Part shown: one piece after another, positions 1 through 64,000 of the stretch | How positions within the stretch are numbered: position 1 is the first letter of the stretch | Layout: every line of letters starts with the position of its first letter | Source: Pseudomonadota bacterium | Lineage (GTDB): Bacteria > Desulfobacterota > Binatia > Binatales > Binataceae | Direction of reading: 5' to 3' | DNA length: 64,000 nucleotides | Assembly (NCBI GenBank): GCA_021324455.1 | Contig: JAJPJA010000042.1 | Coordinates: 1 to 64,000, forward strand | Program-made: the position numbers and the translations under genes | The notes under the pieces: model-generated | Database searches by the model: none | Told to the model about the DNA's origin: nothing | Seen by the model: only the letters and a program-made list of their open reading frames with translations

Positions 1-303
1 GAGACGCAGAAATTCGTCGAATACGGCAAGCGCATCTTTCACAGCGACAAGCTGCTGGGCGGGACCATCGGCGTGAGCTGCGACATGTGCCATCCCGACG
101 CCGCCAATACGCATCCGGAGACCTATCCGAAATACCAGGTGCAGCTCCAGCGCGTGGCGCTTTTGCGCGACATGATCGAGTGGTGCATCGAGAATCCGGT
201 CAAGGGCCCGACCATGAGCCCCAACGACGAGCGCCTGCGCGCGCTGGAAGCCTACATTCTGGCCCAGCGCAAAGGCGCCGCGCTGGATTACGGCAAGCAT
301 TGA
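1..303 (+). CDS. c-type cytochrome, C-terminal part (5' partial)
   Basis: The frame is open from base 1, so the start lies outside the window; 100 residues remain. A single haem-attachment motif C-D-M-C-H is at residues 27-31 of the visible part, and a candidate axial methionine lies in a P-T-M-S-P context further on, followed by a helix (RLRALEAYIL) typical of the C-terminal helix of class I cytochromes c. It is probably a periplasmic electron carrier or a cytochrome domain of a larger oxidoreductase; the partner cannot be named because the upstream gene is not visible. The helix containing RVALLRDMIEWC recalls Sox-type cytochromes, but I cannot assign it to that system. Confidence 0.8.
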   Translation, partial: ETQKFVEYGKRIFHSDKLLGGTIGVSCDMCHPDAANTHPETYPKYQVQLQRVALLRDMIEWCIENPVKGPTMSPNDERLRALEAYILAQRKGAALDYGKH

Positions 304-358
304 TGCCGCCCGGAAATTTTTCGCGCCCGCGATCGTCCCCTCGCGGTATATTCGGGAT

Positions 359-739
359 ATGATCGAACATGTATCCGTCCCCATAAGCGATTACGACAAG
401 GCCAGAAGGTTTTACACCGAGGCGTTGGCGCCGCTGGACTACGTGTTGCAGCGCGACTACCCGAACGAGGCGGCCGGCTTTTGCGAGGGCGAATCCACCA
501 GCTTCTGGATGGTCAGAAAGGATCGGCCGGTGCAGCCGATCCACGTCGCGATGCGCGCGCCGAGCAAGGAGGCGGTGGGCAGGTTCTACAACGCCGCGCT
601 CAAGGCCGGCGGCAAGGACAACGGCGGTCCGGGATTTCGCCGCCAGTACGGCGACGACTATTACGCCGCCTTCGTGCTCGATCCCGACGGCAACAATATC
701 GAGGCGTGCTATTTCGGCGAGAAGGCACCGCCCGAGTAA
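359..739 (+). CDS. VOC (glyoxalase/bleomycin resistance) family protein
   Basis: 126 residues, one vicinal-oxygen-chelate module pair. The N-terminal MIEHVSVPISDYDKARRFY is the usual first beta-strand plus helix with a candidate metal-binding His at residue 4, and the C-terminal LDPDGNNIEACYF carries the conserved D-P-D-G-N-N-I-E strand with the candidate metal-binding Glu. The family includes glyoxalase I, extradiol dioxygenases and antibiotic-binding proteins; sequence alone does not give the substrate. It starts 55 nt after the cytochrome gene on the same strand and ends shortly before a convergent gene. Confidence 0.8.
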   Translation: MIEHVSVPISDYDKARRFYTEALAPLDYVLQRDYPNEAAGFCEGESTSFWMVRKDRPVQPIHVAMRAPSKEAVGRFYNAALKAGGKDNGGPGFRRQYGDDYYAAFVLDPDGNNIEACYFGEKAPPE

Positions 740-767
740 GGGCAGGTCCGCGCTATCGACGCATGGG

Positions 768-1274
768 TCAGGAATGAGCTGCCGACCCTGAAACGGGCCG
801 CTTGCGGTATCGCATCAGCACGTGGGTGGCGGGGTCCACGTAAAAATCCCCCGCCCGCAGCTCACGTCTGCCGGCGTATCGTTCTATCGAATAGACCCGC
901 CTGCCCCTGGCGGACTTCTCAACCATGGGGTGGCGGACGACGTAGCCGAGCAGGTGGGTTTCGAGCAGGTGGTGATTTTGTTTGTTGGTATTGGGAAAGG
1001 TCTGCCTGATCTCGCTATAGACCTTGTCCCAGTTGCGTCCCACCTGGGAATCGAGCCAGCGGGTGAGCGGGCCCAGGTTGTCGGTAAACTCCTTGCTCTC
1101 GTCGTGCGGGCCGAGGTCGCGATTGCCCATCACCATTTTGCCGGTTTTCGGCAGAGCGCAGCGATCCTCCATGGAGTCGTCGTAAGCCCTGAAGCGCGCG
1201 CGGGTCTTCAGATTGCGGGAATCGGAGCCGCGGCGCGGCTGCTCGGTCAGTACTTTGTGCAAATCCGATCTCAT
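768..1274 (-). CDS. conserved hypothetical protein, 168 aa
   Basis: A basic, soluble-looking protein with no signal peptide or membrane segment. It opens with MRSDLHKVLTEQPRRGS and contains a G-R-N-W-D-K-V-Y-S-E-I segment in the middle; I recall similar short conserved hypothetical proteins from environmental bacteria, but no function is known to me. The ATG at 1274 overlaps by 4 nt (ATGA) the stop of a six-codon mini-ORF (1291-1271, minus strand) that has its own good Shine-Dalgarno AGGAG at 1298-1302. Translation may therefore be coupled to the mini-ORF. The protein is convergent with the VOC gene. Confidence 0.65.
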   Translation of the reverse strand: MRSDLHKVLTEQPRRGSDSRNLKTRARFRAYDDSMEDRCALPKTGKMVMGNRDLGPHDESKEFTDNLGPLTRWLDSQVGRNWDKVYSEIRQTFPNTNKQNHHLLETHLLGYVVRHPMVEKSARGRRVYSIERYAGRRELRAGDFYVDPATHVLMRYRKRPVSGSAAHS

Positions 1275-1291
1275 CGATCGCTTCCGCTCAT
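1271..1291 (-). CDS. six-residue leader-like mini-ORF (MSGSDR)
   Basis: ATG at 1291-1289 encodes M-S-G-S-D-R then TGA at 1273-1271. AGGAG lies 6 nt upstream, an excellent spacing, while the longer gene beginning at 1274 has no separate Shine-Dalgarno. The stop and the next start share ATGA. This is either a translation-coupling leader or the trace of a small indel that separated an original start codon from its gene. Confidence 0.35.
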   Translation of the reverse strand: MSGSDR

Positions 1292-1404
1292 TGAATTCTC
1301 CTGGTGACCGGCCTCGTTCGGAGAATTTTCAATGATGTATGCCAGCCGTAGTTCGGTCAAACGCCGCGGTTTGCCTCCGCGCCGGGAAGCGCTAAAAAGA
1401 GAAC

Positions 1405-2403
1405 ATGCAGGTGCGCAAGCCAATCCGGATTAAGCCGGCGTTCCCTGACCGCGAGCGGATCTGGCGGCTGGTGGAACGCAACGCACCCTATCGTTCGATG
1501 GCGGGGCTGGACGGTTACCGCGAGTACGGGATGCTGTCGGCGCTGCCGTGGTTTCGCGAGCATTGGGCGCTGGATGGACGTGCGCTGATACCCGGTATCG
1601 AGGAGATTTTGCACAGCCCGGCATTCATCGAAGGAGCGCGCCGCGTTTTTGGCGGCGGGGTGGTGCGGCCGATGACGCTGCTGATCAACCTGATGGGACC
1701 GATGCCGGCCGGAACGCCGCATATCGACACGCCCAGCTTCCGCGGCGCGGAGCGCACCAACTTTCCCTTGTGGCTGCTGCTGGTGATGGGCGCGTCGGGG
1801 CTGTTCACGCGCTGGTCGCTGTCGTTGGCCGGCGTGGTGAGCTGGTTTTACGACGGCGCGGGCGGAGAGTTCGAATACTGGCCCGGCGGCGCGAACGCCC
1901 CCGCGGTTTGCGAGCGGCCGCCGTTCGGCAATCTCGCGATCGTGACCGACAGCGACCGCATGTATCATCGGGTGGCGGCGATCGGGCGGCCCGATCAGTA
2001 TCTGGCGCAGGGGAGCATCGGCGCGGATTGCGAGTTGCGCCGCGAGGAGAGCGGGCGCTGGACCATCGTCGAGAGCGGCAGCATACGGGCCGTCTATGAT
2101 CCGGGGCAGGTGCGGGTCTCGCTGCTGTGGAAGGCGATCGTTTTCGAGGATGAAGCCGCCGCCGCGGCCTTCGAGGAGCATTCGGACGACATCACGCTGG
2201 ATGGCACGGCGAGCATCTTCTGCGCCGATCTGCGCGCCCGCGGCGTCAGGTTCGTGGAACCGTCCGATCCCGCCCGCGACCCGCAATGGGCACGCACCCT
2301 GATCGCGAATTACCCGCTGCCGGCGTTCAACCGGCAAGCGGTCGATGAGCAAGACTCCGGCCAGTGTTACGTGCGACTTTTGACCCCGTCGAAAAGACTG
2401 TGA
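1405..2403 (+). CDS. hypothetical protein with HxD...H motif, possible 2OG-Fe(II)-type beta-helix fold
   Basis: 332 residues, no signal peptide. A G-T-P-H-I-D-T-P segment (His106, Asp108) is followed about 80 residues later by D-S-D-R-M-Y-H-R-V (His188), the spacing and order seen for the iron ligands of 2-oxoglutarate/Fe(II) dioxygenases, with candidate 2OG-binding arginines at 195 or 237. This assignment is inference from ligand pattern only; no family name is recognised. The ATG at 1405 is the first in frame, preceded by AAAAGAG. The gene stands alone between a divergent unknown gene and the restriction-modification insert. Confidence 0.6.
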   Translation: MQVRKPIRIKPAFPDRERIWRLVERNAPYRSMAGLDGYREYGMLSALPWFREHWALDGRALIPGIEEILHSPAFIEGARRVFGGGVVRPMTLLINLMGPMPAGTPHIDTPSFRGAERTNFPLWLLLVMGASGLFTRWSLSLAGVVSWFYDGAGGEFEYWPGGANAPAVCERPPFGNLAIVTDSDRMYHRVAAIGRPDQYLAQGSIGADCELRREESGRWTIVESGSIRAVYDPGQVRVSLLWKAIVFEDEAAAAAFEEHSDDITLDGTASIFCADLRARGVRFVEPSDPARDPQWARTLIANYPLPAFNRQAVDEQDSGQCYVRLLTPSKRL

Positions 2404-2598
2404 TTCTTCCAGCAGTCCGTCGGGCGCCCCCGCGCATCCAAGTAAAGGCGCAAGAGCGGCGATAACTGGACTTTGCCGACAAGGGCGTTCCCGCGCCGGT
2501 GCATCAGAATCCGCAGACAATTCCCGAAGATAAATGGCCTTCCAGCAACAGGCTGCGAGACGCGGGGTTCTGGGTGTTCACAAGATAAGAAAGTAAAA

Positions 2599-2627
2599 TT
2601 GGCAATTTCGGGCACGTCGGCTATTCT
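2599..2627 (+). promoter_or_regulatory. sigma70-type promoter of the restriction-modification pair
   Basis: TTGGCA (2599-2604), 17-nt spacer, TATTCT (2622-2627). The predicted transcript start near 2634 lies just upstream of the GTG at 2662, which supports that start over the farther in-frame ATG at 2473. Confidence 0.45.
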
Positions 2628-2661
2628 TCCCGATTGGGTCAATGGCCGAGGATCCCGTCTG

Positions 2662-3528
2662 GTGGAAGTGCAGCAATTGAAGCTTTGGGCCAAAACAACG
2701 GAGACGAGCCCTGCCACGGTCTTTTCGGAAGTATTTGGCCAGCAGATACAACGACGTCTCAGACCCCCTCTCAAATGGGCGGGCGGCAAGCGCTGGCAGG
2801 TGCCGCATGTGCTGATGCTCTGGGATGGGCATCGCCATCGACGGCTGGTAGAGCCGTTTTGTGGCGGGCTGGCAGTTACTCTGGGGCTGATGCCGCGTAT
2901 GGCGTTACTGAACGATATCAATCCCCACCTGGTTAACTTCTATAAATGGCTAAAACGGGGCTTGGTTATTTCGCTGCCAATGACGAATGACGAGAGCGTT
3001 TTCTACGATCATCGTGAGCGATTCAATGAGCTTCTGCGAGTCGGTCAAGGCGAGAGCGCTGAGGCAGCGGCTCTGTTTTATTATCTAAACCGTACGGGTT
3101 ATAACGGTCTGTGCCGCTTTAACCGACGCGGAGAGTTTAACGTCCCATTTGGTCGCTATTCGCGCATCACCTACACTCGGGACTTCACAGCCTACCGAAC
3201 TCTGTTTGCGAATTGGGAGTTCACACACAGCGACTTTGAGAACATACCTCTCAAGCCCACTGACTTCGTGTATGCAGACCCGCCGTACGACGTTGAATTC
3301 CGTCAGTACTCAAAAGACGGCTTTAGCTGGGACGAGCAGGTACGGACAGCGCGCCGGCTGGCACGCCATCCTGGTCCCGTAGTCCTTTCTAATCAAGCCA
3401 CCGAGCGAATAACTTCGCTATACGAGACGCTGGGATTTACGCTCAAATTTCTCCAGGCACCGCGCATGATCAGCTGCACCGGAGATCGAACGCCCGCCAG
3501 AGAGGTACTCGCGATAAAAAACTTCTGA
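2662..3528 (+). CDS. D12-class (Dam-like) N6-adenine DNA methyltransferase
   Basis: Transfers methyl from S-adenosylmethionine to the N6 of adenine in a short DNA site. Motifs of the D12/Dam family are in order: K-W-A-G-G-K at about residue 38 (motif X), V-E-P-F-C-G-G (motif I, SAM binding) and D-P-P-Y at residues 206-209 (catalytic motif IV). The frame is open back to an ATG at 2473, but those extra 63 residues are Arg/Pro-rich and unlike a Dam N-terminus, and a promoter lies inside them; GTG 2662 is preferred. Only 3 nt separate the stop from the following nuclease gene. Codon use is noticeably more A/T-rich than in the neighbours, suggesting acquisition. The target sequence cannot be read from the protein. 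Confidence 0.85.
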   Translation: MEVQQLKLWAKTTETSPATVFSEVFGQQIQRRLRPPLKWAGGKRWQVPHVLMLWDGHRHRRLVEPFCGGLAVTLGLMPRMALLNDINPHLVNFYKWLKRGLVISLPMTNDESVFYDHRERFNELLRVGQGESAEAAALFYYLNRTGYNGLCRFNRRGEFNVPFGRYSRITYTRDFTAYRTLFANWEFTHSDFENIPLKPTDFVYADPPYDVEFRQYSKDGFSWDEQVRTARRLARHPGPVVLSNQATERITSLYETLGFTLKFLQAPRMISCTGDRTPAREVLAIKNF

Positions 3529-3531
3529 ACG

Positions 3532-3948
3532 ATGCCTTCCCGAAATACAACCACCGGGTCCGTGCTTGAGGCCATGATTCTTCCTGCATTGATACAAGGT
3601 GGTTACGCGTACCTTACTCAGCAAGATATCGGCCAACGCTTTGGAGGGGGCCGGCATTTCGTGGACGTGATCGCTGAAAGAGAGAATCGCAGATACCTAA
3701 TCTCTCTCAAATGGCAGCAGGTGTCCGGTACCGCGGAGCAAAAGGTCCCTTTCGAGGTCATATGTCTTGCTCACGCTGTTCTCGAAGGAGCCTTCAACAA
3801 GGCCTATCTCGTATTAGGTGGCGAGGGTTGGAAGCTGCGAAAGTTCTATGTAGATGGGGGCCTCAAGCGTTACCTCTCACACGCGGATAAGGTAGACATC
3901 GTCACTCTTGAAAGGTTCGTAGCGTTAGCCAACCAGGGAAAACTCTGA
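3532..3948 (+). CDS. PD-(D/E)XK-type restriction endonuclease, partner of the D12 methylase
   Basis: 138 residues. The core reads R-H-F-V-D-V-I-A (Asp45), then Y-L-I-S-L-K-W-Q (Ser58-x-Lys60), matching the beta-hairpin of PD-(D/E)XK nucleases, except that the usual acid before x-Lys is Ser. Glu69 or Glu75 in the following helix could supply the missing carboxylate, as in the Cfr10I/NgoMIV/EcoRII-type enzymes with a migrated glutamate. Glu13 in the first helix is a further candidate ligand. The gene is 3 nt behind the methylase, giving a classical M-R type II operon. The nuclease assignment rests on motif and context; the cut site is unknown. Confidence 0.7.
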   Translation: MPSRNTTTGSVLEAMILPALIQGGYAYLTQQDIGQRFGGGRHFVDVIAERENRRYLISLKWQQVSGTAEQKVPFEVICLAHAVLEGAFNKAYLVLGGEGWKLRKFYVDGGLKRYLSHADKVDIVTLERFVALANQGKL

Positions 3949-4093
3949 TACCGCGTCGGGCAAGCCCTTTGATTCAACGCCGCCAAGACCGGATAATTTC
4001 GGTTTCATAGGACGCCACGGCAGTGCTTGCTGCCGCAACTTGAACCCCGTCGAGTCGGTAAGCGGCGCTGAATGAGGCAAAGAGGAAGTCGCC

Positions 4094-5497
<1,404 letters not shown>

Positions 5498-5521
5498 TCG
5501 GGAGGCAAGGAGCACAGCATC

Positions 5522-6127
5522 ATGCGCGCATTCAAGACGTTCAGCGGACGGGTGGCGCCGCTGGACAAGGCCAACGTCGATACCGACCAGATCATTCCCA
5601 AGCAGTTTCTCAAGGCGATCGTGCGCAGCGGTCTGGCGCGCGGTCTGTTCTTTGACTGGCGCTACCGCGCGGACGGATCCGCTGAGCCCGGCTTCGTGCT
5701 CAACGACCCGCGCTATAAGAACGCGTCGATCCTGGTGGCGCGGGCCAATTTCGGGTCCGGCAGCTCGCGCGAGCACGCGGTGTGGGCGCTGGACGATTTC
5801 GGCTTCCGGGCGGTGATCGCGCCCTCATTCGCCGACATCTTCCGCAACAACGCGATGAAAAACGGACTGCTGCCGGTTATTCTAACGGCGGCGGAGGTGG
5901 ATCGCATCTTCGCCGTTGAGGGCGAGCATCCGGGGTACGAGCTGACCATCGACCTTGAGAAACAAACGGTAAGTGATTCCTACGGATGGTCGGCGCGGTT
6001 CGAGATCGAGCCGTTCGCCAAAAAATGCCTGCTCGAAGGACTCGACGATATCGGGTTGACCCTTACCCATGAGAGCAGGATCGCCGCCTATGAAAAGGAG
6101 CATCCGTCGCCCTATCCGACGCGGTGA
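5522..6127 (+). CDS. leuD: 3-isopropylmalate dehydratase, small subunit
   Basis: Swivel-domain partner of LeuC. 201 residues, with the family signatures [11 protein letters not shown] near the N-terminus and [11 protein letters not shown] substrate loop. Start ATG preceded by GGAGGCAAGGAG. Followed 6 nt later by the pseudouridine synthase, probably cotranscribed. Confidence 0.97.
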
Positions 6128-6133
6128 GCGAGC

Positions 6134-7201
6134 TTGAACAGCAGTCACCCTCAACCTGGCTTTCTCTCTCGGAGGAATGCGGGCAAGGGAACAGCGAGAA
6201 TTCTTATTGCTGAGCCGCCGCAGCGGATGCGGCTGGACGCTTATCTTGCGGCGCAGCTGGCGCCGGAGTATTCGCGCTCGCAAATCCTCAAAGCGATCAG
6301 GGCGGGACTGGTGCTGATGAACGAGCGGCCGGCGCGCGCTTCGGATCCGATTCGCCCGGGCGACCGGATCGAGCTTTATCCGGCGCCTCCGAAGCCCGCG
6401 CCGGCGCCGCCGGCGCAGGCCCCGGCGATCGACGTGCTGTTCGCGGATGCGGACCTGATAATGGTCAACAAACCGCCCGGCATGGCGGTGCATCCGTCGC
6501 CCGGGCATCCGCATTCGACCCTGGTCGACGCGCTGGCGGCAAGGTTTCCCGATCTTGCTTCGGTAATCGAACTGGACGGCAGCTGGCGCGCGGGTATAGT
6601 TCATCGTTTGGACAAGGACACCTCGGGCGTGATGGCGGTTGCGCGCAACGCTTTGGCCCGCGCCGCCCTGTCCGGCCAGTTCAAGAATCGCACCGCGGCC
6701 AAGGTGTACGTCGCGATGGTATGGGGACATCCGGCGCGCGACCGCATCATTATCGACCGCCCCATCGGACGCCATCGCACCGAGCGCAAGCGCATGTCGG
6801 TCAGGTCCGACAGCGGGCGCGAGGCGCTGAGCGAGGTGCGCGTGATCGGGCGAAGTAATCTCGAAATGAAGCAGGGCGCGCCGCTCCCGGTCAGCCTGCT
6901 CGCCGTCCGGCCGCGCACCGGGCGGACCCATCAGATCCGCGTGCATCTGTCCTCGATCGGACATCCCTGTCTGGGCGACCCGCTGTACGGGCGGCAGGAG
7001 CGCGAGCGGATTGCGATCGATCGCCAGGCGCTGCACGCCTTCTACCTTGCGCTGACTCATCCGCGAGGCGGCGCGCGCATCGCCGCGACGGCTCCGATCG
7101 CGCCGGATCTGGCGCAATTGATCGAGCGATGCGGTCTGAGCGCGCACGGACTTGGGGAGGCGGTGCTGGAAGCGGCGGAGCGTAGTCTCCTGATAGGCTG
7201 A
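6134..7201 (+). CDS. RluA/RluD-family 23S rRNA pseudouridine synthase
   Basis: Converts uridines of rRNA to pseudouridine. An N-terminal S4 RNA-binding domain (about residues 30-95, with RLDAYLAAQL and SRSQILKAIRAG) precedes the catalytic domain, which holds H-R-L-D-K-D-T-S-G with catalytic Asp160, followed by R-T-G-R-T-H-Q-I-R-V-H. 355 residues from TTG 6134; the homologous region begins before the internal ATG at 6227, so an upstream start is needed, though which non-ATG codon is used is uncertain. Starts 6 nt after leuD. RluD-like by length, but assignment to particular uridines is not possible. Confidence 0.9.
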   Translation: MNSSHPQPGFLSRRNAGKGTARILIAEPPQRMRLDAYLAAQLAPEYSRSQILKAIRAGLVLMNERPARASDPIRPGDRIELYPAPPKPAPAPPAQAPAIDVLFADADLIMVNKPPGMAVHPSPGHPHSTLVDALAARFPDLASVIELDGSWRAGIVHRLDKDTSGVMAVARNALARAALSGQFKNRTAAKVYVAMVWGHPARDRIIIDRPIGRHRTERKRMSVRSDSGREALSEVRVIGRSNLEMKQGAPLPVSLLAVRPRTGRTHQIRVHLSSIGHPCLGDPLYGRQERERIAIDRQALHAFYLALTHPRGGARIAATAPIAPDLAQLIERCGLSAHGLGEAVLEAAERSLLIG

Positions 7202-7242
7202 ATTATGTGCAAGCGGGATGGCAGGGGGCGGCGCCGGGCCGG

Positions 7243-7271
7243 TTGACAGATTGATTTCTGTTGGTTAGTTT
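7243..7271 (+). promoter_or_regulatory. sigma70 promoter of rho
   Basis: TTGACA (7243-7248), 17-nt spacer, TAGTTT (7266-7271). It sits alone in the 261-nt gap before rho and gives a leader of about 185 nt that contains a C-rich run near 7328. Rho genes are commonly autoregulated by Rho-dependent termination in such leaders; that is family knowledge, not shown here. Confidence 0.65.
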
Positions 7272-7462
7272 TGCTTTAGGTCTCTCACCAAGACTCCTTC
7301 GGGGATCGGGACTCCTAAGCTCGCAGGCCCCCCCTCCCACGGCGCTGGGCGCTTTAACCAGTTTTCAAATTCGTCGAGCGGGGAGCGGTTAAAAAAAGCT
7401 CTGTGCGGCGAGACTAATATCCGGAATGGATCAGTTTTTGCCAGCCCATCGGTGGAGGATTA

Positions 7463-8989
7463 GTGCAACACCAGTCATCAGGTAGGAAGTATCGCGGACG
7501 GAACATGGGCAAGCCTCGCGGTGTGCCCAAGAACGATGTCCAGCAGGTGGAGGAGGTGGATTCGCTGCCAGGAGCCGCGGAAGCGTCCCGGGGCGGCGCT
7601 GAGGCGCCCAACGGTAGCGCGGGGATGGGAGGCGTCGCCGTCAATGGCGGTGCGACTTCCGTGGCCACGCCGGCCGCCGGCGCACCGCCCTATGCCCCGG
7701 GACCGGGCGTCAGCTCGGGCGTGGTCAGCGAGGGCGGGGTCCTCAACCTCAAAGCGCTCAAGAGCGCCAAAATCACCGAGCTGGCCCATATCGCCCGCGA
7801 TTACAACATCGACGGCGCGACCAACATGCGCAAACAGGAGATGATCTTCTCCATCCTGCAGGCGCAGTCGGCCAAGAACGGGTCAATTCTGGGCGAAGGA
7901 GTGCTGGAAATCCTGCCCGACGGATTCGGTTTCCTGCGCGCGCCGGACTACAACTATCTGCCCGGCCCCGACGACATCTACATCTCGCCCAGCCAGATCC
8001 GCAAATTCAACCTGCGCACCGGCGACATCGTGTCGGGCCTGATCCGGCCGCCCAAGGAGGGCGAACGCTACTTCGCCCTGCTCAAGGTCGAGTCGATCAA
8101 CTACGAGGAACCGGAAAAGGCGCGCGACAAGATCCTGTTCGACAATCTGACGCCGCTGTATCCGCAGGAGCGCATCAAGCTCGAATTCGACCACGAGGAC
8201 TACACCACCCGCATCATCGATTTGGTGGCGCCGATCGGCAAGGGGCAGCGCGGGCTTATCGTGGCGGCGCCGTTTACCGGCAAGACCATGATGCTGCAGG
8301 CGCTGGCCCGCGCCATCGCCCATAACCATCCTGAAATCGTCCTGATCGTGCTGCTGGTCGATGAACGTCCCGAGGAAGTCACCGACATGCTGCGCTCGGT
8401 CAAGGGCGAGGTGGTAAGCTCCACCTTCGACGAGCCGGCCACGCGCCACGTGCAGGTGGCTGAGATGGTGATCGAAAAGGCCAAGCGGCTGGTCGAGCAT
8501 GGCCGCGACGTGGTGATCCTGCTCGACTCGATCACGCGCCTGGCGCGCGCTTACAACACCGTGGTGCCGCCCTCGGGCAAGATCCTGTCGGGCGGCGTGG
8601 ATTCCAACGCGCTGCATAAGCCCAAGAAGTTCTTCGGCGCGGCCCGCAATACGGAAGACGGCGGCAGCCTGACGATCATCGCCACCGCTTTGGTGGATAC
8701 CGGCAGCCGCATGGACGAGGTCATTTTCGAGGAGTTTAAAGGCACCGGCAACCAGCAAGTGGCGCTGGATCGCCGGCTGCTGGAAAAGCGCATCTTCCCC
8801 ACCATCGATATCCAGCGCTCGACCACGCGCAAGGAAGAGCTGCTGCTGCCGCGCAGCACGCTCAACCGGGTCTGGATCCTGCGCAAGCTGCTGTCGCAGC
8901 TCAACGCGGTCGAGGCGATGGAGTTCCTGTTGGACAAGATGCAGGGGACCAAGACCAACGACGAGTTTTTGGAGTCGATGAACAATTAA
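7463..8989 (+). CDS. rho: transcription termination factor Rho
   Basis: Hexameric RNA-dependent ATPase/helicase. GTG 7463 follows GTGGAGG at 4-5 nt; an ATG at 7505 is a weaker alternative. Residues 1-90 are Gly/Ala/Pro-rich low complexity, an extension before the Rho_N helices ([18 protein letters not shown]) and the cold-shock-type RNA-binding domain ([15 protein letters not shown]). The ATPase core has Walker A A-A-P-F-T-G-K-T with Lys274 and Walker B V-V-I-L-L-D-S. The residue three before the Walker lysine is Phe271 where E. coli Rho has Lys181 (P-K-A-G-K-T). Length 508 against about 420 in E. coli because of the N-terminal extension. Confidence 0.97.
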
Positions 8990-9058
8990 GCGTCTTTCGC
9001 CGGTGCGCGGCAGTTGGTAAAAGGAAAAGCTCAGCCCGGAGGCAATTAAAGGCAATCC

Positions 9059-9826
9059 ATGACCGAAATCAGCATGAAGCAGCTTTTGGAGGCTGGTGTC
9101 CATTTCGGGCATCAGACCAGCCGTTGGAACCCGAAGATGCGGCCCTACATCTTCGGCGCGCGCAACGGGATCCATATCATCGACCTGCAGCAGACCGTCA
9201 AGATGTTCCGCACCTCTTACGACTTCGTACGCGACCTGGTCGCCGCCGGCGGCACCATTCTGTTCGTGGGCACCAAGAAGCAGGCCCAGGACATCGTGCG
9301 CGAAGAAGCCGAGCGCTGCGGCATGTTTTACGTCAACAACCGCTGGCTGGGCGGGATGCTGACCAATTTTCAGACCATCCGCGCCTCGATCGATCGGCTT
9401 AAGAAGCTTGAGGAGCAGATGAGCGACCCGGCCATGGTCAACGCGCTGACCAAGAAAGAGATGAGCGAGATCGGACGCGAGCACGCCAAGCTGATGGCGA
9501 CGCTGGGCGGAATCAAGAACATGCGCCGGCTGCCCGACGCCCTGTTCGTGATTGACACCAAGAAGGAAGAGATCGCGGTGGCCGAGGCCAACCGGCTCAA
9601 TATCCCGGTGGTGGCCGTGGTCGACACCAACTGCGACCCCGATCTGATCGCCTACCGGGTACCGGGCAACGACGACGCGATTCGCGCGATCAAGCTGTTC
9701 ACCGCCGCCGTCGCCGACGCGGTGCTCGAGGGCAAGCAGCTGCAGGAAGAGCGCCAGAAGGGCCAGTCCGATTTGGGCGCGGCGCAGGAGCCGGCGCCCG
9801 GCCCCGAAGCGCCGCAGGCGGTTTAA
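9059..9826 (+). CDS. rpsB: 30S ribosomal protein S2
   Basis: 255 residues with the S2 signatures [12 protein letters not shown] and [10 protein letters not shown]. The C-terminal tail from about residue 230 is Gln/Pro/Ala-rich. Begins 69 nt after rho without an obvious terminator between them, and is followed by tsf in the usual order. Confidence 0.98.
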
Positions 9827-9840
9827 GCCGCGGCGGTACG

Positions 9841-9862
9841 CCGTCCGCCGCGCGGCGGACGG
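9841..9862 (+). other. strong hairpin between rpsB and tsf, no T-tract
   Basis: Perfect 9-bp stem CCGTCCGCC/GGCGGACGG around GCGC. No uridine run follows, so it is not a standard intrinsic terminator. It may tune readthrough or stabilise the rpsB mRNA end. Confidence 0.5.
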
Positions 9863-9871
9863 ATCACATGG

Positions 9872-9900
9872 CGGTCAATTTTGAAATGCCGGCGTATACT
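9872..9900 (+). promoter_or_regulatory. possible promoter before tsf
   Basis: TATACT at 9895-9900 is a good -10, but the hexamer 17 nt upstream (CGGTCA) is a poor -35. A separate tsf promoter behind the rpsB hairpin would fit. Confidence 0.3.
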
Positions 9901-9956
9901 GACCTGCATCCGCCGGGACCATATCAAGCAGGAATCATTCAGGTAGGAAAAAGCTC

Positions 9957-10574
9957 ATGGCCGAGGTCAACGCCAACGTCGTCAAGGAACTGCGCGAGAA
10001 AACCGGCGCGGGAGTGATGGATTGCAAAAAGGCGCTCGCGGAAAGCGCGGGCGACCTGGAAAAGGCCATCACCTGGCTGCGGCAGAAGGGAATCGCGGCG
10101 ATGGCCAAGCGCGCCGGACGGGTCGCGTCAGAAGGCTGTATCGGTTCCTATATCCACGCCGGCGGCAAGCTGGGCGTCCTGATTGAGGTCAACTGCGAGA
10201 CCGATTTCGTAGCCAAGACGCCGGAGTTCCAGGCGTTGGTCAAGGAGCTGGCGATGCAGGTGGCGGCGGCCAATCCGCGCTGCGTGGCGCGCGAGCAATT
10301 GCCGGCTGAAATCATCGCCCAGGAGCGCGAAATTTATGCCGCTCAGTCGGCTGACAAGCCGGCGGCGGTAATCAACAAAATTGTCGAGGGAAAACTGGAG
10401 AAATTTTACCGCGACGTCTGCCTGATGGAGCAAGGCTACATCCGCGACCCCGCCCGCACCGTCAATGAAATCGTTACCGAATACGCCGCCAAGGTGGGCG
10501 AAAAAATTGAAGTGCGCCGCTTCGTGCGCTTTCAACTGGGCGAGGGACTCGACAACAGCAAGTCACAGGACTGA
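9957..10574 (+). CDS. tsf: elongation factor Ts
   Basis: Guanine nucleotide exchange factor for EF-Tu. The N-terminal UBA-like segment K-E-L-R-E-K-T-G-A-G-V-M-D-C-K-K-A-L is intact, followed by E-V-N-C-E-T-D-F-V-A. At 205 residues it is the short form (E. coli has 283), with one rather than two subdomains of the core. Start ATG follows GTAGGAAAAAGCTC. Confidence 0.97.
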   Translation: MAEVNANVVKELREKTGAGVMDCKKALAESAGDLEKAITWLRQKGIAAMAKRAGRVASEGCIGSYIHAGGKLGVLIEVNCETDFVAKTPEFQALVKELAMQVAAANPRCVAREQLPAEIIAQEREIYAAQSADKPAAVINKIVEGKLEKFYRDVCLMEQGYIRDPARTVNEIVTEYAAKVGEKIEVRRFVRFQLGEGLDNSKSQD

Positions 10575-10599
10575 ATCACTGGTAGCGGACTGAGCGGCT

Positions 10600-11340
10600 G
10601 TGTCTGAAGAACAAGCTGAAAAACCCCGGCCCCGCTACTCGCGGATCCTGCTCAAATTGTCCGGCGAAGCGCTGGCGCCCGCTACCGGCTTCGGTATCGA
10701 CCACAACGTTCTGTCCGCCATCGCGGGCGAAATCAAAGAGATAACCCTGTTCCCGGTTCAGGTCGCGATCGTAATCGGGGGCGGTAACCTGATGCGCGGC
10801 GCCAGCTACGAGGCGCGCGGCATGGACCGCAACTCCGCCGACCACATGGGGATGCTGGCGACGGTAATCAACTCGCTGGCATTGCAGGACGCACTGGAAC
10901 ATGTCGGAGTCACTACCCGGGTGATGTCGGCGCTGGCGGTGCAGGCGGTATGCGAGCCGTACATCCGCCGCCGCGCCATCCGTCATCTGGAAAAGGGGCG
11001 GGTGGTGATTTTCGCCGCCGGCACCGGCAATCCATATTTCACCACTGACACTGCGGCAAGTCTCCGCGCGATGGAAGTAGGTGCGGAAATTATCCTCAAA
11101 GCCAGCCACACTGTGGACGGGGTCTACGACCGCGACCCGGCGTTGGACGCGGGGGCGCGGCGTTTTGAGCGTCTGAGTTATCTGGAAATCCTAAAACGCG
11201 GTCTCAAAGTGATGGATTCCACCGCCATTTCCATGTGCATGGATCACAAGCTGCCGGTGCTGGTTTTCAATCTCCAAAAAGTCGGTAATATAAAACGTGC
11301 CGTACTCGGCGAGCGGATCGGAACGCTGGTAAGCTTGTGA
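10600..11340 (+). CDS. pyrH: UMP kinase
   Basis: Phosphorylates UMP to UDP. 246 residues, amino-acid-kinase fold, with L-K-L-S-G-E-A-L near the N-terminus, [11 protein letters not shown] and [11 protein letters not shown] start 25 nt after tsf. Conserved rpsB-tsf-pyrH-frr order. Confidence 0.97.
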
Positions 11341-11367
11341 CCGGAATCCCGGCCGGGAATTTGAGCC

Positions 11368-11928
11368 ATGAAAGATGAAGTTATCGAGGAAGCTCATCAC
11401 CAGATGGAGGCGGCGCTGACGGCCTTCCGGCATGAATTGGCACGCGTACGCACCGGGCGCGCCTCCACCGCACTGATTGAAGGGCTGGTGGTCAACTATC
11501 ATGGCGCCAAAGTCAACCTGCGTCAGTTGGCGGGGCTGGCCGCTCCCGAAGCGCGGCTGCTGGTAATCACGCCTTACGACCGCAGTTCGATTCACGACAT
11601 CGAAAAGGCGATTCAACAGGCTCCCGAACTTGGTTTGACCCCGGTCAACGACGGCAAGGTCATCCGCCTGCCAATACCGGAATTGACCGAGCAACGGCGC
11701 AAGGAACTGGTGCGTCATATCCGGAAAATCGCGGAGGATTTCCGGGTCTCGATCCGCAATCATCGGCGCGACGCCAACGACATGCTTAAGCAGCTTCACA
11801 AGGAAAAGGAGATTACGGACGACGACCTGCGCGCCGCGGAACAGAAAGTGCAACAGTTCACCACCGAGTACATCGAAAAGTTGGACAAGGTATTGGCGGG
11901 CAAAGAGGCGGAGGTTATGGAGGTGTGA
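11368..11928 (+). CDS. frr: ribosome recycling factor
   Basis: 186 residues, the standard length. It carries V-R-T-G-R-A-S near the N-terminus and R-R-D-A-N-D-M-L-K in the coiled-coil arm. Splits post-termination ribosomes with EF-G. Follows pyrH by 27 nt. Confidence 0.97.
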   Translation: MKDEVIEEAHHQMEAALTAFRHELARVRTGRASTALIEGLVVNYHGAKVNLRQLAGLAAPEARLLVITPYDRSSIHDIEKAIQQAPELGLTPVNDGKVIRLPIPELTEQRRKELVRHIRKIAEDFRVSIRNHRRDANDMLKQLHKEKEITDDDLRAAEQKVQQFTTEYIEKLDKVLAGKEAEVMEV

Positions 11929-11977
11929 GTTGCCTCCACCGAGTTCCACGCGCTCTGGCCGTAAAGCAAGGTAAAAA

Positions 11978-12760
11978 TTGGGATCGCTTCCATTGAATGA
12001 TTTCCCGGACCTGTCGCTGGATCCGGAGCGGATGCCGCGCCATGTCGCAATTGTGATGGACGGCAACGGGCGATGGGCCACGCGGCGCGGGTTGGCGCGT
12101 CTGGAGGGACATCGGCGCGGCAAGGATTCGGTGCGCGCGGTGGTCGACGCCGCCCGCGAACTGGGTATCCCCTACCTGACCCTGTTTGCCTTCTCCAGCG
12201 AGAACTGGCAGCGCCCCAGCTCCGAAGTGCGCTTTCTGATGCAGTTGCTGCATCGATACCTGATCACCGAAACCAAGCGCATGATGAAGCGCGATATCCG
12301 CCTGATTGCGCTGGGCGACTGTAGCCGGCTGCCGGCCCAGGTGCAAAAGGCCCTGCGCGAGACCGTGGAATGCACCGCGGGCAACCGCGCGATGACGGTG
12401 GCGCTGGCGGTCTCATACAGCGGCCGGCAGGAAATCGTTCGCGCCGCCCGGCGCCTCGCCGCCGAAGTCGCGTCGGGCGGTATGCGCCCTGAAGACATCG
12501 ACGAATTCGCCGTCGCCAGCCGCCTGGATACGGCCGGATTGCCCGATCCCGACCTGCTGATCCGCACCTCCGGCGAGCTCCGCATCTCCAACTTCTTTTT
12601 GTTCCAACTTTCCTACACAGAGCTCTATTTCACCGAGACCCTGTGGCCCGACTTCCGCGAGCGCGAATTCCTGGCCGCGCTCAGCGCCTATCAGCGCCGG
12701 GAACGCCGCTTCGGCTCAGTCGATACGGCTGCGCGCCCGCCCCTGCGTGTTGCGAACTAG
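11978..12760 (+). CDS. uppS: undecaprenyl diphosphate synthase
   Basis: Cis-prenyltransferase that makes the C55 carrier lipid for peptidoglycan. I-V-M-D-G-N-G-R-W-A contains the catalytic Asp28, and F-A-F-S-S-E-N-W-Q-R-P follows. The R-T-S-G-E-L-R-I-S-N-F substrate loop is present. 260 residues from TTG 11978; a second in-frame TTG at 11993 is possible. Its end overlaps the start of cdsA by 14 nt. Confidence 0.96.
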   Translation: MGSLPLNDFPDLSLDPERMPRHVAIVMDGNGRWATRRGLARLEGHRRGKDSVRAVVDAARELGIPYLTLFAFSSENWQRPSSEVRFLMQLLHRYLITETKRMMKRDIRLIALGDCSRLPAQVQKALRETVECTAGNRAMTVALAVSYSGRQEIVRAARRLAAEVASGGMRPEDIDEFAVASRLDTAGLPDPDLLIRTSGELRISNFFLFQLSYTELYFTETLWPDFREREFLAALSAYQRRERRFGSVDTAARPPLRVAN

Positions 12761-13556
12761 AATCCTGACGGCGGCCCTGGTTCTGCCGCCGCTGTTGGCC
12801 CTGATCATCTTCGCACCCGCCTGGGCCATCGAATTGCTGGTCGGATTGTGCTGCCTGTGGGGCCTGTACGAAGTCGGCTCGATGGTTGCGGCAGTCGCGG
12901 CGGTCTCCGTCGCCGCGCTGATCGTGACTGGGGCGATTCCGGCGGCGATCGGGTTGCGACAATCGGCGCCGGATCTGACCGCCATGCTGGCGATGGCGGC
13001 GATTGCCGCGATGTGCGCGTTGACGGCGTGGGTCAATTTTCACCCCTCCGCGAATTTGCCGCGCAGCTTGTTGGTAATTATTGGCGGACTTTACGTCGGC
13101 GCGCTGTATCCTTACTTCGCCCTGCTCCGCGCCGAAACCCACGGCATCGCACTGCTCCTGATGCTCTTGCTGGTGGTGATGGCCGGTGACTCGGGCGCTT
13201 ATTTCGTCGGCCGCGCGATCGGACGGATAAAGCTGATGCCCGCGGTAAGCCCGGGCAAAACCGTGGAAGGCGCGCTGGCTTATGTGGTATGCGGAGTCGT
13301 CGCGGCGTGGGTCGTGAAATGTCCCTTGCGAATCGGTTTGAGCGCGGCCAACGCGGCCGGATTCGGCGCGTTGATAAGCGTCGTCGCACAGGCCGGAGAT
13401 CTGGCCGAATCGGCGTTTAAGCGGCTGGCTGGAGTGAAGGATTCAGGATGGCTCTTTCCGGGCCATGGCGGGCTGCTCGATCGTGCCGATAGCCTAGTGT
13501 TCGCGGCGGTTTTTGCATACTATTACAGCAGGTGGCTGGGTCTCACCAGCGCCTGA
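12747..13556 (+). CDS. cdsA: phosphatidate cytidylyltransferase
   Basis: Makes CDP-diacylglycerol in the inner membrane, feeding the pssA product encoded downstream at 18476. 269 residues with several hydrophobic segments. The C-terminal family signature S-D-x-A-E-S is represented by A-G-D-L-A-E-S-A-F-K-R and the K-D-S-G-W-L-F-P-G-H-G-G-L-L-D-R-A-D-S stretch. GTG start inside the uppS end implies translational coupling. dxr, usually next in this cluster, is missing. Confidence 0.95.
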   Translation: MLRTRILTAALVLPPLLALIIFAPAWAIELLVGLCCLWGLYEVGSMVAAVAAVSVAALIVTGAIPAAIGLRQSAPDLTAMLAMAAIAAMCALTAWVNFHPSANLPRSLLVIIGGLYVGALYPYFALLRAETHGIALLLMLLLVVMAGDSGAYFVGRAIGRIKLMPAVSPGKTVEGALAYVVCGVVAAWVVKCPLRIGLSAANAAGFGALISVVAQAGDLAESAFKRLAGVKDSGWLFPGHGGLLDRADSLVFAAVFAYYYSRWLGLTSA

Positions 13557-13574
13557 CGGCTTCCGAGGGTTTGG

Positions 13575-15008
13575 ATGCTCACATCAATCATTGCGGCTGT
13601 CATTATCCTTGGTACCCTGGTTCTTATTCATGAGGCCGGCCATTTCTTCGTAGCCAAGCGATGTGGTGTGCGCGTCTTGCGCTTCTCCATCGGTTACCCC
13701 CCCAAGCTGTTCGGTATCCGGCGCGGCGAGACCGAATACGCAATCGGCGGCACTCCCTTTGGCGGATACGTGCGGATGCTGGGGGACGAGATTGGCGACG
13801 AGATGAGTCCCGCGGATGTGCACACCTATCTGACCGAAGTTTCCCGCGATTTGCGCTACGCAATCGACCACCCTGCCGACGCCGATCCGGAACTAAGGAA
13901 CCGCCTGGAGCAGGCCCGCGAGGGTTTTCCTCCGCTGGCGGCGTCGGAGACCGGATCCGGGGTGGCGGCTGATAATTCTGCTGACGACAGGGTGCTGGCG
14001 CTGAGCCAGGTTCTGGCTCGGGACCGCGAGCCGGAACAACTCCTGCGCCGGATCCTTGGCCGCGCCCCGCATGATGCCGAACGCGAGTTGCTCGACGAAG
14101 CACAGCGCCGCGGCAGCGTCGCCGAGGCAATCAAGTTCCTGTCCGAGCATCGTCCTCCGGTACTGGCGCGGGAAATCGAACAGCGTGCCTTTCCCACCCA
14201 GAGTTTGGCCAAGCGCTTCGCGATCGTGCTGGCCGGTCCGGCGGCGAATATCATCCTGGCGCCGATTCTGCTGGCGATCGTGTTCATGTACGGCATGCCG
14301 CGGCTGCTGCCGGTTATCGGCGAGATGCAAAAGGGGATGCCCGCGGCAAAGGCCGGGCTTAAGAAGGGCGACCACATCCTGTCGATCGACGGCAAGCAGA
14401 TCGACAATTGGGAAGACCTTTCAGCCGCGATCAAGAAAAGCCATGGCACGCCGCTGCATATTAAACTGGAACGCAAGGTTGACGGCGTCAATACGATTGA
14501 GAATCTGACCATCTCTCCGGTGCACATGACGGAGCCGGGTTCGCTGGCCGGGGCGCAGTGGGTAATCGGTGTGCTGCCGCGCGGCGACAATACCATCGAG
14601 CGGCAAAATCCGCTCATCGCCGTGCCGCATGCGGTGATGGAAACCGCGCAGATGGCCGGAGAGCTGGTGGTTGGAATCGCACGGATTTTCAGCGGCGCCA
14701 CCCCCGTGCGCCAGGCGTTGGGCGGTCCCATCATGATCGCCCAGATGGCGGGACGCGAGGCCCGTCAGGGCCTCTCCAGCGTCCTGATGTTCACCGTGAT
14801 GCTGAGCCTGGAGTTGGGCATCATCAACCTGTTGCCGGTGCCGATGCTGGACGGCGGTCATCTGTTCTTTTTCGTCATCGAAGGGCTGCGCGGCCGGCCG
14901 CTCAAACTGCGCCATCGCGAGATCGCGCAGCAGGTGGGTCTGTTTCTGCTCGTGATGCTGATGGCGTTTGTGATTTTTAATGACATCTCAAGGATTGTTC
15001 AGGGCTGA
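13575..15008 (+). CDS. rseP: RseP-type site-2 metalloprotease with enlarged TM1-TM2 loop
   Basis: Intramembrane zinc protease. The zinc motif is His19-Glu20-x-x-His23, the third ligand region L-D-G-G-H has Asp426, and G-G-Y-V-R-M-L-G marks the membrane-associated beta-loop. A PDZ domain occupies about residues 245-320. Between M-L-G-D-E (about 72) and the second membrane segment (about 215) lie some 130 mostly charged, helical residues where ordinary RseP proteins have a short linker. Total length is 477 against about 450 for E. coli RseP, which instead has two PDZ domains. Starts 18 nt after cdsA, the conserved order apart from absent dxr. Confidence 0.95.
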   Translation: MLTSIIAAVIILGTLVLIHEAGHFFVAKRCGVRVLRFSIGYPPKLFGIRRGETEYAIGGTPFGGYVRMLGDEIGDEMSPADVHTYLTEVSRDLRYAIDHPADADPELRNRLEQAREGFPPLAASETGSGVAADNSADDRVLALSQVLARDREPEQLLRRILGRAPHDAERELLDEAQRRGSVAEAIKFLSEHRPPVLAREIEQRAFPTQSLAKRFAIVLAGPAANIILAPILLAIVFMYGMPRLLPVIGEMQKGMPAAKAGLKKGDHILSIDGKQIDNWEDLSAAIKKSHGTPLHIKLERKVDGVNTIENLTISPVHMTEPGSLAGAQWVIGVLPRGDNTIERQNPLIAVPHAVMETAQMAGELVVGIARIFSGATPVRQALGGPIMIAQMAGREARQGLSSVLMFTVMLSLELGIINLLPVPMLDGGHLFFFVIEGLRGRPLKLRHREIAQQVGLFLLVMLMAFVIFNDISRIVQG

Positions 15009-15813
15009 TCTCCTCCTTAGTCAAAGCCGCCGCTTCGGCCCGGTGCTGGGGCTGGAAACCGGCGGCCCTCAGGCCAGTCTCGCAGTCGCCTCTCACGGAC
15101 GGATTATCGCCGCCGATATGCCCGCGCGCCGGGCGCATGGCGAGTCCGTGGCGGGCGCGATTGAGGCGATGCTGCGGGGATGCAACCTCAAAATCGGCGA
15201 ACTGGCCGGGATTGCGGTGGGTATCGGTCCCGGCTCCTTTACCGGGCTGAGGATCGCGCTAAGCTACGCCAAGGGGGTGGCTTTGGCGGCGGGATGCGCG
15301 CTGGTGGGGATTCCCAGTCTCGACGCGATGGCCTTGTGCGCGCTGGAATTGCCGGATTTGGCCCCGGCCGCGGCAATTTGTCCGATTCTCGACGCCCGCA
15401 AAGGAGAGCTGTACGCCGCTCTTTACCGGCAGGTGGAGAACGGGGTAGAGAAATTATCCGGCGAATTTCTGTCCACGCCGGAGCAATTGGCCGCGCGTCT
15501 GGAGGCGGCGACGATTTTTTTCGGCGACGGCGGATGCGGCGAATTGATCAGACAGGCTGTGCACCCCGATCCCGCGATGCTGGCGGACTGGGGCGCCGCG
15601 CCGCCGCCCGCGGTGCTGATCGCGGCGCTGGGTGCGGCGCGTATTGCCCGCGGCGAGAGTGACGCTGCCGCCAGCCTTCAGCCGCTTTACGTACGACCGT
15701 CCGCCGCCGAACTGAAACTTAAGCGTCCGGCAAATTCTGCCGGTTTGGAGGACATATGGAGCAAAGGGAAGAAGAGCTCATCCGCCAACACGCAGACCAC
15801 GACCAGGAATTGA
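14980..15813 (+). CDS. tsaB: tRNA t6A biosynthesis protein TsaB
   Basis: Partner of TsaD in making threonylcarbamoyladenosine at position 37 of ANN-decoding tRNAs. The ASKHA-fold N-terminus L-G-L-E-T-G-G and the diagnostic G-I-G-P-G-S-F-T-G-L-R-I-A are present. 277 residues from ATG 14980, overlapping rseP by 29 nt; a later GTG at 15041 would match the usual N-terminus more closely. The Ser/Thr-rich tail overlaps the next small gene. Confidence 0.93.
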   Translation: MTSQGLFRADLLLSQSRRFGPVLGLETGGPQASLAVASHGRIIAADMPARRAHGESVAGAIEAMLRGCNLKIGELAGIAVGIGPGSFTGLRIALSYAKGVALAAGCALVGIPSLDAMALCALELPDLAPAAAICPILDARKGELYAALYRQVENGVEKLSGEFLSTPEQLAARLEAATIFFGDGGCGELIRQAVHPDPAMLADWGAAPPPAVLIAALGAARIARGESDAAASLQPLYVRPSAAELKLKRPANSAGLEDIWSKGKKSSSANTQTTTRN

Positions 15814-15974
15814 GGGCTCTGTACGAAGAGCATCAGCAATTCAAGCGCAGGCTCGAAAGTTTTCGCGAGAGAGCTTATCTCACCGCCGAAGAGGAAATGG
15901 AGAAGAAACGAATTCAGAAACTCAAGCTGGCGCAGAAAGACCGGATCATGGCGATCTTAGCCCGCTACCGCTAA
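15756..15974 (+). CDS. DUF465 (YdcH-like) small coiled-coil protein
   Basis: 72 residues, almost entirely charged helix, with the DUF465 tail pattern E-K-K-R-I-Q-K-L-K-L-A-Q-K-D-R-I. Its start lies inside the tsaB 3' end in another frame, preceded by TTGGAGG at good spacing. Function of the family is unknown. Confidence 0.85.
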   Translation: MEQREEELIRQHADHDQELRALYEEHQQFKRRLESFRERAYLTAEEEMEKKRIQKLKLAQKDRIMAILARYR

Positions 15975-16018
15975 TCTGAGCGCCCCGCGATGCCAACTGT
16001 TTCAGGTTCGCCGAACCG

Positions 16019-16543
16019 ATGCCGAGTCATACCATAAGCGTTTTAGTCGAAAATGAGTTCGGCGTGCTCGCCCGCGTCGCCGGCCTGTTTTCAGGACGTG
16101 GTTACAATATCGAGTCGCTGACCGTAAACGAGGACCCCATCGATCCCACCGTGTCGCGCATCGTCCTGGTCACCTCGGGCGACGACCAGGTGCTCGAACA
16201 GATCAGCAAGCAGCTCAACAAGCTGGTTTCGGTAATCAAGATTGTGGATTTCAAAGACGTCGACACCATCGATCGGGAGATCGTGATGGTGCGCGTCGCG
16301 GTCGATGATCGCACGCGCTCGGAATTCGATTCGATCGTGTCGGCGTTTCGCGGCCGGGTGGTCGATATCGGGCCGCGCTCGATTACCGTCGAACTGACCG
16401 GCGACAGCGAAAAAATCAAAGGCTTCATCAACCTGTTGCGCCCGTTGGGAATCAAGGAGATCGTGCGTTCGGGCAAGATCGCCATGGCCCGTTCGGTCCA
16501 GCTAAACGGCGGCGCGCGCCGCTCAAAGGAGATTTCCCCGTGA
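16019..16543 (+). CDS. ilvN: acetolactate synthase, regulatory small subunit
   Basis: ACT-domain subunit that confers valine feedback control on acetohydroxyacid synthase. N-terminal ACT motif [17 protein letters not shown], then R-G-Y-N-I-E-S-L. 174 residues. The catalytic subunit ilvB, usually directly upstream, is not here; a DUF465 gene takes its place. Stop overlaps the ilvC start by 4 nt (GTGA). Confidence 0.95.
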
Positions 16544-17556
16544 AGGTGTTTTTCGATCGCGACGCCGACCTCAGCGCGCTGAGACCGCATAAAATCGCCG
16601 TCATCGGCTACGGCAGCCAGGGCCATGCCCATTCGCTCAACCTGCGCGACAGCGGCATGGACGTATGCGTGGGTCTGCCCAGGGACAGCAAGTCATGGAA
16701 CAAGGCCGCCACCCAGGGCTTGCCGGTGCTGGAGACGGCCGAGGCCGCCCGCCGCGCCGACGTAATCATGATGCTGGTGCCGGACGAAGCCGGCGCCGAC
16801 ATCTACCAGAAGGAAATCGAGCCGGGGCTCAAGCCGGGCAAGTATCTGGCCTTCGGCCACGGCTTCAATATCCATTTCAAAGCTATCGCCCCGCCCAAAG
16901 ACGTCAACGTCTTCATGATCGCGCCCAAGGGGCCCGGGCACCTGGTGCGGTCGGAATACACCAAGGGGCGCGGCGTGCCCTGTCTGCTCGCGGTCCAGCA
17001 GGATCCCAGCGGCGATACTCACAAAGTTGCGTTAGCGTGGGGTGCGGCGATTGGCGGCGGCCGCGCCGCGATTATCGAAACCAGTTTCAAGGAAGAAACC
17101 GAGACCGACCTGTTCGGCGAACAGTCGGTGCTGTGCGGCGGTCTGACGGAACTTATTCGCGCCGGTTATGAAACCCTGGTTGAAGCGGGCTATGCGCCCG
17201 AAATGGCGTACTTCGAATGCCTGCACGAGGTGAAGCTCATCGTGGACCTGATTTACGAGGGCGGCATCTCGAACATGCGCTACTCGATCAGCAACACGGC
17301 GGAATACGGCGATATGACGCGCGGCAAGCGAGTGGTGGGACCGGCGACCCGTCAGGCAATGAAGGAAATTCTCGGCGACATCCAGTCGGGCAAGTTCGCG
17401 CAGGAATGGATCGGCGAGTATCGGGCCGGGATGCCCAATTTCCGCCGCCTGCGCCAGGAAGCTGAACGGCATCCGATCGAGGAAGTCGGCCGCAAGCTCA
17501 GATCGTTCATGCCATGGCTGGCCAGCGACCGGCTGGTGGACAAAACCAGGAACTGA
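16540..17556 (+). CDS. ilvC: ketol-acid reductoisomerase
   Basis: NADPH- and Mg-dependent isomeroreductase of the valine/isoleucine pathway. 338 residues, short class I form. Rossmann motif [11 protein letters not shown][10 protein letters not shown] and the metal-binding region [12 protein letters not shown] are intact. GTG start overlaps the ilvN stop. Confidence 0.98.
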
Positions 17557-17590
17557 GGACCACGGTCCGACACCGCCGTACTCCCTGCTG

Positions 17591-17756
17591 TCATTCCGAA
17601 CGGGCGCAAAGCGCCCGATTCGGAGCGCACATCGATGCCGCGTCGGCGCGGGCAGCCGAGAATCGGCGCAATGCGATCTGCGGTTTGCCGGCGAAGCGCA
17701 AAATCGCTTTGCGTCAATCTCTGTGCGCGGAACGAACCGCGCGCGGTTCGGGATGA
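17591..17756. repeat. MITE-like intergenic element with inverted ends
   Basis: Ends are TCATTCCGAAC (17591-17601) and GTTCGGGATGA (17746-17756), inverted with one mismatch. Inside are a hairpin CGGGCGC-AAA-GCGCCCG (17601-17617), an inverted pair CGCAAA/TTTGCG (near 17698-17714) and a perfect 18-bp palindrome CGAACCGCGCGCGGTTCG (17733-17750). No coding capacity. It fills most of the ilvC-psd gap. Confidence 0.6.
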
Positions 17757-17801
17757 GCGGGCCGGCCTGGAAGCGGACTTCCCAACCTCAAAGCCATAAC
17801 T

Positions 17802-18479
17802 GTGTCCACATCAACCTACCGCGCTCAGCAAACACCTCGCCGGGCGCTGCCGCTTGCGCCTGAAGGCATCAAGATCGCGGTGGCCCTGCTGGGCGGCGGA
17901 CTGATTTTTATTCTGCTCCGAATCCACGCGCTCGGTGTTATGCTGTTGTTGTCAGGCGCGGCCGCGGCCTGGTTTTTCCGCGATCCCGATCGTACGCCGC
18001 CCCTGCGCGACGGGATCGTGATATCGGGCGCCGACGGCAAGGTGGTGCACGTCAGCGAAGGGCCGGCGCCGCACGCGGCCAACGCACGCTGCCGGCGCGT
18101 GTCGGTGTTCATGTCGCCGCTGGACGTTCACGTCAATCGCGCCCCGGTCGAAGGCGAAGTGACCGCGATCAAGCATACCGCGGGCGAGTTCCGCGCGGCG
18201 TTCAGGGACTACGCCAGCGAGCACAACGAGAGAAATCTCATTGTTTTCACCGACAAACAGGGACGTCCGCACGCGATGATGCAGATTGCGGGATATTTGG
18301 CGCGCCGTATCGTCTGCCGCCTCCATCTGCATGAGCCGGTGTTCATCGGTCAGCGGGTCGGGATCATCATGTTCGGCAGCCGCGTTGATCATTTTTTACC
18401 CCTTGAATACCGTGCTACGGTCAAGGTCGGCGACCGGGTCAAGGCGGGAGAGAGTGTCATCGGAGAACTGGCGCAATGA
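17802..18479 (+). CDS. psd: phosphatidylserine decarboxylase, short proenzyme type
   Basis: Decarboxylates phosphatidylserine to phosphatidylethanolamine. The enzyme self-cleaves at Gly-Ser to form its pyruvoyl group; here that site is F-G-S-R with Gly192-Ser193. A hydrophobic N-terminal stretch (about residues 28-65) is the membrane anchor. 225 residues, the short archaeal/Sinorhizobium-like form. GTG start; the stop overlaps pssA by ATGA. Confidence 0.93.
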   Translation: MSTSTYRAQQTPRRALPLAPEGIKIAVALLGGGLIFILLRIHALGVMLLLSGAAAAWFFRDPDRTPPLRDGIVISGADGKVVHVSEGPAPHAANARCRRVSVFMSPLDVHVNRAPVEGEVTAIKHTAGEFRAAFRDYASEHNERNLIVFTDKQGRPHAMMQIAGYLARRIVCRLHLHEPVFIGQRVGIIMFGSRVDHFLPLEYRATVKVGDRVKAGESVIGELAQ

Positions 18480-19342
18480 GGGAGCATGCTTATGAGGGCG
18501 CGCGGCGGCCGAAGATCAAGCTGATTTCGGGCCGTCTCAAGATGCGCCGCGAGGTCGCGGAACCGCTCAAACGCGGGGTTTTCCTGGTCCCGGCGGCGAT
18601 TACCTCGCTCGGCCTGCTCTCCGGTTTCTATTCGCTCATCTCCAGTATCAATCATCATTTCGAACTGGCCGCCACCATGATCGTGGTGGCCTTCGTCTGC
18701 GACGGTCTGGACGGCCGGGTCGCCCGCGCCTCGCGCACCTCAAGCCAGTTCGGAATCGAATACGACAGTCTGTCCGACGTGGTCGCTTTCGGCGTGGCGC
18801 CCGCCAGTCTGGTGTATATGTTTGCACTGACCTCGCTGGGCAATCTGGGATGGGTGCTCAGCGGAGCGTACGTGGTGTGCGCGGCGCTGCGGCTGGCGCG
18901 CTTCAACACCCAGGTCGGCGTGGTGGACAAGCGGCGCTTCGTGGGCCTGCCCGTGCCCGGCGCCGCCGCCATGATCGCGGGACTGGTGCTGGCGTACAGC
19001 TATTGCGAGTTCAACTCGGCCCGGATTCTGGCCGCCCTCGCCGCTCCGCTGACTTTGGCGCTGGCCTGCCTGATGGTGTCGCGGGTGCCCTATCCGAGCT
19101 TCAAATCGATCAAGCATCGCGACCGCGTGCCGCTGGAGTTGCTGGCAGTGGTGGTGATTATCGTCGCCGCGATGATCACGCTGCCCCAGCTGACGCTGTT
19201 TCTGGTCAGCAGCGCCTATGTGCTGTCGGGTCCGATGCTGTTTGTGCGCGGCGACCGGATCGGGCGGCTCGGGTCAGGAGAGGCGCACCGTCAATCCCCG
19301 TCCGTCGAAACCGCCGCCAGCCAGCCCCCTTTTCAGGCCTGA
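18476..19342 (+). CDS. pssA: CDP-diacylglycerol-serine O-phosphatidyltransferase
   Basis: Makes phosphatidylserine, the substrate of the upstream psd product. The CDP-alcohol phosphotransferase motif D-G-L-D-G-R-V-A-R ... G-I-E-Y-D-S-L-S-D is complete. 288 residues with about six to eight hydrophobic segments. Overlaps psd by 4 nt, so the pair is translationally coupled. Confidence 0.96.
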   Translation: MREHAYEGARRPKIKLISGRLKMRREVAEPLKRGVFLVPAAITSLGLLSGFYSLISSINHHFELAATMIVVAFVCDGLDGRVARASRTSSQFGIEYDSLSDVVAFGVAPASLVYMFALTSLGNLGWVLSGAYVVCAALRLARFNTQVGVVDKRRFVGLPVPGAAAMIAGLVLAYSYCEFNSARILAALAAPLTLALACLMVSRVPYPSFKSIKHRDRVPLELLAVVVIIVAAMITLPQLTLFLVSSAYVLSGPMLFVRGDRIGRLGSGEAHRQSPSVETAASQPPFQA

Positions 19343-19362
19343 AAAGTTCAGCCTGCTCTGCG

Positions 19363-20892
19363 ATGAATCAGTACGACGAGATCGTTGTCGGTGCGGGATC
19401 GGCGGGAGCGGTAATCGCCGCGCGTCTGAGCCGGGAATCGGATCGCACGGTTCTGCTGCTGGAAGCGGGACCGGATTATGCCGCGATCGATCAACTGCCT
19501 GAAGATTTGCGCGACCCGTGGATTTCACTGGTTGCGCATGACTGGGGCTATTCGGCCACCGCCACTCCGGGACACCAGTTTCCTTATCCAAGAGGCAAAG
19601 TCACCGGCGGCTCGTCGGCGGTCAACAACGCGGCGGCGACGCGCGGCCTGCCGCAGGATTTCGCTCGATGGGTCGAATTGGGCAACCCGCGGTGGAGTTT
19701 CGCCGAGGTCCTGCCCTACTATCGCAAGCTCGAACACGACGCCGACTGCGGCGGCGATTTTCACGGCCACAGCGGCCCGGTCTGGATTGAGCGGCCGCGG
19801 CGGCTGCAGCCCGTAAGCCGCGCCTTTATCGACGCCGCATGCGCCATCGGATGCGCCGAGGTGGCCGACCTCAACCATCCAGCGGCGATTGGCGCGGGTC
19901 CCGTTCCGCATAACATCCGCGGCGGTATCCGGCTTTCCACCGCCCTGGCCTACCTGACGCCGGCGCGGCCGCGGCGCAATCTGACCGTGCGCGCACGATG
20001 CCTTATCAACCGGGTGCTGATCGAAAATGGCCGCGCCGTCGGCGTTGAGGCGGACACCGGCGCCGGCGCCGAACGATTCATGGGCGCCCGCATCACGCTG
20101 TGCGCCGGCGCCGTCGGCACGCCGCCGATCCTGATGCGGTCGGGAATCGGTCCTCGCGCCGTGCTCGAGCGGCTGTCGATTCCGCTGGTGCGCGACGCGC
20201 CGGGCGTCGGCGCCAACCTCATCGACCATCCGGTGATCATGGTGGTGGCGCGCGGCAAGAGCGGAGTCGAGCATGATCCGGCGGTATTCTGGGAAGTGAC
20301 GCTGCGCGGCAACGCGGGCGGTTCGGCGCGGCCGCATGAAATGATGTTCCCCCTGCTGAGCGCCTACGGCGACAGGATCCTGCGCGACTACTTCGGCGCG
20401 CCCGGATATCCGGTCATAGCGCTGTGCCCCGCGCTGCAGCAGCCGCGCTCGCGCGGAACCGTCACTATCGCCAGCGCCGACCCGCGTCAGCCGCCCGTGA
20501 TCGATCTCAATCTGTTCAGCCATCCTGACGATATCCGCCTGGTGTCCGAGGGGATGCATATAGCGCGCTCGCTGCTGCTGCGCCCGGAACTGTCGGCTTA
20601 CGTCGATCGCATCGCGGCGCCCGAGGACGCGATTTTCAGCGCGCCGCAAAACATGGCCGCTTTTCTCAGGGCCAACTGCTATACCGGCTATCATCCGGTC
20701 GCCACGTGCAAAATGGGTCCCGACAGCGACCCGAACGCGGTGGTGGACCAGTACGGACGCGTGCGCGGTGTGAGCCGGCTGCGCATCGCCGACGCGTCGA
20801 TTATGCCGAACATCGTCAGCGCGCCGACCAACCTTACTTGTATCATGATCGGCGAGCGCGCGGCGGACTGGATGCTGCGTGAGGACGACTGA
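19363..20892 (+). CDS. GMC-family FAD-dependent oxidoreductase
   Basis: 509 residues. N-terminal dinucleotide fold G-A-G-S-A-G-A-V-I-A-A-R-L and the acidic end L-L-E-A-G-P; the GMC signature P-R-G-K-V-T-G-G-S-S-A-V-N at about residues 75-87; C-terminal Y-H-P-V-A-T-C-K-M-G with the candidate catalytic His. Members oxidise alcohols such as choline or glucose; the substrate here is unknown. Starts 20 nt after pssA. Confidence 0.93.
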   Translation: MNQYDEIVVGAGSAGAVIAARLSRESDRTVLLLEAGPDYAAIDQLPEDLRDPWISLVAHDWGYSATATPGHQFPYPRGKVTGGSSAVNNAAATRGLPQDFARWVELGNPRWSFAEVLPYYRKLEHDADCGGDFHGHSGPVWIERPRRLQPVSRAFIDAACAIGCAEVADLNHPAAIGAGPVPHNIRGGIRLSTALAYLTPARPRRNLTVRARCLINRVLIENGRAVGVEADTGAGAERFMGARITLCAGAVGTPPILMRSGIGPRAVLERLSIPLVRDAPGVGANLIDHPVIMVVARGKSGVEHDPAVFWEVTLRGNAGGSARPHEMMFPLLSAYGDRILRDYFGAPGYPVIALCPALQQPRSRGTVTIASADPRQPPVIDLNLFSHPDDIRLVSEGMHIARSLLLRPELSAYVDRIAAPEDAIFSAPQNMAAFLRANCYTGYHPVATCKMGPDSDPNAVVDQYGRVRGVSRLRIADASIMPNIVSAPTNLTCIMIGERAADWMLREDD

Positions 20893-20957
20893 GGGTTCGG
20901 GGTTGCCTTGCGCCACACAGTTGAGAGCGGCGCGGCGGGGGGATAAGCTCGGAACAG

Positions 20958-21293
20958 ATGGAACGCCCGCTGAAACAAGTCGACCTCCTGCGCCATGAGC
21001 TCAAGGCGCTGCGTTATATTTTGGAAAACCTGCATCGCGGCAGTTTGGCCGCCGCCGAGCTGCCCGCGCGCGATGATTTTCAGTCCGAGCAGGGACGCGA
21101 GCTGTACGACGCCATCGTCAAGGCCGGAGATCGATCCGCGGCGGAGGAGGCGATCGCGCGGCTGGAGCTCGAAGGCGTGGACCTGCAATCGTTTCTGCGT
21201 CTGAGCGCGGACCATTACTACACCTATCCGGCGCTGGTTAAGGAGCGCGCGGCGGCGATTCGCTCCGGCGCTTTGAAGGTCGAAAGCACGTGA
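20958..21293 (+). CDS. small helical protein, DnaB N-domain-like (weak)
   Basis: 111 residues, all helical. The string ILENLHRGSLAAAELPARDD followed by F-x-S-E-Q-G-R-E-L-Y-D-A-I resembles the helical N-terminal domain of DnaB and the C-terminal domain of DnaG, where that pattern has a shape such as 'F-x-x-x-H-R-x-x-F-x-A-I'. This is a weak visual similarity only. Its stop overlaps the next gene by GTGA. Confidence 0.55.
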   Translation: MERPLKQVDLLRHELKALRYILENLHRGSLAAAELPARDDFQSEQGRELYDAIVKAGDRSAAEEAIARLELEGVDLQSFLRLSADHYYTYPALVKERAAAIRSGALKVEST

Positions 21294-21637
21294 ACGAAGC
21301 TCCCGGCGGCGACCTTTACTTTCTGCTCGATCGCAACGGCGCGCTGCTCGCCTTTCGCGAACATGTCGCGCCGTGGGCCGCGCTGGTCGCCTTCAGCAGC
21401 GAAGAGGCCGCGCGCCGATTTTGCGCCGACAGCGGCAGCGACGGATGCGAGATTGTCACGGTTGCGGCGGGCGACACGGATAGCCTGCGCGCGATCATCA
21501 ACCAGGTAAAACCGCGCGGCATCCGCTACCTGCTGCTCGACCTCGATTACCGGCGCGGCAACTGCACCCGCTATGAATTCGAGGGCGACTGGTTCGGTGC
21601 GTCGCGGCCGCATCAGTTCCGCCCCGAAAGCCATTGA
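21290..21637 (+). CDS. hypothetical protein, 115 aa
   Basis: Coupled (4-nt GTGA overlap) to the preceding small gene. It begins G-D-L-Y-F-L-L-D-R-N-G-A-L-L-A-F and has F-S-S-E-E-A-A-R-R-F-C, an alternating strand/helix pattern of a small alpha/beta fold somewhat like SseB-type proteins. No signal peptide. No function recognised; probably acts with its neighbour. Confidence 0.6.
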   Translation: MNEAPGGDLYFLLDRNGALLAFREHVAPWAALVAFSSEEAARRFCADSGSDGCEIVTVAAGDTDSLRAIINQVKPRGIRYLLLDLDYRRGNCTRYEFEGDWFGASRPHQFRPESH

Positions 21638-21693
21638 AGGAAGCATTTGCAACCGTCAGCAACGCTGCGGCAGCCTGCGCCAACCTGTAAGCG

Positions 21694-22902
21694 ATGACGG
21701 TCGGTATCGACGACATAGAAGCCGCTTACCGGCGCCTGCAGCCGGTCCTCAAGCCCACCCCGATCCAGCGCAGCGCCACGCTTTCGCGCATGCTGGAAGC
21801 CGAAGTTCTGATTAAACCCGAAAATCTGCAGAAGACCGGCTCGTTCAAGATTCGCGGGGCGTACAACCGCGTGATGGCGTTGACCGCGGAGCAAAAGCGC
21901 CATGGCGTGGTGGCCGCCTCCGCCGGCAATCATGGTCAGGCGCTGTCGTACGCCGCCACCGCGGCGGGTATCAGCGCCACGATCGTGATGCCGGAGACGG
22001 CCGCCATCGCCAAGGTCGAAGCCACGCGCGCGTACGGACAGACGGTGATGCTGCGCGGAGTCAACTACCAGCAGGCGCGCAGCGCCGCCGAACAGTTGTG
22101 CGCCGACACCGGGGCGACCTTCGTCGACGCCTATGACGATCCCTTTGTCATCGCCGGCCAGGGAACGGTCGGGCTGGAGATCGCGCGGGAGGACGCCGAC
22201 GCGGTCATCGTACCGGTGGGCGGCGGCGGTCTGATCGCCGGCGTGGCGGTCGCGATGGCCGCGCGCTCGCCGCGTACCGCAATCATCGGCGCCGAAGCGG
22301 CCGGCTCGCCGCAACTGAGCGCCAGCCTGCGCCGCGGAGCACCCAGCGCAATCGATCGCCCGGTGGATACCATCGCCGACGGCCTGGCCACCGGCAGACT
22401 CGGGGTCCTGCCATTCGAACTGATTCGCGCACGCCTGCACGACGTCGCCACCGTCGACGATTTCGAAATTGGCGAAGCGGTGCTGCTGATGCTCGAGCGG
22501 ATGAAGCTCTTGACCGAGGGCGCGGGCGCCGCGGCGTTGGCCGCCGCACTCAAGCTCAAGAGCCAGCTCAAAGGCAGGCGCGTGATCCTTCTGATCAGCG
22601 GCGGCAATATTGATATCAATCTGCTCGATCGCATAATCGGCCATGGTCTGGTTAAGGCCGGACGGCTTTACCGGGTATGCGTCACGCTGGCGGATCGGCC
22701 GGCGGAACTGAGCCGGCTTCTGGCCCTTATCGGAAAACTCGGGGCCAACGTGCGCGCCATCGACCATGACCGCACGCAGCGCGGGGTCGCGATCGGGGCG
22801 GCGTTGGTGGAACTGGAGTTGGAGACCCGCGGCATCGACCATATCGGCTCGATTCGCGCGGAGCTTACACGCCACGGATACAAGATCGAAGATGAGGACT
22901 AG
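21694..22902 (+). CDS. ilvA: threonine dehydratase (PLP, with ACT domain)
   Basis: Deaminates threonine to 2-oxobutyrate, the first step to isoleucine. PLP lysine is Lys52 in G-S-F-K-I-R-G-A. The A-S-A-G-N-H-G-Q-A phosphate/substrate loop and the G-G-G-G-L-I-A-G phosphate-binding loop are present. A single C-terminal ACT domain lies at about residues 325-400. 402 residues, the shorter form rather than the 514-residue two-ACT E. coli form. It could also act catabolically (TdcB-like), but the ACT tail and the ilv neighbours favour biosynthesis. Confidence 0.92.
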   Translation: MTVGIDDIEAAYRRLQPVLKPTPIQRSATLSRMLEAEVLIKPENLQKTGSFKIRGAYNRVMALTAEQKRHGVVAASAGNHGQALSYAATAAGISATIVMPETAAIAKVEATRAYGQTVMLRGVNYQQARSAAEQLCADTGATFVDAYDDPFVIAGQGTVGLEIAREDADAVIVPVGGGGLIAGVAVAMAARSPRTAIIGAEAAGSPQLSASLRRGAPSAIDRPVDTIADGLATGRLGVLPFELIRARLHDVATVDDFEIGEAVLLMLERMKLLTEGAGAAALAAALKLKSQLKGRRVILLISGGNIDINLLDRIIGHGLVKAGRLYRVCVTLADRPAELSRLLALIGKLGANVRAIDHDRTQRGVAIGAALVELELETRGIDHIGSIRAELTRHGYKIEDED

Positions 22903-24076
22903 GAGCGGGGCCGTACGGCGGGGAGGTCGGATCGCGGAATACCGACGCCGCCGGCTGGCGGCCGCGGCGGCGCTGATGGCGCTGATGGCGGGCGGATGCT
23001 CCAGCGGGCCGGCTTATCCCAAGCAGGTCATCACCGTGCTGCCGCCTCAAGGGGCCGGCGCGCCGGCGTATTCGGCCGAGCCCGGAGCATATCCGGGGAT
23101 GCCGTCGGGGGGTCCCGGGCAGGTGCCGCCGCAGATTCCGGGCGCGGTTTATCCGGTGCTCCCGCCGGCGGTTTCGGCGCCGGGAGAAACGCGGCCGCAG
23201 GTGCCCGAAGCCGCGCCGCGATACGGAACGGGCGCCGCGCCGTCGATTACCGGACAATCGCATTACAACCAGGGCGTGCTGCTGTTTCGTCAGGGCAACG
23301 TTGACGGCGCCATCGGACAGTTACAGATGGCGGTGGCGGAGAATCCGCGCGACGTCAAGGCGCGCAACGCCCTGGGCGCGCTGCTGGAGAAGACCGACAA
23401 CACCCACGCCGCGATTGAGCAGTACCGGGCGGCGCTGCAGACCGACCCCAACAACGAGCAGACCCATCGCCTGCTGGCGCGCGCATTGGCGTTGAGCGGC
23501 GATATCGACGGCGCCATCGACCAGTACGAAATTGCCGTCAAGCTGGATCCGTCCAATCCCGGCGTACACAACGACTTCGGCGTCGCGCTGCATCGCCGCG
23601 GCGACGATCGCGACGCGATTTACCAGTATCGCCGCGCGCTGGCGCTCGATCCGCAGGACTTCGCCGCGCATCGCAACCTGGCCGACGCTTACAATGAAAC
23701 CGGCAACTCCGCCGAGGCAATCAAGGAATTTCAGATCGCCAGCCGCCTGCGCCCCGACGATCCCGTGATCCATAATGCGTTGGCTTATCTGCTGTTCGAG
23801 CAGAACGATCTGAGCGGTGCGATGGCGCAGTGGCGCACCGCCAACCGGCTCGACCCCAAAAACGCCGACGCGCTGGCGGGGATGAGTATCGGCTACTGGA
23901 AGATGGGTCTGCGGCGTGAGGCGCTGGACAGTTACCGGCAGGCGGTGGCGGCGGCGCCCGGCTATTTGTGCGATGATACCCAACTGCGCGGCCTGGGGCA
24001 TTGGAACGGTCCGGCGTTGGCCGCGCTGCACGACGTGGCCAGGGCGCCGGGCGCGCCGCCCTGTTCGGGCACCTGA
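22892..24076 (+). CDS. TPR-repeat lipoprotein
   Basis: 394 residues. A basic N-terminus and hydrophobic stretch ending A-G-G-C-S-S place the lipidation site at Cys36. A Pro/Gly-rich linker (about 40-120) is followed by five or six tetratricopeptide repeats with the usual A-x-x-x-Y-x-x-A-L-x-x-D-P endings. The ATG at 22892 overlaps the ilvA end by 11 nt. TPR lipoproteins act as assembly scaffolds at the outer membrane; the partner is unknown. Confidence 0.85.
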   Translation: MRTRSGAVRRGGRIAEYRRRRLAAAAALMALMAGGCSSGPAYPKQVITVLPPQGAGAPAYSAEPGAYPGMPSGGPGQVPPQIPGAVYPVLPPAVSAPGETRPQVPEAAPRYGTGAAPSITGQSHYNQGVLLFRQGNVDGAIGQLQMAVAENPRDVKARNALGALLEKTDNTHAAIEQYRAALQTDPNNEQTHRLLARALALSGDIDGAIDQYEIAVKLDPSNPGVHNDFGVALHRRGDDRDAIYQYRRALALDPQDFAAHRNLADAYNETGNSAEAIKEFQIASRLRPDDPVIHNALAYLLFEQNDLSGAMAQWRTANRLDPKNADALAGMSIGYWKMGLRREALDSYRQAVAAAPGYLCDDTQLRGLGHWNGPALAALHDVARAPGAPPCSGT

Positions 24077-24099
24077 AATACGAGCGCGATGGTTTTTCC

Positions 24100-25116
24100 G
24101 TGAAGCTTTCAGTCATCGATCAAGCGCCGGTCCCAGCCGGTTTCACCCCCGCCGACGCGCTGCGAAACACCATTGAGCTGGCGCGCCTGTGCGACCGGCT
24201 GGGCTACGAGCGCTACTGGATCGCGGAACATCATGCGATCGACGCGCTGGCCAGCCCCGCGCCGGAGATCATGATTGCGCGCGTGGGGGCGGAAACTTCA
24301 GGTATCAGGGTCGGTTCGGGCGGGGTGATGCTGCCGCATTACAGTGCGCTTAAGGTGGCCGAAACTTTCCGCGTGCTGCATGCGCTCTATCCCGGCCGCA
24401 TCGATTTGGGCCTGGGCCGCGCGCCGGGCGGCACTGCGCTGGAAAGCTACGCCCTGCGCCGCGATCGCAAGCAGCCCGAGACCGACGATTTTCCGCAGCA
24501 ATTGGCGGAACTGCGCGCTTTTTTAAATCGCAGCTTCCCCGCCCAGCATCCGTTCGGCCGCATCAGGGTGTCTCCTCACATGCCCGGCACCCCGGAGGTC
24601 TGGCTGCTCGGTTCGAGTATGTGGAGCGCGTCGGCGGCGGCGCAGCTCGGACTGGCCTACGCGTTCGCACATTTCATCAATCAGCAGCCGACGCGGATGG
24701 CGTTGGAGTATTATCGCGACCATTTCCGCCCCTCCGCGGAACTGGCGCATCCGCAGGCGATTGTGGCGCTGGGTGCGATCTGTGCCGACACGGAAGAAGA
24801 GGCGCTGCGTTTGCTGGGCAGCGCGCGCCTGTTCCGGCATCGGATACGGCGCGGCGAGATCGGTCCGATTCCCACCCCGGAGGAGGCCATCGCCGAGTTG
24901 GGCCCGGCGCGCGAGCCGCGCACCCCCGAGGACGGCGAATGGCCCCGCTATATCGCCGGAGACCCGGATCAGGTCCGCACGCAACTGGTCGATATGGCCA
25001 GCGTGCTGCACGTCGACGAACTCATGATCGTCACCATCACGCACGACCACCGGGCGCGGATGCGATCCTACGAACTGCTGGCAAAAGCGTTCGACCTCCG
25101 CCCCCGTTCAGTCTGA
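24100..25116 (+). CDS. LLM-class flavin-dependent oxidoreductase (MsnO8-like)
   Basis: Bacterial-luciferase-like TIM barrel, 338 residues, using FMNH2 or F420. N-terminal L-S-V-I-D-Q-A-P-V-P-A-G and R-Y-W-I-A-E-H-H-A match the MsnO8 subgroup, as do V-G-S-G-G-V-M-L-P-H-Y and L-G-L-G-R-A-P-G. GTG at 24100 is chosen because the barrel begins right there. The catalysed reaction is unknown. Confidence 0.9.
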   Translation: MKLSVIDQAPVPAGFTPADALRNTIELARLCDRLGYERYWIAEHHAIDALASPAPEIMIARVGAETSGIRVGSGGVMLPHYSALKVAETFRVLHALYPGRIDLGLGRAPGGTALESYALRRDRKQPETDDFPQQLAELRAFLNRSFPAQHPFGRIRVSPHMPGTPEVWLLGSSMWSASAAAQLGLAYAFAHFINQQPTRMALEYYRDHFRPSAELAHPQAIVALGAICADTEEEALRLLGSARLFRHRIRRGEIGPIPTPEEAIAELGPAREPRTPEDGEWPRYIAGDPDQVRTQLVDMASVLHVDELMIVTITHDHRARMRSYELLAKAFDLRPRSV

Positions 25117-25121
25117 GCCAG

Positions 25122-25553
25122 TTACGCCTTGCGCCATGGGGCCGGACGTTCGCCGGTTTCGACGTAATGCCGATAATCGCTCAGAATCTCCGCGTGATCG
25201 AAGGCCAGCGGCGACGGCAGTTCGGCCAGCGAGAACAGGCCGGCCGATTTGGCGTCGTCGTCAGCCTTGGGCACGCCTTCGGCCCGTCCAACGTAAACCA
25301 GGCTGATTGTATGTCCGCGCGGGTCGCGGTCCGGACGCGAATAAACCCCCAGCAGGTCCGTCAGTTCGACCTCAAGGCCGGTCTCCTCGCGCATCTCGCG
25401 TTTCGCCGCGGCCTCGACTGTCTCGCCGACGTCGACAAAGCCGCCCGGGATGGCCCATCCATGCGGATAGTTCTTGCGCTCGATCAGCACGATACGGCCT
25501 TCGGTTTCGATAATTACATCGCACGCGATAGGAGGACAGATTGGACGCGCCAT
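25122..25553 (-). CDS. Nudix hydrolase
   Basis: 143 residues with a complete Nudix box, [13 protein letters not shown] ... R-E-M-R-E-E-T-G. Cleaves nucleoside diphosphates linked to X; the P-x-G sequence and a Y residue after the box are compatible with ADP-ribose pyrophosphatase, but the substrate is not fixed. Convergent with the LLM gene (5-nt gap) and divergent from the alcohol dehydrogenase (74-nt gap). Confidence 0.9.
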
Positions 25554-25627
25554 GCTGGCAGACTATCAGCCCGCGCCGCCGCAGGCAGCTGGTTGACAAG
25601 CGCCGGTGCGGCTGGGAAGTTCCGATC

Positions 25628-26647
25628 ATGATGAAGGTGGCTCGACTATACGACTTCGGCGATATCCGCGTCGAGGAGCATCCCAGACCCCGAATCGGAC
25701 CCGACGACATCCTGGTGCGCGCGTCGGCCTGCGGTATCTGTTCGGGCGACATCATGCCATGGTACATCCGGCGCAAGGCTCCGCTGGTGCTGGGCCATGA
25801 ACCGGTCGGTGTGGTGGAAGAGGTAGGCGCGGCGGTGCGCGATTTCATCCCCGGTCAGCGTGTCTTCGTGCATCATCATGCACCCTGCTTTCAATGTGCG
25901 GCATGCCGGCGCGCGCAATACGTTCAATGCCCGACCTGGCGCGGCAGCAAAATCGATCCCGGCGGGATGGCCGAATTCTTCGCGGTCAGCGCGGTCAATC
26001 AGCGCGATACGCTGGCGCTGCCGGACCACGTGCGGGATCTGGACGGCGTGCTGGTCGAGCCCTCGGCCTGCGTAGTCAAATCGCTGCGGCGCTCGGAGAT
26101 GCGCCCGGGCGAGACCGTGGCGATTATCGGCCTGGGCATCATGGGGATGATTCATGTTGTCCTTGCGCGTCATCTCGGAGCGGCGCAGATCATCGGTATC
26201 GACCTGTTCGAAACGCGGGCGCGCCGCGCGCGCGAGTTGGGCGCCGATCATGGTCTGGTCGCCGGCCACGATATTGTCGATCAAGTGCGCGAGCTCACCC
26301 GCGGCGCGATGGCTGACGTGGTGATCGTCGGACCCGGCACGGTGCGCGCGCTGCATACGGGACTGGAGCTGGCGGGCAAGGGCGCCACTGTCCTGCAGTT
26401 CACCGCGACCGCCCCCGGCGAGGAGATGACGATCAAGCCGCACGACCTTTACTTCAACGACACCCGTTTCATCACCAGTTATTCGTGCGGTCCCGACGAC
26501 ACCCGTCAGGCGCTGCAATTGGTCGAACGCGGCGTCCTGAGCGCTGACGCCCTGGTCACGCACAGCTTTCCATTGGAGCAGGTGTCGGAAGCATTTTCGA
26601 CCGCGCAGCGGCAGGAAGCGCTCAAGGTGGTGGTTACATTTGGCTGA
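25628..26647 (+). CDS. zinc-dependent alcohol dehydrogenase (MDR superfamily)
   Basis: 339 residues. Catalytic-zinc residues in A-C-G-I-C-S-G-D and G-H-E-P-V-G-V-V; structural-zinc loop C-F-Q-C-A-A-C with a further Cys at Y-V-Q-C. NAD(P)-binding fold I-I-G-L-G-I-M-G. Sorbitol/threonine dehydrogenase-like subgroup by general appearance. ATG 25628 is the first sensible start; a frame back to 25541 would run into the divergent Nudix gene. Overlaps the cupin gene. Confidence 0.9.
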   Translation: MMKVARLYDFGDIRVEEHPRPRIGPDDILVRASACGICSGDIMPWYIRRKAPLVLGHEPVGVVEEVGAAVRDFIPGQRVFVHHHAPCFQCAACRRAQYVQCPTWRGSKIDPGGMAEFFAVSAVNQRDTLALPDHVRDLDGVLVEPSACVVKSLRRSEMRPGETVAIIGLGIMGMIHVVLARHLGAAQIIGIDLFETRARRARELGADHGLVAGHDIVDQVRELTRGAMADVVIVGPGTVRALHTGLELAGKGATVLQFTATAPGEEMTIKPHDLYFNDTRFITSYSCGPDDTRQALQLVERGVLSADALVTHSFPLEQVSEAFSTAQRQEALKVVVTFG

Positions 26648-27137
26648 TAACGGAAAGGGCACTTCGGCGGGCGCGCGCCGCCGAAAAAATCTCCCCGCGG
26701 CCGGCGCACCGCCAGTGCTGCGCCGCGCACGGCCGCGCTTTCGATGGGAGCACGTCGATTTTGAGCCGTATAAAATCAGCGCGCACCGGGGCGGCGATTT
26801 CGCCGGCGCCTCGCGCCAGGTGTTAATCGGAAAACGCGGCGAGCGCGTCGGATTCCATGTGCGCTATTTCGAATTGGAAGCGGGCGGCTACACCAGCCTG
26901 GAGCGGCATCGCCATTGCCACGTGGTAATCGGCGTACGCGGGCGCGGACTGGTGCGAGTCGGGGACAGGATTTACAGACTCAGGCCGCGCGACACGATCT
27001 ACATCGGACCCCGCCAGGCGCATCAACTGCGCGCGCCGGCTTCTTCAAGCTTCGGCTTTTTCTGCATCGTTGACGCCAGGCGCGACCAACCCCGCGCGGT
27101 CAAGCCAGAGGAGGCCCGCGTCAGGAAGGCACGATAA
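26640..27137 (+). CDS. cupin-domain protein
   Basis: 165 residues. A single cupin barrel with motif 1 E-R-H-R-H-C-H-V-V-I-G-V-R-G-R-G and motif 2 I-G-P-R-Q-A-H-Q-L. Its TTG start overlaps the alcohol dehydrogenase stop by 8 nt, so the two are probably coupled. The N-terminal 40 residues are basic and look disordered. Function unassigned. Confidence 0.82.
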   Translation: MADNGKGTSAGARRRKNLPAAGAPPVLRRARPRFRWEHVDFEPYKISAHRGGDFAGASRQVLIGKRGERVGFHVRYFELEAGGYTSLERHRHCHVVIGVRGRGLVRVGDRIYRLRPRDTIYIGPRQAHQLRAPASSSFGFFCIVDARRDQPRAVKPEEARVRKAR

Positions 27138-27194
27138 GAGTGGATGCAAGCGGCGGCGCGCGCCGCCTCCACCCCCATATTCTGAACAAAGAAG

Positions 27195-27227
27195 AAGGGC
27201 AGTCCACTACGGACTGCCCTTGTTTTT
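27195..27227. terminator. intrinsic terminator, probably bidirectional
   Basis: AAGGGCAGTCC (27195-27205), loop ACTAC, GGACTGCCCTT (27211-27221), then GTTTTT. Perfect 11-bp stem. It lies between the convergent cupin and Ala-rich lipoprotein genes, and on the minus strand it is followed by CTTCTTTGTT, so it can serve both. Confidence 0.9.
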
Positions 27228-27280
27228 GGAACTTCTACCTGGAAGCCAGGTCCATTTGACGCTGCGAACTCAACAGCTTG

Positions 27281-27742
27281 TTACGGGGTGCCGCCAGCGG
27301 GAGCGCCGCCTGCCGGAGCGCCGCCTGCCGGAGGAGCCGCCGGTGCAGGAGCAGCTTCCGGAGCCGCCGGCGCCGGAGCTTCAGCCGCAGCTGCCGCATG
27401 GTGTCTGCGGCGGCGATGGCGCATCGCGCCACGACGTCCACGGCGCGGGGCCCTGCTCATGGTCTTCTCAGCGATAGCCTCGGCGCGATCCGCGGCCGCC
27501 TTGGCGTCATTGGCCGCCTGCTCGGTCCGGCTGGCTGCCGACTGTGCCTGCGACGCCGCCGCCTGAGCACGCTGGGCAGCCGCGTCCGCACGGGAGGCCG
27601 CCTGGTCGGCTTGATTGGCCGCGTTGATGGCGTTCTGTTCCGGGGTCGGGTTGCCGGAGGAGCATCCACCCGCCACCAGCGCCAGCAGCATCACGGAGCC
27701 GGCCAGCCCCACCAATTTTGAAGTTCCCCTAAGTCCCTGCAT
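27281..27742 (-). CDS. Ala-rich coiled-coil lipoprotein (Lpp-like)
   Basis: 153 residues. Signal peptide ends A-L-V-A-G-G-C with lipid site Cys27. Residues 35-90 form an alanine-zipper heptad pattern (A-A-x-x-A-x-x-A) like Braun's lipoprotein, then a basic R-R-G-R-R patch and a Pro/Ala/Gly tail with three P-A-G-G-A-type repeats. ATG 27742 is preceded by AAGGAGG at 7 nt. Resembles the smaller lipoprotein at 30301. Lies directly downstream of groEL on the same strand, 179 nt away. Confidence 0.8.
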   Translation of the reverse strand: MQGLRGTSKLVGLAGSVMLLALVAGGCSSGNPTPEQNAINAANQADQAASRADAAAQRAQAAASQAQSAASRTEQAANDAKAAADRAEAIAEKTMSRAPRRGRRGAMRHRRRRHHAAAAAEAPAPAAPEAAPAPAAPPAGGAPAGGAPAGGTP

Positions 27743-27921
27743 CAATTTACCTCCTTAAAGTCCTCTCACCAGCCAAACCGCTAACAAAGAATTGCGTTCA
27801 GCAGATGTTTGTCACATATACCGCTCAGATGCAAGCTACGAGCATACGCACTGCTACTAATGGTCGGCTTTTTGTATTAATTGAGCTTTGTACATGCGGC
27901 GGCCGTTAATGCGTATCTATA

Positions 27922-29634
27922 TCAAAATTCGTCGCCCATGTCGCCCATGCCGCCCATGCCGTCCATGCCCGGCATGCCGCCCATCCCGGGCATCCCGCCG
28001 CCCATACCGCCCATTCCACCCATGCCTCCCGGCGGCATCGCCGGCATCGGGGTCTTCTTCTTGGGCTTCTCGGCGATGGCGGCTTCGGTGGTGATCAGCA
28101 GCGCCGCCACGCTGGCCGCGTTTTCCAGCGCGGTGCGAACCACTTTGGCCGGGTCGATCACTCCGGCCTCGACCAAATCTTCGAACTTCTCCGAACGGGC
28201 GTTGAAGCCGAAATTGTTCTTGCCCTCGAGCACCTTGTTGTAGGCCAGTGCCGGTTCGACGCCGGCGTTGGCCGCAATCTGACGCAACGGCTCCGACATC
28301 GCCTGCAGCACGATCCTGACACCCGCCTGACGGTCTTCGGAGAGCTTCAACTCCTGCACCGCCTTTTGCGCGCGCACCAGGGCGACGCCGCCGCCGGGGA
28401 CGACGCCCTCCTGAACCGCGGCGCGCAGGGCATGGACGGAATCGTCGACGCGCGCTTTCTTTTCCTTCATTTCGACCTCGGTGGCCGCGCCCACCTTGAT
28501 CACGGCGACACCGCCGCTCAGCTTGGCCACGCGCTCTTCGAGTTTCTCGCGGTCGTAGTCCGACGTGGTGGTTTTGATCTGCTCGCGCAGCTGGGCGACG
28601 CGCCCCTGGATGTCGGCCTTTTTGCCCAGGCCGCCCACCAGCGTGGTGTTGTCTTTGTCGATGATCACGCGCTTGCATCGGCCCAGCGAGCTCAGCGGCA
28701 GATTTTCCAGCTTCAGGCCGAGTTCCTCGGACACCACGCGGCCGCCGGTGAGGATGGCCATATCCTGCATCATTTCCTTGCGCCGGTCGCCGTATCCGGG
28801 AGCCTTGACGGCGGCGACTTTGAGCGTGCCGCGCAGCTTGTTGATGACCAGCGTGGCCAGCGCTTCGCCGTCAACCTCTTCGGCGATGATCAGCAGCGGC
28901 CGCCCGTCATGCAGCACCTTCTCCAGCAGCGGCAGCATGTCGCGCATCGCCGAGATCTTCTTGTCGTGGAGCAGGATGAAGGGCTCCTCCAGTTCGACCG
29001 TCATCCGCTCCTGATTCGTCATGAAATAGGGCGACAGGTAGCCGCGGTCAAAGCGCATACCTTCCACCAGATCCAGCGTGGTCTCCAGGCCGCGCGCCTC
29101 CTCGACCGTGATCACGCCTTCCTTGCCGACCTTGTCCATCGCGTCGGCAACGATCCTGCCGATTTCGGCGTCGCCGTTGGCGGCGATAGTTGCCACCTGC
29201 TGCATCCGTTCCCGATCCTTGACCGGCTTGGCCATGGTCTTGATCGACTCGACGGCTTTCTGTACGGCGGCGTCGATACCGCGCTTCATGTCCATCGGAT
29301 CGAGGCCAGCCGCAAGCAGCTTGATACCTTCGGTGATGATGCTGCGGGCGAGCACAGTCGCGGTGGTGGTACCGTCGCCGGCAACGTCGGCGGTCTTCTG
29401 GGCGACTTCGCGCAGCAGCCGGGCGCCGATGTTCTCAAACTTATCTTCGAACTCCAGTTCCCGGACCACGCTGACCCCGTCTTTGGTGACCTGCGGTGCG
29501 CCGAAAGTTTTCTGGATTAGAACATTGCGTCCCTTGGGACCCAAAGTGACGCGGGCTGCCTGGGCCACCAGCGTGGCCCCTTTGACAATTCCCGCCCGTG
29601 CTTTTTCGTGAAGCTCAACCATTTTGGCCGGCAT
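27922..29634 (-). CDS. groEL: GroEL-type chaperonin without adjacent groES
   Basis: 570 residues. It has the GroEL hallmarks [23 protein letters not shown] (ATPase Asp in D-G-T-T-T), [13 protein letters not shown] and V-P-G-G-G-V-A-L-V. The C-terminal tail is an unusually long Gly/Met repeat (about 35 residues). ATG 29634 is taken, since the longer frame would cover the start of the divergent gene at 29809. No groES-like ORF lies within the window; the E. coli-like pair is groES-groEL. Several positions differ from the consensus N-terminus, compatible with a secondary paralogue. A promoter candidate lies at 29723-29750. Confidence 0.96.
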
Positions 29635-29722
29635 GATAGCTCTCTCTCCGTCCCGACTGTTTAAGATTACGCGCTGGATGAAGCGCGCGCCCCGGCGGCG
29701 GGGCGATTTTTGCTCGCGCCTT

Positions 29723-29750
29723 AAAATAAGCACGTCCGCCGCAATTTCAA
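29723..29750 (-). promoter_or_regulatory. candidate groEL promoter
   Basis: On the minus strand TTGAAA (29750-29745), 16-nt spacer, TATTTT (29728-29723), about 90 nt before the groEL ATG. No CIRCE element (TTAGCACTC-N9-GAGTGCTAA) was found here. Confidence 0.4.
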
Positions 29751-29763
29751 GTGCTGTCCGATT

Positions 29764-29797
29764 TATCTTGGCTGTCCGCCACCGGCGTGCCAAGATA
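29764..29797. promoter_or_regulatory. 9-bp inverted repeat in divergent groEL/29809 region
   Basis: TATCTTGGC (29764-29772) and GCCAAGATA (29789-29797) are perfectly inverted with a 16-nt spacer, just upstream of the gene at 29809 and upstream of the groEL promoter candidate. The geometry fits a dimeric regulator operator; its identity is unknown. Confidence 0.4.
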
Positions 29798-29808
29798 GGC
29801 TTAGCCTT

Positions 29809-30252
29809 ATGCATCGGGAAATACATCCTCGACGTCCGCTGGTGCTGATGCTCGCAACCATCGCGGTGGCGCTGGCCGCCGGGCTGGCGGTGGTGAAAAT
29901 CCGCGCGCTCGGCTCCTCCGCCGACCTCCCCGCCCCCTCCCTCAGCCTGGCCGGACCCGGCTACCTGGCGCAGGAGGACCAGGATACCGACAACAACGAG
30001 GTCTCACCCGCCCAGGTCGAACAATACGTCAAGGTGTACAAGGCGATGCAGCACAATCGCTCGGTCACCGTGGACCAGGCCACCGCGGCGCAGCATATGA
30101 CGGTCGCCCAGTTCCGCGATATCGAGGCGCGAATCGAGCGCGACGGCGTTTTGCGCGAGCGCGTACGCCGCGAGCTGCTCAAGATGGCGCAGGAGAAAAG
30201 CAACGCTCTGAAGCTTACGCCTCAGAGCGCGCCCTCATCCTCCGGGCAATGA
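29809..30252 (+). CDS. membrane-anchored or exported hypothetical protein
   Basis: 147 residues. A hydrophobic segment at about residues 11-31 follows a basic N-terminus, so it is anchored or secreted. The C-terminal part ([10 protein letters not shown], then [13 protein letters not shown]) is helical, with a spacing that recalls short periplasmic DUF4168-type domains, a weak resemblance. Divergent from groEL. Confidence 0.6.
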
Positions 30253-30300
30253 ATCCAAACCCAGATTCACCCGCTCCGGTCTGGTTCTGTAACGAACGGC

Positions 30301-30582
30301 TTACTTGGTGACGGAAGTGGCGAACGCCGCTTCCAGGCGGGACACCGCGTCGTTGGCCCGGCGCGAAGCGTCTTCAGCCGCAGTGGCGTCGTCACTGGCC
30401 TTCTTCGCCGCGGCTTCGGCGGCGGTGGCCGACTGCTCGGCGGCGGTGGCGTCGGATTCAGCCTTGGCCTGCGCAGCCTGCGCGCGATTGGTATTTTCCT
30501 GGATGACCTTCATATCGGGACCGCAGGCTGACAATGCCCCCGCGAGCGCCAGAATTCCCAATACTCCAACCCATGTCTTCAT
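30301..30582 (-). CDS. Braun-type alanine-zipper lipoprotein ending in Lys
   Basis: 93 residues. Signal peptide with lipobox L-S-A-C, lipid site Cys20; the rest is an Ala-heptad coiled coil (A-A-E-A-A-A-K-K-A and similar). The last residue is lysine (T-S-V-T-K), the position by which Braun's lipoprotein is attached to peptidoglycan. AGGAGG 8 nt before the ATG and a promoter candidate at 30613-30640. A structural outer-membrane/peptidoglycan tether is the natural reading; no YRK terminal consensus is present. Confidence 0.8.
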   Translation of the reverse strand: MKTWVGVLGILALAGALSACGPDMKVIQENTNRAQAAQAKAESDATAAEQSATAAEAAAKKASDDATAAEDASRRANDAVSRLEAAFATSVTK

Positions 30583-30612
30583 CCGAACACCTCCTGTCCA
30601 AAAGGCAACCTG

Positions 30613-30640
30613 AGTTTATGCCAAAAGACTCTTACATCAA
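30613..30640 (-). promoter_or_regulatory. promoter of the Lpp-like lipoprotein
   Basis: Minus strand TTGATG (30640-30635), 16-nt spacer, TAAACT (30618-30613), 30 nt upstream of the ATG at 30582 with AGGAGG between. Confidence 0.5.
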
Positions 30641-30806
30641 CCCCGCCATAGTTACAAATCGACTTATCCGTGGCAAGATTCGCTGAAAAGGACGCTTATG
30701 CTTTTTCGCCTCTTAAGCCTGCAGCGGGCCCGGGCGGGCCGGACTTCGGATTAGTCGAGCTTGATTCCGAGGGACATTGACAATCAGAAGGCCTAACGGT
30801 TAAATC

Positions 30807-30838
30807 CGAATCGGTAGAGCGCCCCCTCAGCCGATTCG
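30807..30838. promoter_or_regulatory. inverted repeat before the ferredoxin-fusion gene
   Basis: CGAATCGG (30807-30814) and CCGATTCG (30831-30838), perfect 8-bp arms, 16-nt spacer, 28 nt before the ATG at 30867. Could be an operator or an mRNA hairpin covering the leader. The 284-nt gap holds otherwise only the divergent lipoprotein promoter. Confidence 0.35.
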
Positions 30839-30866
30839 ACAAAGCTAGCGAGGTCCGTGCCTTAGG

Positions 30867-32309
30867 ATGGCGACAATCATAACCAGTGAATGCATCAACT
30901 GCGGGGCGTGCGAACCCGAATGCCCCAATACCGCGATTTATGCCGGCGGCGTGGAATGGGAACTCAACGGCGTCACCTCGCCCGCCCTGGCCCAGGATAT
31001 CTTTTACATCGTTCCGTCCAAATGTACCGAATGCGTCGGCTTTTACGACCATGAAGCGTGCGCGGCGGTATGCCCGGTCGATTGCTGTGTGACCGACCCG
31101 AATAACGTCGAGACCGAGCAGGTGCTGCTCCAACGCGCCCGCGCGCTGCATCCCGACCAGACCTTCGCCGACGACGCGCCCTCGCGTTTCCGCAAGGACG
31201 GCGCGGCACCGGCCGACGGCGCCGCGTCGGCAAATGGTCCGGCGGCAGCCGCGCCCCCGGCGGCAGCCGCGCCGCCGCCCCCGGCGGCCGCAGCCAAACC
31301 TGCGCCCGCAGCCGCCAAGCCCGCGCCGGCGGCCGCGTCCAAGCCGGCCGCGCCGGCGGCGATTCTCAACCTGCCCAAGGACGTCGGATCGCTGCCCGGA
31401 CCGATCGGCGAGAAGCATTTTCCCGGCGAGCTGGAAGAGGACTTCGATACGGTTCTGGGATGGGTCGATCTGAAGCCCGTGCAGAGCGCTCCGATTCCGG
31501 TGCAGATTGCGATGCGTCTGGCGGAGCCGGTGCTGGGTGCGATGCCCGATCGGGTGAAGGCCGAACTGGAGGCGGCGGTCGGCAATCCGCTGGCCTTCTC
31601 GCGCGCCCGTTCCACCGCGTTGAACCTGATCCTGAATCTGCTGCTGTATCCGGCGCTGCTGACGGTTATCGCCGTGCTGGTAATCGGCGACGATCTTTTT
31701 TCGCAGGCCACGCGCGGATGGATCATGCTGGGCGTGGTGCTGGCGGTGCTGGAGGCGGTATGGCGCCTGCGCGAAGGTATTCTGCATGCGCAACCGGCCT
31801 CGGCGCTGATCTATCGCGCGGCGATTTGGGGGATTCCGCTGGCTCCGCTGGGCGCTCTGTTGGCCCGCGGCAGCCATTTCAGCCGCGTCAAGCGCACCGT
31901 CGGATTCGACGGTTACACCACCGATTTCTATGATGAAAAGGTCGAGCGCGACCGCCGTTACGGCACCGTCTATACGGTGGACGAACACAGCAACGCGTAT
32001 TTGGTGCGGCTGGAGATGCCGCGGCGGATTCCGGCGTCGGCACTGAAGCGGCTGTGGAGTTTGCCCGACGAGATGCCCGACTACGATTACAATATCGCGC
32101 TAGGCGACGCGATCCTGACTATCTCGGCCAGCGTGCGCGGCGAGGCGCTGCGCCGGCTGTCGTATATTTCATCGTCATTTCCGGCGGACTTCACCACGCG
32201 GATTGATTTCGAGGAGCCGGTAACCAGCTTCAAGCATCGGCTGCGGGACAAAGTTATCGAAATCATAGTGCTGAAAAACAGGGATGAAGCGGTTTCTGAT
32301 GCCGCCTGA
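30867..32309 (+). CDS. fusion: 2[4Fe-4S] ferredoxin, Pro/Ala linker, membrane domain, C-terminal domain
   Basis: 480 residues. Residues 1-75 are a bacterial ferredoxin: Cys9-x2-Cys12-x2-Cys15-x3-Cys19-Pro and Cys53-x2-Cys56-x8-Cys65-x3-Cys69-Pro, the Allochromatium-type spacing with an eight-residue insert. Residues 112-168 are an Ala/Pro/Lys linker. Residues 190-245 are helical. Hydrophobic segments at about 252-274, 283-300 and 312-333 form a small membrane domain, then a soluble C-terminal domain (345-470) rich in conserved-looking aromatic and acidic residues (L-P-D-E-M-P-D-Y-D-Y), beta-rich, vaguely like an Hsp20 fold. I know no family with this architecture. It could carry electrons to a membrane partner. 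Confidence 0.8.
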   Translation: MATIITSECINCGACEPECPNTAIYAGGVEWELNGVTSPALAQDIFYIVPSKCTECVGFYDHEACAAVCPVDCCVTDPNNVETEQVLLQRARALHPDQTFADDAPSRFRKDGAAPADGAASANGPAAAAPPAAAAPPPPAAAAKPAPAAAKPAPAAASKPAAPAAILNLPKDVGSLPGPIGEKHFPGELEEDFDTVLGWVDLKPVQSAPIPVQIAMRLAEPVLGAMPDRVKAELEAAVGNPLAFSRARSTALNLILNLLLYPALLTVIAVLVIGDDLFSQATRGWIMLGVVLAVLEAVWRLREGILHAQPASALIYRAAIWGIPLAPLGALLARGSHFSRVKRTVGFDGYTTDFYDEKVERDRRYGTVYTVDEHSNAYLVRLEMPRRIPASALKRLWSLPDEMPDYDYNIALGDAILTISASVRGEALRRLSYISSSFPADFTTRIDFEEPVTSFKHRLRDKVIEIIVLKNRDEAVSDAA

Positions 32310-32364
32310 TCATCGCGCGGCGTAACCCAAGCGGCCGGGCATCCTCAACGCCGCCCGGCGCCAA

Positions 32365-32814
32365 GTGTATATACGCGACGCTACATATAACGATCTCCCC
32401 GGCGTACTCGATATCGAACGGCTGTCGTTCGCCCAGCCTTGGAGTCTTGCCTCGTTCCGGCGCGAGCTTTCGCTGTCGTTTTCGCGTCTGATACTGGCGG
32501 TATCTGACGAAGGCAACGACGGCGGGCGTATCGCGGGCTATCTCTGCCGATGGCTGGTGGCGGGCGAGTCGCACATCCTCAATATCGCGGCGCATCCCGA
32601 CTTTCGCCGCCGCGGCGTTGGTACCGCCCTGATGGCTCATGCGGTCGCCGAGGCACAAACGCGTAAAGCCACGCTGATGATTCTTGAGGTCCGGCGTTCG
32701 AACCTGGAGGCGCGCAGTCTCTATCGCAAGTTCGGTTTCGAGGAACGGCGTTTGCGCCGCAACTACTATGGCCCCGGCGAGGACGCATTGGTGATGGAGT
32801 TGCTCGTGGATTGA
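32365..32814 (+). CDS. rimI: ribosomal protein alanine N-acetyltransferase RimI
   Basis: GNAT fold, 149 residues. Acetyl-CoA loop R-R-R-G-V-G-T-A-L-M is present, with L-E-V-R-R-S-N-L-E-A-R-S-L-Y-R-K-F-G-F characteristic of RimI. The GTG start at 32365 begins the beta-1 strand directly. In many genomes rimI lies beside tsaB; here tsaB is 17 kb away. Confidence 0.9.
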   Translation: MYIRDATYNDLPGVLDIERLSFAQPWSLASFRRELSLSFSRLILAVSDEGNDGGRIAGYLCRWLVAGESHILNIAAHPDFRRRGVGTALMAHAVAEAQTRKATLMILEVRRSNLEARSLYRKFGFEERRLRRNYYGPGEDALVMELLVD

Positions 32815-32872
32815 GCAATGGTGGCCAAATCATGACTATTTAGGCCGATTTCGCACCGTTGCCGGTAGCATC

Positions 32873-32909
32873 TTAACCCATTTGGAAATTTATGTAATAA
32901 TTCAAATGG
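32873..32909 (+). promoter_or_regulatory. carD promoter region with AT-rich inverted repeat
   Basis: TTAACC (32873-32878), 16-nt spacer, TAATAA (32895-32900). The same stretch holds an inverted pair CCATTTG (32878-32884)/CAAATGG (32903-32909) around an A/T-only core, so an operator could overlap the -10. About 85 nt of leader precede carD. Confidence 0.45.
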
Positions 32910-32991
32910 TCCGGCTGGATCGTGCGGAAGGTGAACGCCGCGTCGCGTAACCCACCCGCCGAAATCAGGCACCCGGAACCCCGGGAAAATA

Positions 32992-33480
32992 ATGCTACCG
33001 TTCAAAAAAGGCGAGAAGGTCGTTTACCCTGCCCACGGGGTGGGGGTTATCGACGACATCCAGAGCAAGGTTATCTCCGGCACCGAGCGCAAGTTCTACA
33101 TGCTGCGAATTCTGGACAGCGAGATGACCATCATGATTCCGACCGAAAACGTGGACGCGGTCGGTCTGCGGCGGGTGATCGGCAAGGATATGGTCACCAA
33201 AATCTATAAAATCCTGCGTGAGCGTAAAGTGGAGGTCGATAGCCAGACCTGGAACCGCCGTTATCGCGAGTATACCGAGAAAATCAAAACCGGCTCCCCA
33301 CTGGAAATTGCCAAGGTGCTCCGCGACCTGCTGGTACTCAAGGGCGACAAAGAGCTTTCCTTCGGCGAACGCAAAATGCTCGATACAGCCCGCAGCCTGC
33401 TGGTCAAGGAATTGTCCATCGCCCGGGCCCATCCCGAAGAGAAGATTATCGAGGAGCTTAATACTATTTTCGCCAGTTAG
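32992..33480 (+). CDS. carD: CarD/CdnL-family RNA-polymerase-binding regulator
   Basis: 162 residues. N-terminal Tudor-like RNAP-beta-binding domain (K-K-G-E-K-V-V-Y-P-A-H-G-V-G-V-I) and a helical C-terminal DNA-binding domain ending in long helices (S-F-G-E-R-K-M-L-D-T-A). CdnL/CarD proteins stabilise open complexes at rRNA promoters in Mycobacterium and Myxococcus; that role is family knowledge. ispD follows 76 nt downstream in the arrangement common to deltaproteobacterial relatives. Confidence 0.93.
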   Translation: MLPFKKGEKVVYPAHGVGVIDDIQSKVISGTERKFYMLRILDSEMTIMIPTENVDAVGLRRVIGKDMVTKIYKILRERKVEVDSQTWNRRYREYTEKIKTGSPLEIAKVLRDLLVLKGDKELSFGERKMLDTARSLLVKELSIARAHPEEKIIEELNTIFAS

Positions 33481-33556
33481 AGCAATTGCACGCAACTGGT
33501 CTAAATTCGGATCGAAGCCCGCATCTTTATCGTCATTCGGCCAGGCTCGCGGTTCG

Positions 33557-34258
33557 ATGAGGGTTTCGGCCATCATCGCGGCGGCCGGCAGCGGAACCCG
33601 GCTCGGATATGCGCAGCCCAAGGCGTTCGTCGAGTTGGGTAATCTCCCGCTGCTGTACTATTCGATGCGTACGCTGCGCGGCGTCGCCGATGTCGTCGAG
33701 GTCATCGTCACCCTTCCGCCCGGGAAGGAAGCGGACGCGCGCCTCGCGGCTGAGCGCGCCGGGCTGCGCGTGCCGCTTAAGCTCACGCAGGGCGGGGCCG
33801 AACGGCAGGATTCGGTCCGGACCGCGCTGGCGCTGACTAACGCGGGAAGCAGCGTGGTGGTGATACACGACGCCGCGCGTCCGTTCGCCGCGGCCGGGCT
33901 GTTCCGCGCCTGTATCGAGGCGGCGGCGCGCAGCGGCGGCGCGATCGCGGCAATTCCGGTCGCCGATACCCTGAAGAAGAGCGCGCAATCCATAATCACC
34001 GCCACGGTTGCGCGCGAAGGGCTCTACGCGGCGCAAACCCCGCAGGCCTTCATCCGCGATTTGCTCCTCGCCGCGCACGCTTGCGCCTCTCAGGCCGCGC
34101 CCGCCACCGACGACGCCTGTTTGGTCGAACGGATCGGCGGCAAGGTCGAAATCGTCCCCGGCTCGACCCTGAACTTCAAAATCACCACACCTGAGGATCT
34201 GCTTGTAGCCCGCGCCCTCGCGGCGTCGGACCAGATCCTGTCCGGCATTTTCGACTGA
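33557..34258 (+). CDS. ispD: 2-C-methyl-D-erythritol 4-phosphate cytidylyltransferase
   Basis: MEP-pathway enzyme, 233 residues. CTP-binding A-A-A-G-S-G-T-R-L-G near the N-terminus, H-D-A-A-R-P-F, and T-D-D-A-C-L-V-E. ATG 33557 chosen because the CTP loop begins 7 residues later. ispF, often fused or adjacent, is not here, and neither is dxr, which one expects near rseP. Confidence 0.93.
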   Translation: MRVSAIIAAAGSGTRLGYAQPKAFVELGNLPLLYYSMRTLRGVADVVEVIVTLPPGKEADARLAAERAGLRVPLKLTQGGAERQDSVRTALALTNAGSSVVVIHDAARPFAAAGLFRACIEAAARSGGAIAAIPVADTLKKSAQSIITATVAREGLYAAQTPQAFIRDLLLAAHACASQAAPATDDACLVERIGGKVEIVPGSTLNFKITTPEDLLVARALAASDQILSGIFD

Positions 34259-34397
34259 TTTCAGGCCATTGCCGCAACGGCGCCTTCCGCCGCATCGAGC
34301 AGCGCTCCGGGGACGACGAGGTCGCATAGCTCACTTTGACTTTGACGGGATGCTGATGTTAGTCCGATAGTGGTGACGCCCACGCGGGCGCCTCATC

Positions 34398-35195
34398 TTG
34401 CAGCTTCGTTTTGCGGGAGAGCCATTGCTCAGGCAATACATAGTCGATGCCCGCCGGGTCCCATGGAAGAGCGGCCAGACCGAGGGCATCACCTTCCGCT
34501 GCCAGGTTTTTCTGAGCGGCGCTGACGGCGGACCGGAGGCGATCCGTTTTCGTTTCGACCCCTGCCCCAGGGTTTATGCACACATGCATCTGACCTCGCA
34601 GTTCCAGTTGCTGCTCGACGGCTTTATGGATTTTCCCAAATCGACCATGAAGCTGCGGCCTATCGCGATCCATTACGCCGACCACAACCTCCCCTACGGC
34701 CCGTTCTCCACCGGCGATGGCCACGACATGCTGGTACTGCATCCCAGAGCCGGCGGGCTGGTCACGATGGCGGATCGGGCGGCGCGCAAACAGATCAATC
34801 TGGCCGGACGCCAACTGGTCGGCATGGACAAGGACCGGCAATGGTTCGGGGTCGCCGCAATCGAGCGGGCGCGCTGCAAGTTCCTGATTGATCCCGGCGC
34901 GGGCCCGCAAGCCATCATGCTGCAAGCTCCGCCCAACTGTACGATTCCCGGCCCCGCGCCCCGCTTCGGCCGCTACGAAATCGTGCTGGATGGCAGCGCC
35001 GAATTCGACGGCCAGATGCTGGCCGCTCCCGGCTTGCGCTACGCCGCGGGCGATGAGCCGCCGGCGCCCATCCGGACCGGTCCGCAGGGCGCCACTTTGA
35101 TGCTGGTGGCGTTCGACGAGGACGCGCTGGCGGGCGGTCTGGGCGAGGATCCGCTGTCGCGCGCCGCGGCCGCGGCAATCGAGCAGGCGATCTGA
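34398..35195 (+). CDS. hypothetical protein, cupin-like (double-barrel) appearance
   Basis: 265 residues, soluble. Contains H-M-H-L-T-S-Q-F-Q-L-L-L and H-Y-A-D-H-N-L-P-Y-G-P-F, histidine-rich strands that suggest a cupin barrel, followed by a second beta-rich half (R-F-G-R-Y-E-I-V-L-D-G-S-A-E-F-D-G). TTG start at 34398 is uncertain. Family not recognised. It precedes the DsbA-family and selenoprotein genes on the same strand by 21 nt. Confidence 0.6.
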   Translation: MQLRFAGEPLLRQYIVDARRVPWKSGQTEGITFRCQVFLSGADGGPEAIRFRFDPCPRVYAHMHLTSQFQLLLDGFMDFPKSTMKLRPIAIHYADHNLPYGPFSTGDGHDMLVLHPRAGGLVTMADRAARKQINLAGRQLVGMDKDRQWFGVAAIERARCKFLIDPGAGPQAIMLQAPPNCTIPGPAPRFGRYEIVLDGSAEFDGQMLAAPGLRYAAGDEPPAPIRTGPQGATLMLVAFDEDALAGGLGEDPLSRAAAAAIEQAI

Positions 35196-35216
35196 AATCC
35201 GCAGGGAGTAAGACCA

Positions 35217-35870
35217 ATGCCCGTTGAAGCGAGCGCGCCGGACAATTCCTCCTTTCGGGTGATTATGTTCGCCGATTTCATCTGCCCCTACTGCTACATC
35301 GGACAGGAGCGGATGGAACAGTTGGCGCGCGATTATCCCGTGACTCCGGTGTGGCGTCCGCACTGGCTCCATCCGGAAACCCCTCCCGAAGGCGCCGCGA
35401 TTCCCGCGGACCGCGAGCGCGCCCGCGCCACCGCGCAATGGCTCAATGAGATGGCGCCGGAGAAGGCCGCGCGGATGCGTTTTCCGGGCAAGCTGCAGTA
35501 CAGCTTCTTCGCCTTCGAAGCGGTGGAGTTCGCCCAGGAATGCGGCCGCGCGCTGGCCTTTACTTCCGCGGTTTACGACGCGCTGTGGGTCGACGGCAAA
35601 GATATCGCACAGGTTGCCACGCTGCAGGAAGCCGCAAGCAAAGCGGGCCTCGACGCCGGCGAAATGGGACGGGCGCTGCGCGAGCGGCGCTACCTGCAGC
35701 GCACCCTCGACGCGGTGGCGGCCGCGCGCAGCGCCGGCATCGTCAGCACTCCGACCTACATTCTGGGCCGCACCGCCATCAAAGGATGGCATTATTACGA
35801 AGTGTTTCAGACCGTGATGGAAAAACAGGGTATCAAGCCCAGGCATCAAACCGGACCGCAATCGGAGTGA
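35217..35870 (+). CDS. DsbA/FrnE-family dithiol oxidoreductase (CPYC)
   Basis: 217 residues, thioredoxin fold with the redox motif Cys23-P-Y-Cys26, inserted helical domain, and cis-Pro loop V-S-T-P-T-Y. No signal peptide, so cytoplasmic like FrnE. The last codons and stop lie in the first copy of a 15-bp tandem repeat. Starts 21 nt after the cupin-like gene; likely an operon with the selenoprotein. Confidence 0.85.
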   Translation: MPVEASAPDNSSFRVIMFADFICPYCYIGQERMEQLARDYPVTPVWRPHWLHPETPPEGAAIPADRERARATAQWLNEMAPEKAARMRFPGKLQYSFFAFEAVEFAQECGRALAFTSAVYDALWVDGKDIAQVATLQEAASKAGLDAGEMGRALRERRYLQRTLDAVAAARSAGIVSTPTYILGRTAIKGWHYYEVFQTVMEKQGIKPRHQTGPQSE

Positions 35871-35944
35871 CCGCAATCAGAGTGACCGCAATCAGAGTGA
35901 CCGCAATCAGAGTGACCGCAATCAGAGTGACCGCAATCAGAGTG
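35855..35944. repeat. 15-bp tandem repeat, six copies
   Basis: Unit ACCGCAATCAGAGTG repeated from 35855 to 35944; the first copy has G in place of A at one position, the other five are identical. It runs from the last codons of the DsbA-family gene to 13 nt before the selenoprotein ATG. Each copy has TGA in the DsbA frame, so copy number cannot lengthen that protein. Confidence 0.95.
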
Positions 35945-35957
35945 AGAGGATGATTCG

Positions 35958-37715
35958 ATGGCGCGCAGACCGGCTCAAGGCAAATATCAGGTGGTGTGGC
36001 CGCGCGGGAAGAAAATCGTCGATAAGGTTCAGCCCGCCCCACGCCTGGATACGCTCAACGGCAAGACCGTCGCCGAACTGTGGGATTACGTGTTCCGCGG
36101 CGAAGAGATCTTTCCCGTAATCGAATCCGAACTGGCCGCGCGCTTTCCCGGGGTTAAATTCATCAGCCCCGATCGATTCGGCAACACCCACAGCACCGAG
36201 GAGCGCGGCGTGCTGGCGGCGCTGCCCGATCGCCTGCGCGAAATGGGCGTCGACGCCGTCATCTCCGGCATGGGATGTTGAGGCAGCTGCACGCCCGCCG
36301 TGATGCGGGCCGCAGCCGTGGCCGAGAAAGCGGGCATCCCCAGCGTATCGCTGGTGTGCCAGGGGTTTGCCGGACAGGCGTCGACCACCGCCGAGGGATT
36401 GGGCTTCTCCCACATGGCGGTGGCGCTGATGCCCGGCCATGTCAACATGCAGACCTACGAGGAACTCAAGAACAATCTGCTCGAAGTAACAGTCGATCAG
36501 GTGGTTAAAGGCCTCAGCGAGGAGCCGGGCGACAACCAGCAGCGCGCCGCCGAGCCGCAGCCCACGGATATCGTCTTCAGCGGCAGCTTCGAGGAGGTCA
36601 ACGACTTTTACTACGACCGCGAATGGAGCGACGGTCTGCCGATCGTGCCGCCCACGATCGACAAGGTCGAGCAGTTCCTGCGCTTTACCCAACGCGCGCG
36701 CGAAGAAGTCCTGGGCGTGCTGCTATGCGACCGGCGCGAAGCCACGATCTGGAATATCGCGGTTAACGGCGTGATGGCGGGATGCCGTCCCGAGTACATG
36801 CCGATCCTGATCGCCATCGTGGAAGCGATGGCCGATCCCGGCTACGGCCTGGAGCATTCGGGCAACACACCCGGACCGGAAACGCTGATCATCCTCAACG
36901 GCCCGCTGATCAAGCAGCTCGGTTTCAATTATCAGCAGGGCGCGCTGCGCGACGGCTTTCGCGCCAATACCAGTATCGGACGCTTTGTGCGGCTGTACCT
37001 GCGCAACGTCGCCGGCTTCCTGCCGCACAAGACCGACAAGGGCACCTTCGGCGGCACCTGGCGCGTGGTGATGGCGGAGAACGAGGATGTATTGGCCGAT
37101 ATCGGATGGGAGCCGCTGTGCGCCGATATGGGTTTCAGCGCGGGCGACAACGTGGTCACGATCGCGCGCTACACCGGCGGCGATACCATCGCCAACGCCT
37201 CCGGCACGACGGCGGATCGGATCATGCCATACGTCGCCGACGCGGTGGTGCGCGCCAACCTGGGATGGCATCTGACGTTCACCTGCGGGATGGTGGTCGG
37301 CACGCTGCGCCCGCTGGTGGCGCTGTCGCCGCTGATCGCGGCAACTATCGCCAAATCCGGATGGAGCAAGCGCGACGTGCGGCAGTACCTGTTCGATCGC
37401 GCGCGCATCCCGGCCCATGAGTTCGACAAGCAACTGTTCCAGTATCTGGCCGGCGCCGATCACCCCACGCGTACGCTCGAGGAGCGCGTCAGGCTGGGAG
37501 AAATTCCGAAAATTTTCTGCCAATCGTCCGATCCGAACCGGATGGTGCCGATTGTGGTCTCGCCCGACGATTTCATGGTCGCGGTGAGCGGCGACCCGTC
37601 GCGCGATAACGGTTACGCCTTCTCTCACAATGGTTTCATCGGCTACCCAACCGCAAAGAAGATCCGTCTGCCGGATGACTGGAACAGCCTCCTGCGCCGG
37701 CATGCCGGGAGCTGA
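35958..37715 (+). CDS. UGSC-motif selenoprotein, UGA at 36279-36281 read as selenocysteine
   Basis: 585 residues with one in-frame TGA, codon 108, which would otherwise split it into 35958-36281 (107 aa) and 36300-37715. The codons around the UGA read G-M-G-C-U-G-S-C-T-P-A-V, and the downstream frame continues without a break into V-M-R-A-A-A-V-A-E. U-G-S-C is the motif that gives a known selenoprotein family its name; I recall its core as a UGSC followed by helix. A SECIS-like stem-loop sits at 36286-36316. Residues after about 200 form a separate C-terminal domain (G-L-P-I-V-P-P-T, F-G-G-T-W-R-V-V), unrecognised. ATG 35958 follows GAGAGGA at 7 nt. Terminator at 37719. The family reaction is unknown; U-x-x-C is redox-competent. 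Confidence 0.85.
36286..36316 (+). promoter_or_regulatory. bacterial SECIS-like stem-loop
   Basis: Lower stem GCTGC (36286-36290)/GCAGC (36312-36316), internal loop ACG/CC, upper stem CCCGC (36294-36298)/GCGGG (36305-36309), apical loop CGTGAT. The apical loop starts 17 nt after the UGA, within the 16-37 nt range known for bacterial SECIS elements, and holds a G-U dinucleotide of the kind SelB contacts. Confidence 0.65.
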
Positions 37716-37718
37716 CAT

Positions 37719-37750
37719 GTATTGTTGGAACCAATAGTACTTATTTTTTG
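37719..37750 (+). terminator. intrinsic terminator of the selenoprotein operon
   Basis: GTATTGTTGG (37719-37728) pairs with CCAATAGTAC (37731-37740) with two G-U pairs, followed by TTATTTTTTG. It lies 3 nt after the selenoprotein stop, which supports 37715 as the real gene end. Confidence 0.75.
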
Positions 37751-38076
37751 TATAATTTCCGTTTTCGTCACCGGTAAGGATTTCGGACGGCGGGACGGCC
37801 TCTAAAGCTGACAAAAACTGCTCAGCTCCAAACTCACCGTCTCCTGCTCTGAGAAAATGGCGCGCGCGGGATCTGATGCGGTTACAAGCGCCGGATCATG
37901 CTCATGCCCAAAACCGAACGGATGAGTAGAAACTACAAGTGAATCTCCCGAATATTACGTCGATTTTGCATCGTGCCATGAAGCATTAATCAGCCGCGCG
38001 CCCCCTTTTTGTGCATCCGGTCTGGTATGCCTGTTGCTCACCTCCCTGGTGTCCATCCTGTTGGAGGTATCGCCCC
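37751..38076 (+). promoter_or_regulatory. TATAAT-headed leader before the Thr-rich lipoprotein
   Basis: A perfect TATAAT is at 37751-37756, next to the upstream terminator; no good -35 is visible at 16-18 nt. If active it gives a leader of more than 300 nt before the ATG at 38077 without coding content. It contains the inverted pair CTCAG/CTGAG (near 37828-37856) and a C-run plus T-run near 37999-38010 without a stem. Could be a long 5' UTR or carry a small RNA. Confidence 0.35.
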
Positions 38077-38499
38077 ATGAAAAATCCAGTGCGGCTTTCG
38101 CTCGTTATGAGCCTGTTCGCGGTCCTCGTGCTGATCGTCGCCGGTTGCGCTTCCGAGGAGCCGGCCACGACGTCGTATACCACCACTACAACCACAACCA
38201 CGGCGCCGGTGGTTGCGCCGGTAACCACAAGCTCAACCACGACATACGTGCCGCCGCCGGTCGCGGTTCAGCCGCCGCCCCCCGCCATTGCGGTGTCGCC
38301 GACCACGGTCAAACGCGAAACCGTGACCACTTATTCTTCGCCCGCGGTTGCTCCGCCCGTACCAACCACGACGGTGACCCGGGAAACCACCACCCGCTAT
38401 ACCTCGCCGGGTACCGTAACCACCGAAACGGTCGAGAACGGCCCCGCCGGAACGACTACTTACAGACAGGATACATACACCGACAGTAGGATTTACTAG
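38077..38499 (+). CDS. Thr/Pro-rich lipoprotein
   Basis: 140 residues. Signal peptide ends I-V-A-G-C, lipid site Cys24. The rest is low-complexity Thr/Pro/Val: eight consecutive Thr at about residues 36-43, P-P-P runs, and repeated T-V-T-R-E-T-T-T-type strands. ATG 38077 follows TTGGAGG; an upstream in-frame ATG at 38011 would put the signal peptide too deep. Probably an extended surface protein of no assigned function. A terminator hairpin follows. Confidence 0.75.
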   Translation: MKNPVRLSLVMSLFAVLVLIVAGCASEEPATTSYTTTTTTTTAPVVAPVTTSSTTTYVPPPVAVQPPPPAIAVSPTTVKRETVTTYSSPAVAPPVPTTTVTRETTTRYTSPGTVTTETVENGPAGTTTYRQDTYTDSRIY

Positions 38500-38518
38500 A
38501 TAAAGGTGATCGCGCGGC

Positions 38519-38550
38519 GGGGGCCGCAATCATTGCGGTCCCCATCTTAT
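38519..38550 (+). terminator. terminator hairpin after the Thr-rich lipoprotein
   Basis: GGGGGCCGCAA (38519-38529) pairs with TTGCGGTCCCC (38533-38543), 11 bp with one G-U pair, followed by ATCTTATT. The T-run is short, so the strength is uncertain. Confidence 0.55.
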
Positions 38551-38624
38551 TGCGAACTTTCAGCATACGTGAAAGGCGTGGGAGGTCCGATGACCGGCTG
38601 GGCCTTCTGACGCGGAGCGGCAGC

Positions 38625-39422
38625 TCACCAGTCAGGCCCTTTACCCGGGGCATAGCGCATCCCGCTGTGCGCGGTCAGTCCGCCGTCGGCGACAATCGCG
38701 GTGCCGGTCACGAATGAGGACTCGTCCGAGGCGAGAAACAGACCCACGTTGGCGATTTCCTGCGGCGTCGCCATCCGGCCCATCGGAACGCCTTCGACCA
38801 GGTATTTTGCGTCGCTGAAGCCTTTTTCGATCCCGACCTTCATTCCCTGGGTGAGAGTCGGACCGGGACAGATCGCGTTGCATCGAATGCCTTTGCGCGC
38901 GTATTCGATCGCCGTCACGCGGGTGAGATTTATGACGCCCGCCTTGGCCACGTTGTAGGCGCATTGCAGGTAATCGCCGAACAGTCCCGAGGTTGACGCC
39001 GTGTTGACGATCGATCCGCTTCCCTGCGGCAGCATCGCCAGGGTGATGGCCGCTTTGATTCCATACCAGTAGGCGGTCAGGCTGACGTCGAGCGTAAGCT
39101 GCCATCCGCGCAGGTCGATATCCGCCGTGCGTTTGGAAAAGACGCTGTACATCGCGTTGTTATGCAGCACGTCGAGGCGTCCGAACTTGTCCAACGCAAA
39201 CCGCACCATCGCTTCGAGTTCGTCGGGTCGGGCGACATTGGCGCGGAAGGTCTCGGCCGCGCCGCCGGCGCCGCGGATTTCGCCGGCCACGCGCGCGGAG
39301 CCCTCAGGGTCGCGATCGACGATGATCACTTTACCGCCCTCGCGCGCGTAGGTTCTGGCACAGGCTTCGCCGATACCCGACGCGCCGCCGGTGACGGCAC
39401 ATACCTTGTTCGCTAATCGCAT
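38625..39422 (-). CDS. short-chain dehydrogenase/reductase
   Basis: 265 residues, classical SDR. N-terminal T-G-G-A-S-G-I-G cofactor loop, N-N-A (with H-N-N-A-M), Ser in N-T-A-S-T-S and Tyr-x3-Lys in A-Y-N-V-A-K. NAD(H) is favoured by the Asp at the end of strand 2 (I-V-D-R-D). Head of a minus-strand trio with an LLM oxidoreductase and an amidohydrolase. Confidence 0.92.
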   Translation of the reverse strand: MRLANKVCAVTGGASGIGEACARTYAREGGKVIIVDRDPEGSARVAGEIRGAGGAAETFRANVARPDELEAMVRFALDKFGRLDVLHNNAMYSVFSKRTADIDLRGWQLTLDVSLTAYWYGIKAAITLAMLPQGSGSIVNTASTSGLFGDYLQCAYNVAKAGVINLTRVTAIEYARKGIRCNAICPGPTLTQGMKVGIEKGFSDAKYLVEGVPMGRMATPQEIANVGLFLASDESSFVTGTAIVADGGLTAHSGMRYAPGKGPDW

Positions 39423-39459
39423 GATGCACTCGTTTCGATAGCCGCGATCGCGGTGGGTC

Positions 39460-40341
39460 TCATCCGAGCCTGTCGGCGGGTTCGACCCATCGCTTCGCCA
39501 GATGCTCCAGTTTGCCGAGGTTCTCTTCCTGTCTGGCGCTGTAGTTGAGAAAGATCACCAGTTCATGCACGCCGGCCTCGTGGTATCTGGTCAGGTTGGC
39601 CGGGCTGAAGTGAGCTACTCCGGGCGACATCATTACGCGCAGTTCATCGGGATTGCGTCCGTTGGCCTTCATCAATTCGCGCAGTTTGCCGAGCTTCTCC
39701 GCGGTCTCCAGCGGCCCCAGGTTCGACCCGAACCATCCGCTCCCGTACTTCGCGACGCGGCGCAGCGCCGGCATGCTCTCGCCGCCGAAATAAACCGGCA
39801 TCCTGTCTTTGGCGACAGGTTTGGGATTCATGCGCGCCTGGTTGAAGCGGACGAACTCGCCCGAATGACTGGCGGGATCGCCGCCCCACAGCTTGAGCAT
39901 CGCTTCCAAATAGTCGCAGGTGCGCTGCGCGCGGCGTTCGAACGGCACTCCCAGCGCGCGGAACTCCTCCTCGGACCATCCGATACCGACCCCCAGCGCG
40001 AAGCGGCCGCCTGACAGAAAATCCAGGCTGGCGACCTGTTTGGCCAGCACCAGGGGATTGTGCTCCGGTACCAGGCAGATGCCGGTGGCAAGGCGGATTG
40101 AGCGGGTGACGGCGGCGGCGTAGGTCAGGGCGACCATCGGGTCGAGGAAGTCGGCGTCGCGCACCAGCGGCATTTCGCCGTTGTCGGTGTACGGATATTT
40201 CGACTGGTAGTGGTCGAAAACCACCACGTGCTCCCCGGCCCACAGCGTGCCGAAGCCAAGCCGCTCCGCATGCTGCGCCACGGTGACCATCGAATCAGGC
40301 CGCGCGCCCGCGGCGATGCCGATAAAGATTCCGATCTTCAT
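39460..40341 (-). CDS. LLM-class (probably F420-dependent) oxidoreductase
   Basis: 293 residues, bacterial-luciferase TIM barrel. Start M-K-I-G-I-F-I-G-I with A-G-E-H-V-V-V-F-D-H-Y and G-V-G-I-G-W-S-E-E-E-F match the TIGR03619-like F420 group, including P-V-Y-F-G-G-E-S. The frame extends to 40926 but ATG 40341 is the family start. The substrate is unknown. Confidence 0.9.
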   Translation of the reverse strand: MKIGIFIGIAAGARPDSMVTVAQHAERLGFGTLWAGEHVVVFDHYQSKYPYTDNGEMPLVRDADFLDPMVALTYAAAVTRSIRLATGICLVPEHNPLVLAKQVASLDFLSGGRFALGVGIGWSEEEFRALGVPFERRAQRTCDYLEAMLKLWGGDPASHSGEFVRFNQARMNPKPVAKDRMPVYFGGESMPALRRVAKYGSGWFGSNLGPLETAEKLGKLRELMKANGRNPDELRVMMSPGVAHFSPANLTRYHEAGVHELVIFLNYSARQEENLGKLEHLAKRWVEPADRLG

Positions 40342-40607
40342 ACCATTATGCTCCAGGTCGAGGCGTTGCGCGCGCGGGTGCACCGGGGTTTCGAGCTGCG
40401 CTGCCGCACCGTGCGCACCATCATGGACCGGACATCGGGAAGACATCAACAGGCGGCGCGAATGCTCATGCGCAGCATGATTCTTTCGGCTTGCCTCGCC
40501 CACATTCCTGGGTGGGAGAAGGCCGGGGTGAGGGCGCCTGGTACGTTTACCGCAATATTCCTCCGCGTTCCCTCCCGCATCGGAGCGAATCCGCGCCAGC
40601 GGGTCGG
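40342..40607. other. non-coding gap with a REP-like hairpin
   Basis: No convincing ORF. An imperfect inverted pair GCCTCGCCCAC (40493-40503)/GTGGGAGAAGGC (40512-40523) resembles the widespread CTCTCCC...GGGAGAGGG dispersed hairpins, and shares GTGGGAGA with the hairpin at 53253-53280. No other structure noticed. Confidence 0.4.
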
Positions 40608-41715
40608 TTACTTCAACTCGATTCCGTACAGCCGCTCCACGTTGCTGTACACGATCTTCTTCACCACCGGATCGGGAATCGACGCGAAGTTCTGCTCGAT
40701 TACTTTGCGCGAATCGGGCCAGGTGGAATCGGTGTGGGGATAGTCGGACGCCCACATGAAATTGTCCTCGCCGAACAATTTGTAGAGCGCCACTCCCGGC
40801 GGATCGTCCTGGAACGTCGCCCAGAGCTGGCGTTTGGCGTACTCGCTGGGTTTGAGCGGCGGCTGATTGCTCAGAAACCCGGTGTCGTAGTTGCGATCGA
40901 GCCGATAAAGGTAATAGGCGATCCAACCGATATCGTTCTCGGTCGAGACCACGCGCAACCGGGGGAATTTCTCCAGCACTCCGCCATGCAGCATGACGGC
41001 CAGCGACTTCTGCGTTTCGGTAACGTAATCGATGCGCAGGGTCATCACCTGGGCGCGGCTGTAGCGCACACCGGGTATCTGTTTTTTGGCCGTGGTGATG
41101 ATGTGCAGCGAAATCGGCATGTTCAGATCCGACGCCGCCGCCCAGAACGGCTCATACACGGGATCGTCATAAGTCTGGCGCGGATCGTTGGAGATCATGG
41201 CGCCGCGCAGACCCATCTTCGCGCAGCGCTGCAGCTCCTTGACGCCGGCGGCAACGTCGAGCAGGGAAATCAGCGCGATGCCGTACAGCCGTCTGGGGCT
41301 GGCCGAACAATACTCCGCCAGCCAGTCGTTGAAGGTGGCGAACGCCGCCATCTGCAGCTCCGGGTCCTGGATCCCATACAGCGGCATCCCGTTGCTGGTG
41401 TACAGCACCTCGGCCAAAACGCCGTCGATGTCCTGATCCTTGATGCGCTCGACCGGATCCCATCCGCCGGCGCGTCCGGCTTCGTAGCCCTTCTCATACA
41501 GCTCGCGCAGCTCGGCGCCGCGTTTGCCGGCGGCGAACAATGCCGCGACCGGAAACTCGGCGCAGTCGGGAGCCGAGATCACCCAACGCCCGGTTTCGTC
41601 CTGCTTGATCCGCGGGGCGCGGTCGCGATACTTGCGGTCCATCCGCGTCTCCCACAGATCGACCGGCTCCACTACGTGAGAATCCGCCGAAATGACCCGT
41701 AAATTCCTGTCCATC
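40608..41715 (-). CDS. amidohydrolase-family (ACMSD-like) TIM-barrel protein
   Basis: 368 residues. Opens with V-I-S-A-D-S-H-V-V-E-P, the metal-site strand in which D-S-H replaces the usual H-x-H, and ends with M-W-A-S-D-Y-P-H-T-D-S-T-W-P, the D-Y-P-H-x-D signature of this amidohydrolase_2 branch. ATG 41715 follows GGGAGG at 8 nt; the longer frame to 41834 is not needed. Members decarboxylate or hydrolyse aromatic and other ring acids; the substrate is not known. Confidence 0.9.
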
Positions 41716-41889
41716 GCTGGTCCTCCCCTGCCGCGGTGCTTACCGCCGCTGACCGATTGCGCAATGCGGTGCTGCCGGTTGCTTAGCAGGCATCGGGGCG
41801 GACGCCAAGCCCGCGCCGTGCCTGAACGCGGCACGCCGGTTTTATGCTACAAGCGGTCTGCATCGCGATTTTGAAGGAGGAGCACCGCC

Positions 41890-42672
41890 ATGCCGCTTAA
41901 GCTTGAGGACTACGCCAACAGGTACAGGACCATCAGATTCGAGCGCCGCGACGGCATTCTGCAAATGACGCTGCACAGCCAGGGCAAAGAGCTCAAATGG
42001 GGCGCGATACCGCACGCCGAATGCGCCGACGCGTTTGCCGACATCGCGCGCGACCCCGACAATCGCGCCGTCATCATCACCGGCACCGGCGACGCGTTTT
42101 GCGACGACGCGCGCTGGCCCAAAGACGGCGGCAAGCCGTCATCGATACCGACTTCGGCGTGGGGACCGATGCTCTCGGAGGCCAAGCATCTGCTGTTCAA
42201 CCATCTGGATATCGAGGCGCCGATGATCGCGGCGGTCAACGGTCCCGCGCTGATTCATGCCGAACTGGCGCTGCTGTGCGACGTGGTGCTGGCGGCGGAG
42301 CACGCGGAGTTCCAGGACATGCCGCATTACGCCGGCGGCCTGGTGCCGGGCGACGGCGTGCACATCGTGTTCCCGCTGCTGATGGGTCACAATCGCGGCC
42401 GCTACTTCCTGCTGACCGGGCAGAAGCTCTCCGCCCAGGAAGCGCGCGAGATGGGACTGGTCAACGAGGTGCTGCCGCGCGACCGGTTATTGCCGCGCGC
42501 ATGGGATCTGGCGCGCAAAATTCTCGAAGCGCCGCCGCTGACGGTGCGCCTGTCGCGTCTGGCGCTGACGCGCGAACTCAAGCGCCTGATGCATGACCAT
42601 CTCGAATACGGCCTGCTGCTGGAAGGGCTGGGCGCCGCGCAGCATTGGCCCACCGTGCGCCCCAAAGTCTGA
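41890..42672 (+). CDS. enoyl-CoA hydratase/isomerase family protein
   Basis: Crotonase fold, 260 residues. [18 protein letters not shown] and the oxyanion-hole region around I-T-G-T-G-D-A-F are present; the second catalytic glutamate position is not clear, so the reaction may differ from hydration. Strong Shine-Dalgarno AAGGAGG 10 nt before the ATG. First gene of the plus-strand half of the catabolic cluster. Confidence 0.9.
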
Positions 42673-42941
42673 CGCGGCATTTCATTTTTGCGGGGTCGAG
42701 GGCGGCAGCGCGTGCGCCGGGATATTATCGGGATCGTGGAGCTTGCACCGCACCTCCCTCATCCCCGCGATCCCGTTTGTGCACGACTTGCACGGGCGGC
42801 TTGATGCGAAATCAGCCGGACGGGCGCGCAAACTACCGCGCGTACCGACAGCCGATCCGCTTCGTACAGCTTGCGCTGGGGCCGGTTTTCGTAAGATGGT
42901 TGGCTCTGTCCGTGCGGCAATGCCGGTTAAAGGAGGCGCAC

Positions 42942-44120
42942 ATGAGATTCGCCCTGATGTACGAAATCGAAATGCCCAAGCCATGGTACGAGGGCAACGA
43001 ATACGACAAGTACTGGCAGGTGATGGCGCAGATTCAGTACGCTGAAGAGATGGGTTTCGATTCGGTGTGGGCGGTCGAGCATCACGGACTGGAGGAAGTC
43101 TCGCATTGCTCGGCGCCGGAAATTCTGTTCGCCGCCGCCAGCCAGCGCACCAGCCGGATCCGGTTCGGCCATGGCGCCGTGCTGCTGCCGCAGCCGTATA
43201 ACCATCCGGTGCGCGTGGCGGAGCGGATTGGCGCGCTCGATATCCTCAGCAACGGCCGTCTGGACGTGGGTTTCGCGCGCTCCAGCACGCTGTGCGAAAT
43301 GGGCGCCTTCGGTATCGATCCGAACGACACCCGCCCGATGATGAACGAGGCGCTGGAAATTATTCCGCAGCTGATGACCACCGATCGCTTCCCGGGCTAC
43401 GAAGGCAGGTACTTCACCGTCGGTGCCAATCGCAACGTGCTGCCCAAACCGATCCAGAAACCGCATCCGCCGTTGTGGATGGCGTGTTCGTCGCCGCAAA
43501 GTTTCGAAATCGCGGCCAACGCGGGGCTGGGCGTGCTGTCGTTCAACATCATCCAGGCGCAGACGCTGGAAGAGCGGGTGCACAATTACCGCCGTACGAT
43601 TCAGAATCCGGCCAGGCCGGCCGGCGCCGCGATCAACAACCAGATCGCCACCTTCATGATGACGCTGTGCGGCGAGAACAACGACGAATCGATCGCGATG
43701 GCGGGCGAAGGGATGCATTGGTACATGTCGTTGCTGCGCGGCCAGACGCCATACTGGCAGAACATCTTCGAGAAAGGGCGCGAGGAGATTTTCGCGCAAA
43801 TCGAAAGCTACAAGTACATGTCGCGGCGCGCGCCCGAAGCGCTGCAATTCGGCGCCGACCTGACCGAGGCCGGCGCGCGCGAGCAGATGCGGCCGGCCAA
43901 TCTGGTCGACAAGGGACTCTTGTGCGCGGGCAATCCCGACACCTGTATCCGCGTGCTGGAACGCTTCGACCGACTCGGCATCGACCTGATCCTGTGCTTC
44001 ATGGAGATGGGCCGTGTGCCGCATCAGCGCACGATGGAATCCATCCGGCTGTTCGGCAAATACGTGATCCCCCATTTCAAAGCCAACGGCGCGGCGGTCT
44101 CCGCCAACGGCCGCAACTGA
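42942..44120 (+). CDS. LLM-class flavin-dependent oxidoreductase
   Basis: 392 residues, luciferase-like barrel: M-R-F-A-L-M-Y-E-I-E-M-P, A-E-E-M-G-F-D-S-V-W-A-V-E-H-H, and R-I-R-F-G-H-G-A-V-L-L-P. AAAGGAGG 7 nt before ATG 42942, so the frame upstream to 42645 is not coding. The 269-nt gap before it shows no ORF or clear promoter. Abuts the CoA-transferase gene with no gap. Confidence 0.92.
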   Translation: MRFALMYEIEMPKPWYEGNEYDKYWQVMAQIQYAEEMGFDSVWAVEHHGLEEVSHCSAPEILFAAASQRTSRIRFGHGAVLLPQPYNHPVRVAERIGALDILSNGRLDVGFARSSTLCEMGAFGIDPNDTRPMMNEALEIIPQLMTTDRFPGYEGRYFTVGANRNVLPKPIQKPHPPLWMACSSPQSFEIAANAGLGVLSFNIIQAQTLEERVHNYRRTIQNPARPAGAAINNQIATFMMTLCGENNDESIAMAGEGMHWYMSLLRGQTPYWQNIFEKGREEIFAQIESYKYMSRRAPEALQFGADLTEAGAREQMRPANLVDKGLLCAGNPDTCIRVLERFDRLGIDLILCFMEMGRVPHQRTMESIRLFGKYVIPHFKANGAAVSANGRN

Positions 44121-45359
44121 ATGCAATCGAGCCGCAACAATCCTCCGGACGATTCGGCCGGGCCGCGGATGCTGGCCGGAGTGCGGGTGCTGGAACTCGG
44201 ACAGTTCATCGCGGCGCCGCTGCTGACGCGGATGATGGCGGATGCCGGCGCCGACGTGATCAAGCTGGAGATGGCGCCCGGCGGCGATACGATGCGCGGG
44301 TTTCCGCCGTTCTTCAACGGACAGGCGGCGGGTTTCATCCAGCAAAATCGCGGCAAGCGCAGCGTCTGCATCGATCTCGGCCGGCCTGAAGGGATCGAGG
44401 CCGCATATGCCATGGTCCGGCATTGCGACGTGGTGGTGGAGAACTTCAGCCCCGGAGTTATGGATCGGCGCGGCCTTGGGTATGCAAAGCTATGCGAGGT
44501 CAATCCCCGCATCATCATGTGCTCCATTTCCGGCTACGGTCAGACCGGCCCCTACGCGAATTGGCCCGGCACCGATCCGATCGCGCAGGCGATGAGCGGA
44601 CTGATGTATATAACCGGCAACGAGGGCGGCGCTCCGGTTTATATCGGCACCGCGATCACGGATGAGAATGCGTCGGTACACGGGTTGGCCGCGATCGCGA
44701 TGGGGTTGTTCCATCGCGAGCGCAGCGGCCGCGGCCAGTATATCGACCTGTCGCTGATCGAATGCATGTTTCATCTGCAGGACATCATCGGCCATTACGT
44801 ATTCAGCAAGGGCGCGATCGTGCCCGGGCGCTTCGGACAGCATCACAGCGGCCTCGCGCCATGCGGCGTGTTCCAGGCCCGCGGACGCTACGTGGTAATC
44901 GCGGTGCAGCCGCGGCAATGGGATCGATTCGTGGAGGCAACCGGAATAGCGGAGCTGTCGGCGGATCCGCGCTTTCAAACCGCGGCGGCGCGGGTCGAGA
45001 ATCGCTTCGCGTTGGCCGCAATCATCGAGCGATGGCTGCAGACGTTTGCCGACGACGAAGCCCCGCTTGCGGTCCTGCGCGCCAGGGCAATCATGTGCGC
45101 GCCCGTGATGGACATCGGCGAGGCGATGCGCGACCCGCACATGCAGGCGCGCGGCGCGATGCGTGAGATCGTTCAGCCCGGCTTTGGCCCGGTATCGCTG
45201 CCGATAACTCCGTTTCACTTCTCGCAAGCGATCATGGAAATTCCCCGGCCGTCGCCCGGGCTCGGCGAGCATAATGCGGAAGTGCTGCAGCAGATCGCCG
45301 GTTATTCGCCGGCCCAGGTCGAGGCGCTCACGCGCGCCGGCGTGCTGGTCGAAGGTTAG
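44121..45359 (+). CDS. CaiB/BaiF-family CoA-transferase
   Basis: Type III CoA-transferase, 412 residues, moves CoA from an acyl-CoA to a carboxylate. Family marks include G-V-R-V-L-E-L-G-Q-F-I-A-A-P, N-R-G-K-R-S-V-C-I-D-L, V-V-E-N-F-S-P-G-V-M, and C-S-I-S-G-Y-G-Q-T-G-P-Y. ATG directly after the LLM stop, so likely cotranscribed and coupled. Confidence 0.93.
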   Translation: MQSSRNNPPDDSAGPRMLAGVRVLELGQFIAAPLLTRMMADAGADVIKLEMAPGGDTMRGFPPFFNGQAAGFIQQNRGKRSVCIDLGRPEGIEAAYAMVRHCDVVVENFSPGVMDRRGLGYAKLCEVNPRIIMCSISGYGQTGPYANWPGTDPIAQAMSGLMYITGNEGGAPVYIGTAITDENASVHGLAAIAMGLFHRERSGRGQYIDLSLIECMFHLQDIIGHYVFSKGAIVPGRFGQHHSGLAPCGVFQARGRYVVIAVQPRQWDRFVEATGIAELSADPRFQTAAARVENRFALAAIIERWLQTFADDEAPLAVLRARAIMCAPVMDIGEAMRDPHMQARGAMREIVQPGFGPVSLPITPFHFSQAIMEIPRPSPGLGEHNAEVLQQIAGYSPAQVEALTRAGVLVEG

Positions 45360-45391
45360 GGCGGGCGCGCCGCGTATGGATCGATGGAGGC

Positions 45392-46162
45392 ATGCGCATG
45401 AAGCTGGCCCACAAGGTTGCTGTTATCACGGGAGCTGGCTCCGGGATGGGCAAGGGCGCCGCGATTCTGTTCGCGGCGCAGGGGGCGGCGGTCGCCGCGG
45501 TGGACCTCGACGGCGCGGCCGCGGAGCAAACCGCGGCGGAAATCACCGCCAACGGCGGCAAGGCGATTGCCCTGGCCGCGGACGTCTCCAGCAGCGCGGA
45601 AGTTCAGCGCATGTTCGATCAGGCGGTAGCCCGGTTCGGACGGCTCGACATCGCTTATAACAACGCCGGCACGATCGAGAAGAGTGAGTTGTTGCACGAA
45701 ATTCCCGACGACGATTTCGCCCGCGTGCTCGACGTCAACCTGCTGGGTGTTTTTTACGGTATCAAGTACGCCGTACCGCACATGATGAAGGCCGGCGGCG
45801 GCGCCATCATCAATACCGCGTCGGTGGCCGGGCTCAAGGCGTTTACCGGCAAGGCGGCGTATACGGCGTCGAAAGCCGGCGTCATCGCGATGACGCAGGT
45901 GGCCGGGATGCAGTACGGCCGCTACAACATCCGCGTCAACTGCATTTGTCCGGGCATCATCTATACCGGGATGAGCCGCGCGGTGCATCGCGAGCAGTTC
46001 GGCAAGGAACTCGATCCGGCAATCAAGGGCAGAATCTCGGCGCTGCGCCGGATTGGGATGCCGCAGGACGTGGCCCGCGTAGCGCTGTTCCTGGCCAGCG
46101 ACGACGCGGCGTTTGTCACCGGCGCGCCGTTCGTGGTCGACGGCGGCTACACCACCGGATGA
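45392..46162 (+). CDS. short-chain dehydrogenase/reductase
   Basis: 256 residues. T-G-A-G-S-G-M-G-K-G loop, N-N-A-G-T, N-T-A-S-V-A and Y-T-A-S-K. A-V-D-L-D-G after strand 2 favours NAD(H). Starts 32 nt after the CoA-transferase; an in-frame second ATG lies two codons further. Confidence 0.92.
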   Translation: MRMKLAHKVAVITGAGSGMGKGAAILFAAQGAAVAAVDLDGAAAEQTAAEITANGGKAIALAADVSSSAEVQRMFDQAVARFGRLDIAYNNAGTIEKSELLHEIPDDDFARVLDVNLLGVFYGIKYAVPHMMKAGGGAIINTASVAGLKAFTGKAAYTASKAGVIAMTQVAGMQYGRYNIRVNCICPGIIYTGMSRAVHREQFGKELDPAIKGRISALRRIGMPQDVARVALFLASDDAAFVTGAPFVVDGGYTTG

Positions 46163-46193
46163 ATTTTCACGCCAAATGCAATAGGGGTTGCAC

Positions 46194-47003
46194 ATGGATC
46201 AGAATGTACTGGGTTTGGCGGGAAAGCCCGCCCTCGTCATCGGCGGCGGATTCGGGATGGGCCGCGCCAGCGCGCTGCTGCTGGCGCGCGCCGGCGCCAA
46301 CGTCGCTCTGGCCGACCTTATCGAAGAACGGGCGCAGGCGGTCAAAAAAGAGGTCGAAGCGCACGGCGTCCGCGCGTTGGCGCTGACCGGCGACGTTACG
46401 GATAAGGCGGCCGCCGAACGCATCGTGGCCGAGGCGGTCAAATTCCACGGCAGCCTCGAAGTGCTGATCAACATGGTCGGCCTGGCGACGTGGAACGAAC
46501 TGATGGACACCGACGAGGACGCGTGGGAGCAGCAGATGCTGATCAACCTGCGCCATCATCTGTACATTGGCCGCGCCGCCGCCCGCCAGATGATCAAGCA
46601 GGGCGGCGGCGGACGGATGGCGTTCGTGGCCTCGGTCAGCGGCATTTACGGCGCTCCGTTCCACGGCGCGTACGGCGCCGCCAAAGCCGGCCTGATGTCG
46701 CTCACGCGGACCATGGCGAATGAATGGGGTCCGCACAATATCCGCGTCAACGCCGTGGCGCCCGACGTGATCTCCACCCCGCGCCATCCGGGCAACATGA
46801 ATCGGGAGCAGGCGCTGGATGAGGGCGTGCTGCTCGGGCGGATGGGTCAGCCGGAGGAAATCGCCGGCGCACTGGTGTTCTTCGTGTCCGACCTGGCCAG
46901 CTTCGTTACCGGCCAGACGCTGATCGTGGACGGCGGGGTGCACGCGGCCTTTCCGCATTTCAGCGGCATCCGCGCGGCGCTCCAGCGCTCGAAACAAGGC
47001 TGA
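46194..47003 (+). CDS. short-chain dehydrogenase/reductase
   Basis: 269 residues. Altered glycine loop I-G-G-G-F-G-M-G-R, catalytic Ser and Y-G-A-A-K in order. A-N-E-W-G-P-H-N-I-R-V-N-A-V-A-P follows. ATG 46194 lies 6 nt after AGGGG, preferred over TTG 46188. Last gene of the plus-strand catabolic run. Confidence 0.92.
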   Translation: MDQNVLGLAGKPALVIGGGFGMGRASALLLARAGANVALADLIEERAQAVKKEVEAHGVRALALTGDVTDKAAAERIVAEAVKFHGSLEVLINMVGLATWNELMDTDEDAWEQQMLINLRHHLYIGRAAARQMIKQGGGGRMAFVASVSGIYGAPFHGAYGAAKAGLMSLTRTMANEWGPHNIRVNAVAPDVISTPRHPGNMNREQALDEGVLLGRMGQPEEIAGALVFFVSDLASFVTGQTLIVDGGVHAAFPHFSGIRAALQRSKQG

Positions 47004-47015
47004 CGGGGGAGCATA

Positions 47016-48524
47016 TCAGGAGCATCCCGGATCGGTCGATGCGGGCGGCGTGGCCAGCGCCGGGTTAATGACGGCGCTCATCGACGGCGCGCCGTCGAAA
47101 TCGAACAGGTCTTCAAGATCGTTGGCGGCAGCGTCGCGCGCGGTCAGATGCGTGCCGCCCAGATAGCGCTTTTCGATCAGCGCGAGAATGGAAGTATGGT
47201 CGCCCACTTTATGCGACACGTATCCCGGCTTTGAAAACGGCGAGATCGCCATCAACGGCACCCGCATCCCGTACTGATTGAAACTGCTGATACAGGCTTC
47301 GCTGGGCAGCGCCAGGGCGCACAGCGCGGCCTCCTCGCTCCTGCTGTCGGAACACTGCTGGCCATTGCCCGGCGTCTCGGATCCCGGAGGGCTGGACGCG
47401 TCGGCGCACATCCCGGGCGGAATGCTGTCGGGCGGCGTCGCGGCGGGCGGCACCACGTGATCGTAAAAGCCGCCGTGCTCGTCGTAGGTCCAGAAGATTA
47501 TCGAGTCCTTCCAGTTGGGACCGTTGCGGACTTCACTGATGACGGTTGCGACCTGGGCCTCACCCGCCCTGATATCGTTGGGCGGATGTTCACTGTTGCC
47601 GATCGAAAAATCGACGAACGCTACCGAGGGCAGAGTGCCCTCCGCAGCCTGCGATTTGAAATCGTCCAGCGTCTGAAAATGCGGCGGAAGCGGATCGCGG
47701 AAAAGGGCGCCGTAGGGAACGCCGACTTCCGTGCCGCCGGTCTCCGCGTATTCACCCCATGAGACGCTGTGGCGGTCGAGCATGTCCAGGACCGTTCCGT
47801 TAATCGGTTTGTAGCCGCCCGCAGGCGGGATCGCCTCGCCCGTGGTGGTCACCAGATGGCCGAACGACGTCCCCGCGTACAGGTACATCCGGTTGGCCAC
47901 CGTTTGCGCGGGGGCGGAGGCGAAATAGCGGTCGTCGATCGCGAAGGTCTGCGCCAGATTGTAATAAAATGGCAGGTCGTCCTGGTTGTAGAAGCCCATC
48001 GTGTCGTCTTCGCTCACCGCCTCGCCGCTGTCGATCTGTTCGGTCTGATCGTTGACCGAAACGAACCCGTTATTGCTTCCGTTGAGGCTGTTGTTCGGAT
48101 CGGCGGCATTCATCTCCTGATGCGTACCGACCCAGCTATGATCCAGATCCGGAGAAACGCACAGACGCGGATCGTGAAACGCGGCTACCGCGGGCGATCC
48201 GTCGGCTTCAGGATTGGAGTTGGTGCAGGCAGCGGCTCCGGCCCCGCAGGTCAGGCCGTCGACGCATTTGTTATCGCTATCCGAACATGGCCCCGGATGG
48301 TATGGCGAACCGGGCGCATAAGGCAGGGCGCCGAAATAATTGTCGAACGAATGATTCTCCTGCATCACCACGATCACGTGGTTGACGCGCTGCAATCCGG
48401 TCGCGCCCGGGGTGGGCGGCAGGGTCCCGGACCCGCTCCCGGAGCCGCATCCGGCCGCGACAATCGTGATCAGACCGAGAAAGGCAACATAGCTCGGGCG
48501 CCGGGCGCCATCTGGATGCTTCAT
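47016..48524 (-). CDS. phosphoesterase-family (phospholipase C/acid phosphatase type) lipoprotein
   Basis: 502 residues, PF04185-type. Signal peptide with V-A-A-G-C lipobox and G-S-G-S-G linker, then V-V-M-Q-E-N-H-S-F-D-N-Y-F-G (metal-binding core), S-E-H-P-P-N-D, and W-T-Y-D-E-H-G-G-F-Y-D-H-V. These are the conserved blocks of bacterial phospholipase C and acid phosphatases. It should act at the outer membrane or periplasm to release phosphate or degrade phospholipid. Confidence 0.9.
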   Translation of the reverse strand: MKHPDGARRPSYVAFLGLITIVAAGCGSGSGSGTLPPTPGATGLQRVNHVIVVMQENHSFDNYFGALPYAPGSPYHPGPCSDSDNKCVDGLTCGAGAAACTNSNPEADGSPAVAAFHDPRLCVSPDLDHSWVGTHQEMNAADPNNSLNGSNNGFVSVNDQTEQIDSGEAVSEDDTMGFYNQDDLPFYYNLAQTFAIDDRYFASAPAQTVANRMYLYAGTSFGHLVTTTGEAIPPAGGYKPINGTVLDMLDRHSVSWGEYAETGGTEVGVPYGALFRDPLPPHFQTLDDFKSQAAEGTLPSVAFVDFSIGNSEHPPNDIRAGEAQVATVISEVRNGPNWKDSIIFWTYDEHGGFYDHVVPPAATPPDSIPPGMCADASSPPGSETPGNGQQCSDSRSEEAALCALALPSEACISSFNQYGMRVPLMAISPFSKPGYVSHKVGDHTSILALIEKRYLGGTHLTARDAAANDLEDLFDFDGAPSMSAVINPALATPPASTDPGCS

Positions 48525-48698
48525 CGCGGACAGCGCTGAGCAAGACGCATGCCCTGCTCACAAACCTGTGTCCTGCTTCAATTCCAATCGACGCCGTGTG
48601 GCAAATCCCGTCTACCATGTAATAAAGACCGGCAAGAACCTCAGGACGCCGGATTGTGAGCCCTCTCGAAACGCGGAGCGAATGCCGGTCGGCGCGCG

Positions 48699-51344
48699 CT
48701 AAGCCGTAAGTCGGCGGACCACCGCCTCGGCGATCAGCAGCAGCATCGCGGCAGCGAGCAGCGGCTGCACATAGCCCACGCTGTGCTTGAATTGCGGACG
48801 GGCGCTTACCGCTTGCGCCGGCGGAGGGTTCAACCGCCCGCCAGTTGCGGCCGACAGGCGTTCGAGCAGATCGTAGTTGGGGCGCCGCCGCGGCAGCTCC
48901 GCGAATGCCGCCGGACTCACGGAGTAAGCCAGCGGCGGAAATGGACGCTCCCTGCCGGTCTGTCCCGATCTCAGCTCGATGTAATACGTTCCGGGCGCGG
49001 GGGCGGCGAAACTGCCGGCCAGCTCGCCCGGCGCCGACTGCGACAACACCAGATCCTCGCGCGCGCCGTCGGGCCGCAGCACCCGCGCCCCGATCATTCC
49101 CGGCGACTGGCGCGTATCGGCGTCGTAGTCGGTGAGCTTGAACTGCACGCGCCCCTCGCGATAGCCCATTGCCACGTCGAACCTGGGCACGTTGGCGGCC
49201 GGCGGCGTCATCCATTCCAAAATCCGATCCCAAAGCGTGCTGAAGATGTTGTCGCGGATCCATGGCGACGCCCATCTTCCGCCGCCGTCGGTGGTGACGG
49301 CCAGGGTCTTGCCCGCCCCGTACCTGGTGCTTGCGATCAGCGGTTCGCGCCGGCCCTCGCGGTTGACAAAAGCATCGAGCGCGGCGCCCGGCTTGAGCTC
49401 GGTGCTGACGTAGCCCTTGATCGGCGGCAGGGTGCGTCCGCCCAGGTTCTTTAGAATCGAATCAGGGCTGGACGTCTGCGGAACGAAATCCTTCTCCACC
49501 ATCGTGCGACGCTCGCCGCTATGCCGTCCGACGTCCTGCAGCACGATCTGCGGCAGAGATTCGGCGCTGGAAGTCTGATAGAGCGCGCCGCCGCCGTACT
49601 GGCTGATGGCGTCGAGCAGGCGCACGTTGGCTTCATTGCCGATCGCGATGGTCGATACGCTCACCCCGCCCTGCCGATGCATCGTGGCCACCAGGTCGTA
49701 GTACATCGCGGCGGTGCCGCCGGTCTCGCCGTCGGTGAGGATGACTACATGCTTGATCGCGGCGCCGCTGGCGGCGAGGTCGCGGTCCGCCTGCTTCAAC
49801 GCCGGCATCAGGTAGGTGGTGCCGCGCGCCTTGAGCCGATCGATCATCTGACCCAGGTACGGCCGCGCCGTCCCCATCGTCTCGAGCGGGACCACTACGA
49901 ACGGCTGCGAGTCGAAGCCGATCACCTCGATCAGATCGTTGTCCTTGAGCGTGGTAGCGGCGGCGCGCGCCGCGGCCTTGGCGTAATCCAGTTTTTCCTC
50001 GCGGCCCATCGAACCCGATTTGTCGATGATCAGAACCAGGGCGCGCTGGCGCTCCTTATGCTCGGGCGGCTTCATGATAACCGGCATGATCGCTTCCAGC
50101 CCGCTCCCGTGCCATCCGCCGAGCCCGAAGCTGCGGTCGCCGCCGACCATCGCCAGCGCGCCCCCGGCGCCGACGTAGCGGGTCAGTGCTTCCTGTGTCG
50201 CGGCAGGCATCAGATCGCGCGATACGTTGTCGAGTATGACCGCGTCGAAGCTGCGCAGATTGGCGCTTACGCGGGTATCGCGCGGCGTGACAATCTCGGG
50301 TTCCATGCCCATACGGCGGGCGACCGCGGCCAGATAATTGGAGTCCTGGGCGCTGGCGGCGAATATCAGGATTTTGCGCTTCGCTCCGATTCCCACCCAG
50401 CTCTGCAGCGCGTCGTTCTCATGGTAGAGATCGTCGGCGATATTGGCCGCGGTGAACGTCGCCCGATATGACGTCAGGCCGGTGCCCGCGCTGTGCACCG
50501 GAAAATCGATCCGCTCCGAACCCGGCGCGACGGTGACGTTGCGCTGCTCGATCAGACGTCCGTTTTCGTAAAGCCGCACAGCGCCGGCCACCGGATGGTC
50601 GTTCAGATTCGACAACGCCACGCCGACGCGGAAGGAGTCGGTGCTGGCCAGCGCGTGCGGCGCGGTCACTTCGGTCACCGCGACATCGTGGATCGCGGCG
50701 GCGCCCGGGGGCGTGAAGATGTAGAGTTCGGTATGCGCCGCGCGCAGCGCCGCAATCTCCTGCGACGCGTCGCCCTGATTCTCCCACCCGTCGGTGACCA
50801 GAACCACCGGCCCGTTGCCCTCGCCCAGCGCCGTCAGCCTGGCCAGAGCCGCGGCCAGATCGGTCGCGCCGGGCCGGCACTCGGCGCATCCGGCGCTGGT
50901 CAGGGCGGCCAGGGCGTCGCCCAAATTCCGAGCAATCGGCTGCCCAGCAAAGATGATCGCCGGATCGCCGGACCTGAGCTTAAGCTGATTGCGCACCAGA
51001 TCCGCCGTCCACGCCCGCATCTCGGGCGTGATACTCGCCGACGCGTCGAGCATCACCGGCCTGGCGGCGCCTTCCGAGGTGCTGAGCCGCTGCGGTCCCG
51101 CCAATGCGATCACCACCAGAGCCAAAAGCACAGCGCGCATCACAGGCGCGATAGTTTTGCGAAGCGCGTCGGCCTGAATCAGCCACCATAGCAGCACAAC
51201 GCCGACTCCGATCAGCAGATAGAGCGCTTCGGGATGGCTCCAAATGATATCGCGCGAGGCGGCGATATCGCGCAGCGATCCGATATCGCGCACGCGCGCC
51301 AGGTTATGCAGCCACGGAATGTTGCGCGGCAGTTCGAACTTCAC
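48699..51344 (-). CDS. VWA-domain membrane protein with glutamine-amidotransferase-like segment
   Basis: 881 residues. Two N-terminal membrane segments (E-A-L-Y-L-L-I-G-V-G and V-M-R-A-V-L-L-A-L), a von Willebrand A domain with MIDAS L-I-I-D-K-S-G-S-M-G, and a C-terminal membrane helix near the end. Segment A-V-I-L-D-N-V-S-R-D-L to G-G-A-L-A-M-V-G-G is the amidotransferase-like fold typical of these large proteins. GTG 51344 overlaps the BatA-like gene by 4 nt; the frame extends to 51398 but the coupled GTG is preferred. Last gene of the module. Confidence 0.85.
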   Translation of the reverse strand: MKFELPRNIPWLHNLARVRDIGSLRDIAASRDIIWSHPEALYLLIGVGVVLLWWLIQADALRKTIAPVMRAVLLALVVIALAGPQRLSTSEGAARPVMLDASASITPEMRAWTADLVRNQLKLRSGDPAIIFAGQPIARNLGDALAALTSAGCAECRPGATDLAAALARLTALGEGNGPVVLVTDGWENQGDASQEIAALRAAHTELYIFTPPGAAAIHDVAVTEVTAPHALASTDSFRVGVALSNLNDHPVAGAVRLYENGRLIEQRNVTVAPGSERIDFPVHSAGTGLTSYRATFTAANIADDLYHENDALQSWVGIGAKRKILIFAASAQDSNYLAAVARRMGMEPEIVTPRDTRVSANLRSFDAVILDNVSRDLMPAATQEALTRYVGAGGALAMVGGDRSFGLGGWHGSGLEAIMPVIMKPPEHKERQRALVLIIDKSGSMGREEKLDYAKAAARAAATTLKDNDLIEVIGFDSQPFVVVPLETMGTARPYLGQMIDRLKARGTTYLMPALKQADRDLAASGAAIKHVVILTDGETGGTAAMYYDLVATMHRQGGVSVSTIAIGNEANVRLLDAISQYGGGALYQTSSAESLPQIVLQDVGRHSGERRTMVEKDFVPQTSSPDSILKNLGGRTLPPIKGYVSTELKPGAALDAFVNREGRREPLIASTRYGAGKTLAVTTDGGGRWASPWIRDNIFSTLWDRILEWMTPPAANVPRFDVAMGYREGRVQFKLTDYDADTRQSPGMIGARVLRPDGAREDLVLSQSAPGELAGSFAAPAPGTYYIELRSGQTGRERPFPPLAYSVSPAAFAELPRRRPNYDLLERLSAATGGRLNPPPAQAVSARPQFKHSVGYVQPLLAAAMLLLIAEAVVRRLTA

Positions 51345-53149
51345 GTCAGTCCCTGAGCATAGACGCGCCTGCGCCGGTAGGTAAACAGCGCCTCGCACGC
51401 AGCCAGGGCGAGAATCGCGGCGAGCAGGTACGGGGTGAAAGTCCGGCGTTCGGAGAAGTCGGGCGGCGGAGCGCCGGAGGCCGGAATATCGAGCTTGATG
51501 GCCGCGGGGTTTTCCAAATTGGACTGATTCAGATCGGCCAGATTGACCGCGCGCAGACGCTTTTGCGATCCCGGTCCGATCAATTCGTAGATCCCCTGCT
51601 CCGCATCCGCGCTAAACGGCGTCCCCGGCTCGACGCGGATTTTCGACCCTCCCGGCGTAACGATCTGCGTCACGCCCGCGGGCACGATAAACGGCTCGCC
51701 CGTGCGATGCCCTGAGTCTTCCGATCCGAAACCTGACAAGTAGCTCAGAATGTTAAGCGTCAGCACCGACATCGGCAGATTGCGCCGTCCCAGGTACGGG
51801 AACGGATTGAATCCGAGCACGACGTAGCGATGCCCCTCGTGCTTGCCTTCCAGGATGATCGAGCCCAGGTTGCTGTTGACCACGCTCTGCATCCACGGAT
51901 GGACCGCGAAGGACTCGGGCTGACGCAGCGCCAGCAGGCGGAAGTTGACGCCGTCGGTCAGCGGGTCGGGGGTGCGCCAGTCGGTGATTTGAGTGGTCGC
52001 GCCCGCCACCGTGCGCAGTCCGAACACCTCATCGCCGCCGGGCGGCATTATCAGCATCGCATTGGCGGCGGGCAGCTCCTTGGGCATCCCGTATTCGAAG
52101 ATGAGCAGGTCGGCTTTGGCGGAAGCGGGCGAATAGTTTTCCGGCGAAATGGTATGGACGCTCAGTTGCGGCAGCGCCGACAGTCCCGCCGCATCCGCCG
52201 GCGTGGGAGTCACGAACAGCACCTGGATCTGGGCGCCCGCCGCCGGTGTCGCCCAGGCCACGTTGTCGAGTGCGAACGCGTCGGCAGGTTTCAGGTCGGC
52301 GCGATAGACGCCCGACGGCGCCAGCGTGGGGAACTCGATATTGCCGATTTCCTGCGCGCCCAGGCGGGTCTGCGCGCGCGTCAAGGCTTTGCCTTCGGCT
52401 GAAATCGTGACTTCCAGCGTCTGCGGCTGGGGACTGAAGTTGGCGACCGTCAGCCGCGCCCGCAGCGCTCCCGAACCGAACTGCGCGCCGCCCACGGCGA
52501 ACGATCCGATCGCATAATTGGACAGCGGATCGCCGGCTTTGAAAACATGAAGCTCGGCCGGAATCGGCGGACTGACCGGAGAAGCGGTGGCAAAAAAGCA
52601 TTGAGTGAATCGATGCCCCGACAGGATATCGCGCAGCGTCCGCGCCACGGAAATGGTGCTTTGAGCGGCGTCGACGGTCCTGGCCTTCGAAATCGCCGAT
52701 CGCGCCCGCCATGGGCTGACCCCGGCGGCAATCTGATGCGGCTGCGGGGCGGTGAGCCATAGCGTGACCGCAATATCGCCGCCGTCCGGAATCGCCCGCT
52801 GCAGCGCCGCCTTGGCCGATTCCAAGCGCGCGCCGGGCGGTGTGCCGGCCTGCATCGCGGCCGAATTGTCCAGCATCACGGCGACCGGCGTATGCCGATG
52901 GATAACGAACGGCTGCGCCATCGCGATCACGACCAGGCTCAGGATGATCAGCTCGACCAGGAACAGCCAGTCCAGACGCGGCCATCCCCAGGGACGTTGC
53001 GCCTTTAGTCCGCGCAGCGCGCGATAGCCAAGCACGCTGCTGACCATCACGCTGCGCGGCCGCTCGCGCACGAGGTAGGCGAGAAGCAGCAGCGGCACCA
53101 GCGCAAAAAAGGCCAGAGCGCCGGGGTAGAGAAATCCGATCGCCGGCAT
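51341..53149 (-). CDS. BatA-type N-terminal-domain membrane protein, degenerate VWA
   Basis: 602 residues. N-terminal BatA helices (M-P-A-I-G-F-L-Y-P-G-A-L) and second helix followed by a VWA-like fold whose metal site reads M-L-D-N-S-A-A-M, lacking the second serine of D-x-S-x-S. A C-terminal helix ends in R-R-R-R. Overlaps the VWA gene. Likely envelope-located partner of MoxR/DUF58. Confidence 0.85.
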   Translation of the reverse strand: MPAIGFLYPGALAFFALVPLLLLAYLVRERPRSVMVSSVLGYRALRGLKAQRPWGWPRLDWLFLVELIILSLVVIAMAQPFVIHRHTPVAVMLDNSAAMQAGTPPGARLESAKAALQRAIPDGGDIAVTLWLTAPQPHQIAAGVSPWRARSAISKARTVDAAQSTISVARTLRDILSGHRFTQCFFATASPVSPPIPAELHVFKAGDPLSNYAIGSFAVGGAQFGSGALRARLTVANFSPQPQTLEVTISAEGKALTRAQTRLGAQEIGNIEFPTLAPSGVYRADLKPADAFALDNVAWATPAAGAQIQVLFVTPTPADAAGLSALPQLSVHTISPENYSPASAKADLLIFEYGMPKELPAANAMLIMPPGGDEVFGLRTVAGATTQITDWRTPDPLTDGVNFRLLALRQPESFAVHPWMQSVVNSNLGSIILEGKHEGHRYVVLGFNPFPYLGRRNLPMSVLTLNILSYLSGFGSEDSGHRTGEPFIVPAGVTQIVTPGGSKIRVEPGTPFSADAEQGIYELIGPGSQKRLRAVNLADLNQSNLENPAAIKLDIPASGAPPPDFSERRTFTPYLLAAILALAACEALFTYRRRRVYAQGLT

Positions 53150-53327
53150 GGATGACTATAACGGCCGCCCTTGTGATCCCCGGTCCTGCAATCTGAAGCC
53201 TTCTACTTCACCTGCCACCAGCCACATTCCCTTTCCTATAATCTTCTCTCTGGTTCCCTCTTGCGTGGGAGAGGGAACCAAATCCGCCGCACAATCTTTC
53301 ATTGAAGAGGAAAGGAAATGAAACATC
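53150..53327. other. non-coding gap with strong hairpin
   Basis: 178 nt between the DUF58 and BatA-like genes. GGTTCCCTCT (53253-53262)/AGAGGGAACC (53271-53280) is a perfect 10-bp stem with an 8-nt loop, no T-run in either direction. No promoter recognised. Confidence 0.5.
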
Positions 53328-54227
53328 CTAATGCACCAAACCCAGTTCGGTGACCGCGCGGATGAAGAAATCCTGGAAGTTACGCTCCGTGGTGTAGAGC
53401 GTGTAGCGCAATCCGCGCTGCAGGCACATGGCGCGGATCTCACGCGACAGCCGCATCAGCGCGGCGCGATACTGGTCGCGCGCGCGCCGGCTCATCGACA
53501 CGCGCAGGCGCTCGCCGGTTTCCGAATCCACCACTTCGACGTCGCCTTCCAGTTCGCCCGCGGCCAGTTCGCCGCCGCCCAGCACCTGCACCGCCGTCGC
53601 ATCCATGTTGGAGGCCACGAACATACCCATTGCCTGGGCGATGGAGTTGAACATCATCTGGAAATCCGAGATGACGAACACCTTGCCCGCGCGCTTCAAG
53701 GCGGCCAGCTCGCCCGCAAGGGCGGGCGCCAAATCCAGCGGACCGGCGGGTTTGACCGCGGCCAGTTGGCGCGCCAGCTCGACAATCCGATGGCGCCCGG
53801 TCACAAAAGTGGGCGCAGTGGCTTTGCCGCTTCCGGCCAGTACCCGCACCATCACCCGGTCCCCCGACGACAACGCCACGTAGGCCAGCGCCAACGCGAT
53901 GGTTACCGCCGCGGTGAACTTGCGGTCGCCCGCCGGCAGACCCATCGAGGCGCTCGCGTCCACGAATATGTAGGTCAGCAGGTCCTCTTCTTCCTTGAAC
54001 AGCTTGATGTAGAGCTTGTCGCTGCGGCCGTAGAGGCTCCAGTCAATGTAGCGGAAGTCGTCGCCGGGCGCGTAATGGCGGTAGTCGGCGAACTCCAGCG
54101 AGGACCCGCGGCGCGGCGACAGATGCGACCCCTTGCCCTGACCCGCGTACTCGCGCCGCGTCTTGATGCGCAACTGCTCCAGCCGCACCAGGAAATCGGA
54201 AGTGAATTCTTCGGGTAATCCGAGCAT
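53328..54227 (-). CDS. DUF58-domain protein
   Basis: 299 residues, VWA-like fold. The DUF58 signature Y-R-H-Y-A-P-G-D-D-F-R-Y-I-D-W is intact, and F-V-D-A-S-A-S-M supplies a MIDAS-like site. Sits 3 nt after moxR. DUF58 and MoxR proteins occur together in most bacteria, thought to help assemble or metallate other proteins. Confidence 0.93.
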   Translation of the reverse strand: MLGLPEEFTSDFLVRLEQLRIKTRREYAGQGKGSHLSPRRGSSLEFADYRHYAPGDDFRYIDWSLYGRSDKLYIKLFKEEEDLLTYIFVDASASMGLPAGDRKFTAAVTIALALAYVALSSGDRVMVRVLAGSGKATAPTFVTGRHRIVELARQLAAVKPAGPLDLAPALAGELAALKRAGKVFVISDFQMMFNSIAQAMGMFVASNMDATAVQVLGGGELAAGELEGDVEVVDSETGERLRVSMSRRARDQYRAALMRLSREIRAMCLQRGLRYTLYTTERNFQDFFIRAVTELGLVH

Positions 54228-54230
54228 CGC

Positions 54231-55244
54231 TTAACGCGGACGCTTGAGCTTCTTCAGCACCAAATCCAGCAGCGATTCCGGTGTGATGTTCTCCGCTTCG
54301 GCCTGGAAGTTGCGCAGCAGGCGATGGCGCAGCGCGGGCACGATCGCGTCTTCGACATCGTCGTAGCTGACGCTGACGCGGCCGTCGAGCAGCGCGTTGA
54401 CCTTGGCGCACAGCAGCAGCGCCTGCGCGCCGCGCGGACTGGGCCCGAAGCGCAGGTACTGGGTGATTTCGGGCGGCGCGCCGGGACCGCCCGGCGTTGA
54501 GGACGAGATGATCCCGATTGCGTAGCGCTCAACCGGCTCGGCGGTCATCACCTCGCGCACCAGCAGCTTGAGCTGCTCGATCGCGGCGGCGGCGCTGTCA
54601 GGGTCCAGCACGGGATGCGGAGTGTAGGTTTGCGCCACCGTGGTGCGGGCCAGGATTTCGCGCAATTCCTCGGGCTTGGGCGCGCCCATCACGACCTTGA
54701 ACATGAACCGATCCATCTGCGCTTCGGGCAGCGGATAGGTGCCCTCAAGCTCGATCGGGTTTTGCGTCGCCAGCACGAAGAACGGCGGCGCCAGCGCATA
54801 GGTGGCGCCGAAAATCGTCACCTGATGCTCCTCCATCGCTTCGAGCACCGCGGATTGTGTCTTGGGCGTCGCGCGGTTGATCTCGTCGCCCAGCACGATA
54901 TGCGCGAAGATCGGTCCGGCCTTGAACTCGAACTGGCGCCGGCCGTCGACTTCATTGAGAAACTGGGTGCCGGTAATGTCCGACGGCATCAGGTCGGGCG
55001 TGAACTGGATTCGTTTGAAGCTGAGCCCCAGGGCTTCGGCGGCGGTCTTGACCATCAGCGTCTTGCCCAGTCCCGGAACGCCTTCGATCAGCACGTGGCC
55101 GCCGCAAAACAACGCGGTCAGGACTTTGCGGATGACGCCCTGATGGCCCACGATCACGCGGCCGACCTCCGTCTCAACCCGTTTGAACACCTCCCTGAAC
55201 TCGGCCACCCGATCCTCGGGTCTGGCGTGTGCGGCGGCTCCCAT
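54231..55244 (-). CDS. MoxR-family AAA ATPase
   Basis: 337 residues. Walker A G-V-P-G-L-G-K-T, Walker B V-L-G-D-E-I-N-R-A, sensor 1 A-T-Q-N-P-I-E-L. The L-R-F-G-P-S-P-R-G block near the C-terminus is typical of the MoxR lid. Chaperone-like ATPase of this operon. Confidence 0.95.
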   Translation of the reverse strand: MGAAAHARPEDRVAEFREVFKRVETEVGRVIVGHQGVIRKVLTALFCGGHVLIEGVPGLGKTLMVKTAAEALGLSFKRIQFTPDLMPSDITGTQFLNEVDGRRQFEFKAGPIFAHIVLGDEINRATPKTQSAVLEAMEEHQVTIFGATYALAPPFFVLATQNPIELEGTYPLPEAQMDRFMFKVVMGAPKPEELREILARTTVAQTYTPHPVLDPDSAAAAIEQLKLLVREVMTAEPVERYAIGIISSSTPGGPGAPPEITQYLRFGPSPRGAQALLLCAKVNALLDGRVSVSYDDVEDAIVPALRHRLLRNFQAEAENITPESLLDLVLKKLKRPR

Positions 55245-55258
55245 CTCTTCTCCTTGGC

Positions 55259-56755
55259 TTATCTCAACAGGTCGCGGTAGCGCGGCGGAACGAGCTGGCG
55301 TTCGTCGGGGTCGGCGTCGATGCGTTCATCTTTGAGCGGCAGGTTGGCGTAGGGCACCGTGGCGGAAGGACGGTCATTGTCCGCCACCGATTTGCCCGCG
55401 CCGTTGCCGATGAGCGCGGGCGGGATGCGAAACAGCACGTAACGCGCATTCTTGATGTCCAGCGGCGTTCCATGCTCGCCGGCTTTGTAGAACCTTTCAA
55501 AATTCCCCGGCTGAGGAAACTGCCCCAGATGCGTGTCGCCCTTGGAGGATCCGAAATCGCGGCGCTGCTGACCACTCTGATCGCGCTCAGTGTTGCTCGG
55601 CTCCTGACCGGGCTGCTGGTTGGATTTGGAGCGGTTCAGATTGGAGGATCCGCCGGCGGCTTGGAGCCGGGCGAGGTCAGGTTGCTCGCCCGGCCGCGGC
55701 GCTCGGGCCTTGAGCCCGCTCTTTTGCTGTTGGCCGGATTTCTGTTTGGCCTCGGCCTCAAGCCTGGCCTGCACCTGCGCGATACTCTTTCGCGCCTGCG
55801 CCAACTGGGCCTCGCCTTTGCCGGTCTGCCCATTGGAATCGCCGCCCCCGCTGCTGGCGTTGCCCTTGCCCGGACCGCTGCCGTTGCCTTGTCTGGCCTT
55901 GCCTGAGGCTTCTTTGCTTTCGCCGGAGCCCTGACCCTGGTTGCCCCTGGACGCCGACTGACCCTTGCCGGAAGCAGCCTGCGAATTGTGCTGGCGCTGC
56001 TCCTGCGCTTTCAGATCCTGTTGGACGCTGGCGAGCTGTTCGAGTTTGGTCTGGGGCGGAACTTTGGGATTGTCCAGGGAGTTGGCGACGGCGCGAAGCC
56101 GGGCGGCGAGTTCGCGCGTTTGCGCATCGGCCGGATTGGAGTTGGCAATCTCGCGCGCGATTTTACGCAACTGACGGCTTTGCGCGCCCAGCAGCGGTTG
56201 GTTCGCCGCCAGCAGCACCGAAATCCCGGCGGCTATCAGGCCCACGGTGGACACGGTCAGGAAGAGCCCCTGGCGCAGCGGACGTTTGACCTCAAAAGGG
56301 AACATCCGGGGCGGATCGAGACGGTCCAGATGCTGACTGGCGCGCCGCCACAGTATCGGAAACAGGGGACTGCGCGAGCTACCCGGCGCTGCGCCGGCCA
56401 TCGTCGCCAGCGTCAACACTTCCTGGCGCGATCCTAGCTTCAGGTCGATTTGCTCGGCGGCGGCGACCGGATCCAGGCTGCGGCGATAGGCCAGACCGGC
56501 GAGGACGCCGCCTGTGACCAGACCGACCGCGGCGGCGCACAGCAAGCCGAACTGCAGCATGCGGGCGGTTTCGGCGGGCATCACCAAACCCCATCGCTCC
56601 CACGATTGCTGGCCCAACGCGCGCAGGCCGATACCGACGGCAATCAGCACCACCAGCGGCGGCAGCAACGCCGTGATGGTTTGCAGCGCGGCCAGCCGGG
56701 CAAGCCGGTGCCTGACGCTTTGAATTGCCTTAACCGGGTCGTTCACCTGGAACAT
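55259..56755 (-). CDS. membrane protein with long coiled, Gln/Ser/Gly-rich region (DUF4175-like position)
   Basis: 498 residues. Three hydrophobic segments at about residues 20-45, 65-90 and 155-185, then helix with E-x-x-A pattern, and from about residue 240 a Gln/Ser/Gly/Lys-rich disordered stretch, ending in D-E-R-Q-L-V-P-P-R-Y-R. Such proteins are found beside MoxR/DUF58/VWA genes; I do not recognise a named function. It lies 27 nt after mltG and 14 nt before moxR. Confidence 0.7.
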   Translation of the reverse strand: MFQVNDPVKAIQSVRHRLARLAALQTITALLPPLVVLIAVGIGLRALGQQSWERWGLVMPAETARMLQFGLLCAAAVGLVTGGVLAGLAYRRSLDPVAAAEQIDLKLGSRQEVLTLATMAGAAPGSSRSPLFPILWRRASQHLDRLDPPRMFPFEVKRPLRQGLFLTVSTVGLIAAGISVLLAANQPLLGAQSRQLRKIAREIANSNPADAQTRELAARLRAVANSLDNPKVPPQTKLEQLASVQQDLKAQEQRQHNSQAASGKGQSASRGNQGQGSGESKEASGKARQGNGSGPGKGNASSGGGDSNGQTGKGEAQLAQARKSIAQVQARLEAEAKQKSGQQQKSGLKARAPRPGEQPDLARLQAAGGSSNLNRSKSNQQPGQEPSNTERDQSGQQRRDFGSSKGDTHLGQFPQPGNFERFYKAGEHGTPLDIKNARYVLFRIPPALIGNGAGKSVADNDRPSATVPYANLPLKDERIDADPDERQLVPPRYRDLLR

Positions 56756-56782
56756 TCCTGCCGGGAAGAAGCACGCCGGCGC

Positions 56783-57790
56783 TCAATTGCCATCCGCGGC
56801 CCGGAAATTCACGCTGCGCAGGCTGGCGATCGCGCGATCGTGTTCTTTCAAGGTGCGGGAAAATACATGCGAGCCGTCTTTCCGCGCGACAAAGTATAGA
56901 TAGTCGGTTGGGGTCGGATAAAGAGCCGCATGAATCGAGTCCCATCCGGGATTCGCGATCGGGCCCGGCGGCAGTCCCGCAAAGTCATAGGTATTGAATG
57001 AGGAATGGGTATGGACCGCCTGCGCGGCGTGAGCGGTAATACCATCGAAGCTGTACTGCGCCGTCGGATCCGACTGCAGCGGCATATGCAGGTGCAGCCG
57101 ATTGTAGAAAACACCCGCAATCAGCGGACGCTCGGAGGGTACTTTGGCTTCCTTTTCGATCATCGACGCCAACGTTACCAGTTGGTGCGTGCTCAGCCCC
57201 ATCTGGAAGGCGCGTTCTTCCACCTGCGGCGACAGTTGGACGAAGAACCGCTCGAGCATCGCGGCCAAAATGTCCTGGGCGGTCGCGGAGGGTTCGAAGC
57301 GATAGGTGGCGGGGAACAGGTACCCCTCGACCCCCATCGGCTCCAGTCCCAGAGCCTTAATCAGGGGCGAGCGGCGCGCTTCCTCGGTGAATTTGGCTTC
57401 GCATACCAGCCGCGCCATTTCCAGCCGACGGGCAATCTGATGCACGGTGGAGCCCTCTGGTATGGCGACGGTAATGACCACCGACTCGCCGCGAACCAGA
57501 TGCCCCAGGACCTGCGCCACGGTTTCGCTGCCCGAGAACCGGTAGTCGCCGGGTTGCAGACGATTGGCTGCTCCCATAAGGCGGGCGCAAACCTCGAACG
57601 CGAGCGCGCTGCGCACGATTTCGGCCCGTTTGAGGATTACGCCGATGGATCTGGGACCCTGACCGCGCCTGATTTCCACCATCCGGGGCGCAGTCAGGCG
57701 GGGCCCGGGCACGGCAAACAGAAAGTAGTACAGCGCCGCGCCGCCGACCAACATCAGCGCGATAGTCAGAGTTGCAATTCTCTTAGCCAT
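56783..57790 (-). CDS. mltG: endolytic transglycosylase MltG
   Basis: 335 residues. A membrane helix near the N-terminus (L-T-I-A-L-M-L-V-G-G-A-A-L), a LysM-like segment, then Y-L-F-P-A-T-Y-R-F and A-S-M-I-E-K-E-A with the catalytic glutamate, followed by F-Y-N-R-L and D-P-T-A-Q-Y. Cleaves nascent glycan strands in the periplasm and so limits chain length. ruvX lies directly upstream, as in many genomes. Confidence 0.95.
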   Translation of the reverse strand: MAKRIATLTIALMLVGGAALYYFLFAVPGPRLTAPRMVEIRRGQGPRSIGVILKRAEIVRSALAFEVCARLMGAANRLQPGDYRFSGSETVAQVLGHLVRGESVVITVAIPEGSTVHQIARRLEMARLVCEAKFTEEARRSPLIKALGLEPMGVEGYLFPATYRFEPSATAQDILAAMLERFFVQLSPQVEERAFQMGLSTHQLVTLASMIEKEAKVPSERPLIAGVFYNRLHLHMPLQSDPTAQYSFDGITAHAAQAVHTHSSFNTYDFAGLPPGPIANPGWDSIHAALYPTPTDYLYFVARKDGSHVFSRTLKEHDRAIASLRSVNFRAADGN

Positions 57791-57826
57791 CAGGCCCTTG
57801 ATGCGGCAAATGGAGCGGCGGCCATG

Positions 57827-58297
57827 TTATCGACCGCGGCCGTGTTTCTCTTGCGCCGGGATATCATCCGCCCCGGCTTGATGCTCCGTCCCGTGCTCAG
57901 CCAGCCAGCCCTCCAGGATTACTGCGGCGGCGACCTGATCCACCATGAGTTTACGCGAGTTGCGGCCGAGCAACGAATCTTTCAGCCGCGATTGCGCTTC
58001 GAAACTGGTCAATCTTTCGTCAAACAAGTCCACCGGCAGACCCAGCGCCTCGCCTAGACACCGCCCGAATTCGCGCGCCCGCCGCGCCGCCGCTCCTTCG
58101 GAGCCGTTCATGTTTAGCGGCAGGCCGAGTACGATACGATTGACTTGCCGGTCGGCGGCGATGGCGCGCAGTTGCTCCAGGTCGCGGGATAAGGAAGTCC
58201 TGACCAGGGTGATCAGAGGTCTGACACCGAGGGCGGGCAGGTCGACGATGGCGACACCGATTCGCCGCTTGCCGAAATCCAGTCCGAGGACGCTCAT
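57827..58297 (-). CDS. ruvX: RuvX/YqgF Holliday-junction resolvase-like protein
   Basis: 156 residues, RNase H fold. G-L-D-F-G-K-R-R-I-G-V-A-I (first acid), V-L-G-L-P-L-N-M-N-G-S-E-G, D-E-R-L-T-S and D-Q-V-A-A-A match the YqgF family, which processes 16S rRNA ends. ATG 58297 is used because the family begins M-x-x-L-G-L-D; an in-frame TTG at 58318 adds seven residues. Ends 36 nt before mltG. Confidence 0.92.
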   Translation of the reverse strand: MSVLGLDFGKRRIGVAIVDLPALGVRPLITLVRTSLSRDLEQLRAIAADRQVNRIVLGLPLNMNGSEGAAARRAREFGRCLGEALGLPVDLFDERLTSFEAQSRLKDSLLGRNSRKLMVDQVAAAVILEGWLAEHGTEHQAGADDIPAQEKHGRGR

Positions 58298-58422
58298 CGG
58301 CAAAAAAGAGCTTAGCAAGGTTATTGGGAAGTCAACAAGGTTGTTGGCAAACAGTGTTCTCGGTTCGGAAACAACAGTAAATTTGCTTGCATCGACGCTG
58401 GTTTTTCGGCCACAATCGCCGC

Positions 58423-60021
58423 GTGACCGGACTCGGAGAATTTGCCCAAAGCCGCCGTTTTTGGTGCAGCGCGGCAGCGCTTGTGGCGCTTCTTGGCGTC
58501 TTGGCCGTCATCTACGCTAATCAGCCTTCCGCCGGCAATTCTACCTCTGTTCAGCCGGTGTCTGCGCCGCCTGTCTTAGCTAAGCCAGCGGCTGCGTTGC
58601 CCCCAATCGAGGCCGGAAGAGCCGCCCCCAAGTACGACAACGTGGCCGAAGCGCAGGTCCTCCCGGCGGCAGAGATGCGGATTGAACGGTTCAGAATTGA
58701 CCGGCCGGTCAGTATCTCCCGGCTGCTGCGCGACGCCGGTGTGGACCAGGCTCAGCGCGACGCATGGGCCGAGGCTTTTCGTTCCGCAGCGCATTGGGGA
58801 ATCCTGAGCCCCGGCCATCAGGTGTCGGTATTTAAAGATCCCGGGACCGGACGCGTGCACGCGGTGGAGTACGACTTCGACGACAGCTCCGTAATTCGCG
58901 CGGAAGATATCGGCGGCGGGGTGGTACTGGCAACGCGGCAGCCGCTGCGTTACATGCCGCAGACGGTGGCGTACAGCCTGTCGTTGGCGGACGGGCTGGA
59001 AGCGGCCGCCGCGCGCAAGCATCTGCCCAGTGCCGTAGTCGATCAGATCAAATATGCGTTCGCCACCCGGCTGACGCCGCTTGAGTCGCGCGGCACGCTC
59101 AAGCTGGTTTACAAGGAGCTGGTCACGCCTGACGGTCTGCATCATCGCAACCAGGACCTGCAGGCGTGCAAGATCCAGATGGGGCGCCGCAGCTACTGCG
59201 CGTTCTCGTTCAACGACGGGCACGGCCGCGAACATCTGTACGACGAGCACGGCAACGCGCTGGAGCCGCAGTTTCTGCGCTTTCCGGTGGCGTTTCAGTA
59301 CATCTCCTCGTCCTTCTCGCCTTCGCGCTATCATCCGATCCTGCATCGTTACCGGGCTCATGTGGGGGTGGATTTGGCGGCGCGCTACGGAACTCCGGTC
59401 CGGTCCATCAGTGACGGCCGGATTCAGTTCTCGGATTGGGACGGCGAATTGGGCCGCTGCGTGCGAATCGTTCACGACAACGGTTTGATCAGCGTCTATG
59501 CGCATCTGTCGGCAATCAGTCCGGAGGTGCGGCCGGGGGCCCCGGTCCGCATCGGACAGGTGATCGGCTACGTCGGCAGCAGCGGTCTTTCCACCGGTCC
59601 GCATCTGCACTATGCACTGTACAAGGACGGCCGCTTTCTCGATCCGCTCGCGGTCAATCTGGACGAGGGCGGCGAGGCCATCGCCAGCGATCGGCGCCCG
59701 CTGTTCGAGCGGTTCAAAAAGGAATTCGAGCGGGTATTCGCACGGCTGCATCCCGGAATCGCCCACGCCGAACTGAGCGATCCGGCGATCAACCGACTGG
59801 AGGCGTTCAACGCCGACGCCGATCCGCCGCCGACCTTCTCGCTCCCGCTCTCCGGACTTACGGTTCCCGGATCGCTCTCCAAACCGGTGCGCGCCTCGCG
59901 TGCGCGCGAAGTGCATCTGACCCGCGGTGGACTGCTGCGCGACCGGATGCCGCAGATGACGCCGAGCAGCGCACTGGACCGGTTGATCAACAGCGGACTT
60001 ATCGGCGACCCGTCGATGTGA
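58423..60021 (+). CDS. M23-family peptidoglycan endopeptidase
   Basis: 532 residues. One N-terminal membrane helix (A-A-L-V-A-L-L-G-V-L-A-V-I), a long extracytoplasmic region with an OapA/LysM-like start, and a C-terminal LytM domain: H-V-G-V-D-L-A-A-R-Y-G-T-P-V (zinc ligands His, Asp) and G-P-H-L-H-Y-A-L (H-x-H). Cuts peptide cross-links. GTG 58423 matches the hydrophobic N-terminus; TTG 58387 would only add Arg-rich residues. Divergent from ruvX. Confidence 0.92.
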   Translation: MTGLGEFAQSRRFWCSAAALVALLGVLAVIYANQPSAGNSTSVQPVSAPPVLAKPAAALPPIEAGRAAPKYDNVAEAQVLPAAEMRIERFRIDRPVSISRLLRDAGVDQAQRDAWAEAFRSAAHWGILSPGHQVSVFKDPGTGRVHAVEYDFDDSSVIRAEDIGGGVVLATRQPLRYMPQTVAYSLSLADGLEAAAARKHLPSAVVDQIKYAFATRLTPLESRGTLKLVYKELVTPDGLHHRNQDLQACKIQMGRRSYCAFSFNDGHGREHLYDEHGNALEPQFLRFPVAFQYISSSFSPSRYHPILHRYRAHVGVDLAARYGTPVRSISDGRIQFSDWDGELGRCVRIVHDNGLISVYAHLSAISPEVRPGAPVRIGQVIGYVGSSGLSTGPHLHYALYKDGRFLDPLAVNLDEGGEAIASDRRPLFERFKKEFERVFARLHPGIAHAELSDPAINRLEAFNADADPPPTFSLPLSGLTVPGSLSKPVRASRAREVHLTRGGLLRDRMPQMTPSSALDRLINSGLIGDPSM

Positions 60022-60854
60022 AACTTCGCGGCCGCCGCGGATGGAACTCCTATCCGATGCGCAGCGGGCTCAGAACTGACTTCTTCGCACCGCCCAAACC
60101 GCGCCTGATGGCGCATCGCGGGGGCGGCGGCGTCAACCCGGAAAACACGCTGGAAGCGTTCGGCGCCGCCTATCGCGCGGGCATCCGTTACTTCGAACTC
60201 GACATCCACGCCAGCCGCGACGGCGTGCTGATGGTCTGTCATGACGACGATCTGCGGCGCACCACGGATGTCGCCGGCGCCATCCGCGAAATGAGCTGCG
60301 CCGAAATCGCGCGCGCCGACGCCGGTTACGCTTTCAGTCTGGACGGCGCGTTTCCGTTGCGCGGCAAAGGCGTCCGCGTGCCCAAACTGGTGGACGTGCT
60401 GGGACTGTTTGACGACGCTTTTTTCGTGATCGAAATCAAGCAGGTGCAGCCCAGTATCGCGGCCGCGCTCGACCGGGCGTTGTCGGCCACGTCAACCCGG
60501 CAGCGGGTACTGGTGGCGTCGGAGCATCAGCGGCCGCTGAGCGAGTTTCGCGCGCTGGCGCCGGAGCTGCCGACCAGTTTTTCCGGCCGCGAAGTGTTCG
60601 GATTTTTCGCCGCCTTGATGGCATCCGACCGCCAATATCAAAGTCCGGCCGACGCCCTTCAAATCCCGCCGGCGCATGAGTCGATGCTGCTGGCAACGCC
60701 GGCCAGCGTAGCGGCGGCGCACGGCCTCGGACTTGAGATGCACACCTGGACTATCAATGAAGAGGCCGAGATGCGCCATCTTTTGGAGATGGGCGTCGAT
60801 GGCATCATCAGCGACTATCCCGCCCGTCTGCTGGCGTTGGCTTCCCTGAGTTAG
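60018..60854 (+). CDS. glycerophosphodiester phosphodiesterase
   Basis: 278 residues, TIM barrel. A-H-R-G-G-G-G-V-N-P-E-N-T-L-E-A-F (general-base His and Glu), E-L-D-I-H-A-S-R-D-G and V-C-H-D-D carry the metal and catalytic residues. GTG 60018 overlaps the M23 stop by 4 nt; ATG 60057 is possible. Releases glycerol-3-phosphate from lipid-derived glycerophosphodiesters, cytoplasmic as no signal peptide is seen. Confidence 0.93.
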   Translation: MKLRGRRGWNSYPMRSGLRTDFFAPPKPRLMAHRGGGGVNPENTLEAFGAAYRAGIRYFELDIHASRDGVLMVCHDDDLRRTTDVAGAIREMSCAEIARADAGYAFSLDGAFPLRGKGVRVPKLVDVLGLFDDAFFVIEIKQVQPSIAAALDRALSATSTRQRVLVASEHQRPLSEFRALAPELPTSFSGREVFGFFAALMASDRQYQSPADALQIPPAHESMLLATPASVAAAHGLGLEMHTWTINEEAEMRHLLEMGVDGIISDYPARLLALASLS

Positions 60855-60900
60855 GGTTACGGTTTTCGGCGGCGGCCGAAAGCAGGGAGGAGTTGGGGGC

Positions 60901-60929
60901 TTGACAAATCGGGGCGCTTTCGAGATATT
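60901..60929 (+). promoter_or_regulatory. promoter of the Fur-box operon
   Basis: TTGACA (60901-60906), 17-nt spacer, GATATT (60924-60929). Overlaps the Fur-like site. Confidence 0.65.
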
Positions 60930-60947
60930 GAGAATCGTTTTCAAAAT
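60927..60947 (+). promoter_or_regulatory. Fur-like operator
   Basis: ATTGAGAATCGTTTTCAAAAT; core TGAGAAT-C-GTTTTCA against consensus TGATAAT-N-ATTATCA has 11 of 14 arm positions. It spans the end of the -10 and the start site, the position for repression when iron is bound. Confidence 0.65.
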
Positions 60948-60962
60948 CAGGAGCCGCTCCCG

Positions 60963-61307
60963 ATGCGTTTCGTACACCTCGTCACCTTCTCCGCCGTGCT
61001 GCTCGCGGTATGCGCGCTGACGGCGCAAACCGAATGTTCCGACAGCCCCATCTTCACCATCAGAGCCGAGGCCGGACACTTCACCCCCTCTCAACTGGAA
61101 GTCGCGGCCAATCAACCCTTTACCGTCCGCGTCACCAGCGCGGAGAAGACTCCGATCGAATTCGAGAGCTTCGAGCTGCGCCGTGAACGGGTGGTCCGGC
61201 CCGGGGAAACCATAAGCGTCAACATGCCGCCGCTGGGCCCCGGCACCTACAAATTCTTCGACGACTTCCATCGCGATACGCCCGAGGGGGCGATCGTCGT
61301 TAAGTAG
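60963..61307 (+). CDS. EfeO-type cupredoxin-domain protein
   Basis: 114 residues. Signal peptide (about 1-25), then a cupredoxin beta-sandwich. Core motifs I-E-F-E-S-F-E-L and F-F-D-D-F-H-R-D are those of the cupredoxin domain found in EfeO/FTR1-associated iron uptake proteins. Preceded by TTGACA promoter and Fur-like site; no EfeU/FTR1 permease is next to it. Likely periplasmic iron-binding or copper-dependent oxidation step. Confidence 0.85.
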   Translation: MRFVHLVTFSAVLLAVCALTAQTECSDSPIFTIRAEAGHFTPSQLEVAANQPFTVRVTSAEKTPIEFESFELRRERVVRPGETISVNMPPLGPGTYKFFDDFHRDTPEGAIVVK

Positions 61308-61310
61308 CCG

Positions 61311-61751
61311 ATGGCGGCCAGATGGCCGGCGGCGGCGGCGATACTCATCGTGGCGCTGCAGTTGATGCCCGTGCACAGGAGCAATCCGCCCGCAACCGCG
61401 GACCTGAGCGCCCCGCCGGAAATATCCTCGATGCTGCGCGATGCCTGCTACGATTGCCATTCGAATCACACGCGCTGGCCCTGGTACAGCGCGATCGCTC
61501 CGGTCTCGTGGATCGTTTACCGCGACGTTGCCGAAGGACGGCGCCGGCTTAACTTCTCCGACTGGGACGCCTACGCCTCGGATCCCGGCACCGCGCGGCG
61601 CAAGCTCACTCAAATCGCCGATCTCGTTATCGCGGGCAAAATGGCGCCGTGGTATTACCGCGCGCTGCATCCGCGGGCGCGCCTGGACCCGGCGCAGCGC
61701 CGAATCATCGCACGATGGGCGGCAACCCAGGCACAAGGCGCGGGGCGATAA
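61311..61751 (+). CDS. haem-binding-domain protein (CxxCH)
   Basis: 146 residues. Signal-like N-terminus, then A-C-Y-D-C-H-S-N-H-T-R-W-P-W-Y-S, the hallmark of the haem_bd (PF14376-type) domain, followed by helices ending G-K-M-A-P-W-Y-Y. Starts 3 nt after the cupredoxin stop, so cotranscribed. Electron transfer between the cupredoxin and another partner is an inference. Confidence 0.85.
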   Translation: MAARWPAAAAILIVALQLMPVHRSNPPATADLSAPPEISSMLRDACYDCHSNHTRWPWYSAIAPVSWIVYRDVAEGRRRLNFSDWDAYASDPGTARRKLTQIADLVIAGKMAPWYYRALHPRARLDPAQRRIIARWAATQAQGAGR

Positions 61752-61767
61752 CTTCCGGGATACTCGC

Positions 61768-62559
61768 TTGAAACTTCGGTCGGTTTACATCGCGCTGGCG
61801 CTGCTGCTCGCCGCCTCTGGCGCGTCCGCCCAGGTCGATACCTGGGAGTTCGAGGTTTATCCGGCCCAGACGCTCAACCGCGGTATGTTCGAGTTCGAGA
61901 CGCTCAACAGTTTCTCCGCGATCGGCCATGACGGCGGCGGCGAGTACGGCACCAACCGGATGTACCGGACGGCGTTGGAGTTTTCCTACGGTCTGACCGA
62001 CAGGATCGAAGCGGCGGCCTATCTGAACCTGGCGCATCCCAATGGCGGGCCGTTTCAATACGCGGGATCGAAGTACCGGCTTCGCGGCAGCCTGTTTGAG
62101 CAGGGGCAACTGCCGGTGGACCTGGGATGGTACGTCGAACTGGAATGGCATCGCGTACCGCAGTTCGACGACAATGAACTGGAGCTGGAGCTGCGTCCGA
62201 TTGTGACGCGTCAGTTCGGCCGGCTGGAGATCGACCTTAATCCGATCTTCGAAAAACCGATCTTCACCGGCCCCAATAAAAACAAGGGTTTCGAGTTCGG
62301 CTACGCCTCAGGCGTTTATTACAACTACTGGCGATGGATGTCGCCGGGGCTGGAATTCTACGGCGGCGCCGGTCTGATTGACGACACCGATCCGCTCAAG
62401 CGGCAGCAGCATTACATTTTCCCGGTCGTAAGAGGCGAGCTGCCGCGCGGTATCGAATACAATTTCGGCGTCGGCATCGGCTTGACCCGCGGCTCCGACC
62501 AGTTGATTCCGAAGCTGAACGTCGAGCTGGAGCGGTTTATCGGGTCGATGTTTGACTAG
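61768..62559 (+). CDS. outer-membrane beta-barrel-type protein
   Basis: 263 residues. Signal peptide L-A-A-S-G-A-S-A-Q and beta-rich alternating sequence with many aromatic girdle residues (Y-V-E-L-E-W-H-R, Y-Y-N-Y-W-R-W). TTG 61768 is the first sensible start; 16 nt after the haem-binding gene. Third gene of the Fur-preceded operon; could be a channel for iron. Confidence 0.75.
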   Translation: MKLRSVYIALALLLAASGASAQVDTWEFEVYPAQTLNRGMFEFETLNSFSAIGHDGGGEYGTNRMYRTALEFSYGLTDRIEAAAYLNLAHPNGGPFQYAGSKYRLRGSLFEQGQLPVDLGWYVELEWHRVPQFDDNELELELRPIVTRQFGRLEIDLNPIFEKPIFTGPNKNKGFEFGYASGVYYNYWRWMSPGLEFYGGAGLIDDTDPLKRQQHYIFPVVRGELPRGIEYNFGVGIGLTRGSDQLIPKLNVELERFIGSMFD

Positions 62560-62598
62560 CGGCGGGCGGTTGCGCGAGGTTTTGACCGCAAGCTGCTG

Positions 62599-62645
62599 AA
62601 AAAAAAGCCGCCACTCAGGCCGCAATAGAGCCGGCTTGAGGCGGT
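62599..62645 (-). terminator. intrinsic terminator of the nuo operon
   Basis: Read on the minus strand, CCGCCTCA...TGAGTGGCGG with an inner GCCGGC/GCGGC pair, followed by CTTTTTTTT (A-run 62599-62606 on plus). It lies 15 nt after the nuoN stop, also marking the end of the convergent operon. Confidence 0.85.
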
Positions 62646-62659
62646 TTGCGATCGCTCAA

Positions 62660-64000
62660 TCAGGCCGGACCGGTGAAGAACTTCAGCGAACGGTCGGCAA
62701 AGGCGATGAGCGGGGCCCAATACAGGCCGAAGACGATCGTGGCCGCCGCCAGCACGCCCATCAACCCGTAGTTCCACGCCTCGCCCGTCACCGCCGCCTC
62801 GTCCCCGGCGGGCTGATCCAGGAACATCGTCCGGATCGGGCGCAGGTAGTAGTAGAGCGAGACCACGGAGTTGAGAATTCCGACCAGCGCCAGGATATAG
62901 AACTGTCCGCGGATGACGGCGGCGAACAGGTAGAACTTGCCGATAAATCCGACGGTCAGCGGAATCCCGGTCAGGGAGAACAGAAAGATCGCCAGCGCGA
63001 CAGCCGGGACCATCCCGCCGCGCCAGGCCAAACCGCGATAGGCGTCGATATCCTCGCTGCCGGTGGCGTTGGCGACAATCATCACCACCAGAAAGGCGCC
63101 GGCGTCCATCAGGTAGTACGCGATCAGATAGAACATCATCGCGCGGATACCATCATTCGACAGCACCACGAAGCCCATCAGCGCGTAGCCCGCCTGCGCG
63201 ATACTGGAGTAGGCCAGCAGGCGCTTCATGTTGGTCTGCTGCAGCGCCGCCAGATTGCCCAGCGTCATCGTGATCATGCACATCACCAGCAGCAGCTGCG
63301 GCCAGTCCACGCCCGCCAGCGCCTGCCAGTTGCCGTTGGCGGCCAGACGCGAGATGGCGGGATAGAAGAAGCGGGTCAGCAGCGCGAATCCCGCCGCCTT
63401 GGATCCGACCGCAAGATAGGTCGTGATTGGAATCGGCGCGCCGGTATAAACGTCGGGCGCCCACATGTGAAACGGCACCGACGCCACCTTGTAGCCCATC
63501 CCGGCCAGGATCAGCACCAGCGCGATGAACACGCCCAACGATGCTCCCGTACCGCTTTGCGTCAATGCGCCGTTGATCATGCCGAAGCTGAGCGAGCCGG
63601 CGATACCGAAGATCCAGCTCATCCCGTAAATCATGGTGCCCGACGCGACCCCGCCGTAAATCAGGTACTTGAGCGCCGCTTCCTGGGAGCGCCGGTTATG
63701 TTTGAGGAATCCGGTCAGGATGTAGGAGGTGAGACTGACCAGCTCAAGCGACAGATAGGCCATCAGCAGGTTGTCCGCCTCGGCCATCAGGAACATCCCC
63801 AGCGCCGCCGCCAGCAGCACCGCGTAATACTCGCCCTGGTCGCAGCGTTTGACCTCGTCCGACCCGATCGACATCCACACCGCCACCATAGTCGCCAGTG
63901 TGATCAGCAGGCGGAAGTAAAACGAGAAGGAGTCGAACACGATCATCCCGTTGAACATCCGCTCATTGCCGGCGCCGCCGGCCAAAATCAGCACGAAGAC
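62660..64000 (-). CDS. nuoN: NADH-quinone oxidoreductase subunit N (5' partial)
   Basis: 446 residues are visible; the N-terminus lies beyond the window. Multi-pass antiporter-like subunit with Y-L-S-L-E-L-V-S-L-T-S-Y-I-L-T-G, the conserved Glu in T-S-Y region, and P-F-H-M-W-A-P-D-V-Y-T-G-A-P (NuoN signature). Ends in the typical L-K-F-F tail. The rest of the nuo operon is expected upstream on the minus strand. GTG 63994 is an internal codon, not the start. Confidence 0.96.
   Translation of the reverse strand, partial: VFVLILAGGAGNERMFNGMIVFDSFSFYFRLLITLATMVAVWMSIGSDEVKRCDQGEYYAVLLAAALGMFLMAEADNLLMAYLSLELVSLTSYILTGFLKHNRRSQEAALKYLIYGGVASGTMIYGMSWIFGIAGSLSFGMINGALTQSGTGASLGVFIALVLILAGMGYKVASVPFHMWAPDVYTGAPIPITTYLAVGSKAAGFALLTRFFYPAISRLAANGNWQALAGVDWPQLLLVMCMITMTLGNLAALQQTNMKRLLAYSSIAQAGYALMGFVVLSNDGIRAMMFYLIAYYLMDAGAFLVVMIVANATGSEDIDAYRGLAWRGGMVPAVALAIFLFSLTGIPLTVGFIGKFYLFAAVIRGQFYILALVGILNSVVSLYYYLRPIRTMFLDQPAGDEAAVTGEAWNYGLMGVLAAATIVFGLYWAPLIAFADRSLKFFTGPA

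Follow-up and report, generated by a model that had tools for sequence, protein, structure and literature searches.

The gene at positions 35958..37715 on the forward (+) strand of the window, the whole 64,000-nucleotide stretch of DNA that was analysed, appears to be a genuine selenoprotein gene, in which a SelB-dependent SECIS element located just after an in-frame UGA at codon 108 would direct the insertion of selenocysteine (Sec) to give a two-part product of 585 residues; on the sequence comparisons set out below, this reading is assigned a probability of about 97%. The TGA in question (36279..36281, + strand) is the sole interruption of the frame, which is open from there to the final stop, TGA 37713-37715, and its residue context, G-M-G-C-U-G-S-C-T-P, places U108 in a UGSC motif. 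The ATG at 35958, the in-frame TGA at codon 108 and the open frame up to 37715 had been described in a first-pass annotation of this DNA, and all were reproduced, as was the length of the product. A Shine-Dalgarno-like GAGAGG (35944..35949, + strand) lies 8 nt 5' of the ATG. A terminator had also been proposed after the final stop; a weak hairpin is indeed found there (37719..37740, + strand, -8 kcal/mol, z -1.7), with a T-rich run behind it, but it is absent from the output of the consensus terminator scan, and a terminator at this place is thus only plausible. Rfam models, searched against the window at their gathering thresholds, gave zero matches. The stretch ahead of the gene carries a 15-bp unit, GACCGCAATCAGAGT, in tandem (6.1 copies, 98% match, window positions 35854-35945), an array that begins at the tail of the upstream DsbA-like gene and reaches the Shine-Dalgarno region ahead of the ATG.

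The relatives of the gene speak most directly to the decoding of codon 108. Searching 84,980 species genomes yielded 80 loci, with 65 full-length relatives readable at the site, and because the search patterns were either based on the C-terminal domain or had the site spelled as Cys, the sample is without bias towards UGA. The position equivalent to codon 108 is TGA in 61 of these 65 relatives, Cys in four (L091; L092, from Tardiphaga; L098; and L104), and any other codon in none, so that a comparison with homologues returns Sec (UGA) or Cys and nothing else. The orthologues in two other genomes of the window's genus, at 83-85% identity, retain the TGA. Across the relatives, the frame downstream of the UGA is conserved at 49-89% identity. 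The Sec insertion claimed at codon 108 by the earlier annotation is hence supported by this TGA/Cys-only pattern, by a conserved SECIS and by the sel genes of the genome.

The same data bear on the view that the UGA is a real stop, whether by nonsense mutation, in a pseudogene or through sequencing error, and that the rest of the frame is dead or separately started (e.g. from GTG 36300). A mechanical list of open reading frames splits the gene at UGA 36279 in just this manner, yet a real stop is contradicted by a TGA that is common to two congeneric genomes and to the great majority of the relatives, by the conservation of the downstream frame, by a SECIS that is kept at synonymous sites, and by a complete sel machinery in the genome; the probability of this view is negligible. 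A one-base sequencing error in particular is excluded, as the TGA is repeated in the two congeneric genomes and in dozens of independent assemblies. An equally slight chance is given to the notion that UGA 108 is read, by recoding or suppression, as an ordinary amino acid such as Trp. The frame is open on either side of the UGA, as such readthrough would have it, but the replacement seen in relatives is always Cys, TGA also terminates this very gene, and a bacterial SECIS and a tRNA-Sec with the anticodon TCA were both found. Two side observations from the scan are that one relative (L106, 6001-7701) contains another in-frame TGA close to its C-terminus, at codon 564, and that the relatives include contigs of a 'Candidatus Binatia' MAG.

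The bacterial SECIS hairpin lies within the coding sequence at about 36283..36319 (+ strand), with an MFE of -22.2 kcal/mol. Its core (36293..36310, + strand) consists of GCCCGC (36293-36298), the loop CGUGAU (36299-36304) and GCGGGC (36305-36310), which gives an upper stem of 6 bp, a loop of 6 nt with a G at loop position 2, and a distance of 17 nt from UGA to loop. As set out in the rules given for bacterial SECIS elements in PMC13188914, the loop should measure 3-9 nt, the stem 4-16 bp and the spacing 16-37 nt, the MFE should be <= -7.5, and a G should stand within the first two loop positions (PMC13188914); the window hairpin lies within all of these published limits. The hairpin that the first-pass annotation had noticed after the UGA is real, although the 17 nt that it had quoted is the distance to the apical loop at 36299-36304 and not to the hairpin as a whole.

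Against dinucleotide shuffles the hairpin stands out only modestly (z -1.75 to -1.94), so that comparative evidence was needed, and that evidence is decisive. Among 79 distinct UGA loci, the stem cells are paired in 453 of 474 cases (96%) and the stems are complete in 67 loci, while 300 rounds of synonymous-codon shuffling, with codons redrawn from each gene's own usage, gave a mean of 59% paired, a maximum of 64% and <=7 complete stems; as such shuffles break shared ancestry, this contrast overstates independence. Two further results are independent of that inflation. A complete SECIS stem is present in none of the four Cys relatives, which serve as a natural control, and in a second UGSC subgroup the stem is another one, GUCGUGG/CCACGAC, which is shifted to a neighbouring register and is 95% paired. 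Codon choice within the stem follows suit: the Pro codon is CCC in 73 of the 79 loci compared with 34% elsewhere in the same genes, and the Arg codon is CGG in 75 of the 79 compared with 24% elsewhere. Judged from these alignments, conservation of the SECIS stem is far in excess of what amino-acid constraint demands.

The machinery for Sec insertion was searched for in the window's genome and all four components were found: selA (564 bits), selB (375 bits), selD (385 bits), which itself has a TGA at the usual N-terminal site and is thus Sec-containing, and selC, the tRNA-Sec (70 bits), with the anticodon TCA (UCA). A loose threshold is uninformative for the tRNA, since at E 0.001 a match is obtained in 96 of 96 genomes and in 14 of 14 controls; for this reason only strong matches, of about 65 bits or more or with E below 1e-9, were accepted. 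In a panel of other genomes, SelB and tRNA-Sec are present in nine of nine genomes with the UGA form and are both absent from three of the four with the Cys form. The exception, L091, is a Cys fusion in a genome that has SelB and tRNA-Sec, yet its SECIS stem is already broken, and perhaps it represents a recent change from Sec to Cys. In one genome of the window's class that is rated 100% complete (G041), which has UGA forms of UGSC (contig C35; L013 and L076), SelB and tRNA-Sec were not found, whereas both were found in G087 of the same genus; our guess is that a stretch of the G041 assembly is missing.

The window's genome holds further candidates of this kind. A second UGSC selenoprotein is encoded as a split pair (L134, G000:C83), in which the UGSC frame has a UGA at codon 100, in the context 'SSUGSCMSCSSHD', and lies downstream of a stand-alone gene for the C-terminal domain. 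There is also a short PrdB-like (PF07355) frame at G000:C15:6662-7018, and as the PrdB-like frames of relatives continue past a UGA, this frame is probably another selenoprotein gene.

The N-terminal part of the product (residues 11-187, 35988..36518, + strand) belongs to the UGSC family, as the first-pass annotation had proposed from its motif: the match to Pfam PF24696 covers the whole model, at E 2.2e-28 and 100 bits, against a cut-off of 25. It shares with this family (PF24696; NF041046) the UGSC motif with its UGA, and differs in that the NCBIfam equivalog NF041046 scores 48.7 bits, under its 125-bit cut-off, and in the presence of a fused C-terminal domain. The family is not new, nor, very probably, is this two-domain layout: in 2008 the Global Ocean Sampling survey reported the UGSC family, its abundance, and, in Fig. 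S1A, a fusion termed UGSC/'Unknown_1' (PMC2398784). In that fusion, as in the window protein, a UGSC selenoprotein is joined to a conserved domain whose function is not known, and the two are very probably the same arrangement.

The second part of the product, which the first-pass annotation had put at about 380 residues, corresponds to residues 205-585 (36570..37712, + strand) and belongs to no Pfam or NCBIfam family; searches of six proteins with this C-terminal domain (C-domain) against both collections gave nothing credible. Across 58 sequences, and numbered on the window protein, the invariant positions are D225, G226, P232, A268, G275, C276, N337, R342, R345, N350, E374, W384 and P458. 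The structure model of the C-domain is confident (pLDDT 93.5), but despite this the domain on its own had no secure fold match. Two folds were considered and set aside, namely that of the Toblerone-fold cyclic amide hydrolases (best Z 6.7, rmsd 6.1, 165 residues) and that of class I fumarases (Foldseek E about 1e-3, TM about 0.2), both at a level that is untrustworthy. Stand-alone copies of the C-domain are common, and a single genome of the window's class can hold as many as about a dozen. In haloarchaea the UGSC module and the C-domain are encoded by separate, abutting genes, an arrangement that supports a joint function; these pairs of UGSC and 'hypothetical protein' share both modules with the window protein, and differ from it in that they are annotated as ordinary open reading frames with no stop in the motif.

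Directly upstream of the fusion gene lies a gene for a DsbA-like thiol-disulphide oxidoreductase with a C-P-Y-C motif (35217..35870, + strand; Pfam DSBA, E 6e-26), which is preceded by a conserved gene of unknown family (34398..35195, + strand) with no Pfam or NCBIfam match, which synteny places upstream of the DsbA gene throughout the window's group. The order of unknown gene, DsbA-like gene and fusion is that of the window's genus and is kept in two other genomes. Among relatives a frequent cluster order is fusion, C-domain paralogue and a gene for a thioredoxin reductase (TrxR)-like flavoprotein. The flavoprotein gene lies within 2.5 kb on the same strand in 26 of 79 loci and on the opposite strand in none, and the paralogue is found downstream on the same strand in 29 of 79 and on the opposite strand in three; beside the window's own fusion gene the TrxR-like gene is absent. 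These flavoproteins score 207-236 bits against TIGR01292, under its 343-bit cut-off, and so are named TrxR-like only and are not certified as TrxR. Other frequent neighbours in relatives are CoA-transferases, acyl-CoA dehydrogenases and Bug-type solute-binding proteins, which point to organic-acid catabolism.

The model of the window protein (pLDDT 92, pTM 0.92) has an alternating beta/alpha domain of five strands at residues 35-190, in which Sec108 immediately follows the third core strand (100-106) and precedes helix 111-124. Its best VIA-align matches are Rossmann-like domains (PurE, SDR and B12-binding type, Z 9-10); the list is filled with such domains at Z 8-10, which indicates a common arrangement rather than a relative, and thioredoxins are absent among the matches listed. 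Foldseek gave no match of note to the whole model (MetH, FtsZ and fumarase at TM about 0.2), and sequence searches of the PDB found no relative, whether the query was the protein, the A1 profile or the GrdB-like profile. As modelled, the UGSC domain would be Rossmann-like and does not look thioredoxin-like, though a match list of this kind is compatible with a thioredoxin fold.

This has consequences for the alternative that the gene encodes a true selenoprotein that is built on a thioredoxin-like fold and acts as an enzyme of general thiol-disulphide chemistry or of peroxide defence, and not as a GrdB-like reductase. The UxxC motif and the DsbA-like neighbour in the window's genus would suit such an enzyme, and UGSC is called thioredoxin-like by its authors in the two reports cited, of 2008 and 2026 (PMC2398784, PMC13188914), but the position of Sec after the third strand of a five-strand alternating beta/alpha domain and the nature of the best structural matches, PurE and SDR enzymes in place of thioredoxins, are at odds with it, as are clusters that hold CoA-transferases, acyl-CoA dehydrogenases and solute-binding proteins and not stress genes. 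A thioredoxin-like defence enzyme is therefore regarded as rather unlikely.

A different affinity is suggested by profile comparison. With hhalign the UGSC profile matched that of GrdB at 86% (E 4.9e-6), and a widened UGSC profile did so at 91% (E 1e-6, 100 columns), matches that have a one-residue slack at Sec and extend over 64-100 columns of shallow profiles; the C-domain, taken as a negative control, gave 5%. With PrdB-like proteins the value was 77%, in an alignment that kept Sec and the second Cys in register, and it fell to only 12.5% with the widened UGSC profile. The GrdB-like proteins of relatives stop at a UGA, and when read on their sequence is 'GVDAVILTST-U-GTSTRCGAALAKEIEKMGIP', to which the UGSC counterpart, 'GVDAVISGMGC-U-GSCTPAVMRAAAVAEKAGIP', is strikingly similar. 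The window protein shares with GrdB and PrdB (PF07355, TIGR04483) a Sec in a loop after 'xDAVI', the pattern UGxxT or UxxC, and then 'E..GIP.V'. It differs from them in that PF07355 had no match in it at E up to 1 and TIGR04483 reached E 0.088 and 12 bits where 300 are required, in that no GrdA, GrdC or PrdA partner was seen for it, and in that its fused domain is unrelated to GrdB. On these profiles the UGSC domain is likely to be akin to GrdB. In bacteria of the window's class, which lie outside the classic amino-acid-fermenting clostridia, GrdB-like selenoprotein genes with a UGA in 'TSTUGTST' were also noted (L116-L121).

The most likely mechanism, put forward tentatively and at slightly less than even odds, is that of a GrdB-like selenol reductase that receives its electrons from thiols and acts in organic-acid catabolism. 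Located where the third core strand ends, the Sec-x-x-Cys pair would form a reductive centre as in GrdB and PrdB, of glycine and D-proline reductase, and the substrate would be bound or activated by the C-terminal domain. Electrons would be supplied by a thiol system, through the TrxR-like flavoprotein that is encoded beside the gene in many relatives, with the DsbA-like protein as a possible source in the window's genus, and the setting would be the catabolism of organic acids and not defence against oxidative stress. When this mechanism is stated together with the selenoprotein claim, and the whole is weighted to the latter, the combined statement is held to be very likely. It is also conceivable, if doubtful, that the fusion, the stand-alone C-domain paralogue and the TrxR-like flavoprotein constitute a new class of selenium-dependent reductase, in which one chain unites a selenol centre resembling that of GrdB and a substrate domain of new fold, with NAD(P)H feeding in via a dedicated flavoprotein, for the reductive cleavage or reduction of organic acids or CoA esters in largely non-fermentative bacteria.

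One further role for a true selenoprotein would be that Sec binds a metal or a selenium or sulphur species, for delivery or detoxification, without catalytic reduction. In this respect, selB is near 8 of the 79 UGSC loci (on the same strand and within 2.5 kb in seven), and many stand-alone C-domain proteins exist that lack Sec; the proximity of selB is, however, easily explained as a supply of Sec machinery, and the TrxR-like neighbours point to redox turnover, so that a binding role seems improbable when set beside the GrdB-like reductase.

In the portions covered of the literature that mentions UGSC with selenoproteins, the resemblance to GrdB, the non-thioredoxin model, the TrxR-like cluster and an evolutionary test of the SECIS were not found. 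A literature search for a connection with Binatota yielded nothing of use. As new elements we infer a Rossmann-like and GrdB-like UGSC domain, a C-domain that belongs to no Pfam or NCBIfam family, and clusters with the TrxR-like flavoprotein and the paralogue. The fusion is present in dozens of assemblies from several phyla, and for a family known since 2008 without a function, the present leads open its role to experiment in strains that can be cultured, among them Xanthobacter aminoxidans ATCC BAA-299 (L073) and Novosphingobium sp. MW5 (L058), in both of which the TrxR-like gene follows the fusion and SelB and tRNA-Sec are present. The analysis adds a well-supported selenoprotein, of a kind whose genes standard gene calling can truncate at the UGA. 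A case in point is plasmid p2-T1 of Acidovorax sp. T1, a conjugative IncP plasmid, where the annotation at a related fusion (L131, 5929-8602) consists of a 97-codon 'hypothetical protein' stub; this fusion is likely to be a selenoprotein that annotation has missed.
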